The notes under the pieces are model-generated. The model did not search any database. It was not told the origin of the DNA and was given only the letters and a program-made list of their open reading frames with translations. From Nocardia sp. BMG51109 (GTDB taxonomy: Bacteria; Actinomycetota; Actinomycetes; Mycobacteriales; Mycobacteriaceae): 64,000 nt of DNA. Every line of letters starts with the position of its first letter. Position 1 is the stretch's first letter. The DNA is taken from the NCBI RefSeq assembly GCF_000526215.1, contig NZ_JAFQ01000004.1, positions 1,736,001 through 1,800,000 on the forward strand. The letters run 5' to 3'. The position numbers were made by a program, and so were the translations under genes. Shown here in pieces: positions 1-64,000 of the stretch.

Positions 1-116
1 AGCCCCGCAGGGACTCGGGGAGCGCTGTCGGCTCTGGCACAGTGCTGTCGGTTGATGCGCAGGCGACCCGCCGCCGTAATGACGGCTCGTGCGCAGCGCC
101 TCACGAAGAACCTCAT
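1..116 (-). CDS. Partial CDS of unknown function, coupled to the upstream gene
   Basis: An ATG at 116-114 overlaps the TGA of the preceding minus-strand gene by one base (TGATG), the usual layout for translational coupling. The frame stays open for 38 codons to the window edge and begins MRFFVRRCARAVI, basic and Arg-rich. No family is recognisable from this fragment. It was called because of the stop/start overlap and the uninterrupted frame. It probably forms an operon with the 249-residue gene beside it. Confidence 0.45.
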   Translation of the reverse strand, partial: MRFFVRRCARAVITAAGRLRINRQHCARADSAPRVPAG

Positions 117-865
117 CAAAGGTCCGCTTGTCTGGGCAGGAAAGTTTGGTATGCGAGCCAGATGATGAACGCCTGGTGGTCGAGCGGGACGGCCGATGGC
201 AGGGAAAGCCACTGGCGGTGGATGAAGGTGGCGGTGAACCAACCGTTGCCCAGTGGGTCGCCGTGTTCGGTGACGGTATAGCGGTCACGTTTGCCCTGGA
301 CCATCTGGTAGCGGCGGTCTGCCGCCTGAATTTTCCAGGAGTACTGCACGGGGCGAGTGGTGGTGGCTGTCATCGTCGCCGGGGCCGAGGGTGGCGCCGG
401 CGGATCGGTGTCGGCGGGGATGGGATAGGCGCGGATGTCGATGTTGGAGTGGTTGCGGAAGGTCAGTGTCGCCGTGGGCAGTTCAGCGATGGCGCCATGC
501 CATCGCTGCCGCAGAACACCGACACGCTGGTTGTCACGGGTCAGTTCCAGACGGCGCCACTTGGCCCGCGCTACCAGCATGCGCCGACGATAACGCGGCG
601 GCGCTTCTACGGCACGCCGGTATTCACGTGCCGCCGCGGAGCGGGTAACGCTCGCCGGAGGCGACTGTGCCAGGTCGGCGGTGAGACCACCCACGTCGAG
701 ACGTTCACCGGCCAAGAAATGCCGACCCGCTGCCACCAGCGCTCCGCGGACATGACGACGTCCGGCGACATACAGAACAACCACACACCGCACCCCGACA
801 GGCGCCCCACGCGCCTCCCAGAAACCCGAAATCAGCTGAAGGACAACGACAATGACAATGACCAC
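116..865 (-). CDS. Hypothetical protein with one N-terminal hydrophobic segment
   Basis: 249 residues from a GTG start. The first ~12 residues are strongly hydrophobic (VIVIVVVLQLI) and may be a membrane anchor or signal segment. A second hydrophobic stretch near residues 24-33 is followed by an Arg-rich middle and a Tyr/Trp-rich C-terminal third. I recognise no family. The minus-strand frame looks protein-like, while the overlapping plus-strand frame is low-complexity. The gene runs away from the 3' end of tRNA-Thr and is coupled to another gene at the window edge. Local base composition is less GC-rich than the core genes. An accessory or integrated-element origin is possible but unproven. 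Confidence 0.5.
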   Translation of the reverse strand: MVIVIVVVLQLISGFWEARGAPVGVRCVVVLYVAGRRHVRGALVAAGRHFLAGERLDVGGLTADLAQSPPASVTRSAAAREYRRAVEAPPRYRRRMLVARAKWRRLELTRDNQRVGVLRQRWHGAIAELPTATLTFRNHSNIDIRAYPIPADTDPPAPPSAPATMTATTTRPVQYSWKIQAADRRYQMVQGKRDRYTVTEHGDPLGNGWFTATFIHRQWLSLPSAVPLDHQAFIIWLAYQTFLPRQADL

Positions 866-1076
866 TCATGACATCGACGCCGACCTCTACGCTGCTAGGG
901 CATCCACCAGCGAAGCGCATGCGCCGTGCAATCAGCGCAACAGGATGGTGCCGCTCGCTGAGAGGAAACCTGCAAAGCTCTCGAACGACTGCTCGGTGAC
1001 ACCGACACGCACACCGAATCCTTGTTCGACCAGCAAAAAGACCCCGACACACGCTCGGCATGTCAGAGACCTTTTG

Positions 1077-1152
1077 TGGAGCCGCCTGGGGGAATCGAAC
1101 CCCCGACCTTTTCATTACGAGTGAAGCGCTCTACCGACTGAGCTAAGGCGGC
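1077..1152 (-). tRNA. tRNA-Thr (anticodon CGU)
   Basis: A complete cloverleaf reads on the minus strand. The acceptor arm GCCGCCT pairs with AGGCGGC, the D arm is GCTC/GAGC, the anticodon loop CTCGTAA gives anticodon CGT, and the T arm GGGGG-TTCGATT-CCCCC is intact. The discriminator is T. The following three bases (1079-1077) read CCA, so CCA is encoded. The top pair of the anticodon stem (C27-A43) is mismatched; the other four pair. tRNA 3' ends are common attachment sites for integrative elements, which matters for the genes at 1-865. Confidence 0.95.
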
Positions 1153-1170
1153 GTGCCTTGCGGCGGTGCG

Positions 1171-1199
1171 AGTCTATCGTCTCGCGGGCGGATCGCGAA
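1171..1199 (-). promoter_or_regulatory. Likely promoter of tRNA-Thr
   Basis: On the minus strand TTCGCG (1199-1194) and TAGACT (1176-1171) are separated by 17 nt. This sigma-70-like pair lies about 20 nt before the mature tRNA 5' end. Only the -10 element (TAnnnT) is a good match. Confidence 0.4.
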
Positions 1200-1232
1200 A
1201 ACGGGTGGTCTGGGACACTCGGTATGGGCCGG

Positions 1233-2444
1233 TCAGGGGGTGCGGGCGGCGATCAGGCCCGCGACCATGGCGGCGACGGCGAAGCGGGGCTTGACGTTCT
1301 GGTCCAGGGCCTCCCGGCACTCGAGCACCGCCTCGATCGAGCGGAGCAGGCCCTCGGGGCGGACATCGGTGGCCAGTTCGCGGATCTGATCGGCGAGGTC
1401 GGGATGAGTCAGGGCGATGCCGGACGCCGTAACCGGCTTCGCCGCGCCGAAGCCGACGGTCAGCGCATCGCGGTAGAGGCCGGCGACGTCGATCAGGGCG
1501 CGGTCGAGCGAATCGCGGCTGGTGCGGGTGGCCCGGGATTTCTGGCGGCGCTCCAGCTCCTTCAGCACGCCGGCCGAGCCGCGGGTCGCCGAGGCGGTGC
1601 CCTTACCGGTGCCGCCGGCGCCCATCGCGGTCGCCAGTTCTTCCTTCTCCCGCTCGTCGCGGGTGGCACTGACCTGCTTGGCCTCCTCGTCGGCCGTCTT
1701 CACCAGTTCGTCGGCGGCCGCATAGGCCGCGGCCGGGCGCGCGGTGGCCGACACCAGGGCCAGGGCTCGCTTGCGGCGGGCCTGCGCCTCCTCGTCGGTG
1801 GCCAGGCGGCGTGCCCGGCCGACGTGCCCGCCGCTGATCGAGGCCGCCCAGGCCGCCGTATCGGCGGGCAGACCGTCGCGCTCGCGCAGGACCCGGGCGA
1901 TGGCATCGGCCGACGGTGTCACCAGATGTACGTGCCGGCAACGGGACCGGAGCGTGACCGAGATGTCCTCCGGATCGTCGGACGGTGCGCACAGCAGGAA
2001 CACCGTCCGCTCGGGCGGCTCCTCGACCACCTTGAGCAGCACGTTGCCGGCCGCCTCGGTCAGCCTGTCGGCATCCTCGACCAGCACCACCTGCCAGCGG
2101 CCGGTGCTCGGGCGCCGCGAGGCGACCTGCACGATCTCGCGCATCTCCTTGGTGCCGATGCTGAGCCCCTCCGGAATCACCCGGCGCACATCGCCGTGTG
2201 TGCCCGCCATCGTGGTCGTGCAGGCGTGGCAGTGACCACATCCCGGAGTCTCCGGATCGGTGCACTGCAGGGCCGCCGCGAAACACAGCGCGGCGACCGA
2301 ACGGCCCGAACCGGGCGGGCCGGTGAACAACCACGAATGCGTCATCGCCGCCGACACAACGCCACCGCGCGCGGCCACCGCCGCGGCGGTCAGCGCGGAC
2401 TCGACCACCTCCTGGCCGACCAGCCGATCGAAGACACCCACCAC
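1233..2444 (-). CDS. holB: DNA polymerase III subunit delta' (clamp-loader subunit)
   Basis: 403 residues. Begins VVGVFDRLVGQ, the usual N-terminus of actinobacterial delta'. The P-loop is degenerate (GPPGSGRS, Arg for the catalytic Lys), fitting a non-hydrolysing clamp-loader subunit. A zinc-binding cluster C-x7-C-x2-C-x2-C follows (CTDPETPGCGHCHAC), then the SRC motif (LRSRC). The middle third is charged and lower complexity. The family role is loading the beta sliding clamp. The GTG at 2444 was chosen because TAGGGT lies 7 nt upstream with no Shine-Dalgarno, suggesting a leaderless message. A GTG at 2453 is possible but would sit inside that -10 element. Corresponds to M. tuberculosis Rv3644c. 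Confidence 0.9.
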   Translation of the reverse strand: MVGVFDRLVGQEVVESALTAAAVAARGGVVSAAMTHSWLFTGPPGSGRSVAALCFAAALQCTDPETPGCGHCHACTTTMAGTHGDVRRVIPEGLSIGTKEMREIVQVASRRPSTGRWQVVLVEDADRLTEAAGNVLLKVVEEPPERTVFLLCAPSDDPEDISVTLRSRCRHVHLVTPSADAIARVLRERDGLPADTAAWAASISGGHVGRARRLATDEEAQARRKRALALVSATARPAAAYAAADELVKTADEEAKQVSATRDEREKEELATAMGAGGTGKGTASATRGSAGVLKELERRQKSRATRTSRDSLDRALIDVAGLYRDALTVGFGAAKPVTASGIALTHPDLADQIRELATDVRPEGLLRSIEAVLECREALDQNVKPRFAVAAMVAGLIAARTP

Positions 2445-2728
2445 GCTGTACACCCTAGCCGCCGCCACCGACAGAACAGCGCGACCAGCAACGGCACGCC
2501 ACGACGCCGCCTGTCCGACGAGCGCCCGCACCCCCGCCGGCCGACAGCTTCGGATCGGCCTCGTCGAAACGACTCGCTCCCGGATCGCACCACAGCACAC
2601 CGCCGATCCGAAATGCACTCGGCTCCTGCGGTATTCGCCGTGGTGTTGCCGGCGGTGCAAGGCTTCGGACCGAATCGCCCGCTGCCGCGCCCGTCTCGGC
2701 ACACTCGACTCGGCGCCGGCCGGATCCC

Positions 2729-3253
2729 TCAGAAAGCCCGCTGATAGGTCGTATTGGCGCCGTCCAGCGCCTCGCGAATGATGTCGGCGTGCCCGCTGTG
2801 GTGCGCGATCTCGCGGAGGATGTGCAGCAGCGTGAACCGCACTGTCCACCAGACCCTTTCGGGCGCCCACGGCGCGGTCGGGGTCGGAATCGAGACGTCC
2901 AGGCTGTCCACCTCGCGGATCAGCTGCGCGGTGCTGTCGGCCACCGCGTCCCATTCCTTCAGCAGACCTTCGATCGTTTTCTCGGCGACCAGCTTGTACT
3001 CCGAATCCAGCTGGGACACATCGATCTTCGCGTTCTCGTCACGCTCGACGATGACCGCCGTCCAATGCTGCTCGATGTGCACCAGGTGGTGCAACAGGCC
3101 GCCCAGCGTCAGCTCGCTGACCGTGGTGCGCTGGCGCGCCTGGTCGTCATCGATGCCCCGCAACGTAATTCGGAAGAGTTCACGCTGATTCGTCAGCATC
3201 TCGATCAGGGTTTCGCGTTCCCGGCCGGTGTGCTCGATCGATGGTGCGGTCAT
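2729..3253 (-). CDS. DinB-like protein (DUF664 family)
   Basis: 174 residues, a DinB/YfiT-type four-helix bundle. His-rich helices carry the expected metal-binding pattern (HHLVHIEQHW near residue 55 and HILREIAHHSGHADIIRE near the C-terminus). Relatives are putative metal-dependent, thiol-linked hydrolases or transferases; the substrate here is unknown. The ATG at 3253 was preferred over an in-frame start 24 codons upstream because AAGGA lies at the correct distance before it. It occupies the place between holB and topA where M. tuberculosis has an adenylate cyclase. Confidence 0.8.
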   Translation of the reverse strand: MTAPSIEHTGRERETLIEMLTNQRELFRITLRGIDDDQARQRTTVSELTLGGLLHHLVHIEQHWTAVIVERDENAKIDVSQLDSEYKLVAEKTIEGLLKEWDAVADSTAQLIREVDSLDVSIPTPTAPWAPERVWWTVRFTLLHILREIAHHSGHADIIREALDGANTTYQRAF

Positions 3254-3382
3254 CGAAGGTCCTTCCGCTGGGCGTGACCGAATGGCTGCCCAGGCTACGG
3301 CAGAACCGTGACCCAATTCGGACACCGGCCGATTTCCGCCATCACACTTACGTACCGGTAGCCTCGGTGCACCGGCCGCGGG

Positions 3383-6325
3383 TCACGACCTGGTCGAGGT
3401 CGTCTTCTTGGCGGTGGATTTGGCGGGCGCCTTCGCGGTGGACTTCGTGGCCTTCTTGGCGGTGCTCTTCTTGGCCGTGGTCTTCTTCGCGTCGGACTGC
3501 TTGGCCGTGGTCTTCTTCGCCGGCGCCTTCTTCGCCGCCGCCTTCTTGGCCGGAGCCTTCTTGGCCGCCTTCTTCACCGGCCCCTTGGCCCGGCGTTCGG
3601 CCAGCAGTTCCGAGGCGCGCTCGTCGGTGATCGACTCGACCTCGTCGCCCTTGCGCAGGCTGGCGTTCGTCTCACCATCGGTGACGTACGGGCCGAACCG
3701 ACCGTCCTTGACGACCATCGGCTTCTCGCTGACCGGGTCGTTACCGAGTTCACGCAGCGGTGCGGCCGCCGCGGCCTGCCGACCGCGCCGCTTGGGCTCG
3801 GCGAAGATCTTCAGCGCCTCGTCCAGCGTCACCGTGAAGATCTGATCCTCAGACCCCAGCGACCGCGAGTCGGTGCCCTTCTTCAGATACGGCCCGTAGC
3901 GGCCGTTCTGCGCGGTGATCTCCTCGCCGGATTGGGGATCGGCGCCCACCACCCGCGGCAGCGACAGCAGCCGCAGGGCCTCCTCGAGCGTGACCGTGGA
4001 CGGATCCATCGACTTGAACAGCGATCCGGTGCGCGGCTTGGGACCGGCCGCCTTCTTCGACCCCTTCTTGGCGCCCGCGTCCTCTTCTGGCTCGGGCAGG
4101 ATCTCGGTCACGTAGGGCCCGAATCGGCCCTCCTTGGCCACGATGCGGTGGCCGGTCTCCGGGTCGACACCGAGCGGACGGCCCTCCTGCGGTGTCGCGA
4201 ACAGCTTCTCGGCAATCTCGAGATTCAGCTCGTCCGGCGGCAGATCGCTGGGCAGGTTGGCGCGCTGGGCAACCGGATCACCGCCCGGGTCATCCGGATT
4301 GGCGATCATGCGCTCCAGATACGGGCCGTACCTGCCGACCCGCACGACGACATCGCGCCCCTCGTCGTCGCTGAACATCTTGATCGAGTTGATCTTGCGC
4401 GCGTCGATGTCGTCGAGTTGCTGGTCGACCATCTTCTTCAGCCCGCCCGAGCGTGCGACCGACCCCTCGGCGCCGTGCTCGCCGCCGAAGTAGAAGCTGG
4501 ACAACCAGTTTCCGCGCTGCTCCCGCCCGCCGGCGATGGCGTCGAGATCGTCCTCCATGGCGGCGGTGAAGTCGAAGTCGACCAGGCGCCCGAAGTACGC
4601 CTCGAGCAACGCGACCACCGCGAACGCCACCCACGACGGCACCAGCGCGTTGCCGCGCTTGTAGACGTAACCGCGGTCCAGGATCGTCTTGATGATCGAC
4701 GCGTAGGTCGACGGGCGGCCGATACCCAGCTCTTCCATGGCCTTGACCAGCGAGGCCTCGTTGTAGCGCGAGGGTGGGTTGGTGGTGTGGCCGTCCGGGT
4801 TCAGTTCGGCGGCCGAGACGCCCTGTCCCTCGGTCAGGGCCGGCAGCCTGGACTCGGCGTCATCGGACTGGGAGCCCGAATCCTCGTCGACGCTCTCGAC
4901 GTACGCCTTGAGAAAGCCCGCGAAGGTAATGGTGCGGCCGGACGCGGAGAACACGCACTCCTCGCCGGTTCCGGCGCGACCCGTGATCCGCACGGTCAGC
5001 GTGGTGCCGCGGGCATCGGCCATCTGCGAGGCGATGGTGCGCTGCCAGATCAGCTCGTAGAGGCGGAACTGGTCGAGTTCGCTGGGCCTCAGCCGGGCAT
5101 GCAGCTGGCCGGGGGTGAGGAAGGTGTCGCCGGCCGGCCGGATCGCCTCGTGCGCCTCCTGGGCGTTCTTGACCTTGCGGTTGTACTGCCGGGGCGTCGC
5201 ATGCACGAACTGCTCACCGTACAGCTGCGTTGCCTGCGACCGGGCGGCGGCGATCGCCGACTCCGACAGGGTGGTCGAGTCGGTGCGCATGTAGGTGATG
5301 TAGCCGTTCTCGTACAGCTGCTGCGCGACCTTCATGGTGTATGCCGAGCTGAACCGCAGCTTGCGTGCGGCCTCCTGCTGCAACGTGGAGGTCATGAACG
5401 GCGCGTACGGCCGGCGCGTGTACGGCTTGGATTCGACCGAGCTGACCTGGAAGGCGGCGCCCTCCAGCGTCTCGGCCAGCCGCCGCGCATACCCCTCGTC
5501 CAGCACCGTGACGCCGTCGGTCTTCAGCCGGCCGTCGGCGCCGAAGTCCCGGCCGCTCGCTACTCGGGCACCGTCGACCGTCACCAGTCGTGCGCCGAAG
5601 GTGCGCGCGTTGGTGGCGTCGTCCCGTTCGTCGCCGGTGTCGAACTTGGCTGCGATATCCCAATACTCGGCGGAGCGGAACGCTATGCGCTCTCGTTCGC
5701 GCTGAACGATGATCCGGGTCGCCACCGACTGCACCCGGCCCGCGGACAGCCGCGGCATGACCTTCCGCCACAGCACCGGGCTGACCTTGTATCCGTACAG
5801 CCGGTCCAGGATGCGCCTGGTTTCCTGCGCGTCGACCAGGTCGTTGTCCAGATCGCGGGTATCGGCCGCGGCCGCCTGGATGGCGGGCTCGGTGATCTCG
5901 TGGAACACCATCCGCCGCACCGGAACCTTCGGCTTCAGCGTCTCCAGCAGGTGCCAGGCGATGGCCTCGCCCTCGCGGTCGGGGTCGGTGGCCAGATACA
6001 GCTCGTCGGCATCGGCGAGCAGGCTCTTCAGCTCGGATACCTTGGCCTTCTTCTCCGGGCTGACCACGTAGATGGGTTCGAAGTCGTTGTCGACGTCGAC
6101 GCCCAGGCTCGCCCAGGACTGCCCCTTGTACTTCGCGGGCAGGTCCGCCGCACCGCTCGGGAGATCGCGGATGTGGCCGACGGAGGCCTCCACCGTGTAG
6201 CCGCGGCCGAGATAGGGGGCGATCTTCCGGGCCTTCGTCGGTGATTCGACGATGACGAGACGACGCAGCGGGCGGCCTTGACCTGCCTGGGACTCCTGCG
6301 CTGCACCGCGGTCTCGTGCTGCCAC
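3383..6325 (-). CDS. topA: DNA topoisomerase I (type IA)
   Basis: 980 residues. The TOPRIM domain opens with LVIVESPTKARKI and contains DPDREGEAIAWHL. The active-site tyrosine lies in YENGYITYMRTDS, around residue 340. The C-terminal half carries repeated GRFGPYV/GRYGPYL modules in place of Cys4 zinc fingers, as in mycobacterial TopA, and ends in a Lys/Ala-rich basic tail of about 65 residues that binds DNA. It relaxes negative supercoils. Start: AGGAAAGG (6345-6338) is 12 nt before GTG 6325, whereas the in-frame GTG at 6337 would touch the ribosome site. Confidence 0.95.
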   Translation of the reverse strand: MAARDRGAAQESQAGQGRPLRRLVIVESPTKARKIAPYLGRGYTVEASVGHIRDLPSGAADLPAKYKGQSWASLGVDVDNDFEPIYVVSPEKKAKVSELKSLLADADELYLATDPDREGEAIAWHLLETLKPKVPVRRMVFHEITEPAIQAAAADTRDLDNDLVDAQETRRILDRLYGYKVSPVLWRKVMPRLSAGRVQSVATRIIVQRERERIAFRSAEYWDIAAKFDTGDERDDATNARTFGARLVTVDGARVASGRDFGADGRLKTDGVTVLDEGYARRLAETLEGAAFQVSSVESKPYTRRPYAPFMTSTLQQEAARKLRFSSAYTMKVAQQLYENGYITYMRTDSTTLSESAIAAARSQATQLYGEQFVHATPRQYNRKVKNAQEAHEAIRPAGDTFLTPGQLHARLRPSELDQFRLYELIWQRTIASQMADARGTTLTVRITGRAGTGEECVFSASGRTITFAGFLKAYVESVDEDSGSQSDDAESRLPALTEGQGVSAAELNPDGHTTNPPSRYNEASLVKAMEELGIGRPSTYASIIKTILDRGYVYKRGNALVPSWVAFAVVALLEAYFGRLVDFDFTAAMEDDLDAIAGGREQRGNWLSSFYFGGEHGAEGSVARSGGLKKMVDQQLDDIDARKINSIKMFSDDEGRDVVVRVGRYGPYLERMIANPDDPGGDPVAQRANLPSDLPPDELNLEIAEKLFATPQEGRPLGVDPETGHRIVAKEGRFGPYVTEILPEPEEDAGAKKGSKKAAGPKPRTGSLFKSMDPSTVTLEEALRLLSLPRVVGADPQSGEEITAQNGRYGPYLKKGTDSRSLGSEDQIFTVTLDEALKIFAEPKRRGRQAAAAAPLRELGNDPVSEKPMVVKDGRFGPYVTDGETNASLRKGDEVESITDERASELLAERRAKGPVKKAAKKAPAKKAAAKKAPAKKTTAKQSDAKKTTAKKSTAKKATKSTAKAPAKSTAKKTTSTRS

Positions 6326-6506
6326 CGGCGAACACACCTTTCCTGTCGACCCGCGCGGCGCAGGCGGCGCAGCACGCGGCTGGGGCAGGCGGCGGAGACC
6401 GATGTCCCCCCGCCGATGACGTTTATACCGTGTCGCACCGCCACGTTTCTGCTGCGGCGTGTTGGACAGCCCCGGTTTGCGGTCGAGTGTACTGCCCCAG
6501 ATACGG

Positions 6507-6541
6507 CTCGTCCCCCACCGCGTCGAGCGGTGAGGGACGAG
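6507..6541 (-). terminator. Hairpin terminator after the cold-shock gene
   Basis: Inverted repeat with 15-nt arms (6507-6521 and 6527-6541), one mismatch and a 5-nt loop, starting 29 nt after the csp stop codon. It has no U-tract, as is common in actinobacteria. Confidence 0.65.
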
Positions 6542-6569
6542 CGATCGGACCTTGTTGGGGTTGACCCGC

Positions 6570-6776
6570 TCAGCTGAGCGCGCGAACTCCGGTGGCCTGC
6601 GGGCCCTTGGTGCCCTGGCCGACCTCGAATTCGACCTTCTGGTTCTCCTCGAGGGTGCGGAAGCCCGAACCCTGGATCTCGGAGTAGTGGACGAAGACGT
6701 CAGCGGAGCCGTCCTCGGGCGCGATGAAGCCGAACCCCTTCTCCGCGTTGAACCACTTCACAGTTCCCTGTGCCAT
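6570..6776 (-). CDS. cspA: Cold-shock domain protein
   Basis: 68 residues, the family's normal length. RNP1 is KGFGFIAP and RNP2 is VFVHYSEI, beginning [10 protein letters not shown]. It binds single-stranded RNA or DNA in the cytoplasm and acts as an RNA chaperone. ATG 6776 follows AAGGA at proper spacing. It is divergent from the helicase gene. Corresponds to M. tuberculosis Rv3648c. Confidence 0.95.
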
Positions 6777-7211
6777 TCTGTTCCTTCTCTTTCCATACCG
6801 GAACGGCGGACACGTTTGGTTCGTCCACCGGGTCCGTTCCGACCGCTGTACTCTGTTCCCCCTGCAGGAAGCATCAAGCACACCGTTCGCAACATCGATC
6901 CTGCTGATGGTTTGGACCTTTGATCCGTTCCCTCGAACACAGAAGCTTGCGACCAGGACCCAGTGAACCATGTCTCCGAGCAATTCGACAGTCGGGTTAG
7001 CGACAATTTGCAAAAAAGATGATCTTGCGAATGCGCAGGTGAGGGGCGCAATGGCCAAATCCAGACTTCTAGTAGGTTTGCTTCCGGATAACCGAGTGGG
7101 TGTCAGGCAAACGAGCTGTGACGCAGATCGCTACTCGGTAGTGAAAAGGCAGGTGGGGCTTCTGCAACACACACGATTCACACATTCCTTGCTCGCCGGG
7201 GTCTCAGCAGG
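6777..7211. other. Divergent intergenic region, cspA / helicase
   Basis: 435 bp without a convincing gene. It must hold the leader and promoter of cspA (leftward) and the helicase promoter (rightward). It is clearly more AT-rich than the flanking genes. I could not place -35/-10 elements with confidence. Confidence 0.5.
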
Positions 7212-9608
7212 ATGAATCCGACCGAGCCGTCTGCTCCAATCCGGCCGAGCGAACGAACCGGTTATGGTCGATCGTTGCTGAATCGTGTCCTCTTCGGACT
7301 GCCGGACGGAGAGACCCGTCTCACCCACGTGACCGACCTGCCCGCGCGGGCGGCGCACGTCACGGACTGGCCGTCCTGGGCATCACCGGACGTGGTCACG
7401 GCGCTCCGCGAGACCGGCGTGGACGCCCCGTGGTCGCATCAGACGCGCACGGCGGACCTGGCCGCGGGCGGACAGCACGTGGTGGTGAGCACCGGGACCG
7501 CTTCGGGCAAATCGCTGGGATATCAGCTGCCGGTGCTGACCGCGCTCCAACAGGAGCCGCGGGCCACGGCGCTGTATCTGTCTCCCACCAAGGCGCTCGG
7601 CGCCGACCAGCTGCGCGCGACCGCCGCTCTGACGCACGAGGGCCCGCTGCGCGATATCCATCCCGCGACCTACGACGGGGACACCCCGGCCGAGGTGCGG
7701 CAGTGGGTGCGGGCGCACGCGCGCTGGGTCTTCACCAACCCGGACATGCTGCACCTGGGCATCCTGCGCTCCCATCCGCGGTGGGCCCGGATGCTCCGGC
7801 AGCTGCGCTACGTCGTGGTCGACGAATGCCATGCCTACCGTGGCGTATTCGGTTCGCACGTGGCGCTGGTACTGCGGCGACTGCGCCGGATCGCGGCCCG
7901 CTACGGCGCCGATCCGGTGTTCGTCCTGTGCTCGGCCACCACCGCGGACCCGGCCGCCACCGCGTCCCGGCTCATCGGCGCGCCCTGCGCCGCGGTCACC
8001 GAGGACGGATCGCCGCAGGGTGCGCGCACGGTCGCACTGTGGGAACCCGCCCTGTCGCCGGTGATCAGCGGCGAGAACGGCGCTCCGGTGCGGCGACCGG
8101 CGACGGCGGAGGCGGCCCGGATCATGACCGACCTGGTCACCGAGGGTGCCCGCACGCTGACCTTCGTGCGCTCCCGCCGGGCGGCGGAGGTGGTGGCCCT
8201 GGAAACCCGCGGCATGCTGGCCGAGGTCGATCCGGAACTGGCCGGCCGGGTGACCGCCTACCGGGCCGGATACCTCGCCGAGGACCGGCGCGAGCTGGAG
8301 GCGAAGCTCTCCGACGGCTCGCTGCTGGGCGCGGCGACGACCACGGCCCTGGAGCTCGGCGTCGATATCGCCGGGCTGGATGCCGTGGTGATCGCCGGAT
8401 TCCCGGGCACCGTCGCCTCGTTCTGGCAGCAGGCCGGGCGCGCGGGCCGGCGCCTGCAGGGGTCGCTGGTGCTGCTCGTGGCGCGGGACGACCCGCTCGA
8501 CATGTACCTCGTGCATCATCCGCACGCGCTGCTCGGGCGCCCGGTCGAGGCGACCATCACCGATCCGCGCAATCCCTACGTCCTGGCGCCGCATCTGCTG
8601 TGCGCGGCCCTGGAACAGCCGCTGACCGATGCGGAGGTCGAGGAGTTCGGGGCGTCCGAGCTGATCGACGAGCTAGCGGCGCAGGGCTCGATGCGCAGGC
8701 GGAGTAACGGCAAACCTCCGGCGCGGTGGTACGCGACCGGAGTGGATCAGCCGCACGACGCCGTCGACGTGCGGGGCGGTATCGGCACGCCGGTGGCGAT
8801 CGTCGACGAGGAAAGCGGGCGGCTGCTCGGTACCACCGATGCCGGGCGGGCGCCGGCGACGCTGTATCCGGGTGCGGTACATCTGCATCAGGGCGAGACC
8901 TTCGTGGTCGACGAGCTCGATCTCGAGGCCGGCGTGGCATTCGTGCACGCCGAGCAGCCGGGATGGACGACCAGCGCGCGGGCGCTCACGTCGATCACCG
9001 TCGACGAGGTCACCACCGAGCACGTCCACGGCCCGGTGACGACGGCGCTCGCCCGGGTCCGGGTGAGCCGTCAGGTGGTCGGGTATCTGCGCAAGCTGCC
9101 GTCCGGCGAGGTGCTGGATCTGGTGGAGCTGGAGCTGCCGGAGCAGACACTGCCGACCCGGGCCGTGCTGTACACGGTCACGCCCGGACTGCTGGCACGC
9201 GCCGGACTGGACGAGAAGCGGGTGCCGGGCGCCCTGCACGCCGCGGAGCATGCCGCGATCGGCATGTTGCCGCTGGTGGCCAGCTGCGATCGCTGGGATA
9301 TCGGCGGAGTGTCGACGGCCGAACACCCCGACACGGGGCTGCCCACCGTTTTCGTCTACGACGGCCACCCGGGCGGTGCCGGATTCGCCGAGCGCGGTTT
9401 CGCCCGGCTGCGGACCTGGCTGGCGGCCACGCTCGCGGTCATCGAGTCGTGCGGCTGTCCCGGCGGGTGCCCGTCCTGCGTACAGTCCCCGAAGTGCGGA
9501 AACGGGAACCATCCGCTGGACAAGCAGGGTGCCGTCGCGCTGCTGACCGCCGTGTTGGCGCACCTGCCGGACGATCCGCCCGATCACGACGGCGACCTCG
9601 AAACGTGA
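7212..9608 (+). CDS. DEAD/DEAH-box helicase, SftH/MrfA (YprA) type
   Basis: 798 residues. Superfamily 2 motifs: motif I GTASGKS (about 95-101), motif II DECH (204-207), motif III SAT (about 240), motif VI QQAGRAGR. A DUF1998-type C-terminal domain carries a four-cysteine cluster (CGCPGGCPSC...C, about 750-765) that binds zinc in relatives. The closest known clade is mycobacterial SftH / Bacillus MrfA, 3'-5' DNA translocases, the latter linked to mitomycin repair. The family is found beside tad genes in actinobacteria (hence "helicase/secretion neighbourhood"), as here, but on the opposite strand to them. Corresponds to Rv3649. Confidence 0.92.
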   Translation: MNPTEPSAPIRPSERTGYGRSLLNRVLFGLPDGETRLTHVTDLPARAAHVTDWPSWASPDVVTALRETGVDAPWSHQTRTADLAAGGQHVVVSTGTASGKSLGYQLPVLTALQQEPRATALYLSPTKALGADQLRATAALTHEGPLRDIHPATYDGDTPAEVRQWVRAHARWVFTNPDMLHLGILRSHPRWARMLRQLRYVVVDECHAYRGVFGSHVALVLRRLRRIAARYGADPVFVLCSATTADPAATASRLIGAPCAAVTEDGSPQGARTVALWEPALSPVISGENGAPVRRPATAEAARIMTDLVTEGARTLTFVRSRRAAEVVALETRGMLAEVDPELAGRVTAYRAGYLAEDRRELEAKLSDGSLLGAATTTALELGVDIAGLDAVVIAGFPGTVASFWQQAGRAGRRLQGSLVLLVARDDPLDMYLVHHPHALLGRPVEATITDPRNPYVLAPHLLCAALEQPLTDAEVEEFGASELIDELAAQGSMRRRSNGKPPARWYATGVDQPHDAVDVRGGIGTPVAIVDEESGRLLGTTDAGRAPATLYPGAVHLHQGETFVVDELDLEAGVAFVHAEQPGWTTSARALTSITVDEVTTEHVHGPVTTALARVRVSRQVVGYLRKLPSGEVLDLVELELPEQTLPTRAVLYTVTPGLLARAGLDEKRVPGALHAAEHAAIGMLPLVASCDRWDIGGVSTAEHPDTGLPTVFVYDGHPGGAGFAERGFARLRTWLAATLAVIESCGCPGGCPSCVQSPKCGNGNHPLDKQGAVALLTAVLAHLPDDPPDHDGDLET

Positions 9609-9729
9609 TGGCGGGGTCATCACCGCGAGACCGCATCGCTACCACCGCAAGGCGCCGGGCCCCGGTGGGACGAGGCCCTGTCTACGTTGCGGGAGCCGCG
9701 CCGATACCTGAATAAGAAGGAGTGAGTTC

Positions 9730-9807
9730 ATGTTAACCAGTTCATTGCTCCGGCAAATTCCCTTCGCTCTGCCAACCCATGTGAATAGCTGTTCACTTAT
9801 AAATTGA
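9730..9807 (+). CDS. Possible 25-residue peptide with a strong ribosome site
   Basis: AAGGAGT (9717-9723) lies 6 nt before ATG 9730. The frame encodes MLTSSLLRQIPF... and stops at 9807. The surrounding ~150 bp are AT-rich for this genome. Near the 3' end lies a near-palindrome, GTGAATAGCTGTTCAC (9781-9796). It could be a leader peptide, a decayed gene or chance. No homologue is recognised. Confidence 0.3.
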   Translation: MLTSSLLRQIPFALPTHVNSCSLIN

Positions 9808-9898
9808 AAAGCAGTGATACGAGAATTCTCATCGCAGCAATTGGTCACTCTCCCAGGAGGGCGCGACTGCGCGCGGGCACCGCTGTATGTGGCCCGGG

Positions 9899-10480
9899 TC
9901 ACGCATTCTTTCCGACACCAACCGTTCGGTATTCAGAATCACGAGGATCCGCCCCGCCGCCGCACCGCGTGGCCGCCGCGGCGGGACCGGCACGAGCGAG
10001 GGCGTGAACCGTTCTCGTGCCCAGCGGGCCGAGCGTCACCGTCGCGGTCACGACGACGGTGACGTCCCACCCGACGATCGTGCAGGACTGGACCCGTACC
10101 CGCATCCGGCGCGCGAGTTCGTCGGCCCGGGCACAGGCGGCGTCGTCGCCCGAGGCCGACGCACCGGCCGCCGCCAGGGCGCCCAGATCCGCCGCCGCCT
10201 GCGCCCGGTGACGCGCCACGACCACCGCTCCGACGTGGGTGATCAGCAGCGTGACCGCAAGCAGCGCAGCCAGCACCAGACACGCCGTGACCGTGGCGAC
10301 CCCGTCGTCGGCCCGCCATCGCCCACCCGCGCTCCGCCTTCGACTGCACAAAAATCCCCGGGAACGCGGCGATCCCCGTTGCGTAACCGAGCACAGAGTC
10401 GTTTCCGTGGCCGGAGCCGCGGCCGTAGCCGTGCCCGTAGCAGCACCACCGCCGGTCGCCGGTGTGTGGAGCCCGGTCAC
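9899..10480 (-). CDS. TadE-like pseudopilin (helicase/secretion neighbourhood type)
   Basis: 193 residues. A long low-complexity N-terminal leader precedes DDGVATVTACLVLAALLAVTLL, a single membrane segment starting about residue 60, then RAQAAADLGALAAA, the hallmark of this TadE/G-like family. The C-terminal part is Arg/Ala-rich and would lie outside the membrane. GTG 10480 overlaps the upstream stop as GTGA, so translation is coupled. Unlike true pilins, position +5 after the likely cleavage Gly is Thr, not Glu. Last gene of the tad operon; corresponds to Rv3654c/Rv3655c. Confidence 0.75.
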   Translation of the reverse strand: MTGLHTPATGGGAATGTATAAAPATETTLCSVTQRGSPRSRGFLCSRRRSAGGRWRADDGVATVTACLVLAALLAVTLLITHVGAVVVARHRAQAAADLGALAAAGASASGDDAACARADELARRMRVRVQSCTIVGWDVTVVVTATVTLGPLGTRTVHALARAGPAAAATRCGGGADPRDSEYRTVGVGKNA

Positions 10481-10917
10481 TCTGGCTCTCCCGGTTCACG
10501 AACCGCGACCGCCTCGGCGTGCAGTTCGAGCGGGAGCAGTGGCGTCGCGGCCGTCACGACCGCGACGACACGGTCGCCGTCGGACCGGATGCTGATCTCG
10601 GCGCCCTTCGGCGCGATCCGCCGAGCCGCGGGCAGCGCGTCGGAATCGGCGCCGCGGGCGGCCAGCCGGGCCGCCTCGCGAGCGGCGTCGACGCAGCGAA
10701 TCTGCGTCGGCGCCGCCAGCAGACCGCCCAGGCACAGCACCACCGCGAACACCAGCGCGGCGAGCGCGATGGCCGCCTCCACCGTCACCCCTCCGGTCTC
10801 GCCGGTACCGGACCGCCGCCCGAAAGGCGCTGTGGCCGAAGGCAACACGAGCCCGACCGTGGCCGAAGGCAACACGAGCCCGACCGTGGCCGAAGGCCAG
10901 CCGAGCCCGACCGTCAC
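10477..10917 (-). CDS. tadE: TadE-family pseudopilin with tandem-repeat leader
   Basis: 146 residues. The core is GGVTVEAAIALAALVFAVVL: cleavage after the first Gly would put Glu at +5, the prepilin rule. A helix with DAAREAARLAARG follows, then a basic, Asp-containing exterior domain. The chosen GTG (10917) overlaps the upstream stop as GTGA and gives a 42-residue leader including three 9-residue repeats. GTG 10788 or 10782 also have GGAGG nearby but would remove the cleavage glycines, so I disfavour them. Tad pseudopilins are thought to prime or cap the Flp pilus. Confidence 0.72.
   Translation of the reverse strand: MTVGLGWPSATVGLVLPSATVGLVLPSATAPFGRRSGTGETGGVTVEAAIALAALVFAVVLCLGGLLAAPTQIRCVDAAREAARLAARGADSDALPAARRIAPKGAEISIRSDGDRVVAVVTAATPLLPLELHAEAVAVREPGEPE
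10832..10912 (-). repeat. 27-bp tandem repeat, three copies, inside the tadE leader
   Basis: Copies at 10832-10858, 10859-10885 and 10886-10912. The first two are identical; the third differs at a few positions. On the coding strand each adds nine codons (SATVGLVLP-like), so copy-number change would not shift the frame. Confidence 0.9.
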
Positions 10918-11126
10918 ACCTCCGTGTTCAACGCCCGGTCGATGATCTTGGTCAGCGCATTCACGATCGAATCGCCCGTCACCACGGTGTACAAGACCGC
11001 CCCGAAGGCCGCCGCGGCGATAGTGCCTATTGCGTATTCGACGGTGCTCATGCCCGCGTCGCCCACCGCCGCCTGTATCAGGCGTGAGCGCACCTCCAGC
11101 ACCGCCGTCCGCACTGCCAAGCGCAC
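10914..11126 (-). CDS. Flp-type pilin-like protein (DUF4244)
   Basis: 70 residues. The prepilin signature GDAGMSTVEYAIGTIAAAAF has Glu at +5 and Tyr at +6 after the cleavage Gly, followed by one hydrophobic helix of about 20 residues and a short tail. This is the expected major subunit of the Tad pilus and is the size of Rv3656c. GTG 11126 is preceded by AAAGGGG. Its stop overlaps the tadE start. No prepilin peptidase (TadV) gene lies in the window, so processing must rely on one elsewhere. Confidence 0.88.
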   Translation of the reverse strand: MRLAVRTAVLEVRSRLIQAAVGDAGMSTVEYAIGTIAAAAFGAVLYTVVTGDSIVNALTKIIDRALNTEV

Positions 11127-11183
11127 AGTCGTCCCCTTTCTCCCGCACCGGCGCGGCCGGTCCGCGCCGGAGTCCTCGCGTAT

Positions 11184-11786
11184 TCACAGCAGGCCGCCCT
11201 TCAGCACGTGCTCGCCCAGGCCGACGACCACCGGCACGATGCCGAGGCAGAGGAACGCGGGCAGGAAGCACAGTCCGAGCGGGCCACCGATCAGTACGCC
11301 GGCACGTTCGGCCCGGGCGGCGGTCGCGTCCGCCACCGCGGCGCGGAACTGCTCGGCCAGTTCGGATATGGCGCCGGCCAGTGCGGCACCCGACCGCGCC
11401 GAGCGCCGGACCAACCGGGCCACCGCCCGGATCTCATCGGCCGCGGTCTCGCCCGCCACCTGGTCCCAGGCGGCGACCGGGTCCGCACCGAGTGCCATCA
11501 GATCGGCGGCCCGGCGCAGTGCCGCACCCACCGGTGCGGGGGCCGTGGGCGCCACCGCCTGCGCGGCGGTGGCGACCGGCAGCCCCGCCCGCAGGCAGGC
11601 CGCCATCAGATCGAATGCCGATGCCGCGGACAACGGATCCGGCTGGGCCCGCTCCGCGCCCAGCCGATCTCGTCGGCACGGCTGCCCGGTCGGCACGCTC
11701 CGCAACCGGCCGAGAGGAGCGATATGTCCCGGAACCACCAGAACGGCAACAGCGAACAGCAGCAACGAAATCTGTGAACAGATCAC
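11184..11786 (-). CDS. tadC: TadC-like type II/IV secretion inner-membrane protein
   Basis: 200 residues, matching the short actinobacterial TadC (Rv3657c is about 190). An N-terminal membrane segment (LLLFAVAVLVV) is followed by a T2SSF/GspF domain (DLMAACLRAGLPVATAAQAV) and C-terminal membrane helices (GVLIGGPLGLCFLPAFLCLG). It forms the platform for the TadA ATPase. GTG 11786 follows AGGGGG by 5 nt. A much longer upstream frame was discarded because it loses domain character before this point. Confidence 0.85.
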   Translation of the reverse strand: MICSQISLLLFAVAVLVVPGHIAPLGRLRSVPTGQPCRRDRLGAERAQPDPLSAASAFDLMAACLRAGLPVATAAQAVAPTAPAPVGAALRRAADLMALGADPVAAWDQVAGETAADEIRAVARLVRRSARSGAALAGAISELAEQFRAAVADATAARAERAGVLIGGPLGLCFLPAFLCLGIVPVVVGLGEHVLKGGLL

Positions 11787-12196
11787 ATCAACCCCCTGCC
11801 GACCTCGACACCGACCCGCCGCACTACCCCGCCCCCGGAAAGCACCGAGCGAAAGAACACGCAAGCGACCAACTGTTCGCCGCATTCGCCGCGGACACCG
11901 ACTACGAGACTCCCGACCAGGCAGCGACAACGTGCGGCGACGACATCGATGTGCCGATCGCCTTCTCGAACCACCGGCGGGACTCGCCGCGTTGTGTTGC
12001 CGGCCCGGACCGACCGAGCGGGGCGGTGGGCCATACCGAATCCCGGTCGGCGGGCCGGCCCGTGAAGCTGTGGATCTCTCGAAGTAGTTCTGCTCGGCCG
12101 GGGGGACGTACCCGGGTGGTGGCCGGGTGAGGTGGGCCGGAGCGCGGTCCCTGCGGCAATCGGTAACGGCGGCAGTGAGATCGGTGGTTCGGTCAC
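11783..12196 (-). CDS. Possible extra ORF coupled between tadB and tadC
   Basis: 137 residues. GTG 12196 overlaps the tadB stop as GTGA, and its own TGA (11785-11783) overlaps the tadC GTG in the same way. In other genomes tadB and tadC are adjacent. The predicted protein is Pro/Arg-rich in its first half and has a Val/Gly-rich Cys-containing end; no domain is recognised. The double overlap argues for a real gene; the poor composition argues against. It could be a decayed insertion that keeps coupling intact. Confidence 0.4.
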   Translation of the reverse strand: MTEPPISLPPLPIAAGTALRPTSPGHHPGTSPRPSRTTSRDPQLHGPARRPGFGMAHRPARSVRAGNTTRRVPPVVREGDRHIDVVAARCRCLVGSLVVGVRGECGEQLVACVFFRSVLSGGGVVRRVGVEVGRGLM

Positions 12197-12984
12197 GGCA
12201 GCACCCTTCGTGTGATGGCGTCGGTCCACAGCAGGCCCGCGCAGAGGAGGGCGGTGCCGAGCGGCAGCAGGACGGTGCCCATGCCGTGACCCAGGAGGAC
12301 GCGCAGTGGTGCGGCACCGAGCAGTTGGCCCAGCACGATGCCGAGCAGGGGGAGGCCCGCCAGCACGGTCGCGGTGGCCCGCGCACCGGCCAGGGCGGCG
12401 GTCGTGCGGGCCCGGAAGCGGATGCGACTCAACAGATCCGACCGAGCGGCGGACACCAGCTCGGCGAGGGCCAGACCGTGTCGCTCGGCGACCTGCCAGG
12501 CGTCGGCGATGCGCGACAGTTCGTCGGCGACCGCCGCGTCCGGGTCACGCAGCCCCTCTGCCGCCGAGCCACCCAGCCGGCTCCGCGCCGAGCACACCGC
12601 GAAGGCACGGCCGACCGCCCCTGGCGTATCGCTCGCCGCCGCGGCGGCCGCCGTGCTCGGGTGCGCACCGACCCGCAACTCGCCCACCACCGCCTCGAGC
12701 CCCTCGGCCAGAGCCGCACGTTCGACCGCGCGCCGCCTGTCCCCCCGGGCTCGCCGCATACGCACGAGTACCGTGCCGGCCACCATCACGGCCGCGAGCA
12801 ACGGCCCGATTCCCACCACCGACAATCCGGCCACGGCCATTCCGGCAAGCACACGAAACAGCAGGCGCGGCGGTATCTTTCGCGGCTTCCGTGGAGCACC
12901 GAACAGACCGGCGAACCTGCGCCGGCCGGCCGATCCGGGCAGCAGCACGGCCGCCAACGCAAGACAGCAGAGCGCCGCACTCAT
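12193..12984 (-). CDS. tadB: TadB-like secretion-system membrane protein
   Basis: 263 residues (Rv3658c is similar). N-terminal membrane helix (ALCCLALAAVLL), two more helices around 45-75 (LLFRVLAGMAVAGL, VGIGPLLAAVMVAG), a cytoplasmic T2SSF domain (LAEGLEAVVGELRVGAHPSTA), and a C-terminal pair (TATVLAGLPLLGIVLGQLLG and later). Works with TadC and TadA in the Flp pilus assembly platform. ATG 12984 has a weak GTAGGT upstream. Confidence 0.85.
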   Translation of the reverse strand: MSAALCCLALAAVLLPGSAGRRRFAGLFGAPRKPRKIPPRLLFRVLAGMAVAGLSVVGIGPLLAAVMVAGTVLVRMRRARGDRRRAVERAALAEGLEAVVGELRVGAHPSTAAAAAASDTPGAVGRAFAVCSARSRLGGSAAEGLRDPDAAVADELSRIADAWQVAERHGLALAELVSAARSDLLSRIRFRARTTAALAGARATATVLAGLPLLGIVLGQLLGAAPLRVLLGHGMGTVLLPLGTALLCAGLLWTDAITRRVLP

Positions 12985-13032
12985 ATACCTACCCCCACAA
13001 CGGTTCTCGATGCTGCCCGAAACTTCGCGCGC

Positions 13033-13335
13033 TTACTGATGTGCTGCAACAACCCGGTATCGGCCCAGAGCGGCGTACACCCGCGTGCGGGCGACGCCGG
13101 AGCCCATCGAAACGACAGCCGGGCCGACCACGCTGCGCGACCCTCTACCGGCCGATGAACACCACCCCGGCCCACCGGCCAACGCGAACCCGACAGGAGC
13201 ATCGCGACCGGATTCGGACCGAAATATTGTCCGCGACAGTCTTTTTCGCCACGGCCGCGGGATGTGCCGCCGGAAGCCGCGGAAGCGGGCAGGGCGTTGC
13301 AGGATCCGGCGGGTTCTGTCCGGGGCCGCGCTCAT
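13033..13335 (-). CDS. Possible small basic ORF coupled to tadA
   Basis: 100 residues, starting at an ATG that overlaps the tadA stop (ATGA at 13335-13332) and ending 48 bp before tadB. The N-terminal half is Arg-rich; no motif is recognised. The 347-bp spacer between tadA and tadB holds nothing else convincing. It may be chance or a degraded insertion. Confidence 0.25.
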   Translation of the reverse strand: MSAAPDRTRRILQRPARFRGFRRHIPRPWRKRLSRTIFRSESGRDAPVGFALAGGPGWCSSAGRGSRSVVGPAVVSMGSGVARTRVYAALGRYRVVAAHQ

Positions 13336-14519
13336 GGCGCCAGCCGATCGGTCAGCAATCCGTCCAGGTCCGATGCGGCGGGGGTGGCGGAATCGTCGGC
13401 GCGCCAGGCCGGTTCGATGTGGACCCGGCCCGTCGGATCACGGACAACCAGGCCGATCTCGCGCAGTATCCGGAAACCGTCGGCGCGGCGATGGACATGC
13501 AGGATCACCTGGACGGCCGCGGCCAGCTGGCTGTGCAGCGCCGCACGGTCCATCCCGCCCAGGGCCGCCAGGGCCTCCAGCCGGGCCGGCACCTCCTGTG
13601 GAGAATTCGCGTGGACGGTGCCGGCGCCGCCGTCGTGGCCGGTGTTGAGGGCCGTGAGCAGGTCGACGACCTCGGCGCCGCGGACCTCGCCGATCACGAT
13701 GCGATCGGGGCGCATGCGCAGCGCCTGACGGACGAGATCACGCACCGTGACCGCGCCGGCGCCCTCCACGTTCGCGGTGCGGGCCACCAGGCGGACCACG
13801 TGGGGGTGTGGCGGGGCCAGTTCGGCCGCGTCCTCCACGCACACGATGCGTTCCGCGGCATCGACCTTCGCCAGCAGGCCGGACAGCAGGGTGGTCTTGC
13901 CGGCTCCGGTGCCGCCGACGACGAGGAAGGCGAGCCGGGCCCGCACGATCCGCTCCAGCAGGAGCGCGGCCACGACAGGCACCGAGCCCGTGGCGGTCAG
14001 CGCGTCCAGCCCCTGACTGGCCGGCCGGAGCACGCGCAGCGACAGGCAGGTGCCGCCGTGCGCGATCGGCGCCAGGACCGCGTGCATCCGCACGCCGAAC
14101 GAATGTCCCAGCGCCCCTTCGACTCCCGGCAGCCGGCCATCCACCCACGGCTGCGCATCGTCGAGACGACGGCCCGCCGCCAGCGCCAACCGCTGCGCAA
14201 GCCGCCGCACGGACGCCTCGTCCGGAAAGGTGACCGGCGCCCGCCGCAGCCCGTGCCCGCGATCCACCCAGACCGCATCCGGGCCGGTGACCAGCACATC
14301 GGAGACGTGCGGATCGTGCAGCAGCGATTCCAGCACCCCCGCGCCGGTCAGCTCCGTCTGCAGCAGGCGCAGCACCCGCAGCAGATCGGTATCCCCCAGC
14401 ACCCCACCGGCTTCCGCGCGGATCGCCGCCGCCATCCGCGCGGGATCCAGCTCCGCGGACTCCGCCGCCAAGCGCTCACGCACCCGGTCCAACAGTTCGG
14501 CCGGGACGATCGCGCTCAT
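13332..14519 (-). CDS. tadA: TadA/CpaF-family pilus assembly ATPase
   Basis: 395 residues. N-terminal domain (PHVSDVLVTGPDAVWVDRG) then the secretion ATPase core: Walker A GGTGAGKTT (about 205), Asp box VCVEDAAELAP, Walker B RIVIGEVRGAEV, His box TALNTGHDGGAGTVHANS. A hexameric cytoplasmic motor that powers Flp pilus assembly. Its ATG overlaps the ssd stop (ATGA). Corresponds to Rv3659c. Confidence 0.93.
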   Translation of the reverse strand: MSAIVPAELLDRVRERLAAESAELDPARMAAAIRAEAGGVLGDTDLLRVLRLLQTELTGAGVLESLLHDPHVSDVLVTGPDAVWVDRGHGLRRAPVTFPDEASVRRLAQRLALAAGRRLDDAQPWVDGRLPGVEGALGHSFGVRMHAVLAPIAHGGTCLSLRVLRPASQGLDALTATGSVPVVAALLLERIVRARLAFLVVGGTGAGKTTLLSGLLAKVDAAERIVCVEDAAELAPPHPHVVRLVARTANVEGAGAVTVRDLVRQALRMRPDRIVIGEVRGAEVVDLLTALNTGHDGGAGTVHANSPQEVPARLEALAALGGMDRAALHSQLAAAVQVILHVHRRADGFRILREIGLVVRDPTGRVHIEPAWRADDSATPAASDLDGLLTDRLAP

Positions 14520-15625
14520 CGCTCCGGCTCCGACAGCACGGCGAGCACCGCCGCGGCGGCGGTGCGCAGCGGGCCACGTGGTGAACCCAGGCCGCCGCGC
14601 TCGAGCCGGGTCGCCAGCCCGGGCTGCGCGCGGACCGCGGCCAGCAGCGGCAGGCCCAGCGTCTCGGCCACCTCCGCCGCACGTAGACCTCCGGGTGCGG
14701 GACCTCGGACAACCAAGCCCTGGTGGGGGTTTCGACCGCGGACATGGGCAGCGACGGCTCCGGCCGCGGCCACCGAACGCAGTCGCGCGGGAACCACCAG
14801 CACCACCAGATCGGCGGCCTCGAGCATCCGGTCCGCCTGTGGGCCACGCTCCCCGGATACATCGCAGACCACCAGATCACCGGCCGATCGGCCGGCCTCG
14901 ACCACGGCGCGCACCGCACCCGCGCCGATCTCCGCCACCGACGCACCCGGACCCACCCGACCGCAGGCGAGCACCGCGAGCCCGGGAACCACCGGCGGCA
15001 AGGCATCGTGCAGCGCCGCTGCCGCCACCCGGCCCTGCTCGACGACGAGATCGGGCCACCGCAGGCCGGGCGCCGACTCGACGCCGAGCAGCAGGTCCAG
15101 GCCGCCGCCCAGGGGATCGCCGTCGACCAGGATCGTGTCGGGCCGGAACCGGCACTCGGCGGCGGTCCGCGCGACGGCCGCGGCGAACGTGGATGCCCCG
15201 GCCCCGCCACCCGCACCGACGACGGCCAGCACCACACCGTCGCCCGGAGCGCGATGGGTGTGCTCGGCAAAGCATTCGATCAGCAGGTCGGCCTCGTCGG
15301 GCAGCGCGATCACCTGCTCGGCACCGATCACGGCGGCCGCCTGCCACTCCGGCAGGCCGGGCTCGCCCTCGGTGACCAGCAGCGCCCCGTCGCGGCGCGG
15401 ATAGCCCGCGGCGTCGCAGTCGCACGCCGACGCCGTATCCAGAATCACCATGGCCGCACCGGCCCAGGCGTGCCGCCCCACCGGCATTCGGCCCTGTGCG
15501 AGGGGGCGATCGGCCGCGGCCGCCACCCGGCCGATCTCTTCTCGGAGCCGCTCGTCGGCGACGAGAACCAGCACGGGGTTCGACGGAGCGTCACCCGAAT
15601 CCAGGCTCGCAGCAAGGGAATTCAT
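14516..15625 (-). CDS. ssd: Ssd: septum-site-determining / CpaE-like protein
   Basis: 369 residues. An N-terminal receiver-like domain (VLVLVADERLREEIGRVAAA) is followed by a MinD/CpaE-like P-loop fold. The P-loop is atypical (VVGAGGGAGAST), lacking the lysines of canonical MinD, while LVDGDPLGGGLD matches the ParA/MinD switch region. Mycobacterial Ssd (Rv3660c) affects septum formation; in tad loci CpaE localises the pilus. First gene of the operon. ATG 15625 was chosen for the best N-terminal fit; GTG 15640 is possible. Confidence 0.85.
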   Translation of the reverse strand: MNSLAASLDSGDAPSNPVLVLVADERLREEIGRVAAAADRPLAQGRMPVGRHAWAGAAMVILDTASACDCDAAGYPRRDGALLVTEGEPGLPEWQAAAVIGAEQVIALPDEADLLIECFAEHTHRAPGDGVVLAVVGAGGGAGASTFAAAVARTAAECRFRPDTILVDGDPLGGGLDLLLGVESAPGLRWPDLVVEQGRVAAAALHDALPPVVPGLAVLACGRVGPGASVAEIGAGAVRAVVEAGRSAGDLVVCDVSGERGPQADRMLEAADLVVLVVPARLRSVAAAGAVAAHVRGRNPHQGLVVRGPAPGGLRAAEVAETLGLPLLAAVRAQPGLATRLERGGLGSPRGPLRTAAAAVLAVLSEPER

Positions 15626-15759
15626 GCCGATCAGCGTCACCCGGCGACGAGGGCGGCACCAGTGCCCGAGTGCCGAATGTGGATAACCACGGGGGTGTGA
15701 GCACAGAGTGCACCCCGAGTACCGCATAAAGAGAAGAACAACAGACCCCGAAATAGAGG

Positions 15760-15826
15760 ACGGCCCCAGCCGGGGGGGGAGGAGGCTGGGGCCGTCGGGG
15801 TTCAGCCCCGGGGGGTCGGGCTGAAC
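15760..15826. other. Two back-to-back hairpins between divergent genes
   Basis: Stem 1: perfect 12-bp arms at 15760-15771 and 15784-15795 with a G-rich 12-nt loop. Stem 2: perfect 9-bp arms at 15800-15808 and 15818-15826. They look like terminators but lie between two genes transcribed away from each other (ssd leftward, HAD phosphatase rightward), within a 383-bp gene-free region. They may end an unannotated transcript, attenuate a leader, or act as a DNA site. Confidence 0.7.
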
Positions 15827-15995
15827 GCGCCTGGACCATGTCCAGGTGCCAGCAATACTACACCCAGGCCCCGGCCGAAACGCAAGTCCGACCGCGACCG
15901 AGTTTCGTGCCCGGACATCGGGCGTAACGGTGGCAAACGACGCGAACCCGGCACCGGACAGCCGCCCCGACCACCACGGCGGCGCGGATTCTCCC

Positions 15996-16001
15996 TATCC
16001 T
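15996..16001 (+). promoter_or_regulatory. -10 element for a leaderless HAD phosphatase mRNA
   Basis: TATCCT lies 7 nt before GTG 16009 with no Shine-Dalgarno, so transcription probably starts at the start codon. Confidence 0.5.
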
Positions 16002-16008
16002 GAACGGC

Positions 16009-16887
16009 GTGACGGCCGAGCACGACCTGACAGCTGCGGAGGATCGGACGAGCGCCACCGAGAGGGGCGCGCAGCGGCGATCCGCACCCGACGCGCGACC
16101 CGGCCGGGTCGCGGCATTCTTCGACCTGGACAAGACGGTCATCGCCAGATCCAGCGCATTCGTCTTCAGCAAGCCGTTCTTCGCTCAGGGCCTCATCAAC
16201 CGCCGGACCGTGCTGGAGAGCAGCTACGCGCACTTCCTGTTCCTGCTCTCCGGCGCCGACCACGATCAGATGGAGCGCATGCGCGAGCACCTGACCAAGA
16301 TGTGCGCCGGCTGGGATGTCGGGCAGGTCCAGGCCATCGTCGCGGAGACCCTGCACGAACTGGTGGACCCGCTGATCTACGCCGAGGCGGCCGATCTGAT
16401 CGCCGATCACAAGATCAGGGGGCACGACGTGGTGATCGTCTCGGCCTCCGGCGAGGAGATCGTCGGCCCGATCGCCGCGGCGCTGGGCGCCACGCACACC
16501 GCCGCCACCCGGATGGTCGTCGAGGACGGCAAATACACCGGCGCGGTGGACTTCTACTGCTACGCGGACGGCAAGGTCGAGGCCATGCGCCGGCTCGCCG
16601 AGACCGAGGGCTACGACCTCTCGCGGTGCTACGCGTACTCCGATTCGATCACCGATCTGCCGATGCTCGGCGCGGTCGGGCATCCGACCGCGGTCAATCC
16701 GGACCGAAATCTCCGGCGCGAGGCCGTTTCTCGCGGCTGGCCGGTGCTGACCTTCTCGAATCCGGTCTCCCTGTGGGCGCGACTACCTGCCCCGTCATCC
16801 ACCACGGTCGCCGCGACCGCGGTGGTGAGCGTGAGCGCGGTGCTGGCCGGTGCGGTCAGTTATCGGCTGCTGCGACGCCGGCGCTGA
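16009..16887 (+). CDS. HAD-IB family phosphatase (SerB/CicA-like), membrane-anchored
   Basis: 292 residues. Motif I FFDLDKTVIA (about 37-46, nucleophile Asp then DLDKT), motif II VSASGEE, motif IV YSDSITDLPML. The C-terminus carries one hydrophobic helix (VAATAVVSVSAVLAGAVSY) and a basic RRRR tail, so the enzyme is probably tethered to the inner membrane. The substrate is unknown; relatives dephosphorylate serine-like or lysophospholipid-type compounds. Corresponds to Rv3661. The gene directly downstream is the candidate Ms1 RNA. Confidence 0.9.
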   Translation: MTAEHDLTAAEDRTSATERGAQRRSAPDARPGRVAAFFDLDKTVIARSSAFVFSKPFFAQGLINRRTVLESSYAHFLFLLSGADHDQMERMREHLTKMCAGWDVGQVQAIVAETLHELVDPLIYAEAADLIADHKIRGHDVVIVSASGEEIVGPIAAALGATHTAATRMVVEDGKYTGAVDFYCYADGKVEAMRRLAETEGYDLSRCYAYSDSITDLPMLGAVGHPTAVNPDRNLRREAVSRGWPVLTFSNPVSLWARLPAPSSTTVAATAVVSVSAVLAGAVSYRLLRRRR

Positions 16888-16903
16888 AATGTTTCCGCAG
16901 GTC

Positions 16904-16932
16904 TTGCTGTGACCGGGCCCACAGAGTAACAA
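16904..16932 (+). promoter_or_regulatory. Promoter of the Ms1-like small RNA
   Basis: TTGCTG (16904-16909), a 17-nt spacer, and TAACAA (16927-16932) form a good vegetative promoter. It starts 17 bp after the HAD gene stop and predicts transcription from about 16939. Confidence 0.6.
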
Positions 16933-16938
16933 TGGGAG

Positions 16939-17240
16939 CCAAGGAAGGACGGAAGGCCAAGGTCGGAGCGGAAGAGAAGGTTCGATCTCCCATCCCACCC
17001 TTCCGAGCACGGACGCCAGGCACCCACGCGGAGCACGCCGCGCAAGGGCAATAGCGTTGTGGGCTTGCGAACTCCGGGCATCCAGCGGCGAGAGCCTCGC
17101 ACAGGTTGTGGGGATGAACCGCGGAGGCGCGGACGGTCGCCGAGGCCGCAGAACACAACCCCGAGAAGCACGCATGGTAACCGGGTGGTCCGTGCTAGCG
17201 GGCGGTGAGGTCGCTAACGACAACGCCGCCCGCTTTGATG
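16939..17240 (+). ncRNA. Candidate Ms1/MTS2823 small RNA (6S-like, binds core RNA polymerase)
   Basis: In M. tuberculosis the abundant ~300-nt RNA MTS2823 (Ms1 in M. smegmatis) lies between Rv3661 and Rv3662c. Here the same two neighbours flank 368 bp with no reading frame of merit. A promoter predicts a start near 16939. A hairpin with perfect 9-bp arms (17197-17205 and 17226-17234), an inner GTCG/CGAC stem and a T-rich tail predicts an end near 17240, giving about 300 nt. The 5' part is purine-rich (repeated GGAAGG-like blocks). Ms1 binds sigma-free RNA polymerase core in stationary phase. Identity rests on synteny, size and signals, not sequence alignment. Confidence 0.7.
17197..17240 (+). 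terminator. Terminator of the Ms1-like RNA
   Basis: Arms AGCGGGCGG and CCGCCCGCT enclose a 20-nt loop with its own 4-bp stem, followed by TTGATGTGT. It also separates the RNA from the convergent gene ending at 17256. Confidence 0.7.
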
Positions 17241-17255
17241 TGTGGCGGTCCGCTC

Positions 17256-18005
17256 CTACGGGCCGCCGGCCGCGTCGGCGATCGAACGAGCCTCGCGCGC
17301 ACCGTCTTCCAGGGCCTCGCAGCACAGGACGACCCATCCCCCGACACCCTCCGGCGTACCGGCGCCGAACCCGGCCGCCGCGTCCAGATACGCCTGCCGC
17401 CGCCGGAGCTGGTAAACCTCGGGCACGCCCAGCCCGTGCGGATCCAGTCCACTCGACACGGTGACCAAACGGGACGCCGCCCGCGCGACGACACCGTCCG
17501 CGATGCCGAACGGCCGCAGCGCCATCAGCTCTCCGTGCACCACCGCGGCTACCACCGGAGCGGGGGCGGTGGAGGCCAGCAGGGTCTGGGCCAGCATGTC
17601 CAGGCGGTCGGCGACACCGGTATCGGGGCGGGGACGACCGAGCCGCTCCTGATCGTCGACGAGGTCGGCGGCGGCCAGCAGATGCAGCCGGGCGAGCGCC
17701 TGCAGCGGTGCTCGCTGCCACACCCCGACCAGGTTCCGCTGCGCTTCGCCGTCGAGGGCCTGGCCCACCCGCAGCGCCCCGGCCAGAATCGGATCGGCGG
17801 CGATGCCGTCCGGCGGCAACTCGGTGCTACCGCCGTCGATCGCCGACGACGAACGCGCCGCACGCACCGCCGCCTCGGCCGCCGTCGTCGGCCAGCCCCG
17901 CCGATTCGCCCGGTGCATATGCACCTCGGCCAGCGCATCGCGGGCACGATCGGCCGCCTCGCGGACACCGGGCAGCTCGACAAGGGGCTGGAGCACGTCG
18001 TTCAC
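17256..18005 (-). CDS. Degenerate Fic-like protein (Rv3662c family)
   Basis: 249 residues (Rv3662c is about 256). The stretch ARSSSAIDGGSTELP (about residue 52) resembles the SSxIEG segment of Fic proteins. HGELMALRPFGIADGVVARA (about 155-175) lies where Fic proteins have HPFxxGNGRxxR, but the catalytic His is Arg and the GNGR part is lost. It is therefore probably not an AMP transferase; a scaffold or regulatory role is possible. The Fic relation is my reading of the motif pattern. GTG 18005 has TAGCGT 8 nt upstream (18019-18014), consistent with a leaderless mRNA. Confidence 0.75.
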   Translation of the reverse strand: MNDVLQPLVELPGVREAADRARDALAEVHMHRANRRGWPTTAAEAAVRAARSSSAIDGGSTELPPDGIAADPILAGALRVGQALDGEAQRNLVGVWQRAPLQALARLHLLAAADLVDDQERLGRPRPDTGVADRLDMLAQTLLASTAPAPVVAAVVHGELMALRPFGIADGVVARAASRLVTVSSGLDPHGLGVPEVYQLRRRQAYLDAAAGFGAGTPEGVGGWVVLCCEALEDGAREARSIADAAGGP

Positions 18006-18087
18006 GACCCAACACGCTACTCGAGCACCCGGCGCCTCGCGCACGGCGTCACGGACACGCTCTGGCGGCGCGTGCCCGGACCCGCCG

Positions 18088-19773
18088 TCACGCCGTGCGC
18101 AACAGATCCCGCCCCGGGATCGCGTCCAGCAGGCGGCGGGTGTAGTCGGACTGCGGGTTGTCGAATACATCGGTGGTCTCGGCCGCCTCCATGATCCGGC
18201 CCTGCTGCATCACCACCACGTCGTCGGCGATCTGCCGGACCACGGCCAGGTCGTGGGTGATGAACAGGTACGACAGGCCCAGCTCGGCCTGCAGCTCGTT
18301 GAGCAGGTTCAGGATCTGGGCCTGGACCAGCACGTCGAGCGCGGACACCGCCTCGTCGCACACCACCACCTCGGGTGAGAGCGCCAGCGCCCGCGCGATC
18401 GCCACGCGCTGGCGCTGACCGCCGGACAGTTCGTTGGGATATCGCCGCATCACCGAGGCCGGCAGCGACACCTTGTCCAGCAGATCGCGCACCGTGGCCT
18501 CGCGCTCGGCCGAGGTGCCGATGCCGTGCGTGCGCAGCGGTTCCTCGATGGTGCGGTAGATCGAGTACATCGGGTCCAGGGACCCATAGGGATCCTGGAA
18601 CACCGGCTGCACGCGGCGACGAAAGGCCAAGGCGGCCTTGCGATCCAGCGTGGCCACCTCGCGACCGTCGAAGGCGACCCGCCCCGACGTCGGCGCGAGC
18701 AGCCCCAGCACCATCTGCGCCACAGTCGATTTACCGGAACCGGATTCGCCGACGATCGCCGTGGTGGTGCCCCTCCGCAACCGGAACGACACGTCGTCGA
18801 CGGCGGTCAGGTCCGAGGACTTCCAGGGTGCGCTGCCGCGGATCTTGAACACCTTGGTGAGATTCTCGGCGACCACGACATCATCGGCGGCGGTGCCGAA
18901 TTCGGTATCGTCGGGCTGGTCGGCCGCGTGCAGGACCGCCTGCTTCCGGATCTCGGCACGCTTGCGCACCGACGACAGCCGCTGCGAGGCCAGCGACGGC
19001 GCCGAGTTCACCAGCCGCTGGGTGTAGAGATGCTGGGGATCGCGCAGGATCCGCAGAGCCGGACCGGATTCCACGACCCGGCCGCGATACATCACCACCA
19101 GATGTTCGGCCCGCTCGGCGGCCAGGCCGAGGTCGTGCGTGATCAACAGCACCGCGGTACCGAGTTCACCGGTCAGCCCGGCGAGATGATCGAGGATCTG
19201 CCGCTGCACGGTGACGTCCAGCGCGGAGGTCGGCTCGTCGGCGATCAGCAGCTTGGGACGGCAGGACAGCCCGATCGCGATCAGCGCGCGCTGCCGCATA
19301 CCGCCGGAGAACTCGTGCGGATATTGGTTGACCCGGAGCGCGGAATCCGACATCCCCGCCTCGTCCAGCAGTTCGACCGCCCGGTCGCGCGCGGCCTTGC
19401 CCTTGGCTATTCCGTTGGCCTCCAACGTCTCCCGGATCTGGTAACCGATCTTCCAGACCGGGTTCAGATTCGACATGGGATCCTGCGGAACGAAACCGAT
19501 GCCGCGCCCGCGCACCGCGACGATCTCCCGCGCGGAGGCCGCGGTCAGGTCCTGGCCGTCGAAGATCACCGATCCCGAGGTGATCGATCCGGTATCGGGC
19601 AGCAGATCGATGATCGCGTGCGCCGTCGTCGATTTGCCCGAACCCGACTCCCCGACGATCGCCACGGTCTGGCCCGGATACACCGACAGATCGGCCCCGC
19701 GCACCGCGGGAATCTGCCGGCCGTCGGCGGTGAAGGAGACGTTGAGATCGCGTACTTCGAGCAGGGGGTCCAT
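18088..19773 (-). CDS. dppD: Dipeptide ABC transporter, fused double ATPase
   Basis: 561 residues with two complete ABC domains. Domain 1: Walker A GESGSGKST, signature FSGGMRQRAL, Walker B LLIADEPTSALD. Domain 2: GESGSGKST, LSGGQRQRVAIA, VVVCDEAVSALD. It energises the DppBC pore. ATG 19773 follows AGAGGTGA, which itself contains the dppC stop codon. The frame continues upstream as an antisense-like reading of dppC and was cut here. M. tuberculosis DppD (Rv3663c) has the same fusion; in that species the transporter imports dipeptides and haem. Confidence 0.95.
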   Translation of the reverse strand: MDPLLEVRDLNVSFTADGRQIPAVRGADLSVYPGQTVAIVGESGSGKSTTAHAIIDLLPDTGSITSGSVIFDGQDLTAASAREIVAVRGRGIGFVPQDPMSNLNPVWKIGYQIRETLEANGIAKGKAARDRAVELLDEAGMSDSALRVNQYPHEFSGGMRQRALIAIGLSCRPKLLIADEPTSALDVTVQRQILDHLAGLTGELGTAVLLITHDLGLAAERAEHLVVMYRGRVVESGPALRILRDPQHLYTQRLVNSAPSLASQRLSSVRKRAEIRKQAVLHAADQPDDTEFGTAADDVVVAENLTKVFKIRGSAPWKSSDLTAVDDVSFRLRRGTTTAIVGESGSGKSTVAQMVLGLLAPTSGRVAFDGREVATLDRKAALAFRRRVQPVFQDPYGSLDPMYSIYRTIEEPLRTHGIGTSAEREATVRDLLDKVSLPASVMRRYPNELSGGQRQRVAIARALALSPEVVVCDEAVSALDVLVQAQILNLLNELQAELGLSYLFITHDLAVVRQIADDVVVMQQGRIMEAAETTDVFDNPQSDYTRRLLDAIPGRDLLRTA

Positions 19774-19778
19774 CGTCG

Positions 19779-20738
19779 TCACCTCTTGCGAGCCTTGGGA
19801 TCCAGCGCGTCGCGCACCGCATCGCCCAGCATGATGAAGCTGAGCACGGTGAGCGCCAACGCCGTCGCGGGATAGAACAGGATCGCCGAGGTGCGTATCT
19901 GCTTCTGGTCGGCGGCGATATCCGAACCCCAGGAGACGATCGTGCGGGACAGGCCGACACCGAGATACGACAGGGTCGCCTCGGTGACGATGAATACGCC
20001 CAGCCAGATCGTGGTGAGCACGATCAGCGGCCCGGCGGAGTTGGGCAGCACGTGCCGCAGCAGGATCCGGAACTGGGATACCCCCAATGCCTTTGCCGCC
20101 GTGACATATTCGCTGTTCTTGGCCTGGATCACCGCGCCCCGCGCGATGCGCGCGGCCTGCGGCCAGGTGAACGACGCCAGGATCAGCATCACCGTGAACA
20201 CGGTGCGCGACTCCAGCAGCTGCATGATCACGATGGCCGCCAGCATCAGCGGCAGCGCGTAGAAGATCTCCGCGACGCGCGAGATCACCGAGTCCAGCAG
20301 GCCGCCGAAATAGCCTGCGAGCGAACCCAGTACGCCACCGAACAGCACGAACAGCACCGTCGCTCCGACACCGGTGACCACCGACGCCCGGGCGCCGTGG
20401 ACGGTGCGGGCGTAGATGTCGCAGCCTTGCTTGTCGAAGCCGAACGGATGCCCGCCGGTGGGCGGCGCCATGCTGAAATCGCCGTTGCAGTACCGCGGGT
20501 CCTGATCGGTGAACAGGCCCGGCCACACGACCACCAGCAGCACGAACACGATCAGCAGCGCGGAGACCACGAACAGCGGGTTGCGCCGCAGCCGCCGCCA
20601 GGCATCGCGCCAGACACCGACCGGGGCGGTGGTCTCGTCGAGCCGGTCGGTGTCGAGCACCTCGACCTCGTCCGGCGGCGCCACGAAATGGTCTTGCCCG
20701 GGCCGGATCTCCCGGGGTTCGGCCGGCTGCTCAGGCAT
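19779..20738 (-). CDS. dppC: Dipeptide ABC transporter permease DppC
   Basis: 319 residues. A ~50-residue cytoplasmic N-terminus precedes the first helix (LFVVSALLIVFVLLVVVWPG). Then a periplasmic loop with paired cysteines (YCNGDF...KQGCDIY) and the BPD transporter domain with EAA loop (EYVTAAKALGVSQFRILLRH). The ATG lies within the 3' end of dppB (8-bp overlap), so expression is coupled. Confidence 0.95.
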   Translation of the reverse strand: MPEQPAEPREIRPGQDHFVAPPDEVEVLDTDRLDETTAPVGVWRDAWRRLRRNPLFVVSALLIVFVLLVVVWPGLFTDQDPRYCNGDFSMAPPTGGHPFGFDKQGCDIYARTVHGARASVVTGVGATVLFVLFGGVLGSLAGYFGGLLDSVISRVAEIFYALPLMLAAIVIMQLLESRTVFTVMLILASFTWPQAARIARGAVIQAKNSEYVTAAKALGVSQFRILLRHVLPNSAGPLIVLTTIWLGVFIVTEATLSYLGVGLSRTIVSWGSDIAADQKQIRTSAILFYPATALALTVLSFIMLGDAVRDALDPKARKR

Positions 20739-21657
20739 AGCGGATCCTCGGGTCGAGTGCGGCGTAGAGCAGGTCGACGACCAGGTTGGAGATCAGGAAG
20801 ATCACCACCAGCACCGTCACGAAGGCCACCACCGTGGTCGGCTCGCCGCGGGTGATGGCCTGGTAGAGCGTCCCGCCCACGCCGGGGATGTTGAAGATGC
20901 CCTCGGTGACGATCGAACCGCCCATCAGCGCACCGAGATCCGCGCCGAGGAAGGTGACCACCGGGATCATCGAATTCCGCAGGATGTGGACCCCGATCAC
21001 CCGCCGCCGGCCCAGCCCCTTCGCCGTGGCGGTGCGCACGAAGTCGGCGGTCATGTTCTCCGCCACGGCATTGCGGGTCAGCCGCAGCACATAGGCGAAC
21101 GACAGCGCGCCCAACACGATCGCCGGAACCAGCAGTTCCCCGAAGCTCACCTTGCTGCTGACGGTGGGCTGCACGATCCCCCACTTCACGCCGAGCAGGA
21201 ACTGCGCGAGGAAGCCGAGGACGAAGATCGGCACCGCGATGACGACCAGGCTGAACACCAGCATCGTGGAATCGAACAGCCTGCCCTTGCGCAATCCGGC
21301 GACCAGGCCGAACGCGATGCCGAACACGGCCTCGATCACGACCGCCAGCGCGGCCAGCCGCAGCGTGATCGGGAACGTCCGGGCCAGCTCGTCACGCACC
21401 GGCCTGCCGGAGAACGAGGTGCCGAAATCGAAGGTCAGGATGCCCTTCAGGTATTCCAGGTACTGGATGATGAACGGCTGATCCAGGTGGTAGCGGGCCC
21501 GCAGCGTGGCCTCCACAGCCGGGGTCATCGGACGGTCGCCGGCCAGCGCCCGGATGGGATCGCCGGGAACCAGGAAGACCATCGCGTAGATGAGCAGCGT
21601 CGCTCCGAGAAAGACCGGAATCATCTGGAGCAGCCGCCGCACGATGTACCAAGCCAT
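20731..21657 (-). CDS. dppB: Dipeptide ABC transporter permease DppB
   Basis: 308 residues. Starts MAWYIVRRLLQMIPVFLGAT, the typical DppB/OppB N-terminus with the VPGDP motif in the first loop. Six membrane helices and the EAA loop (DFVRTATAKGLGRRRVIGVH). Pairs with DppC to form the membrane pore. Lies 56 bp after dppA in the same operon. Confidence 0.95.
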   Translation of the reverse strand: MAWYIVRRLLQMIPVFLGATLLIYAMVFLVPGDPIRALAGDRPMTPAVEATLRARYHLDQPFIIQYLEYLKGILTFDFGTSFSGRPVRDELARTFPITLRLAALAVVIEAVFGIAFGLVAGLRKGRLFDSTMLVFSLVVIAVPIFVLGFLAQFLLGVKWGIVQPTVSSKVSFGELLVPAIVLGALSFAYVLRLTRNAVAENMTADFVRTATAKGLGRRRVIGVHILRNSMIPVVTFLGADLGALMGGSIVTEGIFNIPGVGGTLYQAITRGEPTTVVAFVTVLVVIFLISNLVVDLLYAALDPRIRYA

Positions 21658-21713
21658 ATTTCACTCCATCGAGCAGCGGGGCCGCGGCATCCGGCCACGG
21701 CCCCGCGGGGCGG

Positions 21714-23309
21714 CTACTTTTCGATGTTCTCGAAGTCGAACAGGCCGCTCCAGGTGACCTCGGCCTTCGTCACCCGGTCCGAGCGGCCGGCCGCGACGTT
21801 GTAGTCGAAGATCGGGATGTCGGCCATGTCCCGGAACAGCACCTCCTGCGACTTCGCCACCAGGTCGTAGGCCTGGTCGGGAGTCGGGGCGGCCAGCGCT
21901 GCGAACAGCAGCCGATCGAACTCGGGGTTGCTGTACTCGGTGTCGTTGGTTCCCGAACCGGTGAGATACATCGAGGTCAGGAACTCGAACATGGAGGGGT
22001 AGTCGCCCTGCCAGCCGTACCGGAACGCCTTGCCGACGGTCTTCGACTTGATCTCGTCGCGAATGTTCTTGAACGTCGGGTACGGCACGCCGACGGCGTC
22101 GACACCCAGCGTGTTCTTCACGCTGTTGGCGACCGCCTCTACCCACGCCTGGTGACCGCCGTCGGAGTTGTAGGCGATCTGATAGGTGCCCGACCACGGC
22201 GAGAGGGCGTCGGCCTGCGCCCACAGCTTCTTCGCCTCTTCTGGATTGTATTGCAGCACTTCGGATCCGGGCAGATTGTCGCGGAATCCGTCCAGGGTGA
22301 ACGCGGTGAAGTCGCGGGCCGGGACGCGGGTGCCGTGGAAGATGTTGTCCGCGATCTGCTGCCGGTTGATCGCCATCGAGATCGCCTTGCGGCGCAGCAG
22401 CCCCTCCTGGCCGCCGAAGTGCGGCACGCTCGGCTGGATGCCGATGTGCTGGCTGTAGGCGATCGGCTTGCTGATCGCCCGGTCGCCCAGATCCTCCTTG
22501 TAGGTGGCCAGGGCGGTGTCGGGGATGACGTCGAGCGCGTCCAGGTTGCCGGCCTGCAGATCGGCGTAGGCGGTGTCGTAGGACTGATACATCACGAAGC
22601 TCAGGCCCTTGTTCTTGGCGGGGCGGCCGCCGTGATAGTCCGGATTGGGCGACAGGTCGAGCTTGACGTTGTGTTCCCAGCTGTCGAACTTGTAGGGGCC
22701 GTTGCCGATCGGATGTTCGCCGAAGGCCTTCATATCCTTGTACGCCGACTCGGGCAGCGGATAGAACGGCGCGAAACCCAGTTCCAGTTCGAAGTCGATC
22801 GACGGCTGTTTCAGGTCGACGGTGAAGGTGTGGTCGTCGACGATCTTCAGCCCCGACATCGTCTGCGCCTTGGGCGGATCCGCGGAGACCTCGTCGTAGC
22901 CGGCGATCGAGGAGAAGGCCCAGTTCTGCACCTGGCCGTTGGTGCCGAGGGCGCCGTAGTTCCAGGCGTCGACAAACGATTTCGCCGTCACGGGGCTGCC
23001 GTCGGAGAAGGTCCAGTCCGGTTTGATCTCGATCGTGTAATGCTGACGATCGGCCGTCTCGATCGACTGCGCCATCTCGTTGTGCGCCTTGCCCTCCGCG
23101 TCGTAGAACTTCAGCCCCGCGAACAGCCGGTCGACCACCCGGCCGCCCATGTTCTCGTTGGTATTGGTGGGCACCAGCGGATTCTGCGGCTCGCCGCCGT
23201 TCACGGTGACGACGTCGGTATCGGTTCCGCCCGTGGAACATCCGGTCAGTGCGAGGCTCATCGCCACCAGTGCTGCCGCGGCCGACGCGGTGATCGTCCT
23301 CAATCTCAA
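21714..23309 (-). CDS. dppA: Dipeptide-binding lipoprotein DppA
   Basis: 531 residues, family 5 extracellular solute-binding protein. The signal peptide has an RLR n-region, an Ala-rich core and lipobox LALTGC, so Cys is lipidated and the protein is anchored outside the membrane. TTG 23309 was chosen: GGAGA sits 5 nt upstream and the signal peptide then has normal proportions. GTG 23327 adds acidic residues before the n-region. It captures peptide substrate for DppBCD. First gene of the operon, divergent from acs. Confidence 0.92.
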   Translation of the reverse strand: MRLRTITASAAAALVAMSLALTGCSTGGTDTDVVTVNGGEPQNPLVPTNTNENMGGRVVDRLFAGLKFYDAEGKAHNEMAQSIETADRQHYTIEIKPDWTFSDGSPVTAKSFVDAWNYGALGTNGQVQNWAFSSIAGYDEVSADPPKAQTMSGLKIVDDHTFTVDLKQPSIDFELELGFAPFYPLPESAYKDMKAFGEHPIGNGPYKFDSWEHNVKLDLSPNPDYHGGRPAKNKGLSFVMYQSYDTAYADLQAGNLDALDVIPDTALATYKEDLGDRAISKPIAYSQHIGIQPSVPHFGGQEGLLRRKAISMAINRQQIADNIFHGTRVPARDFTAFTLDGFRDNLPGSEVLQYNPEEAKKLWAQADALSPWSGTYQIAYNSDGGHQAWVEAVANSVKNTLGVDAVGVPYPTFKNIRDEIKSKTVGKAFRYGWQGDYPSMFEFLTSMYLTGSGTNDTEYSNPEFDRLLFAALAAPTPDQAYDLVAKSQEVLFRDMADIPIFDYNVAAGRSDRVTKAEVTWSGLFDFENIEK

Positions 23310-23500
23310 CGCAATCTCCGATTCCACGAAGGGTCGGACGGACCGGCGCTCCGCACCGGGGTCTCCGGTACGGGCTCCGCGATCCGCCTGGGTGAGTCGG
23401 ACAGTAGCCACCCGGCCGACGGTTGTCAGCGGTTCCGATCGGGTTTGTTCGCCGTGTTAGCAATCCGGCAACACGTTTGACTCACGACGGCCGCTATCGG

Positions 23501-23514
23501 GTGACACATTGCAC
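23501..23514. promoter_or_regulatory. CRP-like site between dppA and acs
   Basis: GTGACACATTGCAC fits GTGA-N6-TCAC with one mismatch. It lies about 140 bp before the acs promoter in a 403-bp divergent region that otherwise shows no gene. acs genes are often CRP targets and crp lies in this window. Single-site prediction only. Confidence 0.3.
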
Positions 23515-23652
23515 AACCACTGCGGAGACATATATCCGATCGGCTCATCGATAGGTCCGGACACTGCACAGTCGGCCGAAGCGCCTTGACATCGCCGCAA
23601 CCCCCGGACATCCACCGGAGAGGACTCGGGGACGACGCAGGTCACGGTCGAC

Positions 23653-23658
23653 TAGGGT
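23653..23658 (+). promoter_or_regulatory. -10 element of acs
   Basis: TAGGGT lies 6 nt before a GTG at 23665 that is in frame with acs. Transcription would start at about 23665, giving either a leaderless form or a 48-nt leader to the ATG at 23713. Confidence 0.45.
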
Positions 23659-23712
23659 CGCATAGTGGCCGCGGTCACCCCCGGCCGAAGCGCATGCGAA
23701 AGAAGAGACGAG

Positions 23713-25671
23713 ATGACCGATACCACCGAACACCGGGACGTGTATCCGCCGACCGCGGAGTTCGCCGCCGCTGCCAACGCCGACGCGTCTCTCTACGACC
23801 GGGCCACCGCCGACCGCGAGGCGTTCTGGGCCGAGCAGGCCGGCCGCCTGCACTGGCACCAACCGTGGACACGGGTCCTGGACTGGGACGACGCCCCGTT
23901 CGCGCGCTGGTTCACCGGCGGGAAGCTGAACGTCGCCTACAACTGCGTGGACCGCCACGTGCTCGACGGCCACGGCGACCAGGTCGCCCTCCACTGGGAA
24001 GGCGAGCCCGGCGACTCCCGCGCGATCACCTACGCCGATCTGCTGGCCGAGGTGTCCCGCGCCGCGAACTACCTCACCGAGCTGGGCCTCGAGGCCGGTG
24101 ACCGGGTCGCCATCTACATGCCGATGGTGCCCGAGGCGATCGTGTCGATGCTGGCCTGCGCGCGGCTGGGCCTGACCCACTCGGTGGTGTTCGCCGGCTT
24201 CTCCCCCACCGCCCTGCGCCAGCGCGTCGACGACGCCGAGGCCCGCCTGGTGATCACCACCGACGGGCAATGGCGGCGCGGCAAGGCGGCACCGCTGAAG
24301 GAGGCCGTGGACGAGGCGCTCTACGCGCACGGCGGCACACCGTCGAGCGTGGAGCACGTGCTGGTGGTGCGGCGCACCGCGATCGAGATCCCGTGGACCG
24401 AGGGCCGCGACCTGTGGTGGCACGACACCGTCGCGAAAGCCTCCCCCGAACACGAGGCCCAGCCCTTCGACGCCGAGCACCCGCTCTACATCCTCTACAC
24501 CTCCGGCACCACCGGCAAACCGAAAGGCATCCTGCACACCTGCGGTGGCTACCTGACCCAGGTGTCCTACACCCACCACACCGTGTTCGACCACAAACCC
24601 GGCCGCGACGTGTACTGGTGCACCGCCGACATCGGCTGGGTCACCGGGCACAGCTACATCGTCTACGGGCCCCTGTCCAACCGCGCCACCCAGGTCGTCT
24701 ACGAAGGCACCCCGAACTTCCCCGACGAGCACCGGCACTGGCAGACCATCGAAAAATACGGCGTCACCATCTACTACACCGCACCCACACTGGTACGCAC
24801 GTTCATGAAATGGGGCCGCGAGATCCCCGCCGGCCACGACCTGTCCAGCCTGCGGGTCCTCGGCTCGGTCGGCGAACCCATCAACCCCGAGGCATGGCGC
24901 TGGTTCCGCGAGGTCATCGGCGCCAACCGCACCCCGGTCGTGGACACCTGGTGGCAGACCGAGACCGGCGCCATCATGCTCTCCCCGCTGCCCGGCGTCA
25001 CCGCCACCAAACCCGGCGCCGCCATGCGCCCGCTGCCCGGCATCTCCGCGAAAGTCGTCGACGAAGAAGGCAATACGGTGCCGCTCGGCGACACCGAAGC
25101 CAACGGCTACCTGGTACTCGACCAGCCCTGGCCGTCCATGCTGCGCGGCATCTGGGGCGACCCGCAACGCTTCCAGGCCACCTACTGGCAGCGCTACGCC
25201 ACACACGGCTGGTACTTCGCCGGCGACGGCGCCAAACTCGACACCGACGGCGACCTGTGGATACTCGGCCGCGTCGACGACGTCATGAACATCTCCGGCC
25301 ACCGCATCTCCACCGCCGAGGTCGAATCCGCCCTCGTCGGACACCACGGCGTCGCCGAAGCCGCCGTGGTCGGCGCCAGCGACGACACCACCGGCCAAGG
25401 CATCGTCGCGTTCGTCATCCTCACCGGCGCAGCGACCGACACCGGCCAGGACCTCGTCGACGAGCTGAAAGCCGAAGTCTCCCGCGAGATCTCCCCGATC
25501 GCCCGCCCCCGCGAAATCCACACCGTGCCCGAACTACCCAAAACCCGCTCCGGCAAGATCATGCGCCGCCTGCTACGCGACGTCGCCGAAGGCCGCGAAC
25601 TCGGCGACACCTCCACCCTGGTCGACCCCCACGTCTTCGAAGCCATCCGCGCCCGCAAAACCAACTGGTAA
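23713..25671 (+). CDS. acsA: Acetyl-coenzyme A synthetase
   Basis: 652 residues. AMP-forming ligase motifs: YTSGTTGKPKGI (P-loop-like), TADIGWVTGHSY, DTWWQTETG, GRVDDVMNISGHR. The C-terminal PKTRSGKIMRR contains the lysine that is reversibly acetylated in this family. Makes acetyl-CoA from acetate, ATP and CoA. ATG 23713 aligns with the known N-terminus and follows AGAAGAGA. GTG 23665 would add 16 residues and is the alternative if the mRNA is leaderless. Corresponds to Rv3667. Confidence 0.95.
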   Translation: MTDTTEHRDVYPPTAEFAAAANADASLYDRATADREAFWAEQAGRLHWHQPWTRVLDWDDAPFARWFTGGKLNVAYNCVDRHVLDGHGDQVALHWEGEPGDSRAITYADLLAEVSRAANYLTELGLEAGDRVAIYMPMVPEAIVSMLACARLGLTHSVVFAGFSPTALRQRVDDAEARLVITTDGQWRRGKAAPLKEAVDEALYAHGGTPSSVEHVLVVRRTAIEIPWTEGRDLWWHDTVAKASPEHEAQPFDAEHPLYILYTSGTTGKPKGILHTCGGYLTQVSYTHHTVFDHKPGRDVYWCTADIGWVTGHSYIVYGPLSNRATQVVYEGTPNFPDEHRHWQTIEKYGVTIYYTAPTLVRTFMKWGREIPAGHDLSSLRVLGSVGEPINPEAWRWFREVIGANRTPVVDTWWQTETGAIMLSPLPGVTATKPGAAMRPLPGISAKVVDEEGNTVPLGDTEANGYLVLDQPWPSMLRGIWGDPQRFQATYWQRYATHGWYFAGDGAKLDTDGDLWILGRVDDVMNISGHRISTAEVESALVGHHGVAEAAVVGASDDTTGQGIVAFVILTGAATDTGQDLVDELKAEVSREISPIARPREIHTVPELPKTRSGKIMRRLLRDVAEGRELGDTSTLVDPHVFEAIRARKTNW

Positions 25672-25689
25672 CCAGCGCAACGCGCCGTC

Positions 25690-25739
25690 GACCGGCCCGG
25701 CCACCGCGACACGTTCGTCCGTCGGTACCCGGGCCGGTC
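25690..25739 (+). terminator. Probable acs terminator
   Basis: Perfect 11-bp arms GACCGGCCCGG (25690-25700) and CCGGGCCGGTC (25729-25739), separated by 28 nt, start 18 bp after the stop codon. Confidence 0.5.
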
Positions 25740-25810
25740 GGCGGCACCGCTAGCCTCTTGGTGGCGGAACTCGCGTCGGCGAACGACGCGACCACCGCCG
25801 AACCGACGAC

Positions 25811-25844
25811 AGGGACACGTGCGAACCGGCGAAAGGGACACGTG
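25811..25844. repeat. Direct repeat with CACGTG cores
   Basis: The 11-mer AGGGACACGTG occurs at 25811-25821 and 25834-25844, 23 bp apart (about two helix turns), upstream of the holin-like gene. Each copy contains the palindrome CACGTG. It could be a paired operator. The rest of the 305-bp gap after acs shows no gene. Confidence 0.45.
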
Positions 25845-25976
25845 TTGCCGAGTCAATGGCGGCTGCCCCGATCGGTTCGGCGCTAGGGTTGCGACGGGGC
25901 CGCGTGCGTCGGGCACGACCGCGTGGCCGCCGCGAGTGAAGGCCGGACAGCACGGGACATCGAGAAGGGTCGAGCA

Positions 25977-26513
25977 TTGAGCGTCACAAACGGCGGTAAC
26001 GGGCACGACGGGGGTCGCGATCGGACCATCACCGCTATTCCGCTGTCCGAGGTCGACACCGCGAAGGGCGCCAGCGTCGGCGATCTCGTGCGCGATGCCG
26101 CCGAGCAGATGTCGACGCTGGTCCGGGCCGAGGTGGCGCTGGCCAAGGCCGAGGTCACCGGGGAGATCCGCAAGGGCCTCCAGGGCAGCGTGTACTTCGT
26201 CGTCGCGCTGACCATCCTGCTGTTCTCCTCGTTCTTCTTTTTCTTCTTCCTGGCCGAGCTGCTCGATGTGTGGCTGTACCGGTGGGCGTCGTTCCTGATC
26301 GTGTTCGGGCTGATGGTCCTCGCGGTCGCGGTGTTCGGTTTCCTCGGCTATCGGAAGGTGCGCAAGCTGCGCGCACCGGAGCGAACCATAGAGTCGCTGA
26401 AGGAGACCCGCACGGTGCTGCCGCAGGGGTTCGGTTCGCACGGCGAGCACGCCACCCTCGACACCTCCGCCCTCGACGCTCCCGTCACCTCGACCGATCG
26501 GCGGGAAAGGTAG
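25977..26513 (+). CDS. Phage-holin-like membrane protein (Rv3669 family)
   Basis: 178 residues. An amphipathic region (VGDLVRDAAEQMSTLVRAEV) precedes two membrane helices (VYFVVALTILLFSSFFFFFF and FLIVFGLMVLAVAVFGFLGY) and a basic stop KVRKLR, then a polar tail. This is the Phage_holin_3_6/DUF1469 pattern; such actinobacterial proteins are cellular, not phage genes. TTG 25977 was chosen because AGAAGGG is 7 nt upstream; the frame is open for another 18 codons. Confidence 0.8.
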   Translation: MSVTNGGNGHDGGRDRTITAIPLSEVDTAKGASVGDLVRDAAEQMSTLVRAEVALAKAEVTGEIRKGLQGSVYFVVALTILLFSSFFFFFFLAELLDVWLYRWASFLIVFGLMVLAVAVFGFLGYRKVRKLRAPERTIESLKETRTVLPQGFGSHGEHATLDTSALDAPVTSTDRRER

Positions 26514-26537
26514 TCCCGCCGACTACGCTCTATCGGC

Positions 26538-27485
26538 GTGTCGCCGAACCCGATCCCGGATCCGTCCAGCGTCCGCTACGACGGCCCGTGGGCCCACAAG
26601 GATGTGCATGCCAACGGCATTCGGTTCCACGTCGTCGAGGCCGAGCCCGCGCACCGCGGGCGCGCGTCGAATGCGCCGCTGGTACTGCTGTTGCACGGCT
26701 TCGCCGACTTCTGGTGGTCCTGGCGGCATCAGCTGACCGGCCTGTCCGAACAGGGGTTTCGCGTCGCCGCGGTGGATCTGCGCGGCTACGGCGATTCCGA
26801 TAAACCACCGCGCGGATACGACGGCTGGACCCTGGCCGGCGACGTGGCCGGCCTGGTCCGGGCGCTCGGGCACAGCGAGGCCACCCTGGTCGGACACGCC
26901 GAGGGCGGGCTGGTGTGCTGGGCGACGGCCGTACTGCATCCGCGGCTGGTCCGCTCCATCGCGCTGGTGAGTTCGCCCCATCCGGTCGCGCTCAAACAGG
27001 CCGTGCTGCGCGACCCGCCGCAGCGCCGGGCCTGGCTACCGAACTTCCTGCGCTATCAGCCGCCGCGGTACGGCGAGCGGCTGCTGACCATCGATGACGG
27101 CTTCGAGGTGGAGCGGCTGCTGCGGCAGCGGGCGGGCCGACGCTGGGCACACACCGCCGAACTCGTCGATACCGCCCGCCGGATGCGCTCGGCCATCCGC
27201 GTTCCGGGCGCCGCGCATTCCGCACTGGAATATCAGCGCTGGGCCTTCCGCAGCCAATGGCGTCCCGACGGCGCGCGGTTCATGTCGGCGATGCGCGAGC
27301 CGGTCCGGATTCCGGTGCTGTCGCTGTACGGCGAGGCCGATCGCTACATCCTCGACGGCACGCTGCGCCGCGAGCATCGGCTCGCCCCCGGCCGCCGGCT
27401 GATCGGCATTCCGGAGGCGGGCCACTACGCGCATCAGGAGAGCCCGGACGCGGTCACGACCGAACTGGCGAAGCTACTCGGCTGA
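26538..27485 (+). CDS. EphE-like alpha/beta hydrolase with altered nucleophile site
   Basis: 315 residues, epoxide-hydrolase-like fold. Oxyanion region LLHGFADFWWSW, then VDLRGYGDSDKP, and the C-terminal His in PEAGHYAHQE. The nucleophile elbow reads VGHAEGGLVCW where active epoxide hydrolases have GHDWGG, so the Asp position is Ala. Activity may be lost or may use another residue. Corresponds in position to ephE (Rv3670). GTG 26538 has TACGCT 8 nt upstream (26524-26529) and no ribosome site. Confidence 0.8.
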   Translation: MSPNPIPDPSSVRYDGPWAHKDVHANGIRFHVVEAEPAHRGRASNAPLVLLLHGFADFWWSWRHQLTGLSEQGFRVAAVDLRGYGDSDKPPRGYDGWTLAGDVAGLVRALGHSEATLVGHAEGGLVCWATAVLHPRLVRSIALVSSPHPVALKQAVLRDPPQRRAWLPNFLRYQPPRYGERLLTIDDGFEVERLLRQRAGRRWAHTAELVDTARRMRSAIRVPGAAHSALEYQRWAFRSQWRPDGARFMSAMREPVRIPVLSLYGEADRYILDGTLRREHRLAPGRRLIGIPEAGHYAHQESPDAVTTELAKLLG

Positions 27486-27525
27486 CCGCCGGGCGCAGCC
27501 CGATACGGCGACGACAGCTCCGCCA

Positions 27526-27593
27526 TTCCCGGCATGCTCTCGGCCGGAATCCGCCGCTGGTGGAGACGCACTCCGGCCGGAAGCACGGCGGGA
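27526..27593. repeat. Palindromic interspersed repeat, copy A
   Basis: Imperfect inverted repeat: arms 27526-27551 and 27569-27593 sharing CGGCATGCT...CGGCCGGA-like sequence. It lies between the convergent genes EphE-like and marP. A second copy with the same arm sequence lies at 33004-33067, also between convergent genes. RNA from either strand would fold into a long hairpin, so it may serve as a two-way terminator. Confidence 0.75.
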
Positions 27594-27646
27594 CGCCGCC
27601 GATTCGGACGACTCGGGGCCGAGGACGCAGGCGAGTGCCGCTGGAA

Positions 27647-28840
27647 CTAGCTCAGCACACACTCGCCCGTCGGGACCGGGCTGTTCACCGACTCGGCGGA
27701 GTCGAGGGCCCGCCGGACCTCGTTGAGCGTCAGCGCGTAGCCGGTGTCCTCGTCGACGACGGCGGCACCGAACACCAGGCCGAGCACCTGACCGTCCGGA
27801 TTCACCAGCGGCCCACCGGAGTTCCCGGCGCGCACCCGCCCGCGCACGGTGTAGACCTCGCGCTCGACGGTGCCGGTCTTGTAGATGTCCGGCCCGGTCA
27901 GCTCCAGCGTCTCGCGCACGCGAGCGGCGCTGGCGGTGTACGGCCCGCCGCCCGGATAGCCCAGCACGATCGCGCTCTGCCCCGAGTCGGCCGCCTCCGG
28001 GGCCAGCGGAATCGCCGGTGCGTTCAGGCCGGGCACGGCCAGCACCGCCACGTCCTCCGACGGATCGAACAGCACGACGGTGGCATCGAGCCGGCCGCGC
28101 GCGGTGTCGACCTGCACGGTGTTCGTACCGGCCACCACGTGCGCGTTCGTCATGACCCGCTCGGGGCCCACCACGAATCCCGAACCTTCCAGGGCGCGTT
28201 GGCAACTCGGTGCGACACCGCGAATACGCAGCACGCTGTGCTGGAGGTTGAGCGCCACCGGACTGTCCAGCACGGTGGGATCCGGCGGCTCCACCGCGGC
28301 GATCGGCGCTCGCCCGAACGGCCCGATCACGTCCGGCAGGCCGGAGGTGTTGAGCAGCCGGGAGAACTCGTTGGGCAAGCGCCGCAACCAGTTCGGCGCC
28401 ACCTGGTTGACGTCGGAGAGCACCCGCGACCCGTTCACGGCGGCCGCGATCGCGGGCTGCGACGACGAGGCCAGCGGCAGCGCCAGCAGCCAGGCCGTCA
28501 CCAGCACGGCCACCGCCTGCAGGGCCGCGCCCACCACGCTGTCGACGCTGCGGGTGAACGGATGCCGCATACCGCTGCGGGCCGCGCGGCCGAGCACCAT
28601 GCCGGCCACCTCGCCGACGATCACCAGCGCCACGATCAGCACCACGCCGACCAGCACGCGTTTGCGGCCCTCGCTGATGTGCACCAGGATGTGCGGCGCG
28701 ATCAGGATGCCGGCCACCGCGCCCAGCACCACGCCGAGGAACGCCAGCGCGGACGCGACCGCACCCTGCCGCCACCCGGAGGAGGCGGCGAGCAGCGCAA
28801 TGATCACGACCGCGATGTCGAGCCAGGCCGACGAGGTCAT
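27647..28840 (-). CDS. marP: MarP: membrane-anchored periplasmic serine protease
   Basis: 397 residues. Four N-terminal membrane helices (CvpA-like domain) precede a trypsin-fold protease. The triad is visible as NAHVVAG (His), SEDVAVL (Asp) and GNSGGPL (Ser). Cysteines at PSCQRA and near the C-terminus (GECVLS) match the regulatory disulfide of the family. In M. tuberculosis MarP (Rv3671c) is needed for acid resistance and acts on peptidoglycan hydrolases. Its ATG overlaps the stop of the Nudix gene (ATGA). Confidence 0.93.
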   Translation of the reverse strand: MTSSAWLDIAVVIIALLAASSGWRQGAVASALAFLGVVLGAVAGILIAPHILVHISEGRKRVLVGVVLIVALVIVGEVAGMVLGRAARSGMRHPFTRSVDSVVGAALQAVAVLVTAWLLALPLASSSQPAIAAAVNGSRVLSDVNQVAPNWLRRLPNEFSRLLNTSGLPDVIGPFGRAPIAAVEPPDPTVLDSPVALNLQHSVLRIRGVAPSCQRALEGSGFVVGPERVMTNAHVVAGTNTVQVDTARGRLDATVVLFDPSEDVAVLAVPGLNAPAIPLAPEAADSGQSAIVLGYPGGGPYTASAARVRETLELTGPDIYKTGTVEREVYTVRGRVRAGNSGGPLVNPDGQVLGLVFGAAVVDEDTGYALTLNEVRRALDSAESVNSPVPTGECVLS

Positions 28841-29595
28841 AGCGTCATCCCCACTGCTTCGAGCGAGGCCTGTAAATCACGCACATCGTGGTAATCCCAG
28901 TTCCGCTCCCATCCCGACACCGCCAGCAGGCCGGCCAGCACGCCGGCGGTGAATCCCCAGACGAGCATGCCGTGCACGGCGAACGCGGGGCCGGTGTAGC
29001 CGAGCGGATGGCGCACCACGAACCGGTTGGCCGGATCGATCAGATCGGCGACCGGAACCCGCACCACGCGGGTGGCCTCCGCCTCGCTGACCACCCCGAC
29101 CTCCCCCGGGGTTCGCCAGTACGCGACGACCGGGGTCACATCGAATCGCGAGGGCGGGACGAAGATCTTCGGCAGCACCGCGATCGGTTCCACGCCACCG
29201 GGTTCCAGGCCGGTCTCCTCGCGCGCCTCCCGCAGCGCGGTCGCGATCGGCCCGTCGTCGCCGGGTTCGACGCCGCCGCCCGGGAACGCCACCTGCCCGC
29301 GATGCTGGCGCAGCGTCTTCGAGCGCTGAGTGAGCAACACATCCGCATCCGCGGGCAATCCACCGGGGGTAGCGGGATCGGGTTCGGGGGAGCCGCCGAA
29401 CAGCACCAGCACCGACGCCGGGCGGGGACGCACGGCGGCCGCGACCACCCGTTGCGAGGTCCGATTCAGCACCTGGTTGACCCCGGTCGGGTCGGCGGGT
29501 TTGCGGTCGACCACGCCCCGTAGCCAAGCGGGAATACCCTCGGTCACCACTCTCGGTCTGGCGCCGGACTCCTCCTGCCCGTCCCGGTTGTGCAC
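28837..29595 (-). CDS. Nudix hydrolase (CoA pyrophosphatase-like)
   Basis: 252 residues. Nudix box GGGVEPGDDGPIATALREAR-EETGLE with REAREETG catalytic core, preceded by LRQHRGQVAFPGG, typical of the CoA/NUDT7-type subgroup. Hydrolyses nucleoside-diphosphate-linked compounds. GTG 29595 has GGGAGGAGG just upstream. A much longer N-terminal extension was rejected because it runs through the 90-bp repeats with no domain character. Corresponds to Rv3672c; operon with marP. Confidence 0.88.
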   Translation of the reverse strand: MHNRDGQEESGARPRVVTEGIPAWLRGVVDRKPADPTGVNQVLNRTSQRVVAAAVRPRPASVLVLFGGSPEPDPATPGGLPADADVLLTQRSKTLRQHRGQVAFPGGGVEPGDDGPIATALREAREETGLEPGGVEPIAVLPKIFVPPSRFDVTPVVAYWRTPGEVGVVSEAEATRVVRVPVADLIDPANRFVVRHPLGYTGPAFAVHGMLVWGFTAGVLAGLLAVSGWERNWDYHDVRDLQASLEAVGMTL

Positions 29596-29861
29596 GCTGC
29601 CTCCTCCCGCCCCCATCCGCACGCTGCCTTCCGCACAGCAACTTCCCGCCACACCGATTCGATCACGAAACGGGATGCGGCGCCGAGCCGGTCGCCCACC
29701 CGCGCGTATGTGCCCACCGCCGCTCGGGCCGGTTCCACACCACTTCACCGACGCTGTCTCGCGCTCGGACGGACGACCGGCGGCGCGCCTGCGGGCGAAA
29801 GGAGCCGACGCGCCCCGCACGCCCGAAGCATTCGCCCCGTTGCGATCGCCCGCGCCGCACC

Positions 29862-30131
29862 GGCCTTCGTGACGTCCGCAAGGCACCGCACCGCCGGCTA
29901 CATATCGCTCACCCGGGACGACCCGCTCGGCGTACGCGCCCGTCCCGCACCGCCCCATGCGATCTCCCCGAAGCACCACACCGCCGGCCACGTATCGCTC
30001 ACCCCGGACGACCTGCTCGGCGTACGCGGCCGTCCCGCACCGCCCCTCATGACCTCCGCAAGGCATCACGCCGCCGGCCACGTATCGCTCGCCCGGAACG
30101 ACCCGCTCGGCGTACGCGCCCGTCCACCGGC
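29862..30131. repeat. 90-bp tandem repeat, three copies
   Basis: CTCGGCGTACGC recurs at 29926, 30016 and 30106, giving an exact 90-bp period over about 29862-30131. Copies differ at scattered positions. It fills much of the 575-bp space between the Nudix gene and the TlpA-like gene. The period is a multiple of three and frames stay open through it on both strands, but none has a credible start, ribosome site or domain. The rest of this gap (29596-29861, 30132-30170) shows nothing I can name. Confidence 0.85.
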
Positions 30132-30170
30132 ACTGATGATCTCCGCGGGAGACGACGGCCCCGCCCTGGC

Positions 30171-30824
30171 TCACGCCGCGACTCCCAGTTCGGCGGCGAC
30201 CGTGGCGGCGATGTCGTCGGCGCTGTCGAACGGGCGGACAACGACTTTCGCGATCGAGCCGTCGGCGCGGACCAGTACGGACACCGGTAGCGCCGCGGGG
30301 GCGCCGACCGCGGTGCGCACCCGGCCGTCGCCGTCCTGGACGCCGGGCAGGCGCACCTCCAGATCGCGCAGGCGGGCCAGTGCCTTGCTCTCGTCGGGAT
30401 CGCTGTGCGCGGTCAGCACGGTCACGGCGCCCGCGGCACGGGTGGCGTACTGCTGCAGTGCCGGTAGCTCCCGGGCACACGGTTCACACCAGTACGCCCA
30501 CAGGTTCACCAGTGCGGGACGTCCCGCCAGAGCCTGACCCAGATCCAGCGGGCGGGCATCGGCGAGACATCCGACCGTGACCCCGGCCAGCGGGCCGGTC
30601 GCGCGGACAGGCGGTTGCTGCGGTGACTGCGCCGGGCACTCCGCCAGGGCGGCGGCGGCACGTTGCCCGTCGGAGGCGGCCGCGGGACCGCCCGCCACCG
30701 CCGTGGCGGTATACCTCCGAGCGCCGTCCTGTTCGCCACCGCGCGGCCAGAGCGCGACCGCCAGCGCGACGACGACGATCAGCGCCGCGAGCGTCCAGCG
30801 CCACGCCACCGGTATGGAACTCAC
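30171..30824 (-). CDS. TlpA-like membrane-anchored thioredoxin
   Basis: 217 residues. An N-terminal helix (WTLAALIVVVALAVALWP) anchors an extracytoplasmic thioredoxin fold with redox site YWCEPCARELPAL. Two further cysteines (AECPAQ, GCLADA) precede the domain. The family reduces or forms disulfides outside the membrane; its target here is unknown. GTG 30824 starts 15 bp after the nth stop, so the two are one operon. Corresponds to Rv3673c. Confidence 0.88.
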   Translation of the reverse strand: MSSIPVAWRWTLAALIVVVALAVALWPRGGEQDGARRYTATAVAGGPAAASDGQRAAAALAECPAQSPQQPPVRATGPLAGVTVGCLADARPLDLGQALAGRPALVNLWAYWCEPCARELPALQQYATRAAGAVTVLTAHSDPDESKALARLRDLEVRLPGVQDGDGRVRTAVGAPAALPVSVLVRADGSIAKVVVRPFDSADDIAATVAAELGVAA

Positions 30825-30838
30825 CGGTCCACCAGATC

Positions 30839-31675
30839 TCACCGGCCCACCAGATCGAGCAGATGCTCGGCCTCCGGCCCCTTGACCAGGGCGGCGGCCG
30901 TCGCCGGATCGGTGGGCCCGGCGCCGAAGGACGGGCAGTCCTTGGCCAGCAGGCAGGCACCGCAGGCCGGCTTGCGGGCGTGGCAGACGCGGCGGCCGTG
31001 GAAGATCACCCGGTGCGAGAGCATGGTCCAATCCTTGCGCTCGATCAGCTCGCCGATGGCGTGCTCGATCTTGACCGGATCGTCCTCCGTGGTCCACCGC
31101 CAGCGCTGCACGAGCCGGCTGAAATGTGTGTCGACGGTGATGCCGGGGACGTCGAACGCATTGCCCAGGATGACGTTCGCGGTCTTGCGGCCGATTCCCG
31201 GCAGCCGCACCAACTCGTCCAGCGTATTCGGCAGGACGCCGTCGAACCGCTCCGTCAACGCCTGGCCCAGGCCGATCAGGGCCGTGGTCTTGTTGCGGTA
31301 GAAGCCCGTGGGGCGGATGTACTCCTCGAGCTCCGTACGGTCGGCCTCCGCGTAGGCGCGGGCATCCGGGTAGCGGGCGAACAACGCCGGGGTGGTCAGA
31401 TTCACCCGGACATCGGTGCACTGCGCGGAGAGAATTGTCGCAACCGCGAGTTCCAGCGGCGTCGTGAAATCCAGCTCGCAGTGTGCGTCCGGGAAGGCCA
31501 GCGCCAGCGTCCGATTCATCCGGCGGGCGCGGCGCACCAGCCCCAGCCGGGTTTCCCCGGCGAACTTACGGGCCTGCGCACCACCATTTTTCCGGCCTCG
31601 GACCGGCTTGCCGTCGGCGGCCGCGACATCCGGAGCACCGGCGGATGCGGGCACTGTGGATCGGGGTTCACGCAC
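30839..31675 (-). CDS. nth: Endonuclease III (DNA glycosylase/AP lyase)
   Basis: 278 residues. Helix-hairpin-helix [17 protein letters not shown] with the catalytic Lys, the catalytic Asp in [11 protein letters not shown], and the [4Fe-4S] cluster C-x6-C-x2-C-x5-C ([17 protein letters not shown]). Removes oxidised pyrimidines and nicks abasic sites. GTG 31675 is supported by TATGGT (31687-31682) 6 nt upstream, a leaderless layout; it leaves a basic ~40-residue extension compared with M. tuberculosis Nth. Confidence 0.94.
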
Positions 31676-31766
31676 GGACCCACCATACGGAACACCACCG
31701 ACGGGAGCGCGCCCGTGCGGATACGCCGTGTTCCATCTGAGACCTATTCCGTGTTTACTCACGGAT

Positions 31767-32009
31767 ATGCAAGGACTCGCCGTGGTGCTCTTCCCGGTAC
31801 TGCTGATGTTGTTCGCGCTGTTCATGGAACGCGTCGAAGATCGGCTCCGCAAACTGCTCGAACCTGAGGAAGAAGTCCGGCAATACCTGGACCGCGCCAG
31901 CAATGCCGAGGTCAACGAGCTGGCGAAACTCGGCGTACCACCCACCGCGGCCCATCCCGGCCGACGGCGCGCTCGTGGCGACGAACTGGATGTCGCCCAG
32001 GCCAGCTGA
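31767..32009 (+). CDS. Small membrane protein (Rv3675-like)
   Basis: 80 residues. One N-terminal helix ([17 protein letters not shown]) followed by a charged, probably coiled cytoplasmic segment ([20 protein letters not shown]) and a basic tail. It sits between nth and crp, as Rv3675 does in M. tuberculosis. No function is known. ATG 31767 has no ribosome site; TTTACT 7 nt upstream suggests a leaderless start. Confidence 0.8.
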
Positions 32010-32096
32010 CCCCGCCCGACGCCGTCGCACCGGATTCACGCGGACGGCCCCGGGAACCAAATCGGCATCGCGGGCGTTTCACAGACCGTTCGTTAC

Positions 32097-32110
32097 GTGG
32101 TGTCTGTCAC
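32097..32110. promoter_or_regulatory. CRP-like site upstream of crp
   Basis: GTGGTGTCTGTCAC fits GTGA-N6-TCAC with one mismatch, about 160 bp before the crp start. Autoregulation is plausible but this is a weak match. Confidence 0.28.
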
Positions 32111-32271
32111 TGCGCTGCCCGGACGCAAAGTAGACTGCACTGTCGGCCGGATCGCTTCGGTCCAGGACAGACAGCGACAGCGCTGGGCTCGGAGGCGGCA
32201 GCGTGCGTGACAAACGCACAGACCAGCTGTCGCCCCAGGACAGCACTGCCAATCCCAAAAGGAGCACATTC

Positions 32272-32946
32272 GTGGACGAGGCCCTCGCCAGAGCAGGCAT
32301 CTTCCAAGGCGTCGAGCCCACCGCGGTCGCGGCTCTCGCCAAACAGCTTCAACCCGTGGATTTCCCGCGCGGCCACGTCATCTTCAACGAGGGCGAACCC
32401 GGCGACCGGCTGTACATCATCACATCGGGCAAGGTGAAGATCGGGCGCCGGTCCCCCGACGGCCGGGAGAATCTGCTGACCATCATGGGCCCGTCGGACA
32501 TGTTCGGTGAGCTGTCGATCTTCGATCCGGGGCCGCGCACCTCCACGGCCACCACGGTCACCGAGGTCCGCGCCGTCACCATGGACCGCGACGCGCTCAA
32601 GTCGTGGATCGATCAGCGCCCGGAGATCGCCGAGCAGTTACTGCGGGTGCTCGCGCGCCGCCTGCGCCGCACCAACAACAACCTGGCCGACCTGATCTTC
32701 ACCGACGTTCCCGGCCGGGTCGCCAAGGCGCTGCTGCAGCTGGCCCAGCGCTTCGGCACGCAGGAGGCGGGCGCGCTGCGGGTGACCCACGACCTGACCC
32801 AGGAGGAGATCGCCCAGCTGGTCGGCGCCTCCCGCGAGACCGTGAACAAGGCGCTCGCCGACTTCGCGCACCGCGGCTGGCTGCGGCTCGAGGGCAAGAG
32901 CGTGCTGATCTCCGACTCCGAACGGCTGGCCCGCCGGGCGCGGTAG
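32272..32946 (+). CDS. crp: cAMP receptor protein, CRP/FNR-type regulator
   Basis: 224 residues, identical in length to M. tuberculosis CRP (Rv3676). The cyclic-nucleotide-binding domain has [17 protein letters not shown]; the C-terminal winged helix has [20 protein letters not shown] (recognition helix [10 protein letters not shown]). A dimeric regulator binding TGTGA-N6-TCACA-type sites. GTG 32272 was chosen over an upstream in-frame GTG (32203) because AAAAGGAG ends 7 nt before it and it reproduces the family N-terminus. Confidence 0.96.
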
Positions 32947-33003
32947 ACCTTCCCGGTCGTTCCGGCACAGGGCCTGACCGTCGTACCGGCGCAGGGTCCC
33001 ACC

Positions 33004-33067
33004 GTCATTTCGGCATGCTTTCGGCCGGAATCGCTGTGGATCACGGCCGAAAGCATGCCGGGACGAC
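33004..33067. repeat. Palindromic interspersed repeat, copy B
   Basis: Arms 33004-33032 and 33039-33067 share CGGCATGCTTTCGGCCG with few mismatches and a 6-nt loop. It lies between convergent crp and the MBL-fold gene, like copy A at 27526-27593. Short partial copies of the arm ends occur just before (about 32950-33000) and after (33076-33090). Probable bidirectional terminator and member of a dispersed family. Confidence 0.8.
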
Positions 33068-33112
33068 GATCGAGGGAATGCCGGGGTGACGTGCGACGGA
33101 CCGCCGGACAGG

Positions 33113-33997
33113 TCAGTTCTGTTCGCCCCGCAGATACGCCAGCTGCGCCTTGACGGAGCTGCGTGCTGCCGGCCACAGGCGCTTGTCGACGTCGGCGTAG
33201 ACCTTGGCGACCACCTGGAGGGGCTTGGCGTTCGGGCCGAGTTCGACCAGCGCCTGCCGCACCTGGTCCAGCCGCTCCTGCCGGTGCCGGATGTAGTGGC
33301 GGAGCACCGGCTCGGCCGCCTCGTGATCCGGGCCGTGCGCGGGCAGCAGCCGTCGGCCGGGCGCGGCCTCGGCCAGCCGGTCCAGCGATGCCAGGTAGTC
33401 GCCGAGGGCTCCGTCGCGCGATTCCAGCACCGTGGTGCCGCTGCCGAGGACGGTGTCGCCGGTCAATACCGCGGCGTCCGATGCGGTTCCCTCCGGGACC
33501 CGAGCCGCCGCCTCCGGGTCCGCCGGGTCGAGCAGGAACGAGACCGAATCCGTGGTGTGCCCGGGGGTGGCCAGCACGGTCAGCCGCAGCCCGGCGGCCT
33601 CGATCACCTCACCGTCGGCCAGTGGCGTCTCGGAACCCCGCAGGTACCGGGAGTCGTGTGCCCGCACCGATGTCCCGGTCAGCTTCACCAATCGGTCGAT
33701 ACCGCCGGTGTGATCGTGGTGATGGTGGGTGATCAGCGTCAGGGCGATATCGCCGCCGGTCTCCCGGGCGATCGCCTCGCTGTGCGCGCGATCCTGCGGC
33801 CCCGGATCGATCACGAGGCAGTCGGATCGGCCCGGGGCGCGCAGGATCCAGGTGTTGGTGCCCTGCAGGGTCATCTTGTTCGGGTTGTTCGCCAGCAGCA
33901 CCGAGGCGGTCGTCGTCACCGGGCGCAGCTGTCCGTACGCGGGATGGGTGAGGGGCTCCCCCGCCTCTCCGCGATTTTTCGCCGGTCGTGAGTCCAT
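33113..33997 (-). CDS. Metallo-beta-lactamase-fold hydrolase (Rv3677c family)
   Basis: 294 residues. Zinc motif ITHHHHDHTGG, then ATPGHTTDS, LTGDTVLG and LPAHGPDH supply the remaining ligands; the C-terminal helical part resembles the LACTB2 subgroup, which includes RNA or thioester hydrolases. Substrate unknown. ATG 33997 has GGAGG 8 nt upstream; an upstream extension of the frame lacks family sequence. Corresponds to Rv3677c. Confidence 0.9.
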   Translation of the reverse strand: MDSRPAKNRGEAGEPLTHPAYGQLRPVTTTASVLLANNPNKMTLQGTNTWILRAPGRSDCLVIDPGPQDRAHSEAIARETGGDIALTLITHHHHDHTGGIDRLVKLTGTSVRAHDSRYLRGSETPLADGEVIEAAGLRLTVLATPGHTTDSVSFLLDPADPEAAARVPEGTASDAAVLTGDTVLGSGTTVLESRDGALGDYLASLDRLAEAAPGRRLLPAHGPDHEAAEPVLRHYIRHRQERLDQVRQALVELGPNAKPLQVVAKVYADVDKRLWPAARSSVKAQLAYLRGEQN

Positions 33998-34107
33998 GGA
34001 AAGTTCCTCCCGGGCTGGCGGTCGTGTGCCTGGCCAAGTTCTGGTGCGTACCCGACGAGGTACCCATGTTCTTACGAAACCAGTTGGAACGTATGTTATT
34101 TCACATT

Positions 34108-34572
34108 TCAGCCCGTAATTTCGGCGATCAACTCCACCTCGACCGGGGTGTTCTTCGGTAGTTCGAAGACGCCGACGGCGGAGCGCGCATGCACCCCGGC
34201 CTCGCCGAACACCTCGCCGAGCAGATGCGAGGCGCCGTTGATCACCAGCGGCTGATCGTTGAATCCGGGCGCGGAGGCGACGAAGCCCACCACCTTGACC
34301 ATCCGCACCACCGCGTCCAGTCCGACCAGGTCGTGCACGGCGGCAAGCGCGTTCAGCGCGCACCACTTCGCCGCCTCCTGCCCCTGTTCGAGGCTCACCT
34401 CGGCGCCGACCTTGCCGGATACCGACAGCTCACCGCCGATGAACGGCAGCTGGCCGGAGGTGTAGACCAGCGAGCCGGTGCGCAGCGCCGGGATGTAGGC
34501 GCCCGCCGGGGTGGCCACGGCGGGCAGCTCGAGGCCGAGCCGCTCCAGGTTCTGCCGCCACGGCTGGACCAT
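34108..34572 (-). CDS. RidA/YjgF-family protein
   Basis: 154 residues. PALRTGSLVYTSGQLPF at the N-terminal third and the C-terminal VELPKNTPVEVE-like end (FELPKNTPVEVELIAEI) define the family. The usual catalytic Arg segment (R-x-A-V-G) is seen as HARSAVGVFELP. RidA proteins hydrolyse reactive enamine/imine intermediates. Its ATG overlaps the stop of the DUF4177 gene (TGATG). Corresponds to Rv3678c. Confidence 0.9.
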   Translation of the reverse strand: MVQPWRQNLERLGLELPAVATPAGAYIPALRTGSLVYTSGQLPFIGGELSVSGKVGAEVSLEQGQEAAKWCALNALAAVHDLVGLDAVVRMVKVVGFVASAPGFNDQPLVINGASHLLGEVFGEAGVHARSAVGVFELPKNTPVEVELIAEITG

Positions 34573-34736
34573 CAGCTCTTCACCCGCTTCAGATAGGCGA
34601 CGTGCTGTTCACCGGTCGGACCGGGCAGCACCGTGACCAGTTCCCAGCCGTCGGCACCCCACTGGTCCAGGATCTGCTTGGTCGCATGCGTCAGCAGCGG
34701 CACGGTCGCGTATTCCCACGCGGTCACATCACTCAT
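34572..34736 (-). CDS. DUF4177-type small protein (Rv3678A-like)
   Basis: 54 residues, begins MSDVTAWEYATVPLL and contains QWGADGWELVTVLPG, the DUF4177 signature. Function unknown. TGA overlaps the ridA ATG by one base. TACGCT (34749-34744) lies 7 nt before the ATG with no ribosome site, so the bicistronic mRNA is probably leaderless. It is short and easily missed. Confidence 0.85.
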   Translation of the reverse strand: MSDVTAWEYATVPLLTHATKQILDQWGADGWELVTVLPGPTGEQHVAYLKRVKS

Positions 34737-34895
34737 GCCGCCGAGCGTAGCCGTAGCCGATCACGCCGCCGCGTCGGTCCGGACCGAGCCCGGACTCGGC
34801 ACGCACGGGCCGCACACGCGCCGCGCCGCACGCAAGTCCCGAGTGGTGTACCAGACAGTCCGAGGATCCCGTGGCCGCATTCTCACATCGGGCTA

Positions 34896-34901
34896 TAGGC
34901 T
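34896..34901 (+). promoter_or_regulatory. -10 element for leaderless Get3-like operon
   Basis: TAGGCT lies 7 nt before GTG 34909; no Shine-Dalgarno is present. Confidence 0.5.
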
Positions 34902-34908
34902 CGCGAAC

Positions 34909-35946
34909 GTGGGATTACCGACAGCAGTGCCCGTTTCGGCAGAGCCGGGGTTGAAACTGGGTTGGCCGGAACGTGCCACCGAGGCCCGGCTGCACTACGT
35001 CTCCGGCAAGGGCGGGACCGGGAAGTCCACCGTCGCCGGGGCGCTGGCGCTGGCACTCGCTGCGGGTGGGCGCCGGGTGCTGCTGGTGGAGGTGGAGGGC
35101 CGGCAGTCGATCGCGCAACTGTTCGACCTGCCGCCGCTGCCGCCCACCGAGACCAAGATCGCGACCGCCGACGGCGGCGGCGAGGTGATGGCGCTGGCCC
35201 TCGATATCGAGCACGCCTTCCTCGAATATCTCGACATGTTCTACAACCTCGGCTTCGCCGGCCGCGCGATGCGCCGGATGGGTGCCGTCGAGTTCGTCAC
35301 CACGATCGCGCCGGGCCTGCGCGACGTGATACTGACCGGCAAGATCAAGGAGTGCGCCGTGCGCAGCGACCGGTCGGGCCGGCCGGTCTACGACGAGGTC
35401 GTCATCGATGCGCCCCCGACCGGGCGAATCGCCAGCTTCCTGGATGTCACCAAGGCGATGGCGGAGGTGGCCAAGGGCGGGCCGATCGCCACGCAGGCCG
35501 AGGGCGTCGCCAAGCTGCTGCACTCCGATCAGACCGTGGTGCACCTGGTCACGCTGCTGGAGGCGCTGCCCGTGCAGGAGACGGCCGATGCGATCGCGGA
35601 GCTGACCGAGGCGGATTTCCGCGTCGGCACCGTGATCGTCAACCGCGCCACCGAAAGCCACCTACCCCCGGCCGTGCGCGCCCGGGCGGCGACCGGCGAC
35701 ATCGATGCCGAGGCGCTGCGCACCGGCCTCGCCGAGGCGGGAATCACCCTGTCCGATGCCGACTTCCAGGGACTGCTGCGCGAGACGGTGGAGCATTCCA
35801 CGACGCTGCAGGCGCAGGACGACAGCTCGTCCGAACTGGCCAGGCTCGATCTGTGTCGGCTGTACCTGCCCGCCCTGCCCGACGGGATGGACCTGGGCGG
35901 GCTGTACGAACTGGCCGAACATCTGAGCGCACAGGGAGTCCGGTGA
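34909..35946 (+). CDS. Get3/ArsA-like ATPase, first subunit (Rv3679-like)
   Basis: 345 residues. Deviant Walker [12 protein letters not shown] with the intradimer signature lysine, LVEVEGRQ where the A-type motif lies, and [14 protein letters not shown] as switch. Family members form nucleotide-operated dimers; in M. tuberculosis Rv3679 and Rv3680 form a Get3-like pair tied to glycerol and oxidative stress tolerance. No anion-binding Cys cluster is seen. The next gene overlaps by one base, implying equimolar expression. Confidence 0.9.
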
Positions 35947-37112
35947 TGAATCTGCCGAAGACGGTCACGCCGCTGGACATCTCCCGCATCATCGAGGACC
36001 GCACCGCGCGCGTGGTGGTGTGCTGCGGCTCGGGCGGCGTCGGCAAGACCACCACCGCCGCGGCGATCGCGCTGCGCGCGGCCGAACGGGGCCGCAAGGT
36101 CGCGGTGCTGACCATCGACCCGGCCCGCCGGCTCGCGCAGTCGCTGGGCGTGAACGATCTGGGGAACGTCCCGCAGCGGGTCGACCTCGGCCCCGAGGTG
36201 ACCGGCGAGCTGTACGCGATGATGCTGAACATGCGCCGCACCTTCGACGAGATGGTGCTCGAGCACACCGGCCCGGAGAAGGCCGAGCAGATCTTCGGCA
36301 ACCCCTTCTATCAGACGGTCGCCTCCTCGTTCGGCGGCACGCAGGAATATATGGCGATGGAGAAACTCGGCCAGCTCGCGAGCGAGCGGACGTGGGATCT
36401 GATCGTGGTGGACACCCCGCCGTCGCGCAACGCCCTGGACTTCCTCGACGCGCCCAAGCGCCTCGGAAACTTCCTCAACGGCAGGATGATCCGGGTGATC
36501 ATGGCGCCGGGCCGCGGCGTCGGCCGATTCGTCACCGGTGCGATGAGCCTGGCCGTGCGCGGCGTGTCCACCGTGGTCGGCGGTCAGATGCTCAAGGACG
36601 CGTCGCTGTTCCTGCAGTCGCTGGAGTCGATGTTCGGCGGGTTCCAGGACCGCGCCAACCGGACCTACGAGATGCTGTCCCGGCCCGGCACCCACTTTCT
36701 CGTGGTCGCCGCCGCCGAACCGGATGCGCTGCGGGAGGCCTCGTTCTTCGTCGACCGGCTGTCCACCGATCGCATGCCGCTGGCCGGGCTGGTCCTCAAC
36801 CGCACCCACCCGGTGCTGTGCTCGATGTCGGCCGAACAGGCCCTGGCCGGTGCCGATCGCCTGGGCACCGCCGAATCCGCCGAAACCGATCGGGACGACC
36901 ACGATCCGGCCGCGCTCGCCGCGGACGTCCTGCGCGTCCACGCCCATCGCGCGATTACCGCCAAGCGGGAGCGGCACCTGCTGCACCGGTTCACCGGCGC
37001 GCACCCGCGCGTGCCGATCGTCGCCGTCACCGCGTTGCCCTACGAGGTCTCCGATCTGGAGGCGCTGCGTGCCGTCGGTGATCAGCTCACCGAACCGGGC
37101 CCTGCTGCCTGA
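35946..37112 (+). CDS. Get3/ArsA-like ATPase, second subunit (Rv3680-like)
   Basis: 388 residues. Walker [25 protein letters not shown], and [17 protein letters not shown] switch; the insert between ([24 protein letters not shown]) is the helical lid typical of the Get3 fold. Starts at ATG 35946 in a TGATG overlap with the preceding gene; GTG 35943 is an equivalent start one codon earlier. Likely heterodimer partner of the upstream protein. Confidence 0.9.
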
Positions 37113-37186
37113 CAACCGAGCCGCCCGACAACCGGGCCGCCCCACACCCGAGTCACCCGAACACCAACCGGGCGACCGGGGGCAGA

Positions 37187-37222
37187 AACGGTCCGAGCCC
37201 GCACTCGCGGGCTCGGACCGTT
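37187..37222. terminator. Bidirectional terminator
   Basis: Perfect 16-bp arms (37187-37202 and 37207-37222) with an ACTC loop, between the convergent Get3-like gene and whiB4. Confidence 0.85.
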
Positions 37223-37235
37223 GCCGTGGCAGGGA

Positions 37236-37559
37236 CTACATCGCCACTTTCTGCTGCCGCTGGGCGCGGAAGAACTCCGCCCAGGACGTCACCTCCGGAT
37301 GCTGTTTGAGCAGCGCACGACGCTGCCGTTCGGTCATTCCACCCCACACCCCGAACTCCACTCGATTGTCCAGGGCGTCGGCACCGCACTCCATCAGCAC
37401 GGGGCAGTGCCGGCAGATCGTCGCCGCCTTGCGCTGAGCTGCGCCGCGCACGAACAACTGGTCGGGATCCACTTCCTTGCATCGGGCCTGGGAAACCCAG
37501 GCGATCCTCGCTTCGGCCTGCTCCACGTCCAATCGAGCGATGGGGGTAGTCATGTGCAT
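37236..37559 (-). CDS. whiB4: WhiB-family [4Fe-4S] regulator, WhiB4-like
   Basis: 107 residues. Four cluster cysteines: one in QARCKEVDP, then CRHCPVLMEC (C-x2-C-x5-C). The WhiB turn EFGVWGGMTERQRR and a basic C-terminus follow. WhiB4 in M. tuberculosis (Rv3681c) is a redox-sensitive DNA condenser and transcription regulator. ATG 37559 follows AAAGGGG by 8 nt; ATG 37553 is also possible. The frame stays open upstream but without family sequence. Confidence 0.92.
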   Translation of the reverse strand: MHMTTPIARLDVEQAEARIAWVSQARCKEVDPDQLFVRGAAQRKAATICRHCPVLMECGADALDNRVEFGVWGGMTERQRRALLKQHPEVTSWAEFFRAQRQQKVAM

Positions 37560-37667
37560 TTGGTGTGCCCCTTTGCAGTCCGAACACCGGGTCAACGGCG
37601 CTCCAGAATCGCGTGCAGTGCGCAACAACCCAACCCCGCTGCGTCCTGCACCACATTCCACTTTGAG

Positions 37668-37683
37668 TGTTAGCTCTATCACA
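37668..37683. promoter_or_regulatory. CRP-like site upstream of whiB4
   Basis: On the minus strand TGTGATAGAGCTAACA matches TGTGA-N6-TCACA with one mismatch, 109 bp before whiB4. The minus strand also offers TTGAGA and TAACAC 17 nt apart as promoter elements overlapping it. The 488-bp whiB4/ponA2 spacer otherwise holds no gene; ponA2 has its own -10 (TAGGCT, 38036-38041). Confidence 0.4.
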
Positions 37684-38047
37684 CTGGGTTCTCAATCTAG
37701 GTAAAGGTATGGCGACTGCGCAAGACCGTCCCCAGATTTTTTGGTACGCCCGTCCATGCAAATGCGACCGAGAACCGGGCAGTCGGAAGGAATCGGGCGA
37801 CACGCCCGGTCCCTCGGCCCGACGCGCCGAGTGGTCCCCGTAAACCCCTAGCGACACGCGAGATCGCCAGTCGATCGAAACAACCGAAATCAATGCCGCG
37901 CCGGGCCCGGCACGGCACTGTTCTCAGGGTCGCGCGTACGCGCGGAAGTGGCAAGCGGCGATCCCGGACAACCGAGTCGCCGGGCCGCCGCACCCGGCGG
38001 GGCGAAGCCGAGCCGAGCGACGCGGCGACAACAATTAGGCTGGGTCC

Positions 38048-40414
38048 GTGCCGATCTCACAAACGCTCGCGAGGCTCCTCGGTGCGTGTGTCCTGGCGGC
38101 GGTGCTCATCGCCGGGCTGCTGTTCCCGGTTGCCGGTGGCTTCGGGTACATGTCCAACCGGGCCGCCGACGCCGTCGACAACGTCTCCGCCGAGCTGGTG
38201 GAGGGTAATGCCCCCGCGGTGTCGACCATGGTGGACGCCGCCGGGAACCCCATCGCCTGGCTGTACGAACAGCGACGCTTCGAGGTGCCCAGCGACAGGA
38301 TCTCCAACGACATGAAGTTGGCGATAGTGTCCATCGAGGACCGCCGATTCGCCGAGCATCGCGGTGTCGACTGGCAGGGCACCATACGTGCCTTCCTCAC
38401 CAACACCTCCAGCGGCGAGGTGCAGCAGGGTGCCTCCACCCTGGACCAGCAGTACATCAAGAACTTCCAGCTGCTGGTGGTCGCCAAGACCGACGCCGAA
38501 CGCCGGGCCGCGATCGAGACCACCCCCGCGCGCAAGTTGCGTGAGATCCGCATGGCGCTGACGCTCGAGAAGCAGCTGACCAAGGACGAGATCCTGTCCC
38601 GGTACCTGAACATCGTGCCGTTCGGCAACGGCGCCTACGGGATTCAGGATGCCGCCCAGACCTATTTCGGCATCGACGCCAAGGATCTGAACGCCGCGCA
38701 GTCGGCGATGCTGGCCGGCATGGTGCAGAGCTCGTCGAAGCTCAACCCCTACACCAATCCGCAGCTGGTGACGGACCGCCGCAACGTCGTGCTGGACACT
38801 CTGATCCAGAACATCCCCAGCCGCGCCGAGGAGTTCCGCGCCGCCAAGACCCAGCCGCTCGGGGTGCTGCCGGAGCCGAAGGGCCTGCCGCGCGGATGTA
38901 TAGCGGCCGGCGATCGCGGCTTCTTCTGCGACTACGCGCTGCAGTACCTGGCCAACTCCGGCATCAGCAAGGAGCAGATCGACAAGGGCGGCTACACGAT
39001 CCGCACCACCCTCGATCCGTCCCTGCAGGATTCGCTGAAGAACGCGGTATCCAACGTGACCAAGCCGGACCTCGACGATATAGCCGAGGTCTCCAGCGTC
39101 ATAGGAACCGGACAGGACGCGCATCCGGTGCGGGCGATGGCCTCCAGCCGCAACTACGGGCTCAGTTCCGAGGGGCACGAAACGGTGCAGCCGCAGCCGT
39201 ATTCGATGGTCGGCGACGGCGCGGGCTCGATCTTCAAGCTCTTCACCACCGCCGCGGCCATGGAGAAGGGCCTCGGTATCAACGCCCAGCTGGACGTGCC
39301 GTCGTTCTTCTCCGCCAAGGGCATGGGCTACAGCAGCACACCCGGCTGCCCGCCCGACGCGTACTGCGTGAAGAACAGCGGCAACTACCGGTCGCCGATG
39401 TCGGTCACCGAGGCGCTGGCGCAGTCGCCGAACACCGCGTTCGTCAAGCTCATCCAGGATGTCGGTGTCACCCCGACCGTCGATATGGCCGTCCGGTTGG
39501 GCATGCGCACCTATGCGGCGCCCGGCAGCTCGGGCCACGGCAACCAGAGCCTCGCCGACATGGTCAAACAGGGGAACCTCGGCTCGTTCACCCTGGGCCC
39601 GTTCGCGATAAATCCGCTGGAATTGTCCAATGTCGCCGCGACGCTGGGGTCGGGTGGCAAGTGGTGCCCGCCCTCGCCGATCCAGGAGGTCGTCGACCGC
39701 GACGGCAAGCAGGTGCCGCTGAACCAGCCCTCGTGCGAACAGGTCGTCGAGCCCGGGCTGGCGAATACGCTGGCCAACGCGATGGGCCAGGACCACATCA
39801 ACGGCACCGCGGCCGGTTCGGCCCGCGCCGCCGGATGGACCGTGCCGATGTCGGGCAAGACCGGCACCACCGAGGCGCACCGGTCCTCTGCTTTCCTCGG
39901 TTTCACCAACTCGCTGGCCGGGTCGGCCTACATCTACGGCGACTCGCCCACGCCGGGCGAGATCTGCTCGTTCCCGCTGCGCAGCTGCGGTGACGGCAAT
40001 CTGTTCGGCGGTAACGAACCGGCCCGCAGCTGGTTCGAGGGCGTCAGGCCGGCGCTGGACCACTACCCGCCGGCGACCTTGCCGCCGGAGGACGACAAGT
40101 ACGTCCGGGGCGCCAACAACTCGCAGATCCCCGACGTCACCGGGATGACCGAATCCGAGGCCCGCGCAGCCCTGATCGGCGCGGGCTTCCAGGCGACGAT
40201 GGTGACCGTGCCGGGCTCCCCGGCGAAGGGCACCGTCATCAACACGACGCCGAACGGCTCGGCGATCCCCGGTTCGGTGATCACGGTCAACATCAGCGAC
40301 GGAACGCAGCGGGAGGCACCGGCGCCCGGACCCGCACCGGTGCCCAACCTGCCCGGGCTACCGGCGCCACCGCGACTGCCTCCGATCCCGATACCGATCC
40401 CGATCCCGCGCTGA
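38048..40414 (+). CDS. ponA2: Class A penicillin-binding protein with PASTA domain
   Basis: 788 residues. N-terminal membrane helix (LGACVLAAVLIAGLLFP), glycosyltransferase domain (VSIEDRRFAEHRGVDW, GASTLDQQY), transpeptidase domain with SIFK (SxxK), SPN (SxN) and SGKTGTT (KTG), one C-terminal PASTA domain (IPDVTGMTESEARAALIGAG) and a Pro-rich tail ending in PIPIPIPIPR. Polymerises and cross-links peptidoglycan outside the membrane. GTG 38048 lies 6 nt after TAGGCT, a leaderless layout. Corresponds to Rv3682. Confidence 0.95.
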   Translation: MPISQTLARLLGACVLAAVLIAGLLFPVAGGFGYMSNRAADAVDNVSAELVEGNAPAVSTMVDAAGNPIAWLYEQRRFEVPSDRISNDMKLAIVSIEDRRFAEHRGVDWQGTIRAFLTNTSSGEVQQGASTLDQQYIKNFQLLVVAKTDAERRAAIETTPARKLREIRMALTLEKQLTKDEILSRYLNIVPFGNGAYGIQDAAQTYFGIDAKDLNAAQSAMLAGMVQSSSKLNPYTNPQLVTDRRNVVLDTLIQNIPSRAEEFRAAKTQPLGVLPEPKGLPRGCIAAGDRGFFCDYALQYLANSGISKEQIDKGGYTIRTTLDPSLQDSLKNAVSNVTKPDLDDIAEVSSVIGTGQDAHPVRAMASSRNYGLSSEGHETVQPQPYSMVGDGAGSIFKLFTTAAAMEKGLGINAQLDVPSFFSAKGMGYSSTPGCPPDAYCVKNSGNYRSPMSVTEALAQSPNTAFVKLIQDVGVTPTVDMAVRLGMRTYAAPGSSGHGNQSLADMVKQGNLGSFTLGPFAINPLELSNVAATLGSGGKWCPPSPIQEVVDRDGKQVPLNQPSCEQVVEPGLANTLANAMGQDHINGTAAGSARAAGWTVPMSGKTGTTEAHRSSAFLGFTNSLAGSAYIYGDSPTPGEICSFPLRSCGDGNLFGGNEPARSWFEGVRPALDHYPPATLPPEDDKYVRGANNSQIPDVTGMTESEARAALIGAGFQATMVTVPGSPAKGTVINTTPNGSAIPGSVITVNISDGTQREAPAPGPAPVPNLPGLPAPPRLPPIPIPIPIPR

Positions 40415-40442
40415 GCCGATGAGGCTGAGCCGATGAGATCGC

Positions 40443-40477
40443 GAGGGCCCGCTACCCCTGCCGGGTAGCGGGCCCTC
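40443..40477. terminator. Bidirectional terminator
   Basis: Perfect 15-bp arms (40443-40457 and 40463-40477) with a 5-nt loop, between convergent ponA2 and yqeY. Confidence 0.85.
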
Positions 40478-40511
40478 CGGCGTTCCGGCACCAGGCCGCC
40501 GCGGCGAACGC

Positions 40512-40976
40512 CTAGAGCCGCGCCTTCACGGCGGCCGAGATGCGCGAACCGTCGGCGCGACCGGCGGCCAGGCCCGAGGCGATCTTCATGACCCGGCCCA
40601 TCTGCTTCATGCCCGGTCGTTCGCCGAGTTCCTGGGCGACCTCGGCGATCGCGGTATCGGCGAGATCGGCCACCTCCGCGTCGGTCAGCTGGGTGGGCAG
40701 GTACTCGTCGATGATCTCCTCCTCGGCCCGCTCGTTGGCGGCGAGCTCGCCCCGGCCGGCCTGCTCGTAGACGACGGCGGCCTCGTTGCGCTTCTTCGCC
40801 TCCTTGCCGAGCACGGCGAGCACGTCGGCGTCGGTGAGTTCGCGGGCCTGCGCGCCGGCCACCTCGGCGGTCTGGATGGCGGCCAGCAGCATCCGCAGCG
40901 TGTTGGTGCGCAGCGCGTCCTTGCCCTTCATCGCGGCGGTGAGGTCGGCGCGCAGCTTCGATTTGAGTTCCGGCAT
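40512..40976 (-). CDS. YqeY/GatB-like domain protein
   Basis: 154 residues. MPELKSKLRADLTAAMKGKD, then LGKEAKKRNEAA and EEIIDEYLPTQLTDAE, the YqeY pattern; the C-terminal MGRVMKIASGLAAGRADGSR resembles the GatB tail that contacts tRNA. Role not established. ATG 40976 lies 6 nt after TACCGT (40988-40983), a leaderless layout; the longer upstream frame is discarded. Confidence 0.88.
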   Translation of the reverse strand: MPELKSKLRADLTAAMKGKDALRTNTLRMLLAAIQTAEVAGAQARELTDADVLAVLGKEAKKRNEAAVVYEQAGRGELAANERAEEEIIDEYLPTQLTDAEVADLADTAIAEVAQELGERPGMKQMGRVMKIASGLAAGRADGSRISAAVKARL

Positions 40977-41050
40977 GCGCCAACGGTAACGGCTGGACAG
41001 CGGTGCTCCCACAGCATTGACGCCACGCCCGAACGTGTCCCTGTGCGGAA

Positions 41051-41065
41051 TCACACTCGGTGTGA
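41051..41065. promoter_or_regulatory. Palindrome TCACAC-N3-GTGTGA, candidate operator
   Basis: TCACACTCGGTGTGA is a perfect 6-bp-arm palindrome in the 116-bp divergent region between yqeY and the metallophosphoesterase gene, 16 bp upstream of the latter's -10. Confidence 0.4.
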
Positions 41066-41080
41066 CTTGCACCGGTCGCC

Positions 41081-41086
41081 TATTCT
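41081..41086 (+). promoter_or_regulatory. -10 element for leaderless phosphoesterase mRNA
   Basis: TATTCT lies 6 nt before ATG 41093; no ribosome site. Confidence 0.5.
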
Positions 41087-41092
41087 GAGCGA

Positions 41093-42055
41093 ATGCCCGT
41101 CTTCTCGTCCCCCGCACTCCGACGAGCCGCGCTGGGTACCGCCGCAGCGGGCGCCGCCGGGATCGGATACGCCTCGCTGGTCGAACGCAATGCCTTCGTG
41201 TTGCGCGAGGCGACGCTACCGGTCCTGCAACCGGGTTCGGCGAGCCTACGGGTGCTACACATCAGCGACCTGCACATGACCCCGGGCCAGCGGCTCAAGC
41301 AGACGTGGGTGCGCGAGCTGGCCCGGCTGGAACCCGATCTGGTGGTCAACACCGGCGACAATCTGGCGCATCCTCGCGCCGTGCCCTCGGTCGTGCAGTC
41401 GCTGTCGGAGCTGCTGTCGCGGCCCGGCATCTTCGTATTCGGCAGTAACGACTACTTCGCCCCCGTTCCGAAGAACCCGCTGAAGTACTTCGACAAGAAC
41501 CACAAGCGGGTGCACGGCGCGCCGCTGCCCTGGCAGGATCTGCGCGCGGCGTTCACCGAGCGCGGCTGGCTGGATCTGACGCACGTGCGCCGCGATCTCG
41601 AGGTGGGCGGTATCAAGATCTCCACCGCCGGCGTCGACGACCCGCACCTGAAGCGGGACCGCTACGAGACGGTGTCCGGCAGCCCCAATCCGCTGGCGGA
41701 GTTGAGCATCGGCCTGACCCATTCGCCCGAGCCCCGCGTGCTGGACCGGTTCGCCACCGACGGCTACGACCTGGTACTGGCCGGGCACACCCACGGCGGT
41801 CAGCTGTGCCTGCCGTTCGTCGGCGCGCTGGTCACCAACTGCGGGATCGACCGTTCCCGGGTGAAGGGCGCCTCCCGGTGGGGCGCGCACACCCGGTTGC
41901 ACGTCTCCGCCGGTCTCGGCACCTCGCCGTGGGCCCCGTACCGATTCTGCTGCCGCCCCGAGGCGACGCTGCTCACCCTGATCGCCGCGCCACCCGAACG
42001 CCCGGTTGCCGACAGCGGCCACGGGGTATCGGAATCGGAGGCGGTCGCGCGCTAG
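41093..42055 (+). CDS. Metallophosphoesterase (YkuE-like)
   Basis: 320 residues. Calcineurin-like motifs: DLHMTPGQ, VNTGDNL, GSNDYF, LTHSPE and GHTHGGQ bind the two-metal centre. The N-terminus (RRAALGTAAAGAAGIGYASL) looks like a single hydrophobic anchor, so the enzyme is probably membrane-attached. YkuE-type relatives act on phospholipid-like substrates; the substrate here is unknown. Corresponds to Rv3683. Confidence 0.9.
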   Translation: MPVFSSPALRRAALGTAAAGAAGIGYASLVERNAFVLREATLPVLQPGSASLRVLHISDLHMTPGQRLKQTWVRELARLEPDLVVNTGDNLAHPRAVPSVVQSLSELLSRPGIFVFGSNDYFAPVPKNPLKYFDKNHKRVHGAPLPWQDLRAAFTERGWLDLTHVRRDLEVGGIKISTAGVDDPHLKRDRYETVSGSPNPLAELSIGLTHSPEPRVLDRFATDGYDLVLAGHTHGGQLCLPFVGALVTNCGIDRSRVKGASRWGAHTRLHVSAGLGTSPWAPYRFCCRPEATLLTLIAAPPERPVADSGHGVSESEAVAR

Positions 42056-42092
42056 GGTAGCGCCGACGTGGAACGGCAGGCAGGGGCGAGGA

Positions 42093-43499
42093 TTGACCGG
42101 GTTCGAGCAAGGACCGTGGAATCCGGCCTCGACGGGCGGATCCGGCCCCGATGTTCCCGCGGGGCGGTCCGGCGGCTCGCGACCCGACACCGGGCGGCCC
42201 CCGAGCGAGGCGGGTACCGAGGATCCGGCCCATCGAGAATGGGCTCGGCCGGGATTGCAGGCACGGCCGAACGATGAATTGACGAATCTCGGCGCCGCAC
42301 CCGCGCCCGGCGACGATTCGGTGGCAGCGCGGTCCGATGCGGCACAGCTGAGCTTCGGATCGGTCGAGGGCCTCGGCGCGCACGGACCCGATCCCGCTGC
42401 GGCGCACGGCAGTCCGCCGCTCTCGGCGGCCGTGGCCGCGGCCTCCGGTGCGACGCAGCCGACGGATCCGGCACCGATCGAGTCGCACCCGGCACCGGCG
42501 CCGAATTATGGTTCCCCGCACCGTATTCCGCCGTGGCAGTCGGCGGCGCCACCGAACTCCGGTGTGCGATACCCACCCGCGGCGTCGGGGTCGAACTGGG
42601 CCGCGGCGCCTCCCGGGCCGGGCTCATACCCGGGGCCGGGGAATGCTGCGCCGCAACCGAATTCACCTCGATGGCCCAATGGTCCGCAGCATCCGCCGAC
42701 GTCGAGTTTCCAGGTGCCGCCGTTCGCCACCGGCAGGCCACCGGGCCCCGGCCACAACCGCACCGCGTGGATCGTCGCCGGGGTCGCGACGGTGGCCGTG
42801 CTGACCCTCGGCGTGGCCGTCGCGATGATCGTATCCGGCCGCAATACCCCGAGCCCGAGCGCGCAGACCGCTCCGCCGTCCATGGTCAGCGCGCTCACCA
42901 GTGGCAAGGGCACGCCGCAGAGTTCCGCCCCGGCCACGGCGCCGCCGAGCGCGGCCGGGCTCGCCCCGGTGGTCCCGGGCTATCGGCCGGTGCCGATCCC
43001 GGAACGCGGAGCGGCCTACGACGTGCCCCCGGAATGGCAGATCAATCCCGTCGGCACGGCCGTGTGGGGAAATCCGCCCGACACCGTGGAGGTCGCGGGG
43101 CTGGCGCAGGACGGTAAAGACTACTGCCCCAGTTACATTCGCACCAACGCGTTCCTGACGATGTCGCCACAGGCCGACCCGGCCGCGGCCGCCGCCGATG
43201 TCGGGGCGCGGATGGCCAAGGTGGGCTGGTCGGCCGCCGCCGGCGCCACCCCGGGCCGGGCCGAGTCGCTCGAATCGCTGGACGGGCAGTTGCGCGGCGT
43301 CTTCGTGGAGACCACGGGCAGCGCACCGCCGCCCGTGCCCGGCTGCGCCACCACCTTCTCCGTCTTCGCCTTCGCGTTCCCGAGCGAAAACGGCAACTTC
43401 GTCATGACGATCGCCGCCGATACCGGGGTCGCCAGGGCCATCGACAGGTCGGCCGCCAAACAGATCCTGGCCAGCATCCGGCCGCTGCCGGACCGGTGA
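42093..43499 (+). CDS. Proline-rich membrane protein with extracellular domain
   Basis: 468 residues. A ~220-residue disordered Pro/Gly/Ser-rich cytoplasmic part precedes one membrane helix (TAWIVAGVATVAVLTLGVAV), a Ser/Pro linker, then a folded outside domain (AAYDVPPEWQINPVGTAVWG to the end) with two cysteines (DYCPSY, PGCATT) likely disulfide-bonded. This layout is common for uncharacterised actinobacterial envelope proteins. TTG 42093 was chosen (GGGGCGAGGA upstream); the true start is uncertain within the preceding 29 codons. Confidence 0.75.
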   Translation: MTGFEQGPWNPASTGGSGPDVPAGRSGGSRPDTGRPPSEAGTEDPAHREWARPGLQARPNDELTNLGAAPAPGDDSVAARSDAAQLSFGSVEGLGAHGPDPAAAHGSPPLSAAVAAASGATQPTDPAPIESHPAPAPNYGSPHRIPPWQSAAPPNSGVRYPPAASGSNWAAAPPGPGSYPGPGNAAPQPNSPRWPNGPQHPPTSSFQVPPFATGRPPGPGHNRTAWIVAGVATVAVLTLGVAVAMIVSGRNTPSPSAQTAPPSMVSALTSGKGTPQSSAPATAPPSAAGLAPVVPGYRPVPIPERGAAYDVPPEWQINPVGTAVWGNPPDTVEVAGLAQDGKDYCPSYIRTNAFLTMSPQADPAAAAADVGARMAKVGWSAAAGATPGRAESLESLDGQLRGVFVETTGSAPPPVPGCATTFSVFAFAFPSENGNFVMTIAADTGVARAIDRSAAKQILASIRPLPDR

Positions 43500-43553
43500 C
43501 CAGCCGATTTAACGTCGAAGCCGACCCTGCTGTAAGCTACGACAGGTTCGCCA

Positions 43554-43627
43554 CGGGGTGTGGCGCAGCTTGGTAGCGCGCCTCGTTCGGGACGAGGAGG
43601 TCGTGGGTTCGAATCCCGCCACCCCGA
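43554..43627 (+). tRNA. tRNA-Pro (anticodon CGG)
   Basis: Acceptor CGGGGTG pairs with CACCCCG. Anticodon stem CCTCG/CGAGG holds loop TTCGGGA (anticodon CGG). T arm GTGGG-TTCGAAT-CCCGC is almost complete. Discriminator is A; CCA is not encoded. Confidence 0.95.
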
Positions 43628-43649
43628 CTCGTGTGTGGAGACACGACAG

Positions 43650-43680
43650 GGCCCCTGATCAGCAATGCTGGTCGGGGGCC
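43650..43680 (+). terminator. tRNA-Pro terminator
   Basis: Arms 43650-43663 and 43667-43680 pair at 12 of 14 positions around an AAT loop, followed by TTACT. Confidence 0.65.
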
Positions 43681-43683
43681 TTA

Positions 43684-44399
43684 CTCGTTCCACAGCCGAC
43701 AGCCCCGCCGCGGTGGACGAAGTCGGTGCCGACGCGGATCGGGCGGCAGTCGGGCGGCAAAGCGCTCCAGCTTCGATCCAGCGGCTCGAAGTCGCTGCCC
43801 AACGGCAACCCTTCGCCAGCCGGGGCGCATGGTCCCACCGGCGAACAAGCCGCGGAAACAAGCCCGCGGATTCCGACTGCTGCACAGTGCCTTCTGAATA
43901 GGATCCACAGGACGATCGACGGATCATGGCCGGGCAAGGTCGCCAGGACACAACGGACTCGCTCGAGGCTCGGCCACCGCATCTCCGCCCGTGCGGCTCC
44001 ACGAAGTGCCGGCGCCTGAACGGTGGAAATGCAATGGCAATGAGCACACGAAGGCTGCTGGGCATAGTCCCGGACGCCCAGGGGCGAACCGGCACGCCGC
44101 GGAAACGGCTGTCCGGGAAAAGTTCCGGCTCCTGCTGCTCGCGGCCGTCATCGTCTGCGCCGCGATCATCGTGGCCGTCGCCGTCGCACTGTCGAGCGAG
44201 CACGCGGTGAGTGGCGGTGCGGCCCACCCTCGCTCAGCTCACCCTGCCGGCACCGACTGCCGACAGTCACCTGTCCACTGCGTCCCTGGACACCCTCGAT
44301 CGGGATGCAGTAGCACGAACCGGAGGCGGCGCCGATCCGGACGCGACTCGGAATCGCCCGGACCGGCGCCGCACGTCGGTGACCGAAAGGGGTTGCGGC
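43684..44399. other. Gene-poor region downstream of tRNA-Pro with a possible gene remnant
   Basis: About 700 bp with no intact gene. On the plus strand ATG 44034 opens MAMSTRRLLGIVPDAQGR but soon becomes Ser/Arg-rich. The neighbouring frame then shows a convincing membrane helix (FRLLLLAAVIVCAAIIVAVA, about 44128-44190) and runs on into the antisense of the next gene. This looks like one small membrane protein broken by a frameshift and lacking its stop. tRNA 3' flanks often hold such debris. Confidence 0.35.
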
Positions 44400-45998
44400 T
44401 CAGCGGATCCGCAACTTGCGCATCAACCGCAGCGAGATCAGGGTGCTCTTCAGCTGCTTGGGGTAGGGCATGTTCGCGCGGGCCGACAGCACCTGCTTCT
44501 TCTGCACGCCGACATGGATGGTGTCGGTGTACTTGAGCAGGCCGTCGTCGCCGTGGCGGGTGCCGACCCCGGATTGCTTGATCCCGCCGGACGGGGTGGC
44601 CTTGGCGGAGAAGCTGGCGACGAAGCCGTCGTTGATGTTGATATTGCCGGCCTCCAGCCGCTGCGCGAGCCGCTCGGCGCGGGCCAGGTTGCGGCTCCAC
44701 ACGCTGGCGTTCAGGCCGTAGGTGGTGGCATTCGCCTGCCGGATCGCCTCCTGCTCGTCGGTGAACTTGTAGATCGTCACGACCGGCCCGAAGGTCTCCT
44801 CGGTGGCATGGGCCATCTCGGCGGTGACGCCGGTCAGCACGGTCGGCTCGTAGAACGCGGGGCCCAGATCCGGCCGCGCCTTCCCGCCGGTCAGCACGGT
44901 CGCACCCTTGGCCTCGGCGTCCTCCACATGCCCGGCGACGCGCGCCAGGTGGTCGGTCGACACCAGCGAACCGAACTCCGGTTCGTAGTCGTAGCTCGCA
45001 CCGGCCTTGGCACCCAGATCCTCCGAGGCGGCGACGAACCGGCGGACGAACTCGTCGTGCAGCCGCTCGTGCACGTAGATCCGCTCGATGTGCATGCACG
45101 CCTGGCCCGAGTTGCCGTAGACGGAGAAGACGGTGCTCGGGACGACCTCGTCGAGATCGGCGTCGTCCAGCACGATCATCGGATTCTTGCCGCCCAGCTC
45201 CAGGCTGCAACCGATCAGGTGACGGCCGGCCAGCTCGCCGATGGTGCGGCCGGTCGCGGTGGATCCGGTGAACATCACGTAGTCGGAGTTCTCGATCAGG
45301 CTCGGACCGACGTCCGGGCCGGCGCCGCAGACCACCTGCACCAGCCCGTCCGGCAGCCCGGCCCGGCGCAGCAGCTCGACGCCGTACAGCGTGCACAGCG
45401 CGGTCTTGTTGTCCGGCTTGAGCACCACGCCGTTGCCCGCGATGAGGGCCGGCGCCGAATCCGACATCGAGACGGCGAACGGGAAGTTCCAGGGGGCGAT
45501 GACCGCGACGACGCCCTTGGGCCGGTGGTGCTCGGTCGAGGAGGCGATGATCGGCATCGCCCCGCCGCGCTTGACCGGCTTCAATATCCGCTTGGCGTGC
45601 TTGAGGTAGTGGCTGATGACCATCGGGGGATCGCACGATTCCTCGATCGACATGCGCCGGGTCTTGCCGGAGCCGATCTGGATCAGATCGGCGATGGTCT
45701 CCAGCTCGGACAGGATCAGCTCGTGCATCCGCTCGAACACCGCCAGCCGCCTCGCCAGCGGCCAGCTCGCCCATTCCCGCTGCGCGGCACGGGCCTTCGC
45801 GGCCGCGGCGGCCACGTCCTCGGGCGAGGACTGCGGCAGCTCGCCCACCACGGCGCCGGTGTAGACCTCGATCATCTCGTAGGGGTCGCGCTTGTCCCCG
45901 GCGGTGCCCGCGGTCACCATCGCGGTCAGCCGGTCGACGAACGTCTTCGTGATCCGCGGCGGCAACGTGGTCGCGCCGCTGTGCGTGATTGTCTCCAT
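44400..45998 (-). CDS. Aldehyde dehydrogenase, succinate-semialdehyde dehydrogenase-like
   Basis: 532 residues. NAD(P) fold with APWNFPF, FTGSTATGR, catalytic Glu in LELGGKNP, catalytic Cys in NSGQACMHIERI, and EETFGPV. Overall closest in pattern to actinobacterial GabD2/Rv1731. Oxidises an aldehyde to the acid; substrate not fixed by sequence. It is divergent from an EchA19-like gene, with a KstR-type box between, so a steroid-pathway aldehyde is possible. Confidence 0.88.
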   Translation of the reverse strand: METITHSGATTLPPRITKTFVDRLTAMVTAGTAGDKRDPYEMIEVYTGAVVGELPQSSPEDVAAAAAKARAAQREWASWPLARRLAVFERMHELILSELETIADLIQIGSGKTRRMSIEESCDPPMVISHYLKHAKRILKPVKRGGAMPIIASSTEHHRPKGVVAVIAPWNFPFAVSMSDSAPALIAGNGVVLKPDNKTALCTLYGVELLRRAGLPDGLVQVVCGAGPDVGPSLIENSDYVMFTGSTATGRTIGELAGRHLIGCSLELGGKNPMIVLDDADLDEVVPSTVFSVYGNSGQACMHIERIYVHERLHDEFVRRFVAASEDLGAKAGASYDYEPEFGSLVSTDHLARVAGHVEDAEAKGATVLTGGKARPDLGPAFYEPTVLTGVTAEMAHATEETFGPVVTIYKFTDEQEAIRQANATTYGLNASVWSRNLARAERLAQRLEAGNININDGFVASFSAKATPSGGIKQSGVGTRHGDDGLLKYTDTIHVGVQKKQVLSARANMPYPKQLKSTLISLRLMRKLRIR

Positions 45999-46048
45999 CG
46001 GAACTCCCTAACTTGCCGCCTCGTGACGGCGGTCACCACGCTCCAAAC

Positions 46049-46062
46049 TAGAACACGTTATT
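46049..46062. promoter_or_regulatory. KstR-type box (one mismatch)
   Basis: TAGAACACGTTATT matches TnnAACnnGTTnnA except for the last base. It lies between the divergent aldehyde dehydrogenase and echA19-like genes. KstR is the TetR-family repressor of the cholesterol regulon in mycobacteria and rhodococci. Confidence 0.55.
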
Positions 46063-46132
46063 GTTTGGGACAACGTTGCGGGGTAACTTCGACCGCACCA
46101 CGCAGGTAATGCCAGGAGAAAGAGGGTCGGCG

Positions 46133-46951
46133 ATGACGGCAGCCACGGAAACCGGGAGCAACACGGAACCGCACGCACTGATCGAGCGGCGCGGTCACAC
46201 GCTCGTCGTCACCATGAACCGCCCGACGGTCCGCAACGCGCTGTCCGGCGAGATGCTGGAGCTGATGGTGCAGGCGTGGGACACCGTCGACAACGACCCG
46301 GAGATCCGCTCCTGCGTGCTGACCGGCGCGGGCGGCGCGTTCTGCGCGGGCGCCGACCTGAAGGCGATGTCCAAGCAGTCTCCCGGCGACAACATGAGCG
46401 AGGGCGGCAAGTTCGACCCCAGCTATCTGCCCGGACTGCTCAAGGGCCGCCGCCTGACCAAGCCGCTGATCGCCGCCGTCGAGGGCGCGGCCATCGCCGG
46501 TGGCACCGAGATCCTGCAGGGTACCGATATCCGCGTGGCCGGCGAGAGCGCGAAATTCGGTGTGTCCGAGGCGCGCTGGAGCCTGTTCCCGATGGGCGGA
46601 TCGGCCGTCCGGCTGCCCCGGCAGATCCCGTACACCCTCGCCGCCGAGATCCTGCTGACCGGCCGTCACGTCACCGCCGCCGAGGCCAGGGAGATCGGCC
46701 TGATCGGCCACGTCGTCCCCGACGGGACCGCCCTGGACAAGGCGCTGGAGCTGGCCGAACTGATCAATGCCAACGGGCCGGTGGCGGTGCGGGCCATCCT
46801 GCAGACGATTCGCGACACCGAGGGCATGCACGAGGAGGAGGCGTTCGAGATCGACGCCAAGCTCGGGTTGCAGGTCTTCCGCAGCGAGGACGCCAAGGAG
46901 GGCCCCCGGGCGTTCGCCGAGAAGCGCAAGCCGCAGTTCAAGGGCCGCTGA
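46133..46951 (+). CDS. echA19: Enoyl-CoA hydratase, EchA19-like
   Basis: 272 residues, crotonase fold. Oxyanion-hole segments [15 protein letters not shown] and [13 protein letters not shown]; both catalytic Glu are present (GGTEILQ and [10 protein letters not shown]). Closely follows the pattern of M. tuberculosis EchA19 (Rv3516), which hydrates steroid side-chain enoyl-CoA thioesters: [16 protein letters not shown] and [10 protein letters not shown] are shared. ATG 46133 follows AGGAGAAAGAGGG. A KstR-type box lies 70 bp upstream. Confidence 0.85.
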
Positions 46952-47077
46952 CGAATACCCGTCCGGACATCGGGAAGCCCTGCGCCCCGGTGTCGTTCGG
47001 ACAGCGGATATCGGGCCGGCGCGGCCGCTGGAACCATTCTTCCCAGGGGATGGTCTACCGATCTCCGTGGAGGAAAA

Positions 47078-47563
47078 ATGCCGAAGACCCTGGGAATGCG
47101 GAAGACCCGCCGGTACGCCGCCGCCCTCGCCGCGCTGGCGACGGCCACGCTGGGCGCGACGGCCGGCGCGGTCGCGGCGCCCGGTTCCGGTAGCTCGGGC
47201 AGCAGCGGGTTCGATACCGGAAGTTTCGGCGACGGATTCGGATCCGCGGTCCCGCGCTCGCAACAGTGCAACGCGTCGACCGAATCCGGCGGTGCGGGAG
47301 TCACCGATACGGTGCACGAACTGGGCAGGAGCGGCCCGGCCTCGTTCGTCCTGAGCTACGAGACCGAGAGCATCCCGGATCTGATCCAGGTGTTCTACGG
47401 GGGTGCGCAGGTCTACAGCACCGGCTATATCGGCGACAACATCAACGAGGGCACAGGTTCGGCGGTCGTCACGCTGCCGGCCGGGGGCGCGACCTCGGTG
47501 CTTGTCCGCGTCACCGGGCCGAGCGATACCGAGTGGAGTTACGTGGTGCGTTGTCCGGCGTGA
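47078..47563 (+). CDS. Secreted protein of unknown function
   Basis: 161 residues. Signal peptide with basic n-region (MRKTRRY), Ala-rich core and cleavage near AGAVAAPG, then a Gly/Ser linker and a compact beta-rich domain (FVLSYETESIPDLIQVFYGG). Cysteines at QQCNAS and the C-terminal VRCPA could form a disulfide. GGAGG is 5 nt before ATG 47078. No family recognised. Confidence 0.78.
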   Translation: MPKTLGMRKTRRYAAALAALATATLGATAGAVAAPGSGSSGSSGFDTGSFGDGFGSAVPRSQQCNASTESGGAGVTDTVHELGRSGPASFVLSYETESIPDLIQVFYGGAQVYSTGYIGDNINEGTGSAVVTLPAGGATSVLVRVTGPSDTEWSYVVRCPA

Positions 47564-47586
47564 TTCCGGCTCCGGAAATGCCCGGC

Positions 47587-47614
47587 GGCCGGCGGCGAGA
47601 TCTCGTCGCCGGCC
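47587..47614. terminator. Bidirectional terminator
   Basis: A 28-nt near-perfect palindrome (arms 47587-47600 and 47601-47614, one G-T) between the convergent secreted-protein and LuxR-type genes. Confidence 0.6.
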
Positions 47615-47620
47615 TCGCCG

Positions 47621-47920
47621 TCACAGTTGTTCCAGCGAGATGTACCCATCCTGTAAGGCCCGGGCCAGCAGGGCGGCCTTGGTGGGCGCGGCGCGGCCGA
47701 CGGCCTGATACTTGCCACGAATTCGCGCCAGGTGGGTGTTGACCGTTCCCGGCGAGATGTAGAGCTGTCGGCACACGGCGGTCTTGGAGTCGCTCCGGAT
47801 CCACGCGAGCATGACCTCGATCTCCCGGGAGCTCAGGGCCGGCGGCGGTGGAGTGGCGAATTCCGGGTGACCCGGCGCGGGCGCCTGTCGAGACGCGGGA
47901 GAAGGTATCGAGACGAGCAC
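47621..47920 (-). CDS. Small LuxR-type HTH protein
   Basis: 99 residues. LSSREIEVMLAWIRSDSKTA and LYISPGTVNTHLARIRGKYQ form a LuxR/FixJ-type DNA-binding domain; only ~30 Pro/Ala-rich residues precede it, so there is no receiver or sensor domain. Likely a free-standing regulator; its targets could be the adjacent genes. GTG 47920 follows GAAAGGG by 7 nt, preferred over TTG 47965. Confidence 0.8.
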   Translation of the reverse strand: MLVSIPSPASRQAPAPGHPEFATPPPPALSSREIEVMLAWIRSDSKTAVCRQLYISPGTVNTHLARIRGKYQAVGRAAPTKAALLARALQDGYISLEQL

Positions 47921-48103
47921 AGCCGGACCCTTTCGTCTGCCAGCAAGTTGCCCGACCCAGGTCAAGTATCGCAGGCGGGCGAACTTTCAGCGATGCCGAA
48001 TCAGACCTGTTCCCTGGCTATTTCGTAGATATCGGCCGAAATTCGGCAGTCACCGGCAAGATATTGCCGACCGTGCCCTCCAGGTGCGGGCGGACCGGCA
48101 CGG

Positions 48104-48871
48104 CTATCCGGTCGGCTTGACCATCTTGGCGACCTGCTTGCGGAGCAGGTTGGGCATGAAGCGGCGGGCCAGGACGAGCGGGCGGGCCGGGCCGGGGAAG
48201 ACGAACAGCGGGGCCTTCGGGTCGGCGACGGCCTTCTCCATCGCGTCCACCACCTTCTCGGGCGCGACGCCGTTGGTGCCGCCCAGAACGCCCGGGTCGG
48301 CGGCCCGGACGCCGTCCAGGAACGGGGTCTCCACGTGCGGCGGGCAGAGCGCGATCAGCCGCACGCCCGTGCCCTGCAGTTCCAGCGAGAGCGCCTCGGC
48401 GTAGCAGACGACCGCGAACTTCGAGGCCGAATAGGCGGCCAGCCCCGGGGACGGCAGCCAGCCCGCCACCGAGGCGAACAGCACCACCATCCCCGCGCCG
48501 GCGTCGCGCATGGCCGGAACGATGGTCTGGCAGATGTTGACGGTGCCGATGTAGTTGATGTCCATGATCCGGCGCAGCTCGGAAACGTCCTGGGACAGCG
48601 TCGAACCCACGCGGCACAGCCCGGCGGCGTGCACCAGGTGCTCGATCGGGCCGAGGTCGGCGCGCACCTTCTCGACGACCGCCTCGACCGCCTCGCGATC
48701 GGAGACGTCGCAGGTGTAGGTGGTGGTATTCGGTGAGCGCCGGGCGGTTTCGGCCAGCCCGGTCTCGTTCACGTCCACCGCGGCGACCCGGTAGCCCGCC
48801 GCGGCCAACCGCTGGGCGACCATGCGGCCCATGCCGCTGGCGGCTCCGGTCACCAGTGCTGTCTTGTTCAT
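48104..48871 (-). CDS. Short-chain dehydrogenase/reductase
   Basis: 255 residues. TGAASGMG cofactor motif at the N-terminus, CDVSD, HAAG (NNAG position), Ser in VVLFASVAGW, and YSASK catalytic pair. The C-terminus is basic (LARRFMPNLLRKQ). NAD(P)-linked oxidoreductase of unknown substrate. ATG 48871 overlaps the stop of the upstream decarboxylase-like gene (ATGA) and has AGGAGG upstream. Confidence 0.88.
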   Translation of the reverse strand: MNKTALVTGAASGMGRMVAQRLAAAGYRVAAVDVNETGLAETARRSPNTTTYTCDVSDREAVEAVVEKVRADLGPIEHLVHAAGLCRVGSTLSQDVSELRRIMDINYIGTVNICQTIVPAMRDAGAGMVVLFASVAGWLPSPGLAAYSASKFAVVCYAEALSLELQGTGVRLIALCPPHVETPFLDGVRAADPGVLGGTNGVAPEKVVDAMEKAVADPKAPLFVFPGPARPLVLARRFMPNLLRKQVAKMVKPTG

Positions 48872-49578
48872 CGTGCCTCCTGCACAGGGATTTCCGTCGC
48901 CTCCTGGAAGGTCATGCGCAACGACCCGAAACTGCTGGTGAACAACGCGCGCGCGGGCAGGCCGAGGGCGCGCATCTCGTCGGCGATCGGATGGTCGCCG
49001 AGTTCGATGCGGCTGCCGCCCGGCCGCATTCGGACGTTCGCGGGATGCATCACCCACGGCGTGCCGCGCAGCACGCCGTCGCGATGGGTGTAGGTCTGCA
49101 TCGAGCCGCCGACCGGCCCGGCGGGTGCGGGCACGCCACCGGGCACGTCCAGCGCCACCACGAGGCGGCCGTCCAGCCGGACCTCGCACCGGCGGCCGCG
49201 CCCGTGCGGCTCGATCCGGATGTCGGCGATCTCCTTGGGAAATCCCCACAGCTCACGCCCGACCGCGCAGGTGAAGGTCTGATTCACCGGCAGCCAGCGG
49301 ATATAGGCGCCCGCACTCCCGCGCCGGCCCGGCAGCTGCGCCAGCGGGGCGAACGCGAATTCGTGATACGGGCCGAGGTCGGTGTCGAGATGCCGGACGA
49401 AGGCCAGCGCGCACAGAGCGCGCCCCGCGATCCGCACCGGTTCCAGCCCCGTGCCCGACAACAGTTCGCGCACCGCCACCGGGTCCACCGGAAACACGCT
49501 CGAGCAAGCCTGCGCCTCACGCACCTCGACCGGGACCTCGATCTTCTCACCGAGTATCGAGTACACCTGCGCCCTCAC
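48868..49578 (-). CDS. Acetoacetate decarboxylase-family protein
   Basis: 236 residues. GRELWGFPKEIADIR contains the lysine equivalent to the Schiff-base Lys of acetoacetate decarboxylase; YHEFAFAPL and the ring-opening WVMHPANVRMRPGG fit the family. Many relatives are not true decarboxylases but act on keto-acids or as lyases. GTG 49578 lies just downstream of a perfect KstR-type palindrome, and the SDR gene follows in the same operon. Confidence 0.82.
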   Translation of the reverse strand: MRAQVYSILGEKIEVPVEVREAQACSSVFPVDPVAVRELLSGTGLEPVRIAGRALCALAFVRHLDTDLGPYHEFAFAPLAQLPGRRGSAGAYIRWLPVNQTFTCAVGRELWGFPKEIADIRIEPHGRGRRCEVRLDGRLVVALDVPGGVPAPAGPVGGSMQTYTHRDGVLRGTPWVMHPANVRMRPGGSRIELGDHPIADEMRALGLPARALFTSSFGSLRMTFQEATEIPVQEAR

Positions 49579-49586
49579 CTTTCAAT

Positions 49587-49600
49587 TAGAACACGTTCTA
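49587..49600. promoter_or_regulatory. Perfect KstR-type palindrome
   Basis: TAGAACACGTTCTA is fully palindromic and matches TnnAACnnGTTnnA at every fixed position, 8 bp before the decarboxylase-like start codon. It would block transcription of the two-gene operon. The 276-bp space up to 49876 otherwise holds no gene. Confidence 0.7.
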
Positions 49601-49876
49601 GTATGGCAGCGTAGCGCGGCATCGTCCGGCGTTCGGCCGATCGGGCCCCTGCGACCGGTAGCAGTCCGGGGCCGGCCACGACAGCACAGGCTCGGGCCGG
49701 GCGGATCAACCGGCCGTGTAGTCCGGAGCGCAGCCTGCCGCACGGCCCGTCGCCGGGCGGCGGTCCGACTCGCCGCTCGGCGTGCGCCGACGGCATCGAT
49801 GACCCACACCGGCACGGGCGTGGTCCGTGAGACCCGCGAAATCCGGCGGCCCCGAACTGCCCGGCCGTCCCCGGAA

Positions 49877-51121
49877 CTACACGACCGTGAGCGGCAGCGA
49901 CTGCCGTTCGCCGAAGGAGAAGTCGGCACCGGTGCTGAAACGCGTGATGGCGACCTCCGACGCCTCCGGGAACGGCTCACCGGCCGAGGCGATCTCGGCG
50001 ACCAGTTCGTCACCGTCGGCGTGCACCCGTGTGTAGAAGTGCGGGTTCACGCCGCGGACCATCGCGTCCAGCGCCTCCGTATGCTCGGCATCGATCAGCG
50101 CGGGCCAGGCGCCGTCGGCCACACCCGGACTCTCGCGGGACAGCCGCAGCACGACGCTGTCGTGGAAAGCGGTGATCTCGGCGGCGGTGTAGGGCAACGG
50201 ATTCCACGCCGGATGCAGCCGCAGCACCTGCGCCAGCGCCGCGAAATCGTCGCCGAGTCCCAGGGCCGCGCGGATCCGCTGGGAGGTGAGCCCGGCGATG
50301 CCCGTGAACTGCTTGCGGCCGATGTCGAGCGCCGTCTCCTCGCCGCCGCGCTCCCGCACGGCGATCAGGAACCCCAGCGTGAGCAGATGCTGCTGCAGGC
50401 ACACCTCGTCGGCCATGCGCACCAGGGCCGACTTCGAGAAGTCGGCGAAGCGCAGATCGCTCAGCAGCGCGCCCGCGTAGTCCGCCTGCCCGGTGTCGGC
50501 CGGATCGACCGGCGCCAGCTCCAGCCGGGCGGCCGCGGAGGCCGCGATCAACGGGGTGTTCGGCGGGGTCGCCGGCGGCTCGTTGGCCTCGTCGATCGTG
50601 ACCGTCCACGCGCAGACCGGCACCCGGTCCGCGGGCATGCGCGGCGGGCGGTGGATCGGCCGGACCTGCGCGTGCGGATTGGTCGCCAGCGCGGTCGCGT
50701 CGAAGGTCGGATCCTCGATGGTGTGGCACATGGCGAACACGTAGGGCTCGCCCATCGGCTCCACATCCGCCAGCGCGCCGCAGTGATCGAGCCAGAACTC
50801 ACCGTGCCGGTCGTCGTCGACGCGGAACCGGAAGTCCATGAACTGCGGCGGCGCCCCGATATCGAGTTGCAGACCCTTGAAGATCGTGACGATGTCGTCG
50901 CCCGGGATCCGCAGCGCCGCACGCATCCGGCGGGTGTAGATCGGGCTGGCCAGCTGCCACTCCTCGATGGCGACCTCGGCCATGCCGTCCCGGCCGAAGG
51001 CCGAGATCGTGTGCGCCATTCCGGACCGATCGATGAGATGCCCGCACAGCAGCAGTTCGGGCACCAGGATGGCCAACTGTTCGCGGGACAGCTCCGCGTA
51101 TCGGGACGACATGCCGGTCAC
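49877..51121 (-). CDS. Conserved-looking protein of unknown function
   Basis: 414 residues, rich in Asp/Ala/Leu with few Lys. No recognisable cofactor motif. Notable segments: FRVDDDRHGEFWLDHCGAL near residue 100 and ITIDEANEPPATPPNTP-like text at mid-length. No membrane segment. GTG 51121 overlaps the upstream stop (GTGA), making it the last gene of the P450 operon. A novel enzyme or binding protein of this pathway is possible. Confidence 0.7.
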   Translation of the reverse strand: MTGMSSRYAELSREQLAILVPELLLCGHLIDRSGMAHTISAFGRDGMAEVAIEEWQLASPIYTRRMRAALRIPGDDIVTIFKGLQLDIGAPPQFMDFRFRVDDDRHGEFWLDHCGALADVEPMGEPYVFAMCHTIEDPTFDATALATNPHAQVRPIHRPPRMPADRVPVCAWTVTIDEANEPPATPPNTPLIAASAAARLELAPVDPADTGQADYAGALLSDLRFADFSKSALVRMADEVCLQQHLLTLGFLIAVRERGGEETALDIGRKQFTGIAGLTSQRIRAALGLGDDFAALAQVLRLHPAWNPLPYTAAEITAFHDSVVLRLSRESPGVADGAWPALIDAEHTEALDAMVRGVNPHFYTRVHADGDELVAEIASAGEPFPEASEVAITRFSTGADFSFGERQSLPLTVV

Positions 51122-51666
51122 CACAGCGAAGCCGGGGCTTCCCCGATCTTGTACCACCCCGGTAGCGGTCCCGCGCCCGACCGCTCGATGCGCTGCTGCA
51201 TGCCCGACGACAGCGCATTGTCCTTGATCATGTCGAGGAACAGCGCCGACACATTGCCGAAGTCGAAGAAGTCGCGCTGCCACGACCACTGGAAGTTGCC
51301 ACCGTAGCGGAACCAACTGCCGCCGATGCCCTCCGGGCTGTAGTGCCGGCCGTCGGCCCGGGTGTTCTCGTTGATCTGCTTCCAGAAGCCGATCACCGAA
51401 CCGCTGCGCTCGTCCACCACGAATTCCTGGTAGGGGTACGTCCAGCCCTCCAGGCCCGCCATCTCCTGGCCGAGCGCCAGGTCGCGGATCTCGTCCCGGC
51501 CGACGGCCATGAACTCCTGGGTGGGGCCGTAGTTCCAGCCGTAGGTGGCGTCCTCGGTGTACATGTCCGCCAGCGGGCGCCAGTCACCGATGTCCTCGCA
51601 GCGCTTGTTCTCGTCCACCCAGCGGCGGACCATCTCGTCGAGTTCGTCCCGGGAAAAGCCGGCCAT
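51118..51666 (-). CDS. NTF2/SnoaL-like protein (Rv0762c-like)
   Basis: 182 residues. WVDENKRCEDIGDWRPLADMYTEDATY is the opening helix and strand of an NTF2-like cone; WFRYGGNFQWSWQRDFFDFG follows. Such folds serve as ketosteroid-isomerase-like enzymes or as small-molecule binding proteins. Its length and place after a ferredoxin match Rv0762c of the M. tuberculosis cyp51 locus. ATG 51666 follows AAGGAA. Confidence 0.78.
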   Translation of the reverse strand: MAGFSRDELDEMVRRWVDENKRCEDIGDWRPLADMYTEDATYGWNYGPTQEFMAVGRDEIRDLALGQEMAGLEGWTYPYQEFVVDERSGSVIGFWKQINENTRADGRHYSPEGIGGSWFRYGGNFQWSWQRDFFDFGNVSALFLDMIKDNALSSGMQQRIERSGAGPLPGWYKIGEAPASLW

Positions 51667-51700
51667 CTGAATTTCCTTCGCTCGCAGTGCTTCTGGTTGG

Positions 51701-51898
51701 CTATTGGTCGTCGTCGACGAGCGACAACGCCTGGGTCGGGCAGTACCGGACGGCATCGCGGACGGCCGCGAGATCGGCCCCCGGATCCACGCGCAGCAGC
51801 TGCACCTTGTCGTTCTTGGGCACGGTGAACACCTCGGGCGCCTCGTCCTGACAGACGGCGTGCCCCTGACACAGATCCAGGTCCACCTCGATATGCAT
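51701..51898 (-). CDS. [3Fe-4S] ferredoxin
   Basis: 65 residues. Cysteines in LCQGHAVC (C-x5-C) and YCPTQAL give the three ligands of a P450-type [3Fe-4S] ferredoxin. It starts IEVDLDLCQGH, the usual opening. Likely electron donor to the P450 two genes upstream. Its ATG lies on the SDR stop (ATGA overlap). Confidence 0.92.
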   Translation of the reverse strand: MHIEVDLDLCQGHAVCQDEAPEVFTVPKNDKVQLLRVDPGADLAAVRDAVRYCPTQALSLVDDDQ

Positions 51899-52728
51899 CA
51901 GCGACTCCCTTCCTCGGTGCCGGTATCCGGTTCGCGCGGTGGCGCTGTATCCGATTCGCGCAGTGGCGCTTCGGGCTGTGCCTCCACCAGGACCAGGTGG
52001 GCTCCGCGCGGCGTGGCCGCGACCGCGACCACCGCGGCGGCGATATCGGAGGCACGCAGGAAATACGGGTGGCGCGCGAAACCCCAGCGCGCCCAGTCCT
52101 CCAGCAGCGGGCCGACGACGTCCGGATCGGCGGACATCCCCATGGCGGTCTGGGTCTGGCCGGGACGCACCACCGAGGCGCGGACGCCGGTGCCCTCCAA
52201 CTCCATTCGGAGTTGTTCGGCCAGCGCCTCCAGTCCGGTCTTGGCGGCGTTGTAGGCGCCCATGCCGGGGCGCGGCCTGTCCGCGCAGTCGGAGCCGATC
52301 ACGATGAAATCGCCGCGGCGGCGCTCGATCATGCCGGGCAGCACCCGGTATGCCAGCCGCTGCGCGCCCACCAGATGGACCTGCACCTGATGCAGGAACG
52401 TCTCGGGGTCGACCTCCCAGACCCGCCCGAATTCCAGGTCACCGGCGCCGGAGACCACGATTTCCGCTGGGCCCAGGGCCTTTTCGGAGGCGGCGACGAA
52501 ATCGTCGATCGAGTCGCCGTCGGCGACGTCGAGCCGGTAGGCGAACGCCTCGCCGCCGTCGGCACGGATCTTCTCCGCCAGTGCTTCACAGACCTCCACC
52601 CGCCGGGCGCCGAGCGCGACGGGCCAGCCCTGTTCGGCGAGGGCCACGGCGGTCGCGGCGCCGATACCGGACGAGGCGCCGGCGACCAGTGCCGGACGGC
52701 GGGCGGGGTTGGCTTCGAACCGCGGCAT
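51898..52728 (-). CDS. Short-chain dehydrogenase/reductase (Rv0765c-like)
   Basis: 276 residues. AGASSGIGAAT cofactor motif, RLDVAD, SGAGD (NNAG position), Ser in FIVIGSDCAD and YNAAK. Cytosolic NAD(P) oxidoreductase. Its position between a CYP123-like P450 and a ferredoxin matches Rv0765c, where a sterol-linked hydroxyl is a reasonable but unproven substrate. Confidence 0.85.
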   Translation of the reverse strand: MPRFEANPARRPALVAGASSGIGAATAVALAEQGWPVALGARRVEVCEALAEKIRADGGEAFAYRLDVADGDSIDDFVAASEKALGPAEIVVSGAGDLEFGRVWEVDPETFLHQVQVHLVGAQRLAYRVLPGMIERRRGDFIVIGSDCADRPRPGMGAYNAAKTGLEALAEQLRMELEGTGVRASVVRPGQTQTAMGMSADPDVVGPLLEDWARWGFARHPYFLRASDIAAAVVAVAATPRGAHLVLVEAQPEAPLRESDTAPPREPDTGTEEGSR

Positions 52729-52761
52729 CAGGCGCTCACTTCCTCGTCCCGGGCTGCGCGA

Positions 52762-53967
52762 TCATCGAACCTCCACGGTGACAGGGAGTTTCGCGAAACC
52801 CCGGACATTGGTGGAATGCACGCGCTCGATCCCCGACTCGTCGATGCCGTAGGCGGCGACCCGATCGGTGAACTCGGCCAGCGCGATGCGCGCCTCCAGC
52901 CGCGCCAGGTGCGCACCGAGGCAGAAGTGCACGCCGCCGCCGAAGCTGACCAGCCCGCCCTTGTCGGTGCGTTCGATGTCGTAGCTGTCGGCGTGGGCGA
53001 ACACGTCGTCGTCCCGGTTCGCCGAGCCGACCAGCAGCAGCACCTTGTCCCCGGCCGGGATGGTGCCGTCGTGCAGGTCGATGTCCTGCGTGGCGGTGCG
53101 GGCGAGGATCTGGCTGGAGGTGTCGTAGCGCAGCGTCTCCTCGACCCAGTGGCCGATCAGTTCGGTGTTGTCGGCGACCTTGGCGAACTGCGCGGGATTG
53201 ATGGCCGACCAGTACAGCGCGTTGCCGAGCAGCTTGGTCGTGGTCTCGTTACCGGCGACGACCATGAGGAACATGAAGCCGATGATCTCGTCGTCGTCGA
53301 GCTTGTCACCGTCGAGTTCGGCGTCCAGCAGCGCGGAGGTCAGGTCCTCGGTGCGCGTCTTGCGCCGCTGACCGAGCATGTCGGCGTAGTACCCGACCAG
53401 CTCCAGCGACGCCTCCATCGCGGCGACCGGCACGTCGAGCACCCCGTCCTCGCGGTGCATCACCTGATCCGCCAGGCGCCGGACCTCGGCGCGGTCCGGT
53501 TCCGGGACGCCCAGCAGCTCGGAGATGACGTCCATCGGCAGCTTGCCGGCGAAATCATCGATCCAGTCGAAGCTCGTGCGCTCCAGCGCGGGCTCCAGGT
53601 GCAGCAGCGTCAGCTCCCGGATGCGGTCGGTCATCTCGGCGATCCGCCGGGGCGTGAATCCCTTGTTGACCAGCTGCCGCATCCGCACGTGCCGCGGGTC
53701 GTCCATCGCCAGGAACGACATCGTCTTGTGCGCGTGCTTGCCCCAGGCCGCCGGATCCAGCGAGACCCCGTTCGCGCTCGACAGCCGCACGTGGTCGCGG
53801 AAGCCGGTGGTGACATCGGCATGCCGCGACAGCGCCCAGAACCCCAGGTCCGGATTGTGGTAGAGCGGAGCCTCGGCGCGCAGGCGCCGATAGATCGGAT
53901 AGGGATCCTCGTGGAAGCCGTAGTCGTAGGGATCGAACGTGACCGGCTCCAAGCGTGCCGCGGTCAT
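52762..53967 (-). CDS. cyp123: Cytochrome P450, CYP123-like
   Basis: 401 residues. I-helix VVAGNETTTK (acid-alcohol pair replaced by N-E-T-T), K-helix EETLR, haem loop FGGGVHFCLGAHLA with the Cys ligand. By pattern closest to M. tuberculosis CYP123 (Rv0766c): GKLPMDVISEL and a VHSTNVRGFAKLPVTVEVR-type C-terminus are shared. Substrate unknown. ATG 53967 follows AAGGGG; an upstream continuation of ~200 codons is spurious. First gene of the leftward operon. Confidence 0.88.
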   Translation of the reverse strand: MTAARLEPVTFDPYDYGFHEDPYPIYRRLRAEAPLYHNPDLGFWALSRHADVTTGFRDHVRLSSANGVSLDPAAWGKHAHKTMSFLAMDDPRHVRMRQLVNKGFTPRRIAEMTDRIRELTLLHLEPALERTSFDWIDDFAGKLPMDVISELLGVPEPDRAEVRRLADQVMHREDGVLDVPVAAMEASLELVGYYADMLGQRRKTRTEDLTSALLDAELDGDKLDDDEIIGFMFLMVVAGNETTTKLLGNALYWSAINPAQFAKVADNTELIGHWVEETLRYDTSSQILARTATQDIDLHDGTIPAGDKVLLLVGSANRDDDVFAHADSYDIERTDKGGLVSFGGGVHFCLGAHLARLEARIALAEFTDRVAAYGIDESGIERVHSTNVRGFAKLPVTVEVR

Positions 53968-54047
53968 CACCACCACCCCTTCTTCGAGAACGAGTTCAGC
54001 CGCTCGCGACGGCCCCTGGCGATCGCGGAAGACACATAGCTGGACAT

Positions 54048-54059
54048 GTGTCTGGACGC
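54048..54059. promoter_or_regulatory. Operator-like palindrome before cyp123
   Basis: GTGTCTGGACGC fits GTGTC-NN-GACAC with one mismatch. The minus strand here reads GTCCAGACACATG, the same 13-mer found in the plus strand upstream of the aldehyde dehydrogenase (54245-54257). The two sites sit symmetrically in the divergent region. Confidence 0.5.
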
Positions 54060-54192
54060 TACCATCGGTCACGCGACGCGACAATCGGAAATTCATTCCC
54101 GCAAGGTGAATGCGGAACGACGGGGACACCGGAGAGGACGTCGACGGCCGCCGAGCGGCACCCCGGACGGATACCGTAAGCGTGTCGCGAAT

Positions 54193-54206
54193 TGAAACAA
54201 GTTCTT
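54193..54206. promoter_or_regulatory. KstR-type box (one mismatch) overlapping the -35
   Basis: TGAAACAAGTTCTT matches TnnAACnnGTTnnA except for the last base. It touches the -35 (TTGCGC, 54205-54210) of the aldehyde dehydrogenase operon; the -10 is TATAGT (54229-54234) with an 18-nt spacer. Confidence 0.5.
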
Positions 54207-54242
54207 GCGCCGCGACTGGCGCTCTACCTATAGTCCGTACAC

Positions 54243-54254
54243 GTGTCCAGACAC
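54243..54254. promoter_or_regulatory. Perfect palindrome GTGTCCAGACAC at the transcription start
   Basis: Perfect GTGTC-NN-GACAC placed right after the predicted start (~54241) of the aldehyde dehydrogenase operon, a blocking position. Partner of the site at 54048-54059; probably one TetR-like repressor controls both operons. No regulator gene lies beside them. Confidence 0.55.
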
Positions 54255-54268
54255 ATGGGAGCAATCTG

Positions 54269-55738
54269 ATGGGGAAGCTCGTCACCACCGACGGCTCACC
54301 GCTGTTGATCGGCGGCAAACTGGTGCCCGGCGGCGCCGGCGTCTTCGCGACCGAGAATCCGGCTACCGGGGAGGTCGTGGGCCAGGCGGCCAATGGCGAC
54401 AGCGCCGATATGGACGCCGCCATCGCCGCGGCGCGCTCGGCGTTCGACGACACCGACTGGTCGCGCGATCCCGCGTTCCGGGCCGCATGCCTGCGGCAGC
54501 TGCGGGACGCGCTGCGCGAGAACATCGAGGAACTGCGCGAGGTCACCATCGCCGAGGTGGGCGCACCGCGGATGCTCACGAGCGGGCCGCAATTGGAGGG
54601 TCCGGTCGGCGACCTCGGCTACTTCGCCGACCTGGCCGAAAGCTACGAGTGGGAAACCGATCTCGGCGAGGCGTCGCCGATGGGTATCAAGTCCGGCCGC
54701 CGGCTGCGGCGCGAGCCGATCGGCGTGGTCGGGGCCATCACGCCCTGGAACTTCCCGCACCAGATCAACTTCGCCAAGCTCGGCCCGGCGCTGGCCGCCG
54801 GGGCGACCGTCGTGCTCAAGCCCGCGCCCGACACCCCGTGGTGCGCCGCGCTGGTCGGCAAGGTCATCGCCGAGCAGACCGATATCCCCGCCGGTGTCGT
54901 CAACGTCGTCACCTCCGACGATCACAGCCTCGGTAGCCAGCTGGTGACCGACCCGCGGGTCGACATGATCTCGTTCACCGGCTCGACACAGACCGGCCGG
55001 GCCGTGATGGCCGGTGCGGCGGCGACGCTGAAGAAGGTGTTCCTGGAGCTGGGCGGCAAGTCGGCGTTCATCATCCTCGACGACACCGATATCGCCGCCG
55101 CCGCGAGCTACGCGGCGTTCCAGGTGTGCGTGCACGCCGGCCAGGGCTGCGCGCTGACCACCCGCCTGGTGGTGCCGCGCGCGAGCTACGACGACGCGGT
55201 CGCGGCGGCGGCCAAGACCATGGGCGGCATCGCGCCGGGCGACCCGAACGAGGCCGGAACCATCTGCGGCCCACTGATTTCCGAGCGGCAGCGCGCCCGG
55301 GTGGAGCGCTATCTGGAGATCGCCCGGGCCGAGGGCGGCACCGTCGTGACCGGCGGCGGCCGCCCCGAGGGCCGGGCGAACGGCTGGTTCGTGCAGCCGA
55401 CACTGATCACCGGCCTGCCCAACACCGCGACCGTGGCGCAGGAGGAGATCTTCGGCCCGGTGCTCGTGGTGATCCCGCACGACGGCGACGACGACGCCGT
55501 CCGCATCGCCAACGAATCGAACTACGGGTTGTCCGGCGAGGTGTGGGGCACCGACACCGACCGCCTGGAGAACGTCATCCGCGGCGTGCGCACCGGCACG
55601 CTCGGCGTCAACGGCGGCCTGTGGTACTCGGCCGACGCCCCGTTCGGCGGCTACAAGCAGTCCGGCATCGGCCGTGAACTCGGCGTCGCCGGATTCGAGG
55701 AATACTTGGAAACCAAGCTGATCGCGACCGCTCGATAA
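54269..55738 (+). CDS. Aldehyde dehydrogenase (Rv0768/AldA-like)
   Basis: 489 residues. ITPWNFPHQ, FTGSTQTGR, LELGGKSAF (Glu), HAGQGCALTTR (Cys), EEIFGPV. NAD-dependent oxidation of an aldehyde. It heads an operon whose gene order (aldehyde dehydrogenase, SDR, beta-hydroxyacid dehydrogenase, CMD family) matches Rv0768-Rv0771. ATG 54269 follows GGGAG by 7 nt. Confidence 0.9.
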   Translation: MGKLVTTDGSPLLIGGKLVPGGAGVFATENPATGEVVGQAANGDSADMDAAIAAARSAFDDTDWSRDPAFRAACLRQLRDALRENIEELREVTIAEVGAPRMLTSGPQLEGPVGDLGYFADLAESYEWETDLGEASPMGIKSGRRLRREPIGVVGAITPWNFPHQINFAKLGPALAAGATVVLKPAPDTPWCAALVGKVIAEQTDIPAGVVNVVTSDDHSLGSQLVTDPRVDMISFTGSTQTGRAVMAGAAATLKKVFLELGGKSAFIILDDTDIAAAASYAAFQVCVHAGQGCALTTRLVVPRASYDDAVAAAAKTMGGIAPGDPNEAGTICGPLISERQRARVERYLEIARAEGGTVVTGGGRPEGRANGWFVQPTLITGLPNTATVAQEEIFGPVLVVIPHDGDDDAVRIANESNYGLSGEVWGTDTDRLENVIRGVRTGTLGVNGGLWYSADAPFGGYKQSGIGRELGVAGFEEYLETKLIATAR

Positions 55739-55772
55739 ATCGGACTTCACCGCCCGCAGAGGAGATTTCATC

Positions 55773-56522
55773 ATGGCCCGCTTCACCGGACGATCCGCGA
55801 TCGTCACCGGCGCCGCGCAGGGCATCGGCGCCGTCTACGCCAGGGCGCTGGCCACCGAGGGCGCCAAAGTCGTTGTCGCCGACCTGAATTCCGACAAGGG
55901 TGAACAGGTCGCCAAGGAGATCGGCGCCGCCGGCGGCACCGCCGCGTTCCACAGCGTGGACGTGTCCGATCCCGAATCCGCCGCTGCCCTGGCCGAATTC
56001 ACCGTTTCCGAGTTCGGCGGCATCGACCACCTGGTCAACAACGCGGCGATCTACGGCGATATGAAGCTCGACCTGCTGCTGACCGTGCCGTGGGACTACT
56101 ACCAGAAGTTCATGGGCGTCAACCTGCACGGCGCGCTGAACGTGACCCGCGCGGTGTGGCAGGAGATGGCGAAGGACGGCGGCGGCTCGATCGTCAACCA
56201 GTCCTCCACCGCCGCCTGGCTCTACTCCGGGTTCTACGGACTGGCCAAGGCCGGCATCAACAGCCTCACCCAGCAGCTGGCCACCGAGCTCGGCGGCTCC
56301 AAGATCCGGATCAACGCCATCGCGCCCGGGCCGACCGACACCGAGGCCACCAAGAACGCCACCCCGGGCAATATCGTCCAGGACATGGTGAAGAAGCTGC
56401 CGATCAAGCGCATGGGTCAGCCCGAGGACCTCGTCGGCGCGTGCCTGTACCTGCTGTCCGACGAGGCGAGCTGGGTGACCGGGCAGATCCTGAACGTCGA
56501 CGGCGGACAGATCGTCCGCTGA
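55773..56522 (+). CDS. Short-chain dehydrogenase/reductase (Rv0769-like)
   Basis: 249 residues. TGAAQGIG, DVSD, NNAAIYG, Ser in SIVNQSSTAAW, and YGLAK; the C-terminal VTGQILNVDGGQIVR is classical. NAD(P) oxidoreductase of the FabG-like group. GGAGA precedes ATG 55773. Its stop overlaps the next start (TGATG). Confidence 0.9.
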   Translation: MARFTGRSAIVTGAAQGIGAVYARALATEGAKVVVADLNSDKGEQVAKEIGAAGGTAAFHSVDVSDPESAAALAEFTVSEFGGIDHLVNNAAIYGDMKLDLLLTVPWDYYQKFMGVNLHGALNVTRAVWQEMAKDGGGSIVNQSSTAAWLYSGFYGLAKAGINSLTQQLATELGGSKIRINAIAPGPTDTEATKNATPGNIVQDMVKKLPIKRMGQPEDLVGACLYLLSDEASWVTGQILNVDGGQIVR

Positions 56523-57406
56523 TGGCGACCGAGGACTTCCGCGTAGGGTTCATCGGCCTCGGCAATATGGGCGCGCCGATGGCCGAGCGCCTGCTGACCT
56601 GGCCCGGCGGGCTGGTGGTGTGCGACGCGCGGCCGGAGGCCACCGAGAAGTACACCGCGGAGGGCGCCGAGGCCGCGCCCTCCGCGGCGGAGACGGCCGC
56701 GCGCGCCGCGGTGATCTCGGTGGCGGTCGTGAACGACGAGCAGGTCCGCTCCGTCGTCACCGGCCCCGACGGCATCCTGCAGGCGGCGAAGCCCGGCACC
56801 GTGATCGCCGTGCACTCCACCATCAGCGACCGGACCGCCGAGGAACTGGGCACCGAATGTTCCGGTCACGGCGTGGAATTCGTCGACGCGCCGATCACCG
56901 GCGGCGCCGCGGGCGCGCAGCAGGGCAGGCTCGCGGTGATGGTCGGCGGCAGCGACGAGGCCTTCGCCCGGGTGCGCGAGCCGTTCGGCTGCTTCTCCGA
57001 TCTCGTCGTGCACGCCGGACCGGTGGGGGCGGGCACGCGAATGAAGCTGGCACGCAACCTGTTGCACTTCGTCTCGTTCACCGCCGCGTCGGAGGCGCAG
57101 CGGCTGGCCGAGACGGCCGGACTGGATGTCAAGGCGCTCGGCAAGGTGGTCCGCCACTCCGACGCCGTCACCGGCGGCGCGGGCTCGATCATGTTGCGCG
57201 ACACCACCGCACCGGTGGCACCGGACGATTTCTGGTACTCGATCCTGACCCATGTCCGCGACCTCGGCGAGAAGGATCTGTCCCTGGCACTCGCGCTGGG
57301 TGAGCGGCTCGGCGTCGAATTGCCCTTGGCCCGAAGGGCTCTCGGCGATTTCGGCCCGGGCCTCGGCATCGGCCCCGGCGAGAACGCGAAGAAGGAGCAG
57401 CCGTGA
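56522..57406 (+). CDS. 3-hydroxyisobutyrate dehydrogenase-family protein (Rv0770-like)
   Basis: 294 residues. Rossmann motif GFIGLGNMGAPMAERL, DAPITGGAAGAQQG (substrate site), catalytic Lys in GTRMKLARNLL. Beta-hydroxyacid dehydrogenases oxidise 3-hydroxyacids or reduce semialdehydes with NAD(P). Coupled to the genes on both sides. Confidence 0.88.
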   Translation: MATEDFRVGFIGLGNMGAPMAERLLTWPGGLVVCDARPEATEKYTAEGAEAAPSAAETAARAAVISVAVVNDEQVRSVVTGPDGILQAAKPGTVIAVHSTISDRTAEELGTECSGHGVEFVDAPITGGAAGAQQGRLAVMVGGSDEAFARVREPFGCFSDLVVHAGPVGAGTRMKLARNLLHFVSFTAASEAQRLAETAGLDVKALGKVVRHSDAVTGGAGSIMLRDTTAPVAPDDFWYSILTHVRDLGEKDLSLALALGERLGVELPLARRALGDFGPGLGIGPGENAKKEQP

Positions 57407-57834
57407 GCGAGCTTACGAGTGAACCGTCGAAACAGAGCGACGAGAACGGCGAATCCGCCGCGGAACGCCGGCAGCGCGGCCTGAAGAAGATGTCCGAGGT
57501 GTACGGCTGGGAGTTCTCCGACGGCCCGGGCGACCATTTCGCGGTGACCGCCGACCACCTGTTCGCCGGCATCTGGTCGCGCCCCGAGCTCGACCTGCGC
57601 GAGCGGCGACTGCTGCTGATCGGCGCGCTCACCGCCCAGGGCCAGTTCGACGTCGCCGAGATCCAGCTCGGCGCGGCCCTGCGCAACGGCGAGTTCACCG
57701 CCGACCAGCTGCGCGAGATGGCGCTGTTCCTGTGCCACTACGTGGGCTGGCCGGCCGGCACCGCGCTCGACGGCGTGGTGGGCAAGGTCGTGGACCAGCA
57801 GCGAAAGTCCGAGCAGGCGAACAAGACCAAGTAA
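57403..57834 (+). CDS. Carboxymuconolactone decarboxylase-family protein (Rv0771-like)
   Basis: 143 residues. LDLRERRLLLIGALTAQGQF and LREMALFLCHYVGWPAG are the CMD-family halves, PcaC-like; the CxxC of AhpD-type peroxidases is absent. True lactone decarboxylation is not assured; the family also includes redox and isomerase members. GTG 57403 overlaps the upstream stop (GTGA). Confidence 0.88.
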   Translation: MSELTSEPSKQSDENGESAAERRQRGLKKMSEVYGWEFSDGPGDHFAVTADHLFAGIWSRPELDLRERRLLLIGALTAQGQFDVAEIQLGAALRNGEFTADQLREMALFLCHYVGWPAGTALDGVVGKVVDQQRKSEQANKTK

Positions 57835-57846
57835 GGAACTCAGACG

Positions 57847-59346
57847 ATGACCGAGACCCCCACCCTGCGCCCCGCGCGGGCCGACGCGATCACCGCCTGG
57901 GACTTCGAGGCCGATGTCGTGATCGCCGGATACGGCGTCGCCGGTGCGTCCGCCGCCATCGAGGCCGCCCGCGCCGGCGCCGACGTCCTGGTGCTGGAAC
58001 GCACGGGCGGCTGGGGCGGCGCGGCCTCGCAGGCGGGCGGATTCATCTATCTCGGCGGCGGGACGGCCCTGCAGCGCGCGCTCGGCTTCGAGGACACGCC
58101 GGAGAACATGGAGAAGTTCATGGTCGCCGCCCTCGGGCCGGGTGTGGACAAGGAGAAGATCCACGACTACTGCCAGGGCAGCGTCGAACACTTCGATTGG
58201 CTGGTGGCCCAGGGCGTTCCGTTCAAGGAGGAGTTCTGGGGCGAGCCCGGCTGGGAGCCGCCGCACGACGAGGGCCTGATGTACTCCGGCGGCGAGAACG
58301 CCGCACCCTTCAAGGACACCATCCCGCCCGCGCCGCGCGGCCACGTGCCGCAGATGAGCAACAAGCGGACCGGCGCCAAGGGCGGCGGCTACATGCTGAT
58401 GAAGCCGCTCACCGACGTCGCCGAATCCCTCGGCGTGCGAGCCGAATACGACCTGCGCATCCAGCAGCTCGTGGTGGACGACGACGAGCGCGTCGTGGGC
58501 ATCGTCGCGAAGCGCTACGGCAAACAGGTCACCGTCCGCGCCCGGCGCGGCGTGGTGCTGGCGACCGGCAGCTTCGCCTATCAGCAGCAGATGATCGAGA
58601 GCTTCGCGCCGCGGCTGATCGGCCGCCCGGGCGCGGCCATCGAGGAGCACGACGGCATCGGCATCCGCGTCGCCCAGGCCCTCGGCGCCGACCTCGCCCA
58701 CATGGACGCCACCGAGGTGGCGTTCTTCCTCGATCCGCAGCGGGCGGCCCGCGGCATCCTGGTCAACGGCCGCGGCCAGCGCTACGTCGCCGAGGACACC
58801 TACCCGGGCCGACTCGGCCAGGCCACGCTGCTACAGCAGGACAATCAAGCCTTCCTGGTGCTGGACGAGGAGGGGCTGGAAGCGGCCGACGCGACCGACA
58901 CCTCCACCCCGTTCTTCCGGCAGCAGCCGACCTGGGTGGCGGAATCGGTCGAGGAGCTCGAGACCGAGATGGGCCTGCCCGCCGGCACCCTGCAGACCAC
59001 GGTCGAGGTCTACAACCGGCACGCCAAGGACGGGGTCGACCCGCTGCTGGGCAAGAAGCCCGAGTGGGTCCGGCCGGTCAACGCCCCGCTGGCCGGCTAC
59101 GACCTGCGCGGCATGACCGCGGGATTCACCCTCGGCGGGCTGCGCACCGATCTCGATGCGCGGGTGCTGCACGTCTCCGGTGCGCCCATCGCGGGGCTGT
59201 ACGCCGCGGGCCGCGCCACCTCCGGGGTCTGCGCCGGGGGGTACGCCAGCGGCTGCTCGCTCGGCGACGGAAGCTTCTACGGACGCCGCGCGGGGCGGGC
59301 GGCCGCCACCGGCGAAACACCGCACGCCCCCGCGTCGGCGAACTGA
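57847..59346 (+). CDS. FAD-dependent oxidoreductase, 3-ketosteroid dehydrogenase-like
   Basis: 499 residues. FAD motif VVIAGYGVAGASAAIEAARA, GGAASQAGGF, LATGSFAYQ, and C-terminal GLYAAGRATSGVCAGGYASG. Fumarate-reductase/KstD superfamily. By context it may introduce a double bond into a ketosteroid-like ring, but subgroup members (Rv0785-like) are not characterised. AAGGAA precedes the ATG. Confidence 0.85.
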   Translation: MTETPTLRPARADAITAWDFEADVVIAGYGVAGASAAIEAARAGADVLVLERTGGWGGAASQAGGFIYLGGGTALQRALGFEDTPENMEKFMVAALGPGVDKEKIHDYCQGSVEHFDWLVAQGVPFKEEFWGEPGWEPPHDEGLMYSGGENAAPFKDTIPPAPRGHVPQMSNKRTGAKGGGYMLMKPLTDVAESLGVRAEYDLRIQQLVVDDDERVVGIVAKRYGKQVTVRARRGVVLATGSFAYQQQMIESFAPRLIGRPGAAIEEHDGIGIRVAQALGADLAHMDATEVAFFLDPQRAARGILVNGRGQRYVAEDTYPGRLGQATLLQQDNQAFLVLDEEGLEAADATDTSTPFFRQQPTWVAESVEELETEMGLPAGTLQTTVEVYNRHAKDGVDPLLGKKPEWVRPVNAPLAGYDLRGMTAGFTLGGLRTDLDARVLHVSGAPIAGLYAAGRATSGVCAGGYASGCSLGDGSFYGRRAGRAAATGETPHAPASAN

Positions 59347-59361
59347 AAGGAATACGGGCCC

Positions 59362-60222
59362 ATGCGTTTCGGCATCGTCTTGTTCACCAGCGACCGGGGC
59401 ATCACCCCGGCCGCCGCCGCCAAGGCCGCGGAGGAGCGCGGCTTCCGGTCGTTCTTCGTGCCCGAGCACACCCACATCCCGGTGCGGCGCGACGCGGCGC
59501 ACCCCACGACCGGGGACGCCAGCCTGCCCGACGACCGCTACATGCGGACCCTCGATCCGTGGGTGGCGCTCGCCACGGCGGCCGCCGTCACCGAGCGCAT
59601 CGAGCTGTCCACGGCGGTGGCGCTGCCCGTCGAGCACGACGTGATCACCCTCGCCAAGACCATCGCCACGCTGGACCATCTGTCCGGCGGCCGGGTCAGC
59701 CTCGGCGCCGGATTCGGGTGGAACACCGACGAGCTGGCCGACCACGGGGTACCCGGTAACAAGCGGCGGACGGTGCTTCGAGAATACTTGGAAGCCATGA
59801 ACGCCCTGTGGACCCAGGAGGAAGCCGCCTACGACGGCCAGTTCGTCAAGTTCGGCCCGAGCTGGGCATGGCCGAAGCCGGTCCAGAAGCACGTGCCGGT
59901 GCTGGTCGGCACGGCGGGCACCGAGAAGGGCTTCCGGTGGATCGCCGAATCCGCCGACGGCTGGATCACCACCCCCTACGAGCACGAGGTCCTGCTGGAG
60001 CGCCTGAAGCTGCTGAGCAAGGTGTGGCAGGACGCCGGGCGGGAGGGACGGCCGCGCGTCGTCGCCCTGGACGGCAAGCCCGACCCGCAGCGCCTGGCCG
60101 ACTGGCAGACCGCCGAGGTCACCGACGTGCTCTACGGCCTACCGGATAAGCCGGAGGCAGACGTGCTGGCGTTCCTGGATCGCCTGGCCGTCAAGCTGGC
60201 TCCGTTCGGCCTCGCCGCCTGA
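59362..60222 (+). CDS. LLM-class F420-dependent oxidoreductase
   Basis: 286 residues, luciferase-like barrel. VPEHTHIPVRR near residue 34, ELSTAVALPVEHD, and GRVSLGAGFGWNTDEL match the Rv3520c-like group. Uses F420 (or FMN) to transfer hydride; substrate unknown. AAGG lies before ATG 59362. Last gene of the operon by spacing. Confidence 0.88.
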   Translation: MRFGIVLFTSDRGITPAAAAKAAEERGFRSFFVPEHTHIPVRRDAAHPTTGDASLPDDRYMRTLDPWVALATAAAVTERIELSTAVALPVEHDVITLAKTIATLDHLSGGRVSLGAGFGWNTDELADHGVPGNKRRTVLREYLEAMNALWTQEEAAYDGQFVKFGPSWAWPKPVQKHVPVLVGTAGTEKGFRWIAESADGWITTPYEHEVLLERLKLLSKVWQDAGREGRPRVVALDGKPDPQRLADWQTAEVTDVLYGLPDKPEADVLAFLDRLAVKLAPFGLAA

Positions 60223-60271
60223 GCCACCGCTCCTCCTTTTTCAGTTCGACCACCGAGAGTGAGCCGAGAAC

Positions 60272-61552
60272 GTGCGCATCGCCCTGCTGTCCTACCGCAG
60301 CAAGACCCACTGTGGCGGACAGGGGGTGTATGTCCGGTACCTCAGCGCCGGCCTGGCCGAACTCGGGCACCGGGTCGAGGTGTTCTCCGGACAGCCGTAT
60401 CCGGAGCACCTCGACCCGCGGGTGACCCTCACCGAGGTGCCCGGCCTGGATCTGTACCGGGATCCCGACCCGTTCCGCACGCCGCGGCCGAGTGAGATCC
60501 GCGACCGGATCGACCTGCTGGAGCTGGCCACCATGTGGACGGCCGGATTTCCCGAACCCCGCACGTTCAGCCTGCGCGCCGCCCGGCTGTTGCGGGCGCG
60601 GGCGGCCGATTTCGATGTGGTGCACGACAATCAGTGCCTCGGTTCCGGACTGCTCGATATCGCGCAGCAGCTGCCGCTGGTGGCGACGGTGCACCATCCG
60701 ATCACCCGCGACCGGTCACTCGATCTGGCGGCGGCGCCGTGGCGGCGCAAGGCGTTCGTGCACCGCTGGTACGGGTTCCTGGGGATGCAGCAGCGGGTGG
60801 CCCGGGAGATCCCGGACCTGATCACGGTGTCCTCGTCGTCGGCCGCCGATATCGTCGACGACTTCGGCGTGGCGATAGATCAGCTGAACGTGGTTCCGCT
60901 GGGCGTGGACACCGAGCTGTTCCGCCCGCGCGCGCGGCGGGTGCCGGGCCGCATCGTCGCCGTCGCCAGCGCCGACAAGCCTCTCAAGGGCATCGGCCAC
61001 CTCTTGCAGGCGGTGGCGCGGCTGCGGCTGTCGCACGACATCGAGCTGCGGCTGGTGGCCAAGCTGGAACCCAACGGGCCCACCGAGAAGCTGATCGCCG
61101 AACTCGGCCTGTCCGATATCGTCACCGCCTCCGCTGGGCTGTCCGACCTGGAGCTCGCCGAGCTGCTGGCCTCCGCCGAGATCGCCTGCATTCCGTCTCT
61201 CTACGAAGGTTTTTCGCTGCCCGCCGTCGAGGCGATGGCCAGCGGTACGCCGCTGGTCGCCAGCCGGGCCGGGGCGCTGCCCGAGGTCGTCGGCGACTGC
61301 GCCGAACTCGTCGAGCCCGGCGACGTCGACGAGCTGACCCAGGCCGTCGGCCGGCTGCTCGGCTCCCGCCGCCGCCTGGACGAACTCGGCGCGAGCGGAC
61401 GCCACCGCGCGCTGACCGTGTACAGCTGGGAAGCCGTTGCGGCACAGACGGTCGCGGTGTACGAGCGCGCGATCGAGCGCCACCCCCAGCGTCTGCGCGG
61501 CGACGGCCGCGACACGGGAACGGTTACGAACGAGGAGACCACCACATGCTGA
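60272..61552 (+). CDS. GT4-family glycosyltransferase
   Basis: 426 residues. GT-B fold: N-terminal RSKTHCGGQGVYVRYL (donor-side Gly loop), VHHPITRD, C-terminal PSLYEGFSLPAVEAMASGTP with the GT4 E-x7-E element. A retaining glycosyltransferase using a nucleotide sugar; acceptor unknown. GTG 60272 is 49 bp after the LLM gene, so it may be a separate transcript. Its end overlaps the methyltransferase start by 7 bp. Confidence 0.88.
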   Translation: MRIALLSYRSKTHCGGQGVYVRYLSAGLAELGHRVEVFSGQPYPEHLDPRVTLTEVPGLDLYRDPDPFRTPRPSEIRDRIDLLELATMWTAGFPEPRTFSLRAARLLRARAADFDVVHDNQCLGSGLLDIAQQLPLVATVHHPITRDRSLDLAAAPWRRKAFVHRWYGFLGMQQRVAREIPDLITVSSSSAADIVDDFGVAIDQLNVVPLGVDTELFRPRARRVPGRIVAVASADKPLKGIGHLLQAVARLRLSHDIELRLVAKLEPNGPTEKLIAELGLSDIVTASAGLSDLELAELLASAEIACIPSLYEGFSLPAVEAMASGTPLVASRAGALPEVVGDCAELVEPGDVDELTQAVGRLLGSRRRLDELGASGRHRALTVYSWEAVAAQTVAVYERAIERHPQRLRGDGRDTGTVTNEETTTC

Positions 61553-62271
61553 CCGTCGACTTCGATCGCCTGGGCGTCGGGCCCGGCACCCGCATCATCG
61601 ACGTGGGATGCGGCCAGGGCAGGCATTCGTTCGAGGCCTATCGGCGCGGCGCGGACGTCGTCGCCTTCGACCAGAACGCCGACGACCTGGCGGACGTGAA
61701 GCAGATGTTCGGCGCGCTGGCCGAGGCCGGCGAGGCGGCGTCCTGCGCGAAGGCGGAGACGGTGCAGGGCGACGCGCTCGCTCTGCCGTTCGAGGACGAG
61801 GAGTTCGACGTCGTCGTCGCCTCGGAGATCCTGGAGCACATCCCCGAGGACGACCGCGCCATCGCCGAACTGGTGCGGGTGCTCAAACCCGGTGGGGCCC
61901 TGGCCGTTACGGTCCCCCGCCATCTGCCCGAACGGATCTGCTGGCTGCTGTCGGACGAGTACCACGCCAACGAGGGCGGCCACGTGCGCATCTACCGGGC
62001 CGACGAGCTGCGCAACAAGATCTCCGGGCGAGGTCTGCGATTCATCCACAGCGCGCACGCACACGCCCTGCACGCGCCGTACTGGTGGCTGAAGTGCCTG
62101 GTGGGCGTCTCGAAGACGGATAGCAGGGTGGTCGGCGCCTATCACCGACTATTGGTGTGGGACATGATGAAACGCCCCTGGCTGACCCGCGTCGCCGAGT
62201 CCGCCCTGGATCCCGTGATCGGCAAGAGCGTCGCGCTGTACTTCACCAAGCCGACGGTGCGCAGTGCCTGA
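61546..62271 (+). CDS. Class I SAM-dependent methyltransferase
   Basis: 241 residues. IIDVGCGQGRHSFEAYRRGA (motif I), VVAFDQ, FDVVVASEILEHIPEDD, VRVLKPGGALAVTVPRHLPE. The C-terminal third has an aromatic, possibly membrane-associated segment (YWWLKCLVGV). Acceptor unknown. Coupled to genes on both sides, so it acts with the glycosyltransferase and the next protein. Confidence 0.9.
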   Translation: MLTVDFDRLGVGPGTRIIDVGCGQGRHSFEAYRRGADVVAFDQNADDLADVKQMFGALAEAGEAASCAKAETVQGDALALPFEDEEFDVVVASEILEHIPEDDRAIAELVRVLKPGGALAVTVPRHLPERICWLLSDEYHANEGGHVRIYRADELRNKISGRGLRFIHSAHAHALHAPYWWLKCLVGVSKTDSRVVGAYHRLLVWDMMKRPWLTRVAESALDPVIGKSVALYFTKPTVRSA

Positions 62272-63328
62272 CCTGCCGGCGGTTCCCGGTATCCTCACCG
62301 CGGCACAGTGTCGGCAGACCGCCGAATCCATTGCCGCCGAGCAGGAATCCGACGGCGCACTCCCCTGGTTCGGCGGCGGTCACACCGAGCCGTGGGACCA
62401 CGTCGAGAACGCGATGGCGCTGACCGTCACCGGCCTGCTGGACGAGGCGCGCGCGGCCTACGAATGGTCGGCCCGCACCCAGCGGCCGGATGGCTCCTGG
62501 CCCTTGCAGTTTCGTGCCGGCATCGTCGAGGACGCCCACGCGGACACCAATTTCTGCGCCTACATCGCCACCGGGGTCTGGCACTACTACCTGGGCACCG
62601 GCGATCGATCGTTCGCCGCGACGATGTGGCCGACCGTGCGCGCCGCCATCGACTTCGTCACCGCCATGCAGGGCCCGAACGGCGAGATCTATTGGCTGCG
62701 CAGCGCTTCCGCGGTCCTCCCCGAGGCCATGCTGACCGGCAGCTCCAGCATGTTCCACGCCCTCCGCTGCGCGCTCGCACTGGCGGAACTGCTCGCCGAC
62801 CCACAACCCGACTGGGAGGTCGCGGCGCTGCGCCTCGGCCACGCCCTGCGCTACCACCCGGAGTCCTTCACCGAGAAGGACCGCTACTCGATGGACTGGT
62901 ACTACCCGGTGCTGTGCGGCGCCTACCACGGCCCCGACGGCACCGACCGGATCGCCTCACGCTGGACCGATTTCGTCGTCGGCCAGATCGGCATCCGCTG
63001 CGTCGACGACCGCCCCTGGGTCACCGGCGCGGAAACCTGCGAACTGGCACTGGCCCTGGACACCCTCGGCGACCACCACCGCGCCCACGACCTCCTGGCA
63101 TCCATGCAACACCTGCGCGAGAACGACGGATCCTATTGGACCGGACTGGTGTACGCCGACGGCAAACACTGGCCGGTGGAGCGCACCACCTGGACCGGCG
63201 CTGCCATGATCCTCGCCACCGACGCCCTCTCCCGCACCACCCCCGCCAACGGCATCTTCCGCGACTCCACCCCGTCGATCGACATCACCACCGGATTCGC
63301 CTGCGACTGCGTGGGATCGAGGTCGTAA
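62264..63328 (+). CDS. Prenyltransferase/terpene-cyclase-fold protein
   Basis: 354 residues. Repeated alpha-hairpin pattern with QRPDGSWP, GPNGEIYWL and ENDGSYWTGLVY, the QW-like repeats of squalene-cyclase/prenyltransferase-beta barrels, plus WDHVENAMALTVTGL. No DxDD cyclase motif is seen, so it may bind or modify a sugar or lipid rather than cyclise a terpene. GTG 62264 overlaps the methyltransferase end by 8 bp. Confidence 0.8.
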   Translation: MPDLPAVPGILTAAQCRQTAESIAAEQESDGALPWFGGGHTEPWDHVENAMALTVTGLLDEARAAYEWSARTQRPDGSWPLQFRAGIVEDAHADTNFCAYIATGVWHYYLGTGDRSFAATMWPTVRAAIDFVTAMQGPNGEIYWLRSASAVLPEAMLTGSSSMFHALRCALALAELLADPQPDWEVAALRLGHALRYHPESFTEKDRYSMDWYYPVLCGAYHGPDGTDRIASRWTDFVVGQIGIRCVDDRPWVTGAETCELALALDTLGDHHRAHDLLASMQHLRENDGSYWTGLVYADGKHWPVERTTWTGAAMILATDALSRTTPANGIFRDSTPSIDITTGFACDCVGSRS

Positions 63329-63345
63329 CGACCGGATGCGCCGCA

Positions 63346-63390
63346 CCCGGCGTGATCCTTCGTCCCCCTTCGAAGGAGGATCACACCGGG
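63346..63390. terminator. Bidirectional terminator
   Basis: Arms CCCGGCGTGATCCT (63346-63359) and AGGATCACACCGGG (63377-63390) pair with one mismatch, extended by TTCG/CGAA. Lies between the prenyltransferase gene and the convergent small ORF. Confidence 0.7.
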
Positions 63391-63406
63391 TCTGAGCGCT
63401 CGCGGG

Positions 63407-63532
63407 CTAGCCGATCAGGTTCCCGAGGACCGCGCTGCCGGTGTTTGCCAGCGCGAGTCCGTTCACCGCGATTCCCATACCGAGTTGGATGCTGACAGCT
63501 ACGAGTTGGATGATTGCGGTGGCAATGCCCAT
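63407..63532 (-). CDS. Small hydrophobic protein, 41 residues
   Basis: Reads MGIATAIIQLVAVSIQLG followed by a second apolar stretch with Gly/Ala/Asn spacing, ending GNLIG. Nearly all residues are apolar or small, with no charge; it could span the membrane or assemble as an oligomer. GGAAAG lies 11 nt before the ATG. A terminator sits just past its stop, as for a real gene. Size and composition recall small actinobacterial envelope peptides, without proof of kinship. Confidence 0.5.
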   Translation of the reverse strand: MGIATAIIQLVAVSIQLGMGIAVNGLALANTGSAVLGNLIG

Positions 63533-63916
63533 TGTCGGCTCGACTTTCCGTGATACAGATCTTCGCCGGGCTGCCGCCCGAACGGTCCGGTGGATCCGAA
63601 CACCGGAAACGGTAGGAATCCATCGGTGCCCGGCGCCATCGATTCCGCCTGCGGGACAGGTGAATCCGCTGGTCCGAGCACCGATGAGGTTTTACGGACC
63701 GGAAATACCGAGCGGACGTCAGCCGATCGCGGCCGTCGTGCCCCCGGCCCTGGAACTCTGGACCGGAAAAGCCACAGCAGCGATGTGACCAGGGCGTTCG
63801 GTTCCCGGCAGTGAGCGCTGTGGTGGCGCCGCGCCGACGGCGGTCCTACTGTGACCGCGATCTCGTACAACAACGATCTCGCACAACAACACAGTGCACC
63901 CGACGGAGGAGTCAGG
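63533..63916. other. Divergent intergenic region
   Basis: 384 bp without a credible gene. It must hold the promoter of the small protein (leftward) and of the AarF-like gene (rightward). Two adjacent copies of a 16-mer, CGATCTCG(T/C)ACAACAA, lie at 63858-63873 and 63874-63889, about 30 bp before the rightward ribosome site. Confidence 0.5.
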
Positions 63917-64000
63917 ATGAACAAGCCGGTACCGACCTCGCGGATGGCCCGGGGTTCGAAGTTGGGCGTCCTCGTCGCCGGGCAGGCTGTTCACCAACAG
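63917..64000 (+). CDS. AarF/ABC1/UbiB-like kinase, N-terminal fragment
   Basis: 28 codons to the window edge: MNKPVPTSRMARGSKLG then VLVAGQAVHQQ. This is the usual N-terminus of actinobacterial ABC1-family atypical kinases (basic start then KLG-x-L-A-G-Q-A). GGAGGAG lies 5 nt before the ATG. Family identity rests on this short piece only. Confidence 0.55.
   Translation, partial: MNKPVPTSRMARGSKLGVLVAGQAVHQQ

Follow-up and report, generated by a model that had tools for sequence, protein, structure and literature searches.

The window, meaning the whole stretch of 64,000 nucleotides analysed, almost certainly encodes a Nocardia Ms1 RNA at 16941..17241 on the forward strand, as judged from sequence and predicted structure. 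The gene adds a further copy to a family that had been described from this genus before; the family itself is not new. The part that goes beyond the known family is a CRP-type dyad in the spacer of the Ms1 promoter, which gives a lead, open to test, on how the RNA is turned on. Taken as a whole, an Ms1 gene repressed by CRP through this dyad is the best explanation, with about an even chance of being right.

Identification of the Ms1 RNA gene

The RF02566 covariance model is matched end to end (model positions 1–304) by window positions 16941..17241 (+), with 135.2 bits and E 1.4e-35. Modelled length of the RNA is 301 nt. The match is the only one to RF02566 in the own genome at E 0.001. The Rfam gathering score is 162, so that a default Rfam search passes over this gene. 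Other Rfam matches in the stretch (P2, AaHKsRNA22) are at chance level, with E 0.88 and more. No 6S model is matched in the window at gathering scores, nor between 16700 and 17400 at E 5, and a reading as 6S RNA was set aside. Open reading frames of at least 60 aa overlap the stretch on both strands. The Rfam match and the structure counts nonetheless explain the stretch as RNA; a purely coding reading was rejected on the pairing and covariation counts given below.

A preliminary description, made from the sequence alone, had proposed a homologue of Ms1/MTS2823 of about 300 nt in a stretch with no gene. The homology is borne out by the covariance model, structure, length and synteny, and the length agrees with the model match. 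The stretch described as having no gene is crossed by the overlapping frames, but is accounted for as RNA by the match and the structure. The same description named covariance-model or structural alignment to Ms1 as its check, and this returned the full-length RF02566 match and a fold supported by compensatory changes. From family membership, the window Ms1 is expected to be transcribed and to bind core RNA polymerase.

Secondary structure

Predicted folding energy is −142.6 kcal/mol, against −128.0 ± 5.7 in shuffled sequences (z −2.57; 1 of 100 shuffles equally stable). The structure was examined in an alignment of 35 sequences, made up of 24 Nocardia loci and 11 hand-picked named loci (Antrihabitans, Rhodococcus, Prescottella, Mycobacterium/Mycolicibacterium, Hoyosella and one Mycobacteriaceae MAG), onto which the Rfam structure was transferred from the RF02566 match. 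Under this structure 87.8% of cells are paired in the 35 sequences, against 34.7–41.0% with partners slid by 1–3 columns. Two-sided changes occur at 37 of 95 pairs, against 22.0 in shuffles. None of five structure measures was reached by any of 500 shuffles. The compensatory changes support the Ms1 fold. RNAalifold, unaided, gives a similar layout with 71 pairs.

In the Rfam structure a long hairpin, opened by a central bubble, is accompanied by two other hairpins. The 5′ hairpin domain (16943..17004, +) contains helices 1–4, of which 1, 3 and 4 show changes on both sides of pairs. The long interrupted hairpin with the internal bubble, the 6S-like part, lies at 17005..17197 (+) and contains helices 5–14. 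A terminator-like hairpin at 17198..17233 (+), helix 15, has 6 pairs changed on both sides and is followed by TTTGATGT. Pairing is weaker in helix 12 (55.8%) and, at about 75%, in helices 1 and 8; certain individual pairs hold in few sequences. Helices 6, 9 and 10, the stems beside the bubble, are nearly invariant and therefore uninformative either way. The hairpin with its central bubble is shared with 6S RNA; its resemblance to an open promoter has been published for Ms1, and the layout in the window gene is the same. 6S RNA binds the sigma-containing holoenzyme, and differs also in that the window carries no match to its model.

Genomic context and distribution

The upstream neighbour, in the position of Rv3661, is a HAD-IB family hydrolase gene (16009..16887, +), with PF12710 and TIGR01490 over their cut-offs (TIGR01490 218.1 bits). 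The convergent downstream neighbour, in the position of Rv3662c (17256..18014, −; start codon uncertain), is named from its relatives as an oxidoreductase or Fic/Fido protein, the names being those of the best 120 of 4409 relatives. At E 0.001 its longer reading frame is matched by neither a Pfam nor an NCBIfam family. In published work, MTS2823 sits between Rv3661 and Rv3662c (PMC3207917), and the synteny of Ms1 is worded as HAD hydrolase, oxidoreductase and Fic/Doc (PMC9130861). This synteny is present in the window on both sides, and the placement between the two homologues given in the preliminary description is confirmed.

Further out, Ssd is annotated at 14516-15727, and a 6C RNA lies at 15755-15829 (−; RF01066, 70.3 bits), so that the HAD-IB gene is flanked by two conserved small RNA genes. 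Upstream of ncRv13660c a CRP site is given in PMC4117774; near the 6C RNA, a scan of the window found no TGTGAN6TCACA with up to one mismatch. Two tRNA genes (RF00005) are present at 1080-1152 (−) and 43554-43627 (+).

Forty genomes, the window's own included, were searched with RF02566 at E 0.001, and 25 gave matches. Full-length Ms1 is present in all 24 Nocardia genomes, at 132.8–168.4 bits; 5 copies score above the gathering score and 19 below, so the Rfam threshold passes over 19 of the 24 Nocardia copies examined. Genomes of other families gave a weak match in 1 of 16 (36.6 bits) and none in 15. A second, weak match of 28.7 bits in one Nocardia genome (L026 in G010) has no promoter and is likely due to chance.

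The preliminary description had also expected an extension beyond mycobacteria. This does not stand, as Nocardia has been in print since 2011: N. farcinica is named for Ms1 in PMC3207917 (2011), Nocardia and Rhodococcus in PMC4191392 (2014), and PMC9130861 (2022) counts 824 species of actinobacteria with Ms1 and lists Nocardia in its Table 4. Such RNAs bind sigma-free RNA polymerase core in M. smegmatis and S. coelicolor (PMC4191392, PMC9130861), and MTS2823 was found on polymerase in M. tuberculosis by RIP-seq (PMC11077062).

With Ms1 of M. smegmatis and MTS2823 (= ncRv13661) of M. tuberculosis the window gene shares the whole model, a length of about 300 nt, the flanking genes, the place of the promoter and the covarying fold. 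It differs in scoring under the gathering cut-off, as 19 of 24 Nocardia copies do. Ms1/scr3559 of Streptomyces coelicolor, which binds polymerase core (PMC9130861), is assigned to the same family by HAD-gene synteny. It is much more distant, and the likeness is one of synteny.

Promoter, terminator and spacer dyad

The −35 element TTGCTG (16904..16909, +) and the −10 element TAACAA (16927..16932, +) were read in the sequence, are separated by 17 nt, and occupy the same place in relatives. This promoter is exactly as first described. A generic sigma-70 scan of it found nothing and gives no score, so that the case for the promoter rests on conservation. A generic terminator scan at the 3′ end of Ms1 was likewise empty. 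Of the hairpin with a T-rich tail that had been predicted, the hairpin at 17198-17233 has compensatory changes; the tail, TTTGATGT, is only weakly T-rich.

A CRP-type dyad, TGTGACCGGGCCCACA, lies at 16908..16923 (+) and has 9 of the 10 arm letters of TGTGA-N6-TCACA. In the upstream alignment of relatives the 17-bp spacer carries the pattern TGTGA-N6-TCAC(A/G). The window copy alone is at chance level (2 matches with up to one mismatch in the window, 0.82 expected), and for this reason the dyad is argued from conservation.

Further Ms1 loci were picked by a 19-base pattern inside the RNA, which gave at least 120 stretches. Together with L025 and L026 these make 122 loci, of which 104 match a profile of the 24 Nocardia RNAs. 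Dropped were the 18 without a profile match, L025 (E 0.015), and L082 and L139 (upstream cut off); L033, partial and without a promoter, was kept. The 101 retained and the 24 Nocardia loci make 125, not all independent, since some named loci are the same strains as surveyed genomes (e.g. L107 and G007).

A promoter of the form TTG...-17-TA..A is present in 114 of the 125 loci; 9 have an 18-bp spacer and 2 have neither. At least 9 of 10 arm letters are found in 115 of 125 loci (among the matches listed), against 0.1% of shuffled upstreams, the shuffles preserving single-base composition only. The best dyad score is 10 in 48 loci, 9 in 67, 8 in 5, 7 in 1, 6 in 3 and 5 in 1; the five loci below 8 include Hoyosella, Lolliginicoccus and Prescottella. 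Named loci of N. wallacei and N. transvalensis (L031, L051) are one arm letter off, as the window is. Relative to the RNA start, the first base of the dyad is at −33 to −31 in 110 of 125 loci and at −23 in 10 more, the latter taken to be an effect of partial profile matches.

Column information was computed on 105 unique of 114 promoters, the 11 of 125 without a 17-bp spacer being left out. The TTG and TA..A columns are conserved by construction, because the alignment is anchored on them. In the 105 unique promoters TGTGA holds 1.40–1.79 bits and TCAC 1.42–1.77; the six centre columns hold 0.42, 0.28, 1.28, 0.51, 0.39 and 0.92 bits. Variants remain symmetric, with AGTGA...TCACT in L025 and L100. 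L025 is the locus of the 36.6-bit Ms1 match (genome G036, same order), and its upstream sequence is TTGAAGTGAGCTGGCTCACTGGGTAGAAA.

When loci were taken by the HAD gene alone, whether or not they hold an Ms1, promoter and dyad occurred together in 1 of 24 outside the home family. This sole case, L169 (genome G116, another family of the class), has a promoter with a GTGACCCACGTCAC dyad 55–58 bases past the HAD stop codon. In the own genome TGTGAN6TCACR gives 35 strand-hits (23 places); the reversed control gives 5 strand-hits. In this set of genera the dyad is probably an operator of the CRP/FNR family.

Retention and loss of the dyad in a sister genus, probably Mycobacterium

A sister genus in the survey (g18) is taken to be Mycobacterium because named Mycobacterium loci share its promoter type. 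A promoter pattern in which most −35 and −10 letters are fixed, as is the first G in the left arm, is found in 93 of its 118 genomes, at 94 places. The same pattern is present in at least 327 of 396 genomes of a second set. Among the 94 promoters GTGA and TCAC are both kept in 53 and both lost in 29; the right arm alone is lost in 4 and the left alone in 8. The arms are thus kept or lost together in 82 of 94, a count uncorrected for kinship. Of four loci found through the HAD gene, and so free of the pattern, two (L151, L153) lack the dyad and have an intact promoter. One or few events may account for the loss of both arms. Such a loss might explain the high growth-phase level of MTS2823. Most promoters with both arms lost share GTCTAG before the −10 element, as though a different element had taken the place of the dyad.

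CRP is kept in 117 of the 118 genomes, with or without the dyad. Two or more CRP-like genes are present in 37 of 52 genomes with an intact dyad, in 13 of 29 with both arms lost and in 2 of 12 with one arm (intact versus both lost, p 0.03, uncorrected for kinship).

Candidate regulator and proposed control

The candidate regulator is CRP, encoded in the window at 32203..32946 (+), with the cNMP-binding and Crp HTH domains PF00027 and PF13545. Its closest solved chains are CRP/FNR-family entries of the PDB, at 448.4 bits and less; 3i54 and 3d0s are presumably M. tuberculosis CRP. PF13545 is matched at 17 places in the genome, 7 of them over the cut-off; CRP has 65.4 bits and the next match 29.3, so that the gene at 32203-32946, 15 kb from Ms1, is the only strong Crp-HTH match. 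In 19 of 19 hand-picked genomes CRP is on the same contig as Ms1, its promoter or the HAD gene, 9.3–22.7 kb apart. This linkage may be plain regional synteny.

In the proposed mechanism a dimer of the CRP/FNR family would bind TGTGA-N6-TCAC(A/G) between the −35 and −10 elements, the CRP whose gene lies 15 kb off being the likeliest candidate. Bound on the spacer, the dimer would compete with sigma-A polymerase and block it. Ms1 would be kept low in growth and released once CRP leaves, and the storing of polymerase would in that case track the cell's cAMP/CRP state. Repression during growth is preferred because in M. tuberculosis repression is associated with CRP sites near start sites (PMC4117774) and because Ms1 of M. 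smegmatis increases about 130-fold as cells enter stationary phase (PMC4191392). The chances that a CRP-type protein represses Ms1 in growing cells are about even.

Several points count against CRP control. The window dyad is one arm letter off, five loci score below 8, and CRP is kept regardless of the dyad. Three CRP sites lying upstream of sRNAs in M. tuberculosis are given in the text of PMC4117774, and none of them is assigned to ncRv13661. According to the review PMC8628891, Ms1 expression depends in part on elements reaching out to −491, and the Ms1 level is affected by PNPase.

As to precedent, no CRP site at the Ms1 promoter is stated in the passages searched (e.g. of PMC3207917, PMC12709188, PMC4117774, PMC5360333, PMC4109619, PMC8628891). 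The term CRP was looked for in PMC11077062 and PMC9130861 and is mentioned in neither.

A reading of the stretch as something other than Ms1 (an sRNA of another kind, a coding region or a hairpin formed by chance) is very improbable. The score below the gathering score, the overlapping frames and the empty generic promoter and terminator scans speak for it; set against these are the full-length match at E 1.4e-35, the excess of paired cells over the slid controls, the kept synteny and the chance level of other Rfam matches. With Ms1 accepted, it is possible, if rather doubtful, that the spacer dyad is no CRP operator and is instead part of the promoter or the site of another regulator, e.g. 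another CRP/FNR-family member. The dyad overlaps the −35 element by two bases and fills the spacer, and spacer position 11, in the dyad centre, is also conserved (1.28 bits). Other regulators have been tied to the locus or to the level of the RNA: PMC4191392 reports LexA at the locus of MTS2823, and depleting CrsL had its largest effect on Ms1 in stationary phase (PMC12709188). Against this reading, promoters of this type that have lost both arms do exist, among them L151 and L153, which were found without the promoter pattern; the arms fit the CRP pattern as an inverted repeat, and their variants stay symmetric.

Activation rather than repression by a CRP-type protein at the dyad is an improbable reading. 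Speaking for it is MTS0997 of M. tuberculosis, another mycobacterial sRNA with a putative CRP site and higher levels in stationary phase, whose expression is lost when CRP is absent (PMC3207917). Its putative site is 107 bp upstream of the start (PMC3207917), whereas the Ms1 dyad lies inside the 17-bp spacer, where a bound protein would block polymerase, and near-start CRP sites are tied to repression (PMC4117774).

Significance

The sigma factor and the regulators of the Ms1 promoter are called unclear in PMC4191392. A CRP-type dyad that is fixed in position, and absent from some members of one genus, points to a candidate regulator. With natural pairs that have and lack the dyad, the question of regulation can be put to the test by a binding assay and with a deletion strain. 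In Nocardia, in much of Mycobacterium and in close relatives, CRP may directly repress Ms1, with cAMP setting the polymerase reserve, and a mycobacterial subset may have dropped this control by losing both arms; the chances for and against this are evenly balanced. If it is true, more Ms1 during growth would be predicted in mycobacteria without both operator arms.
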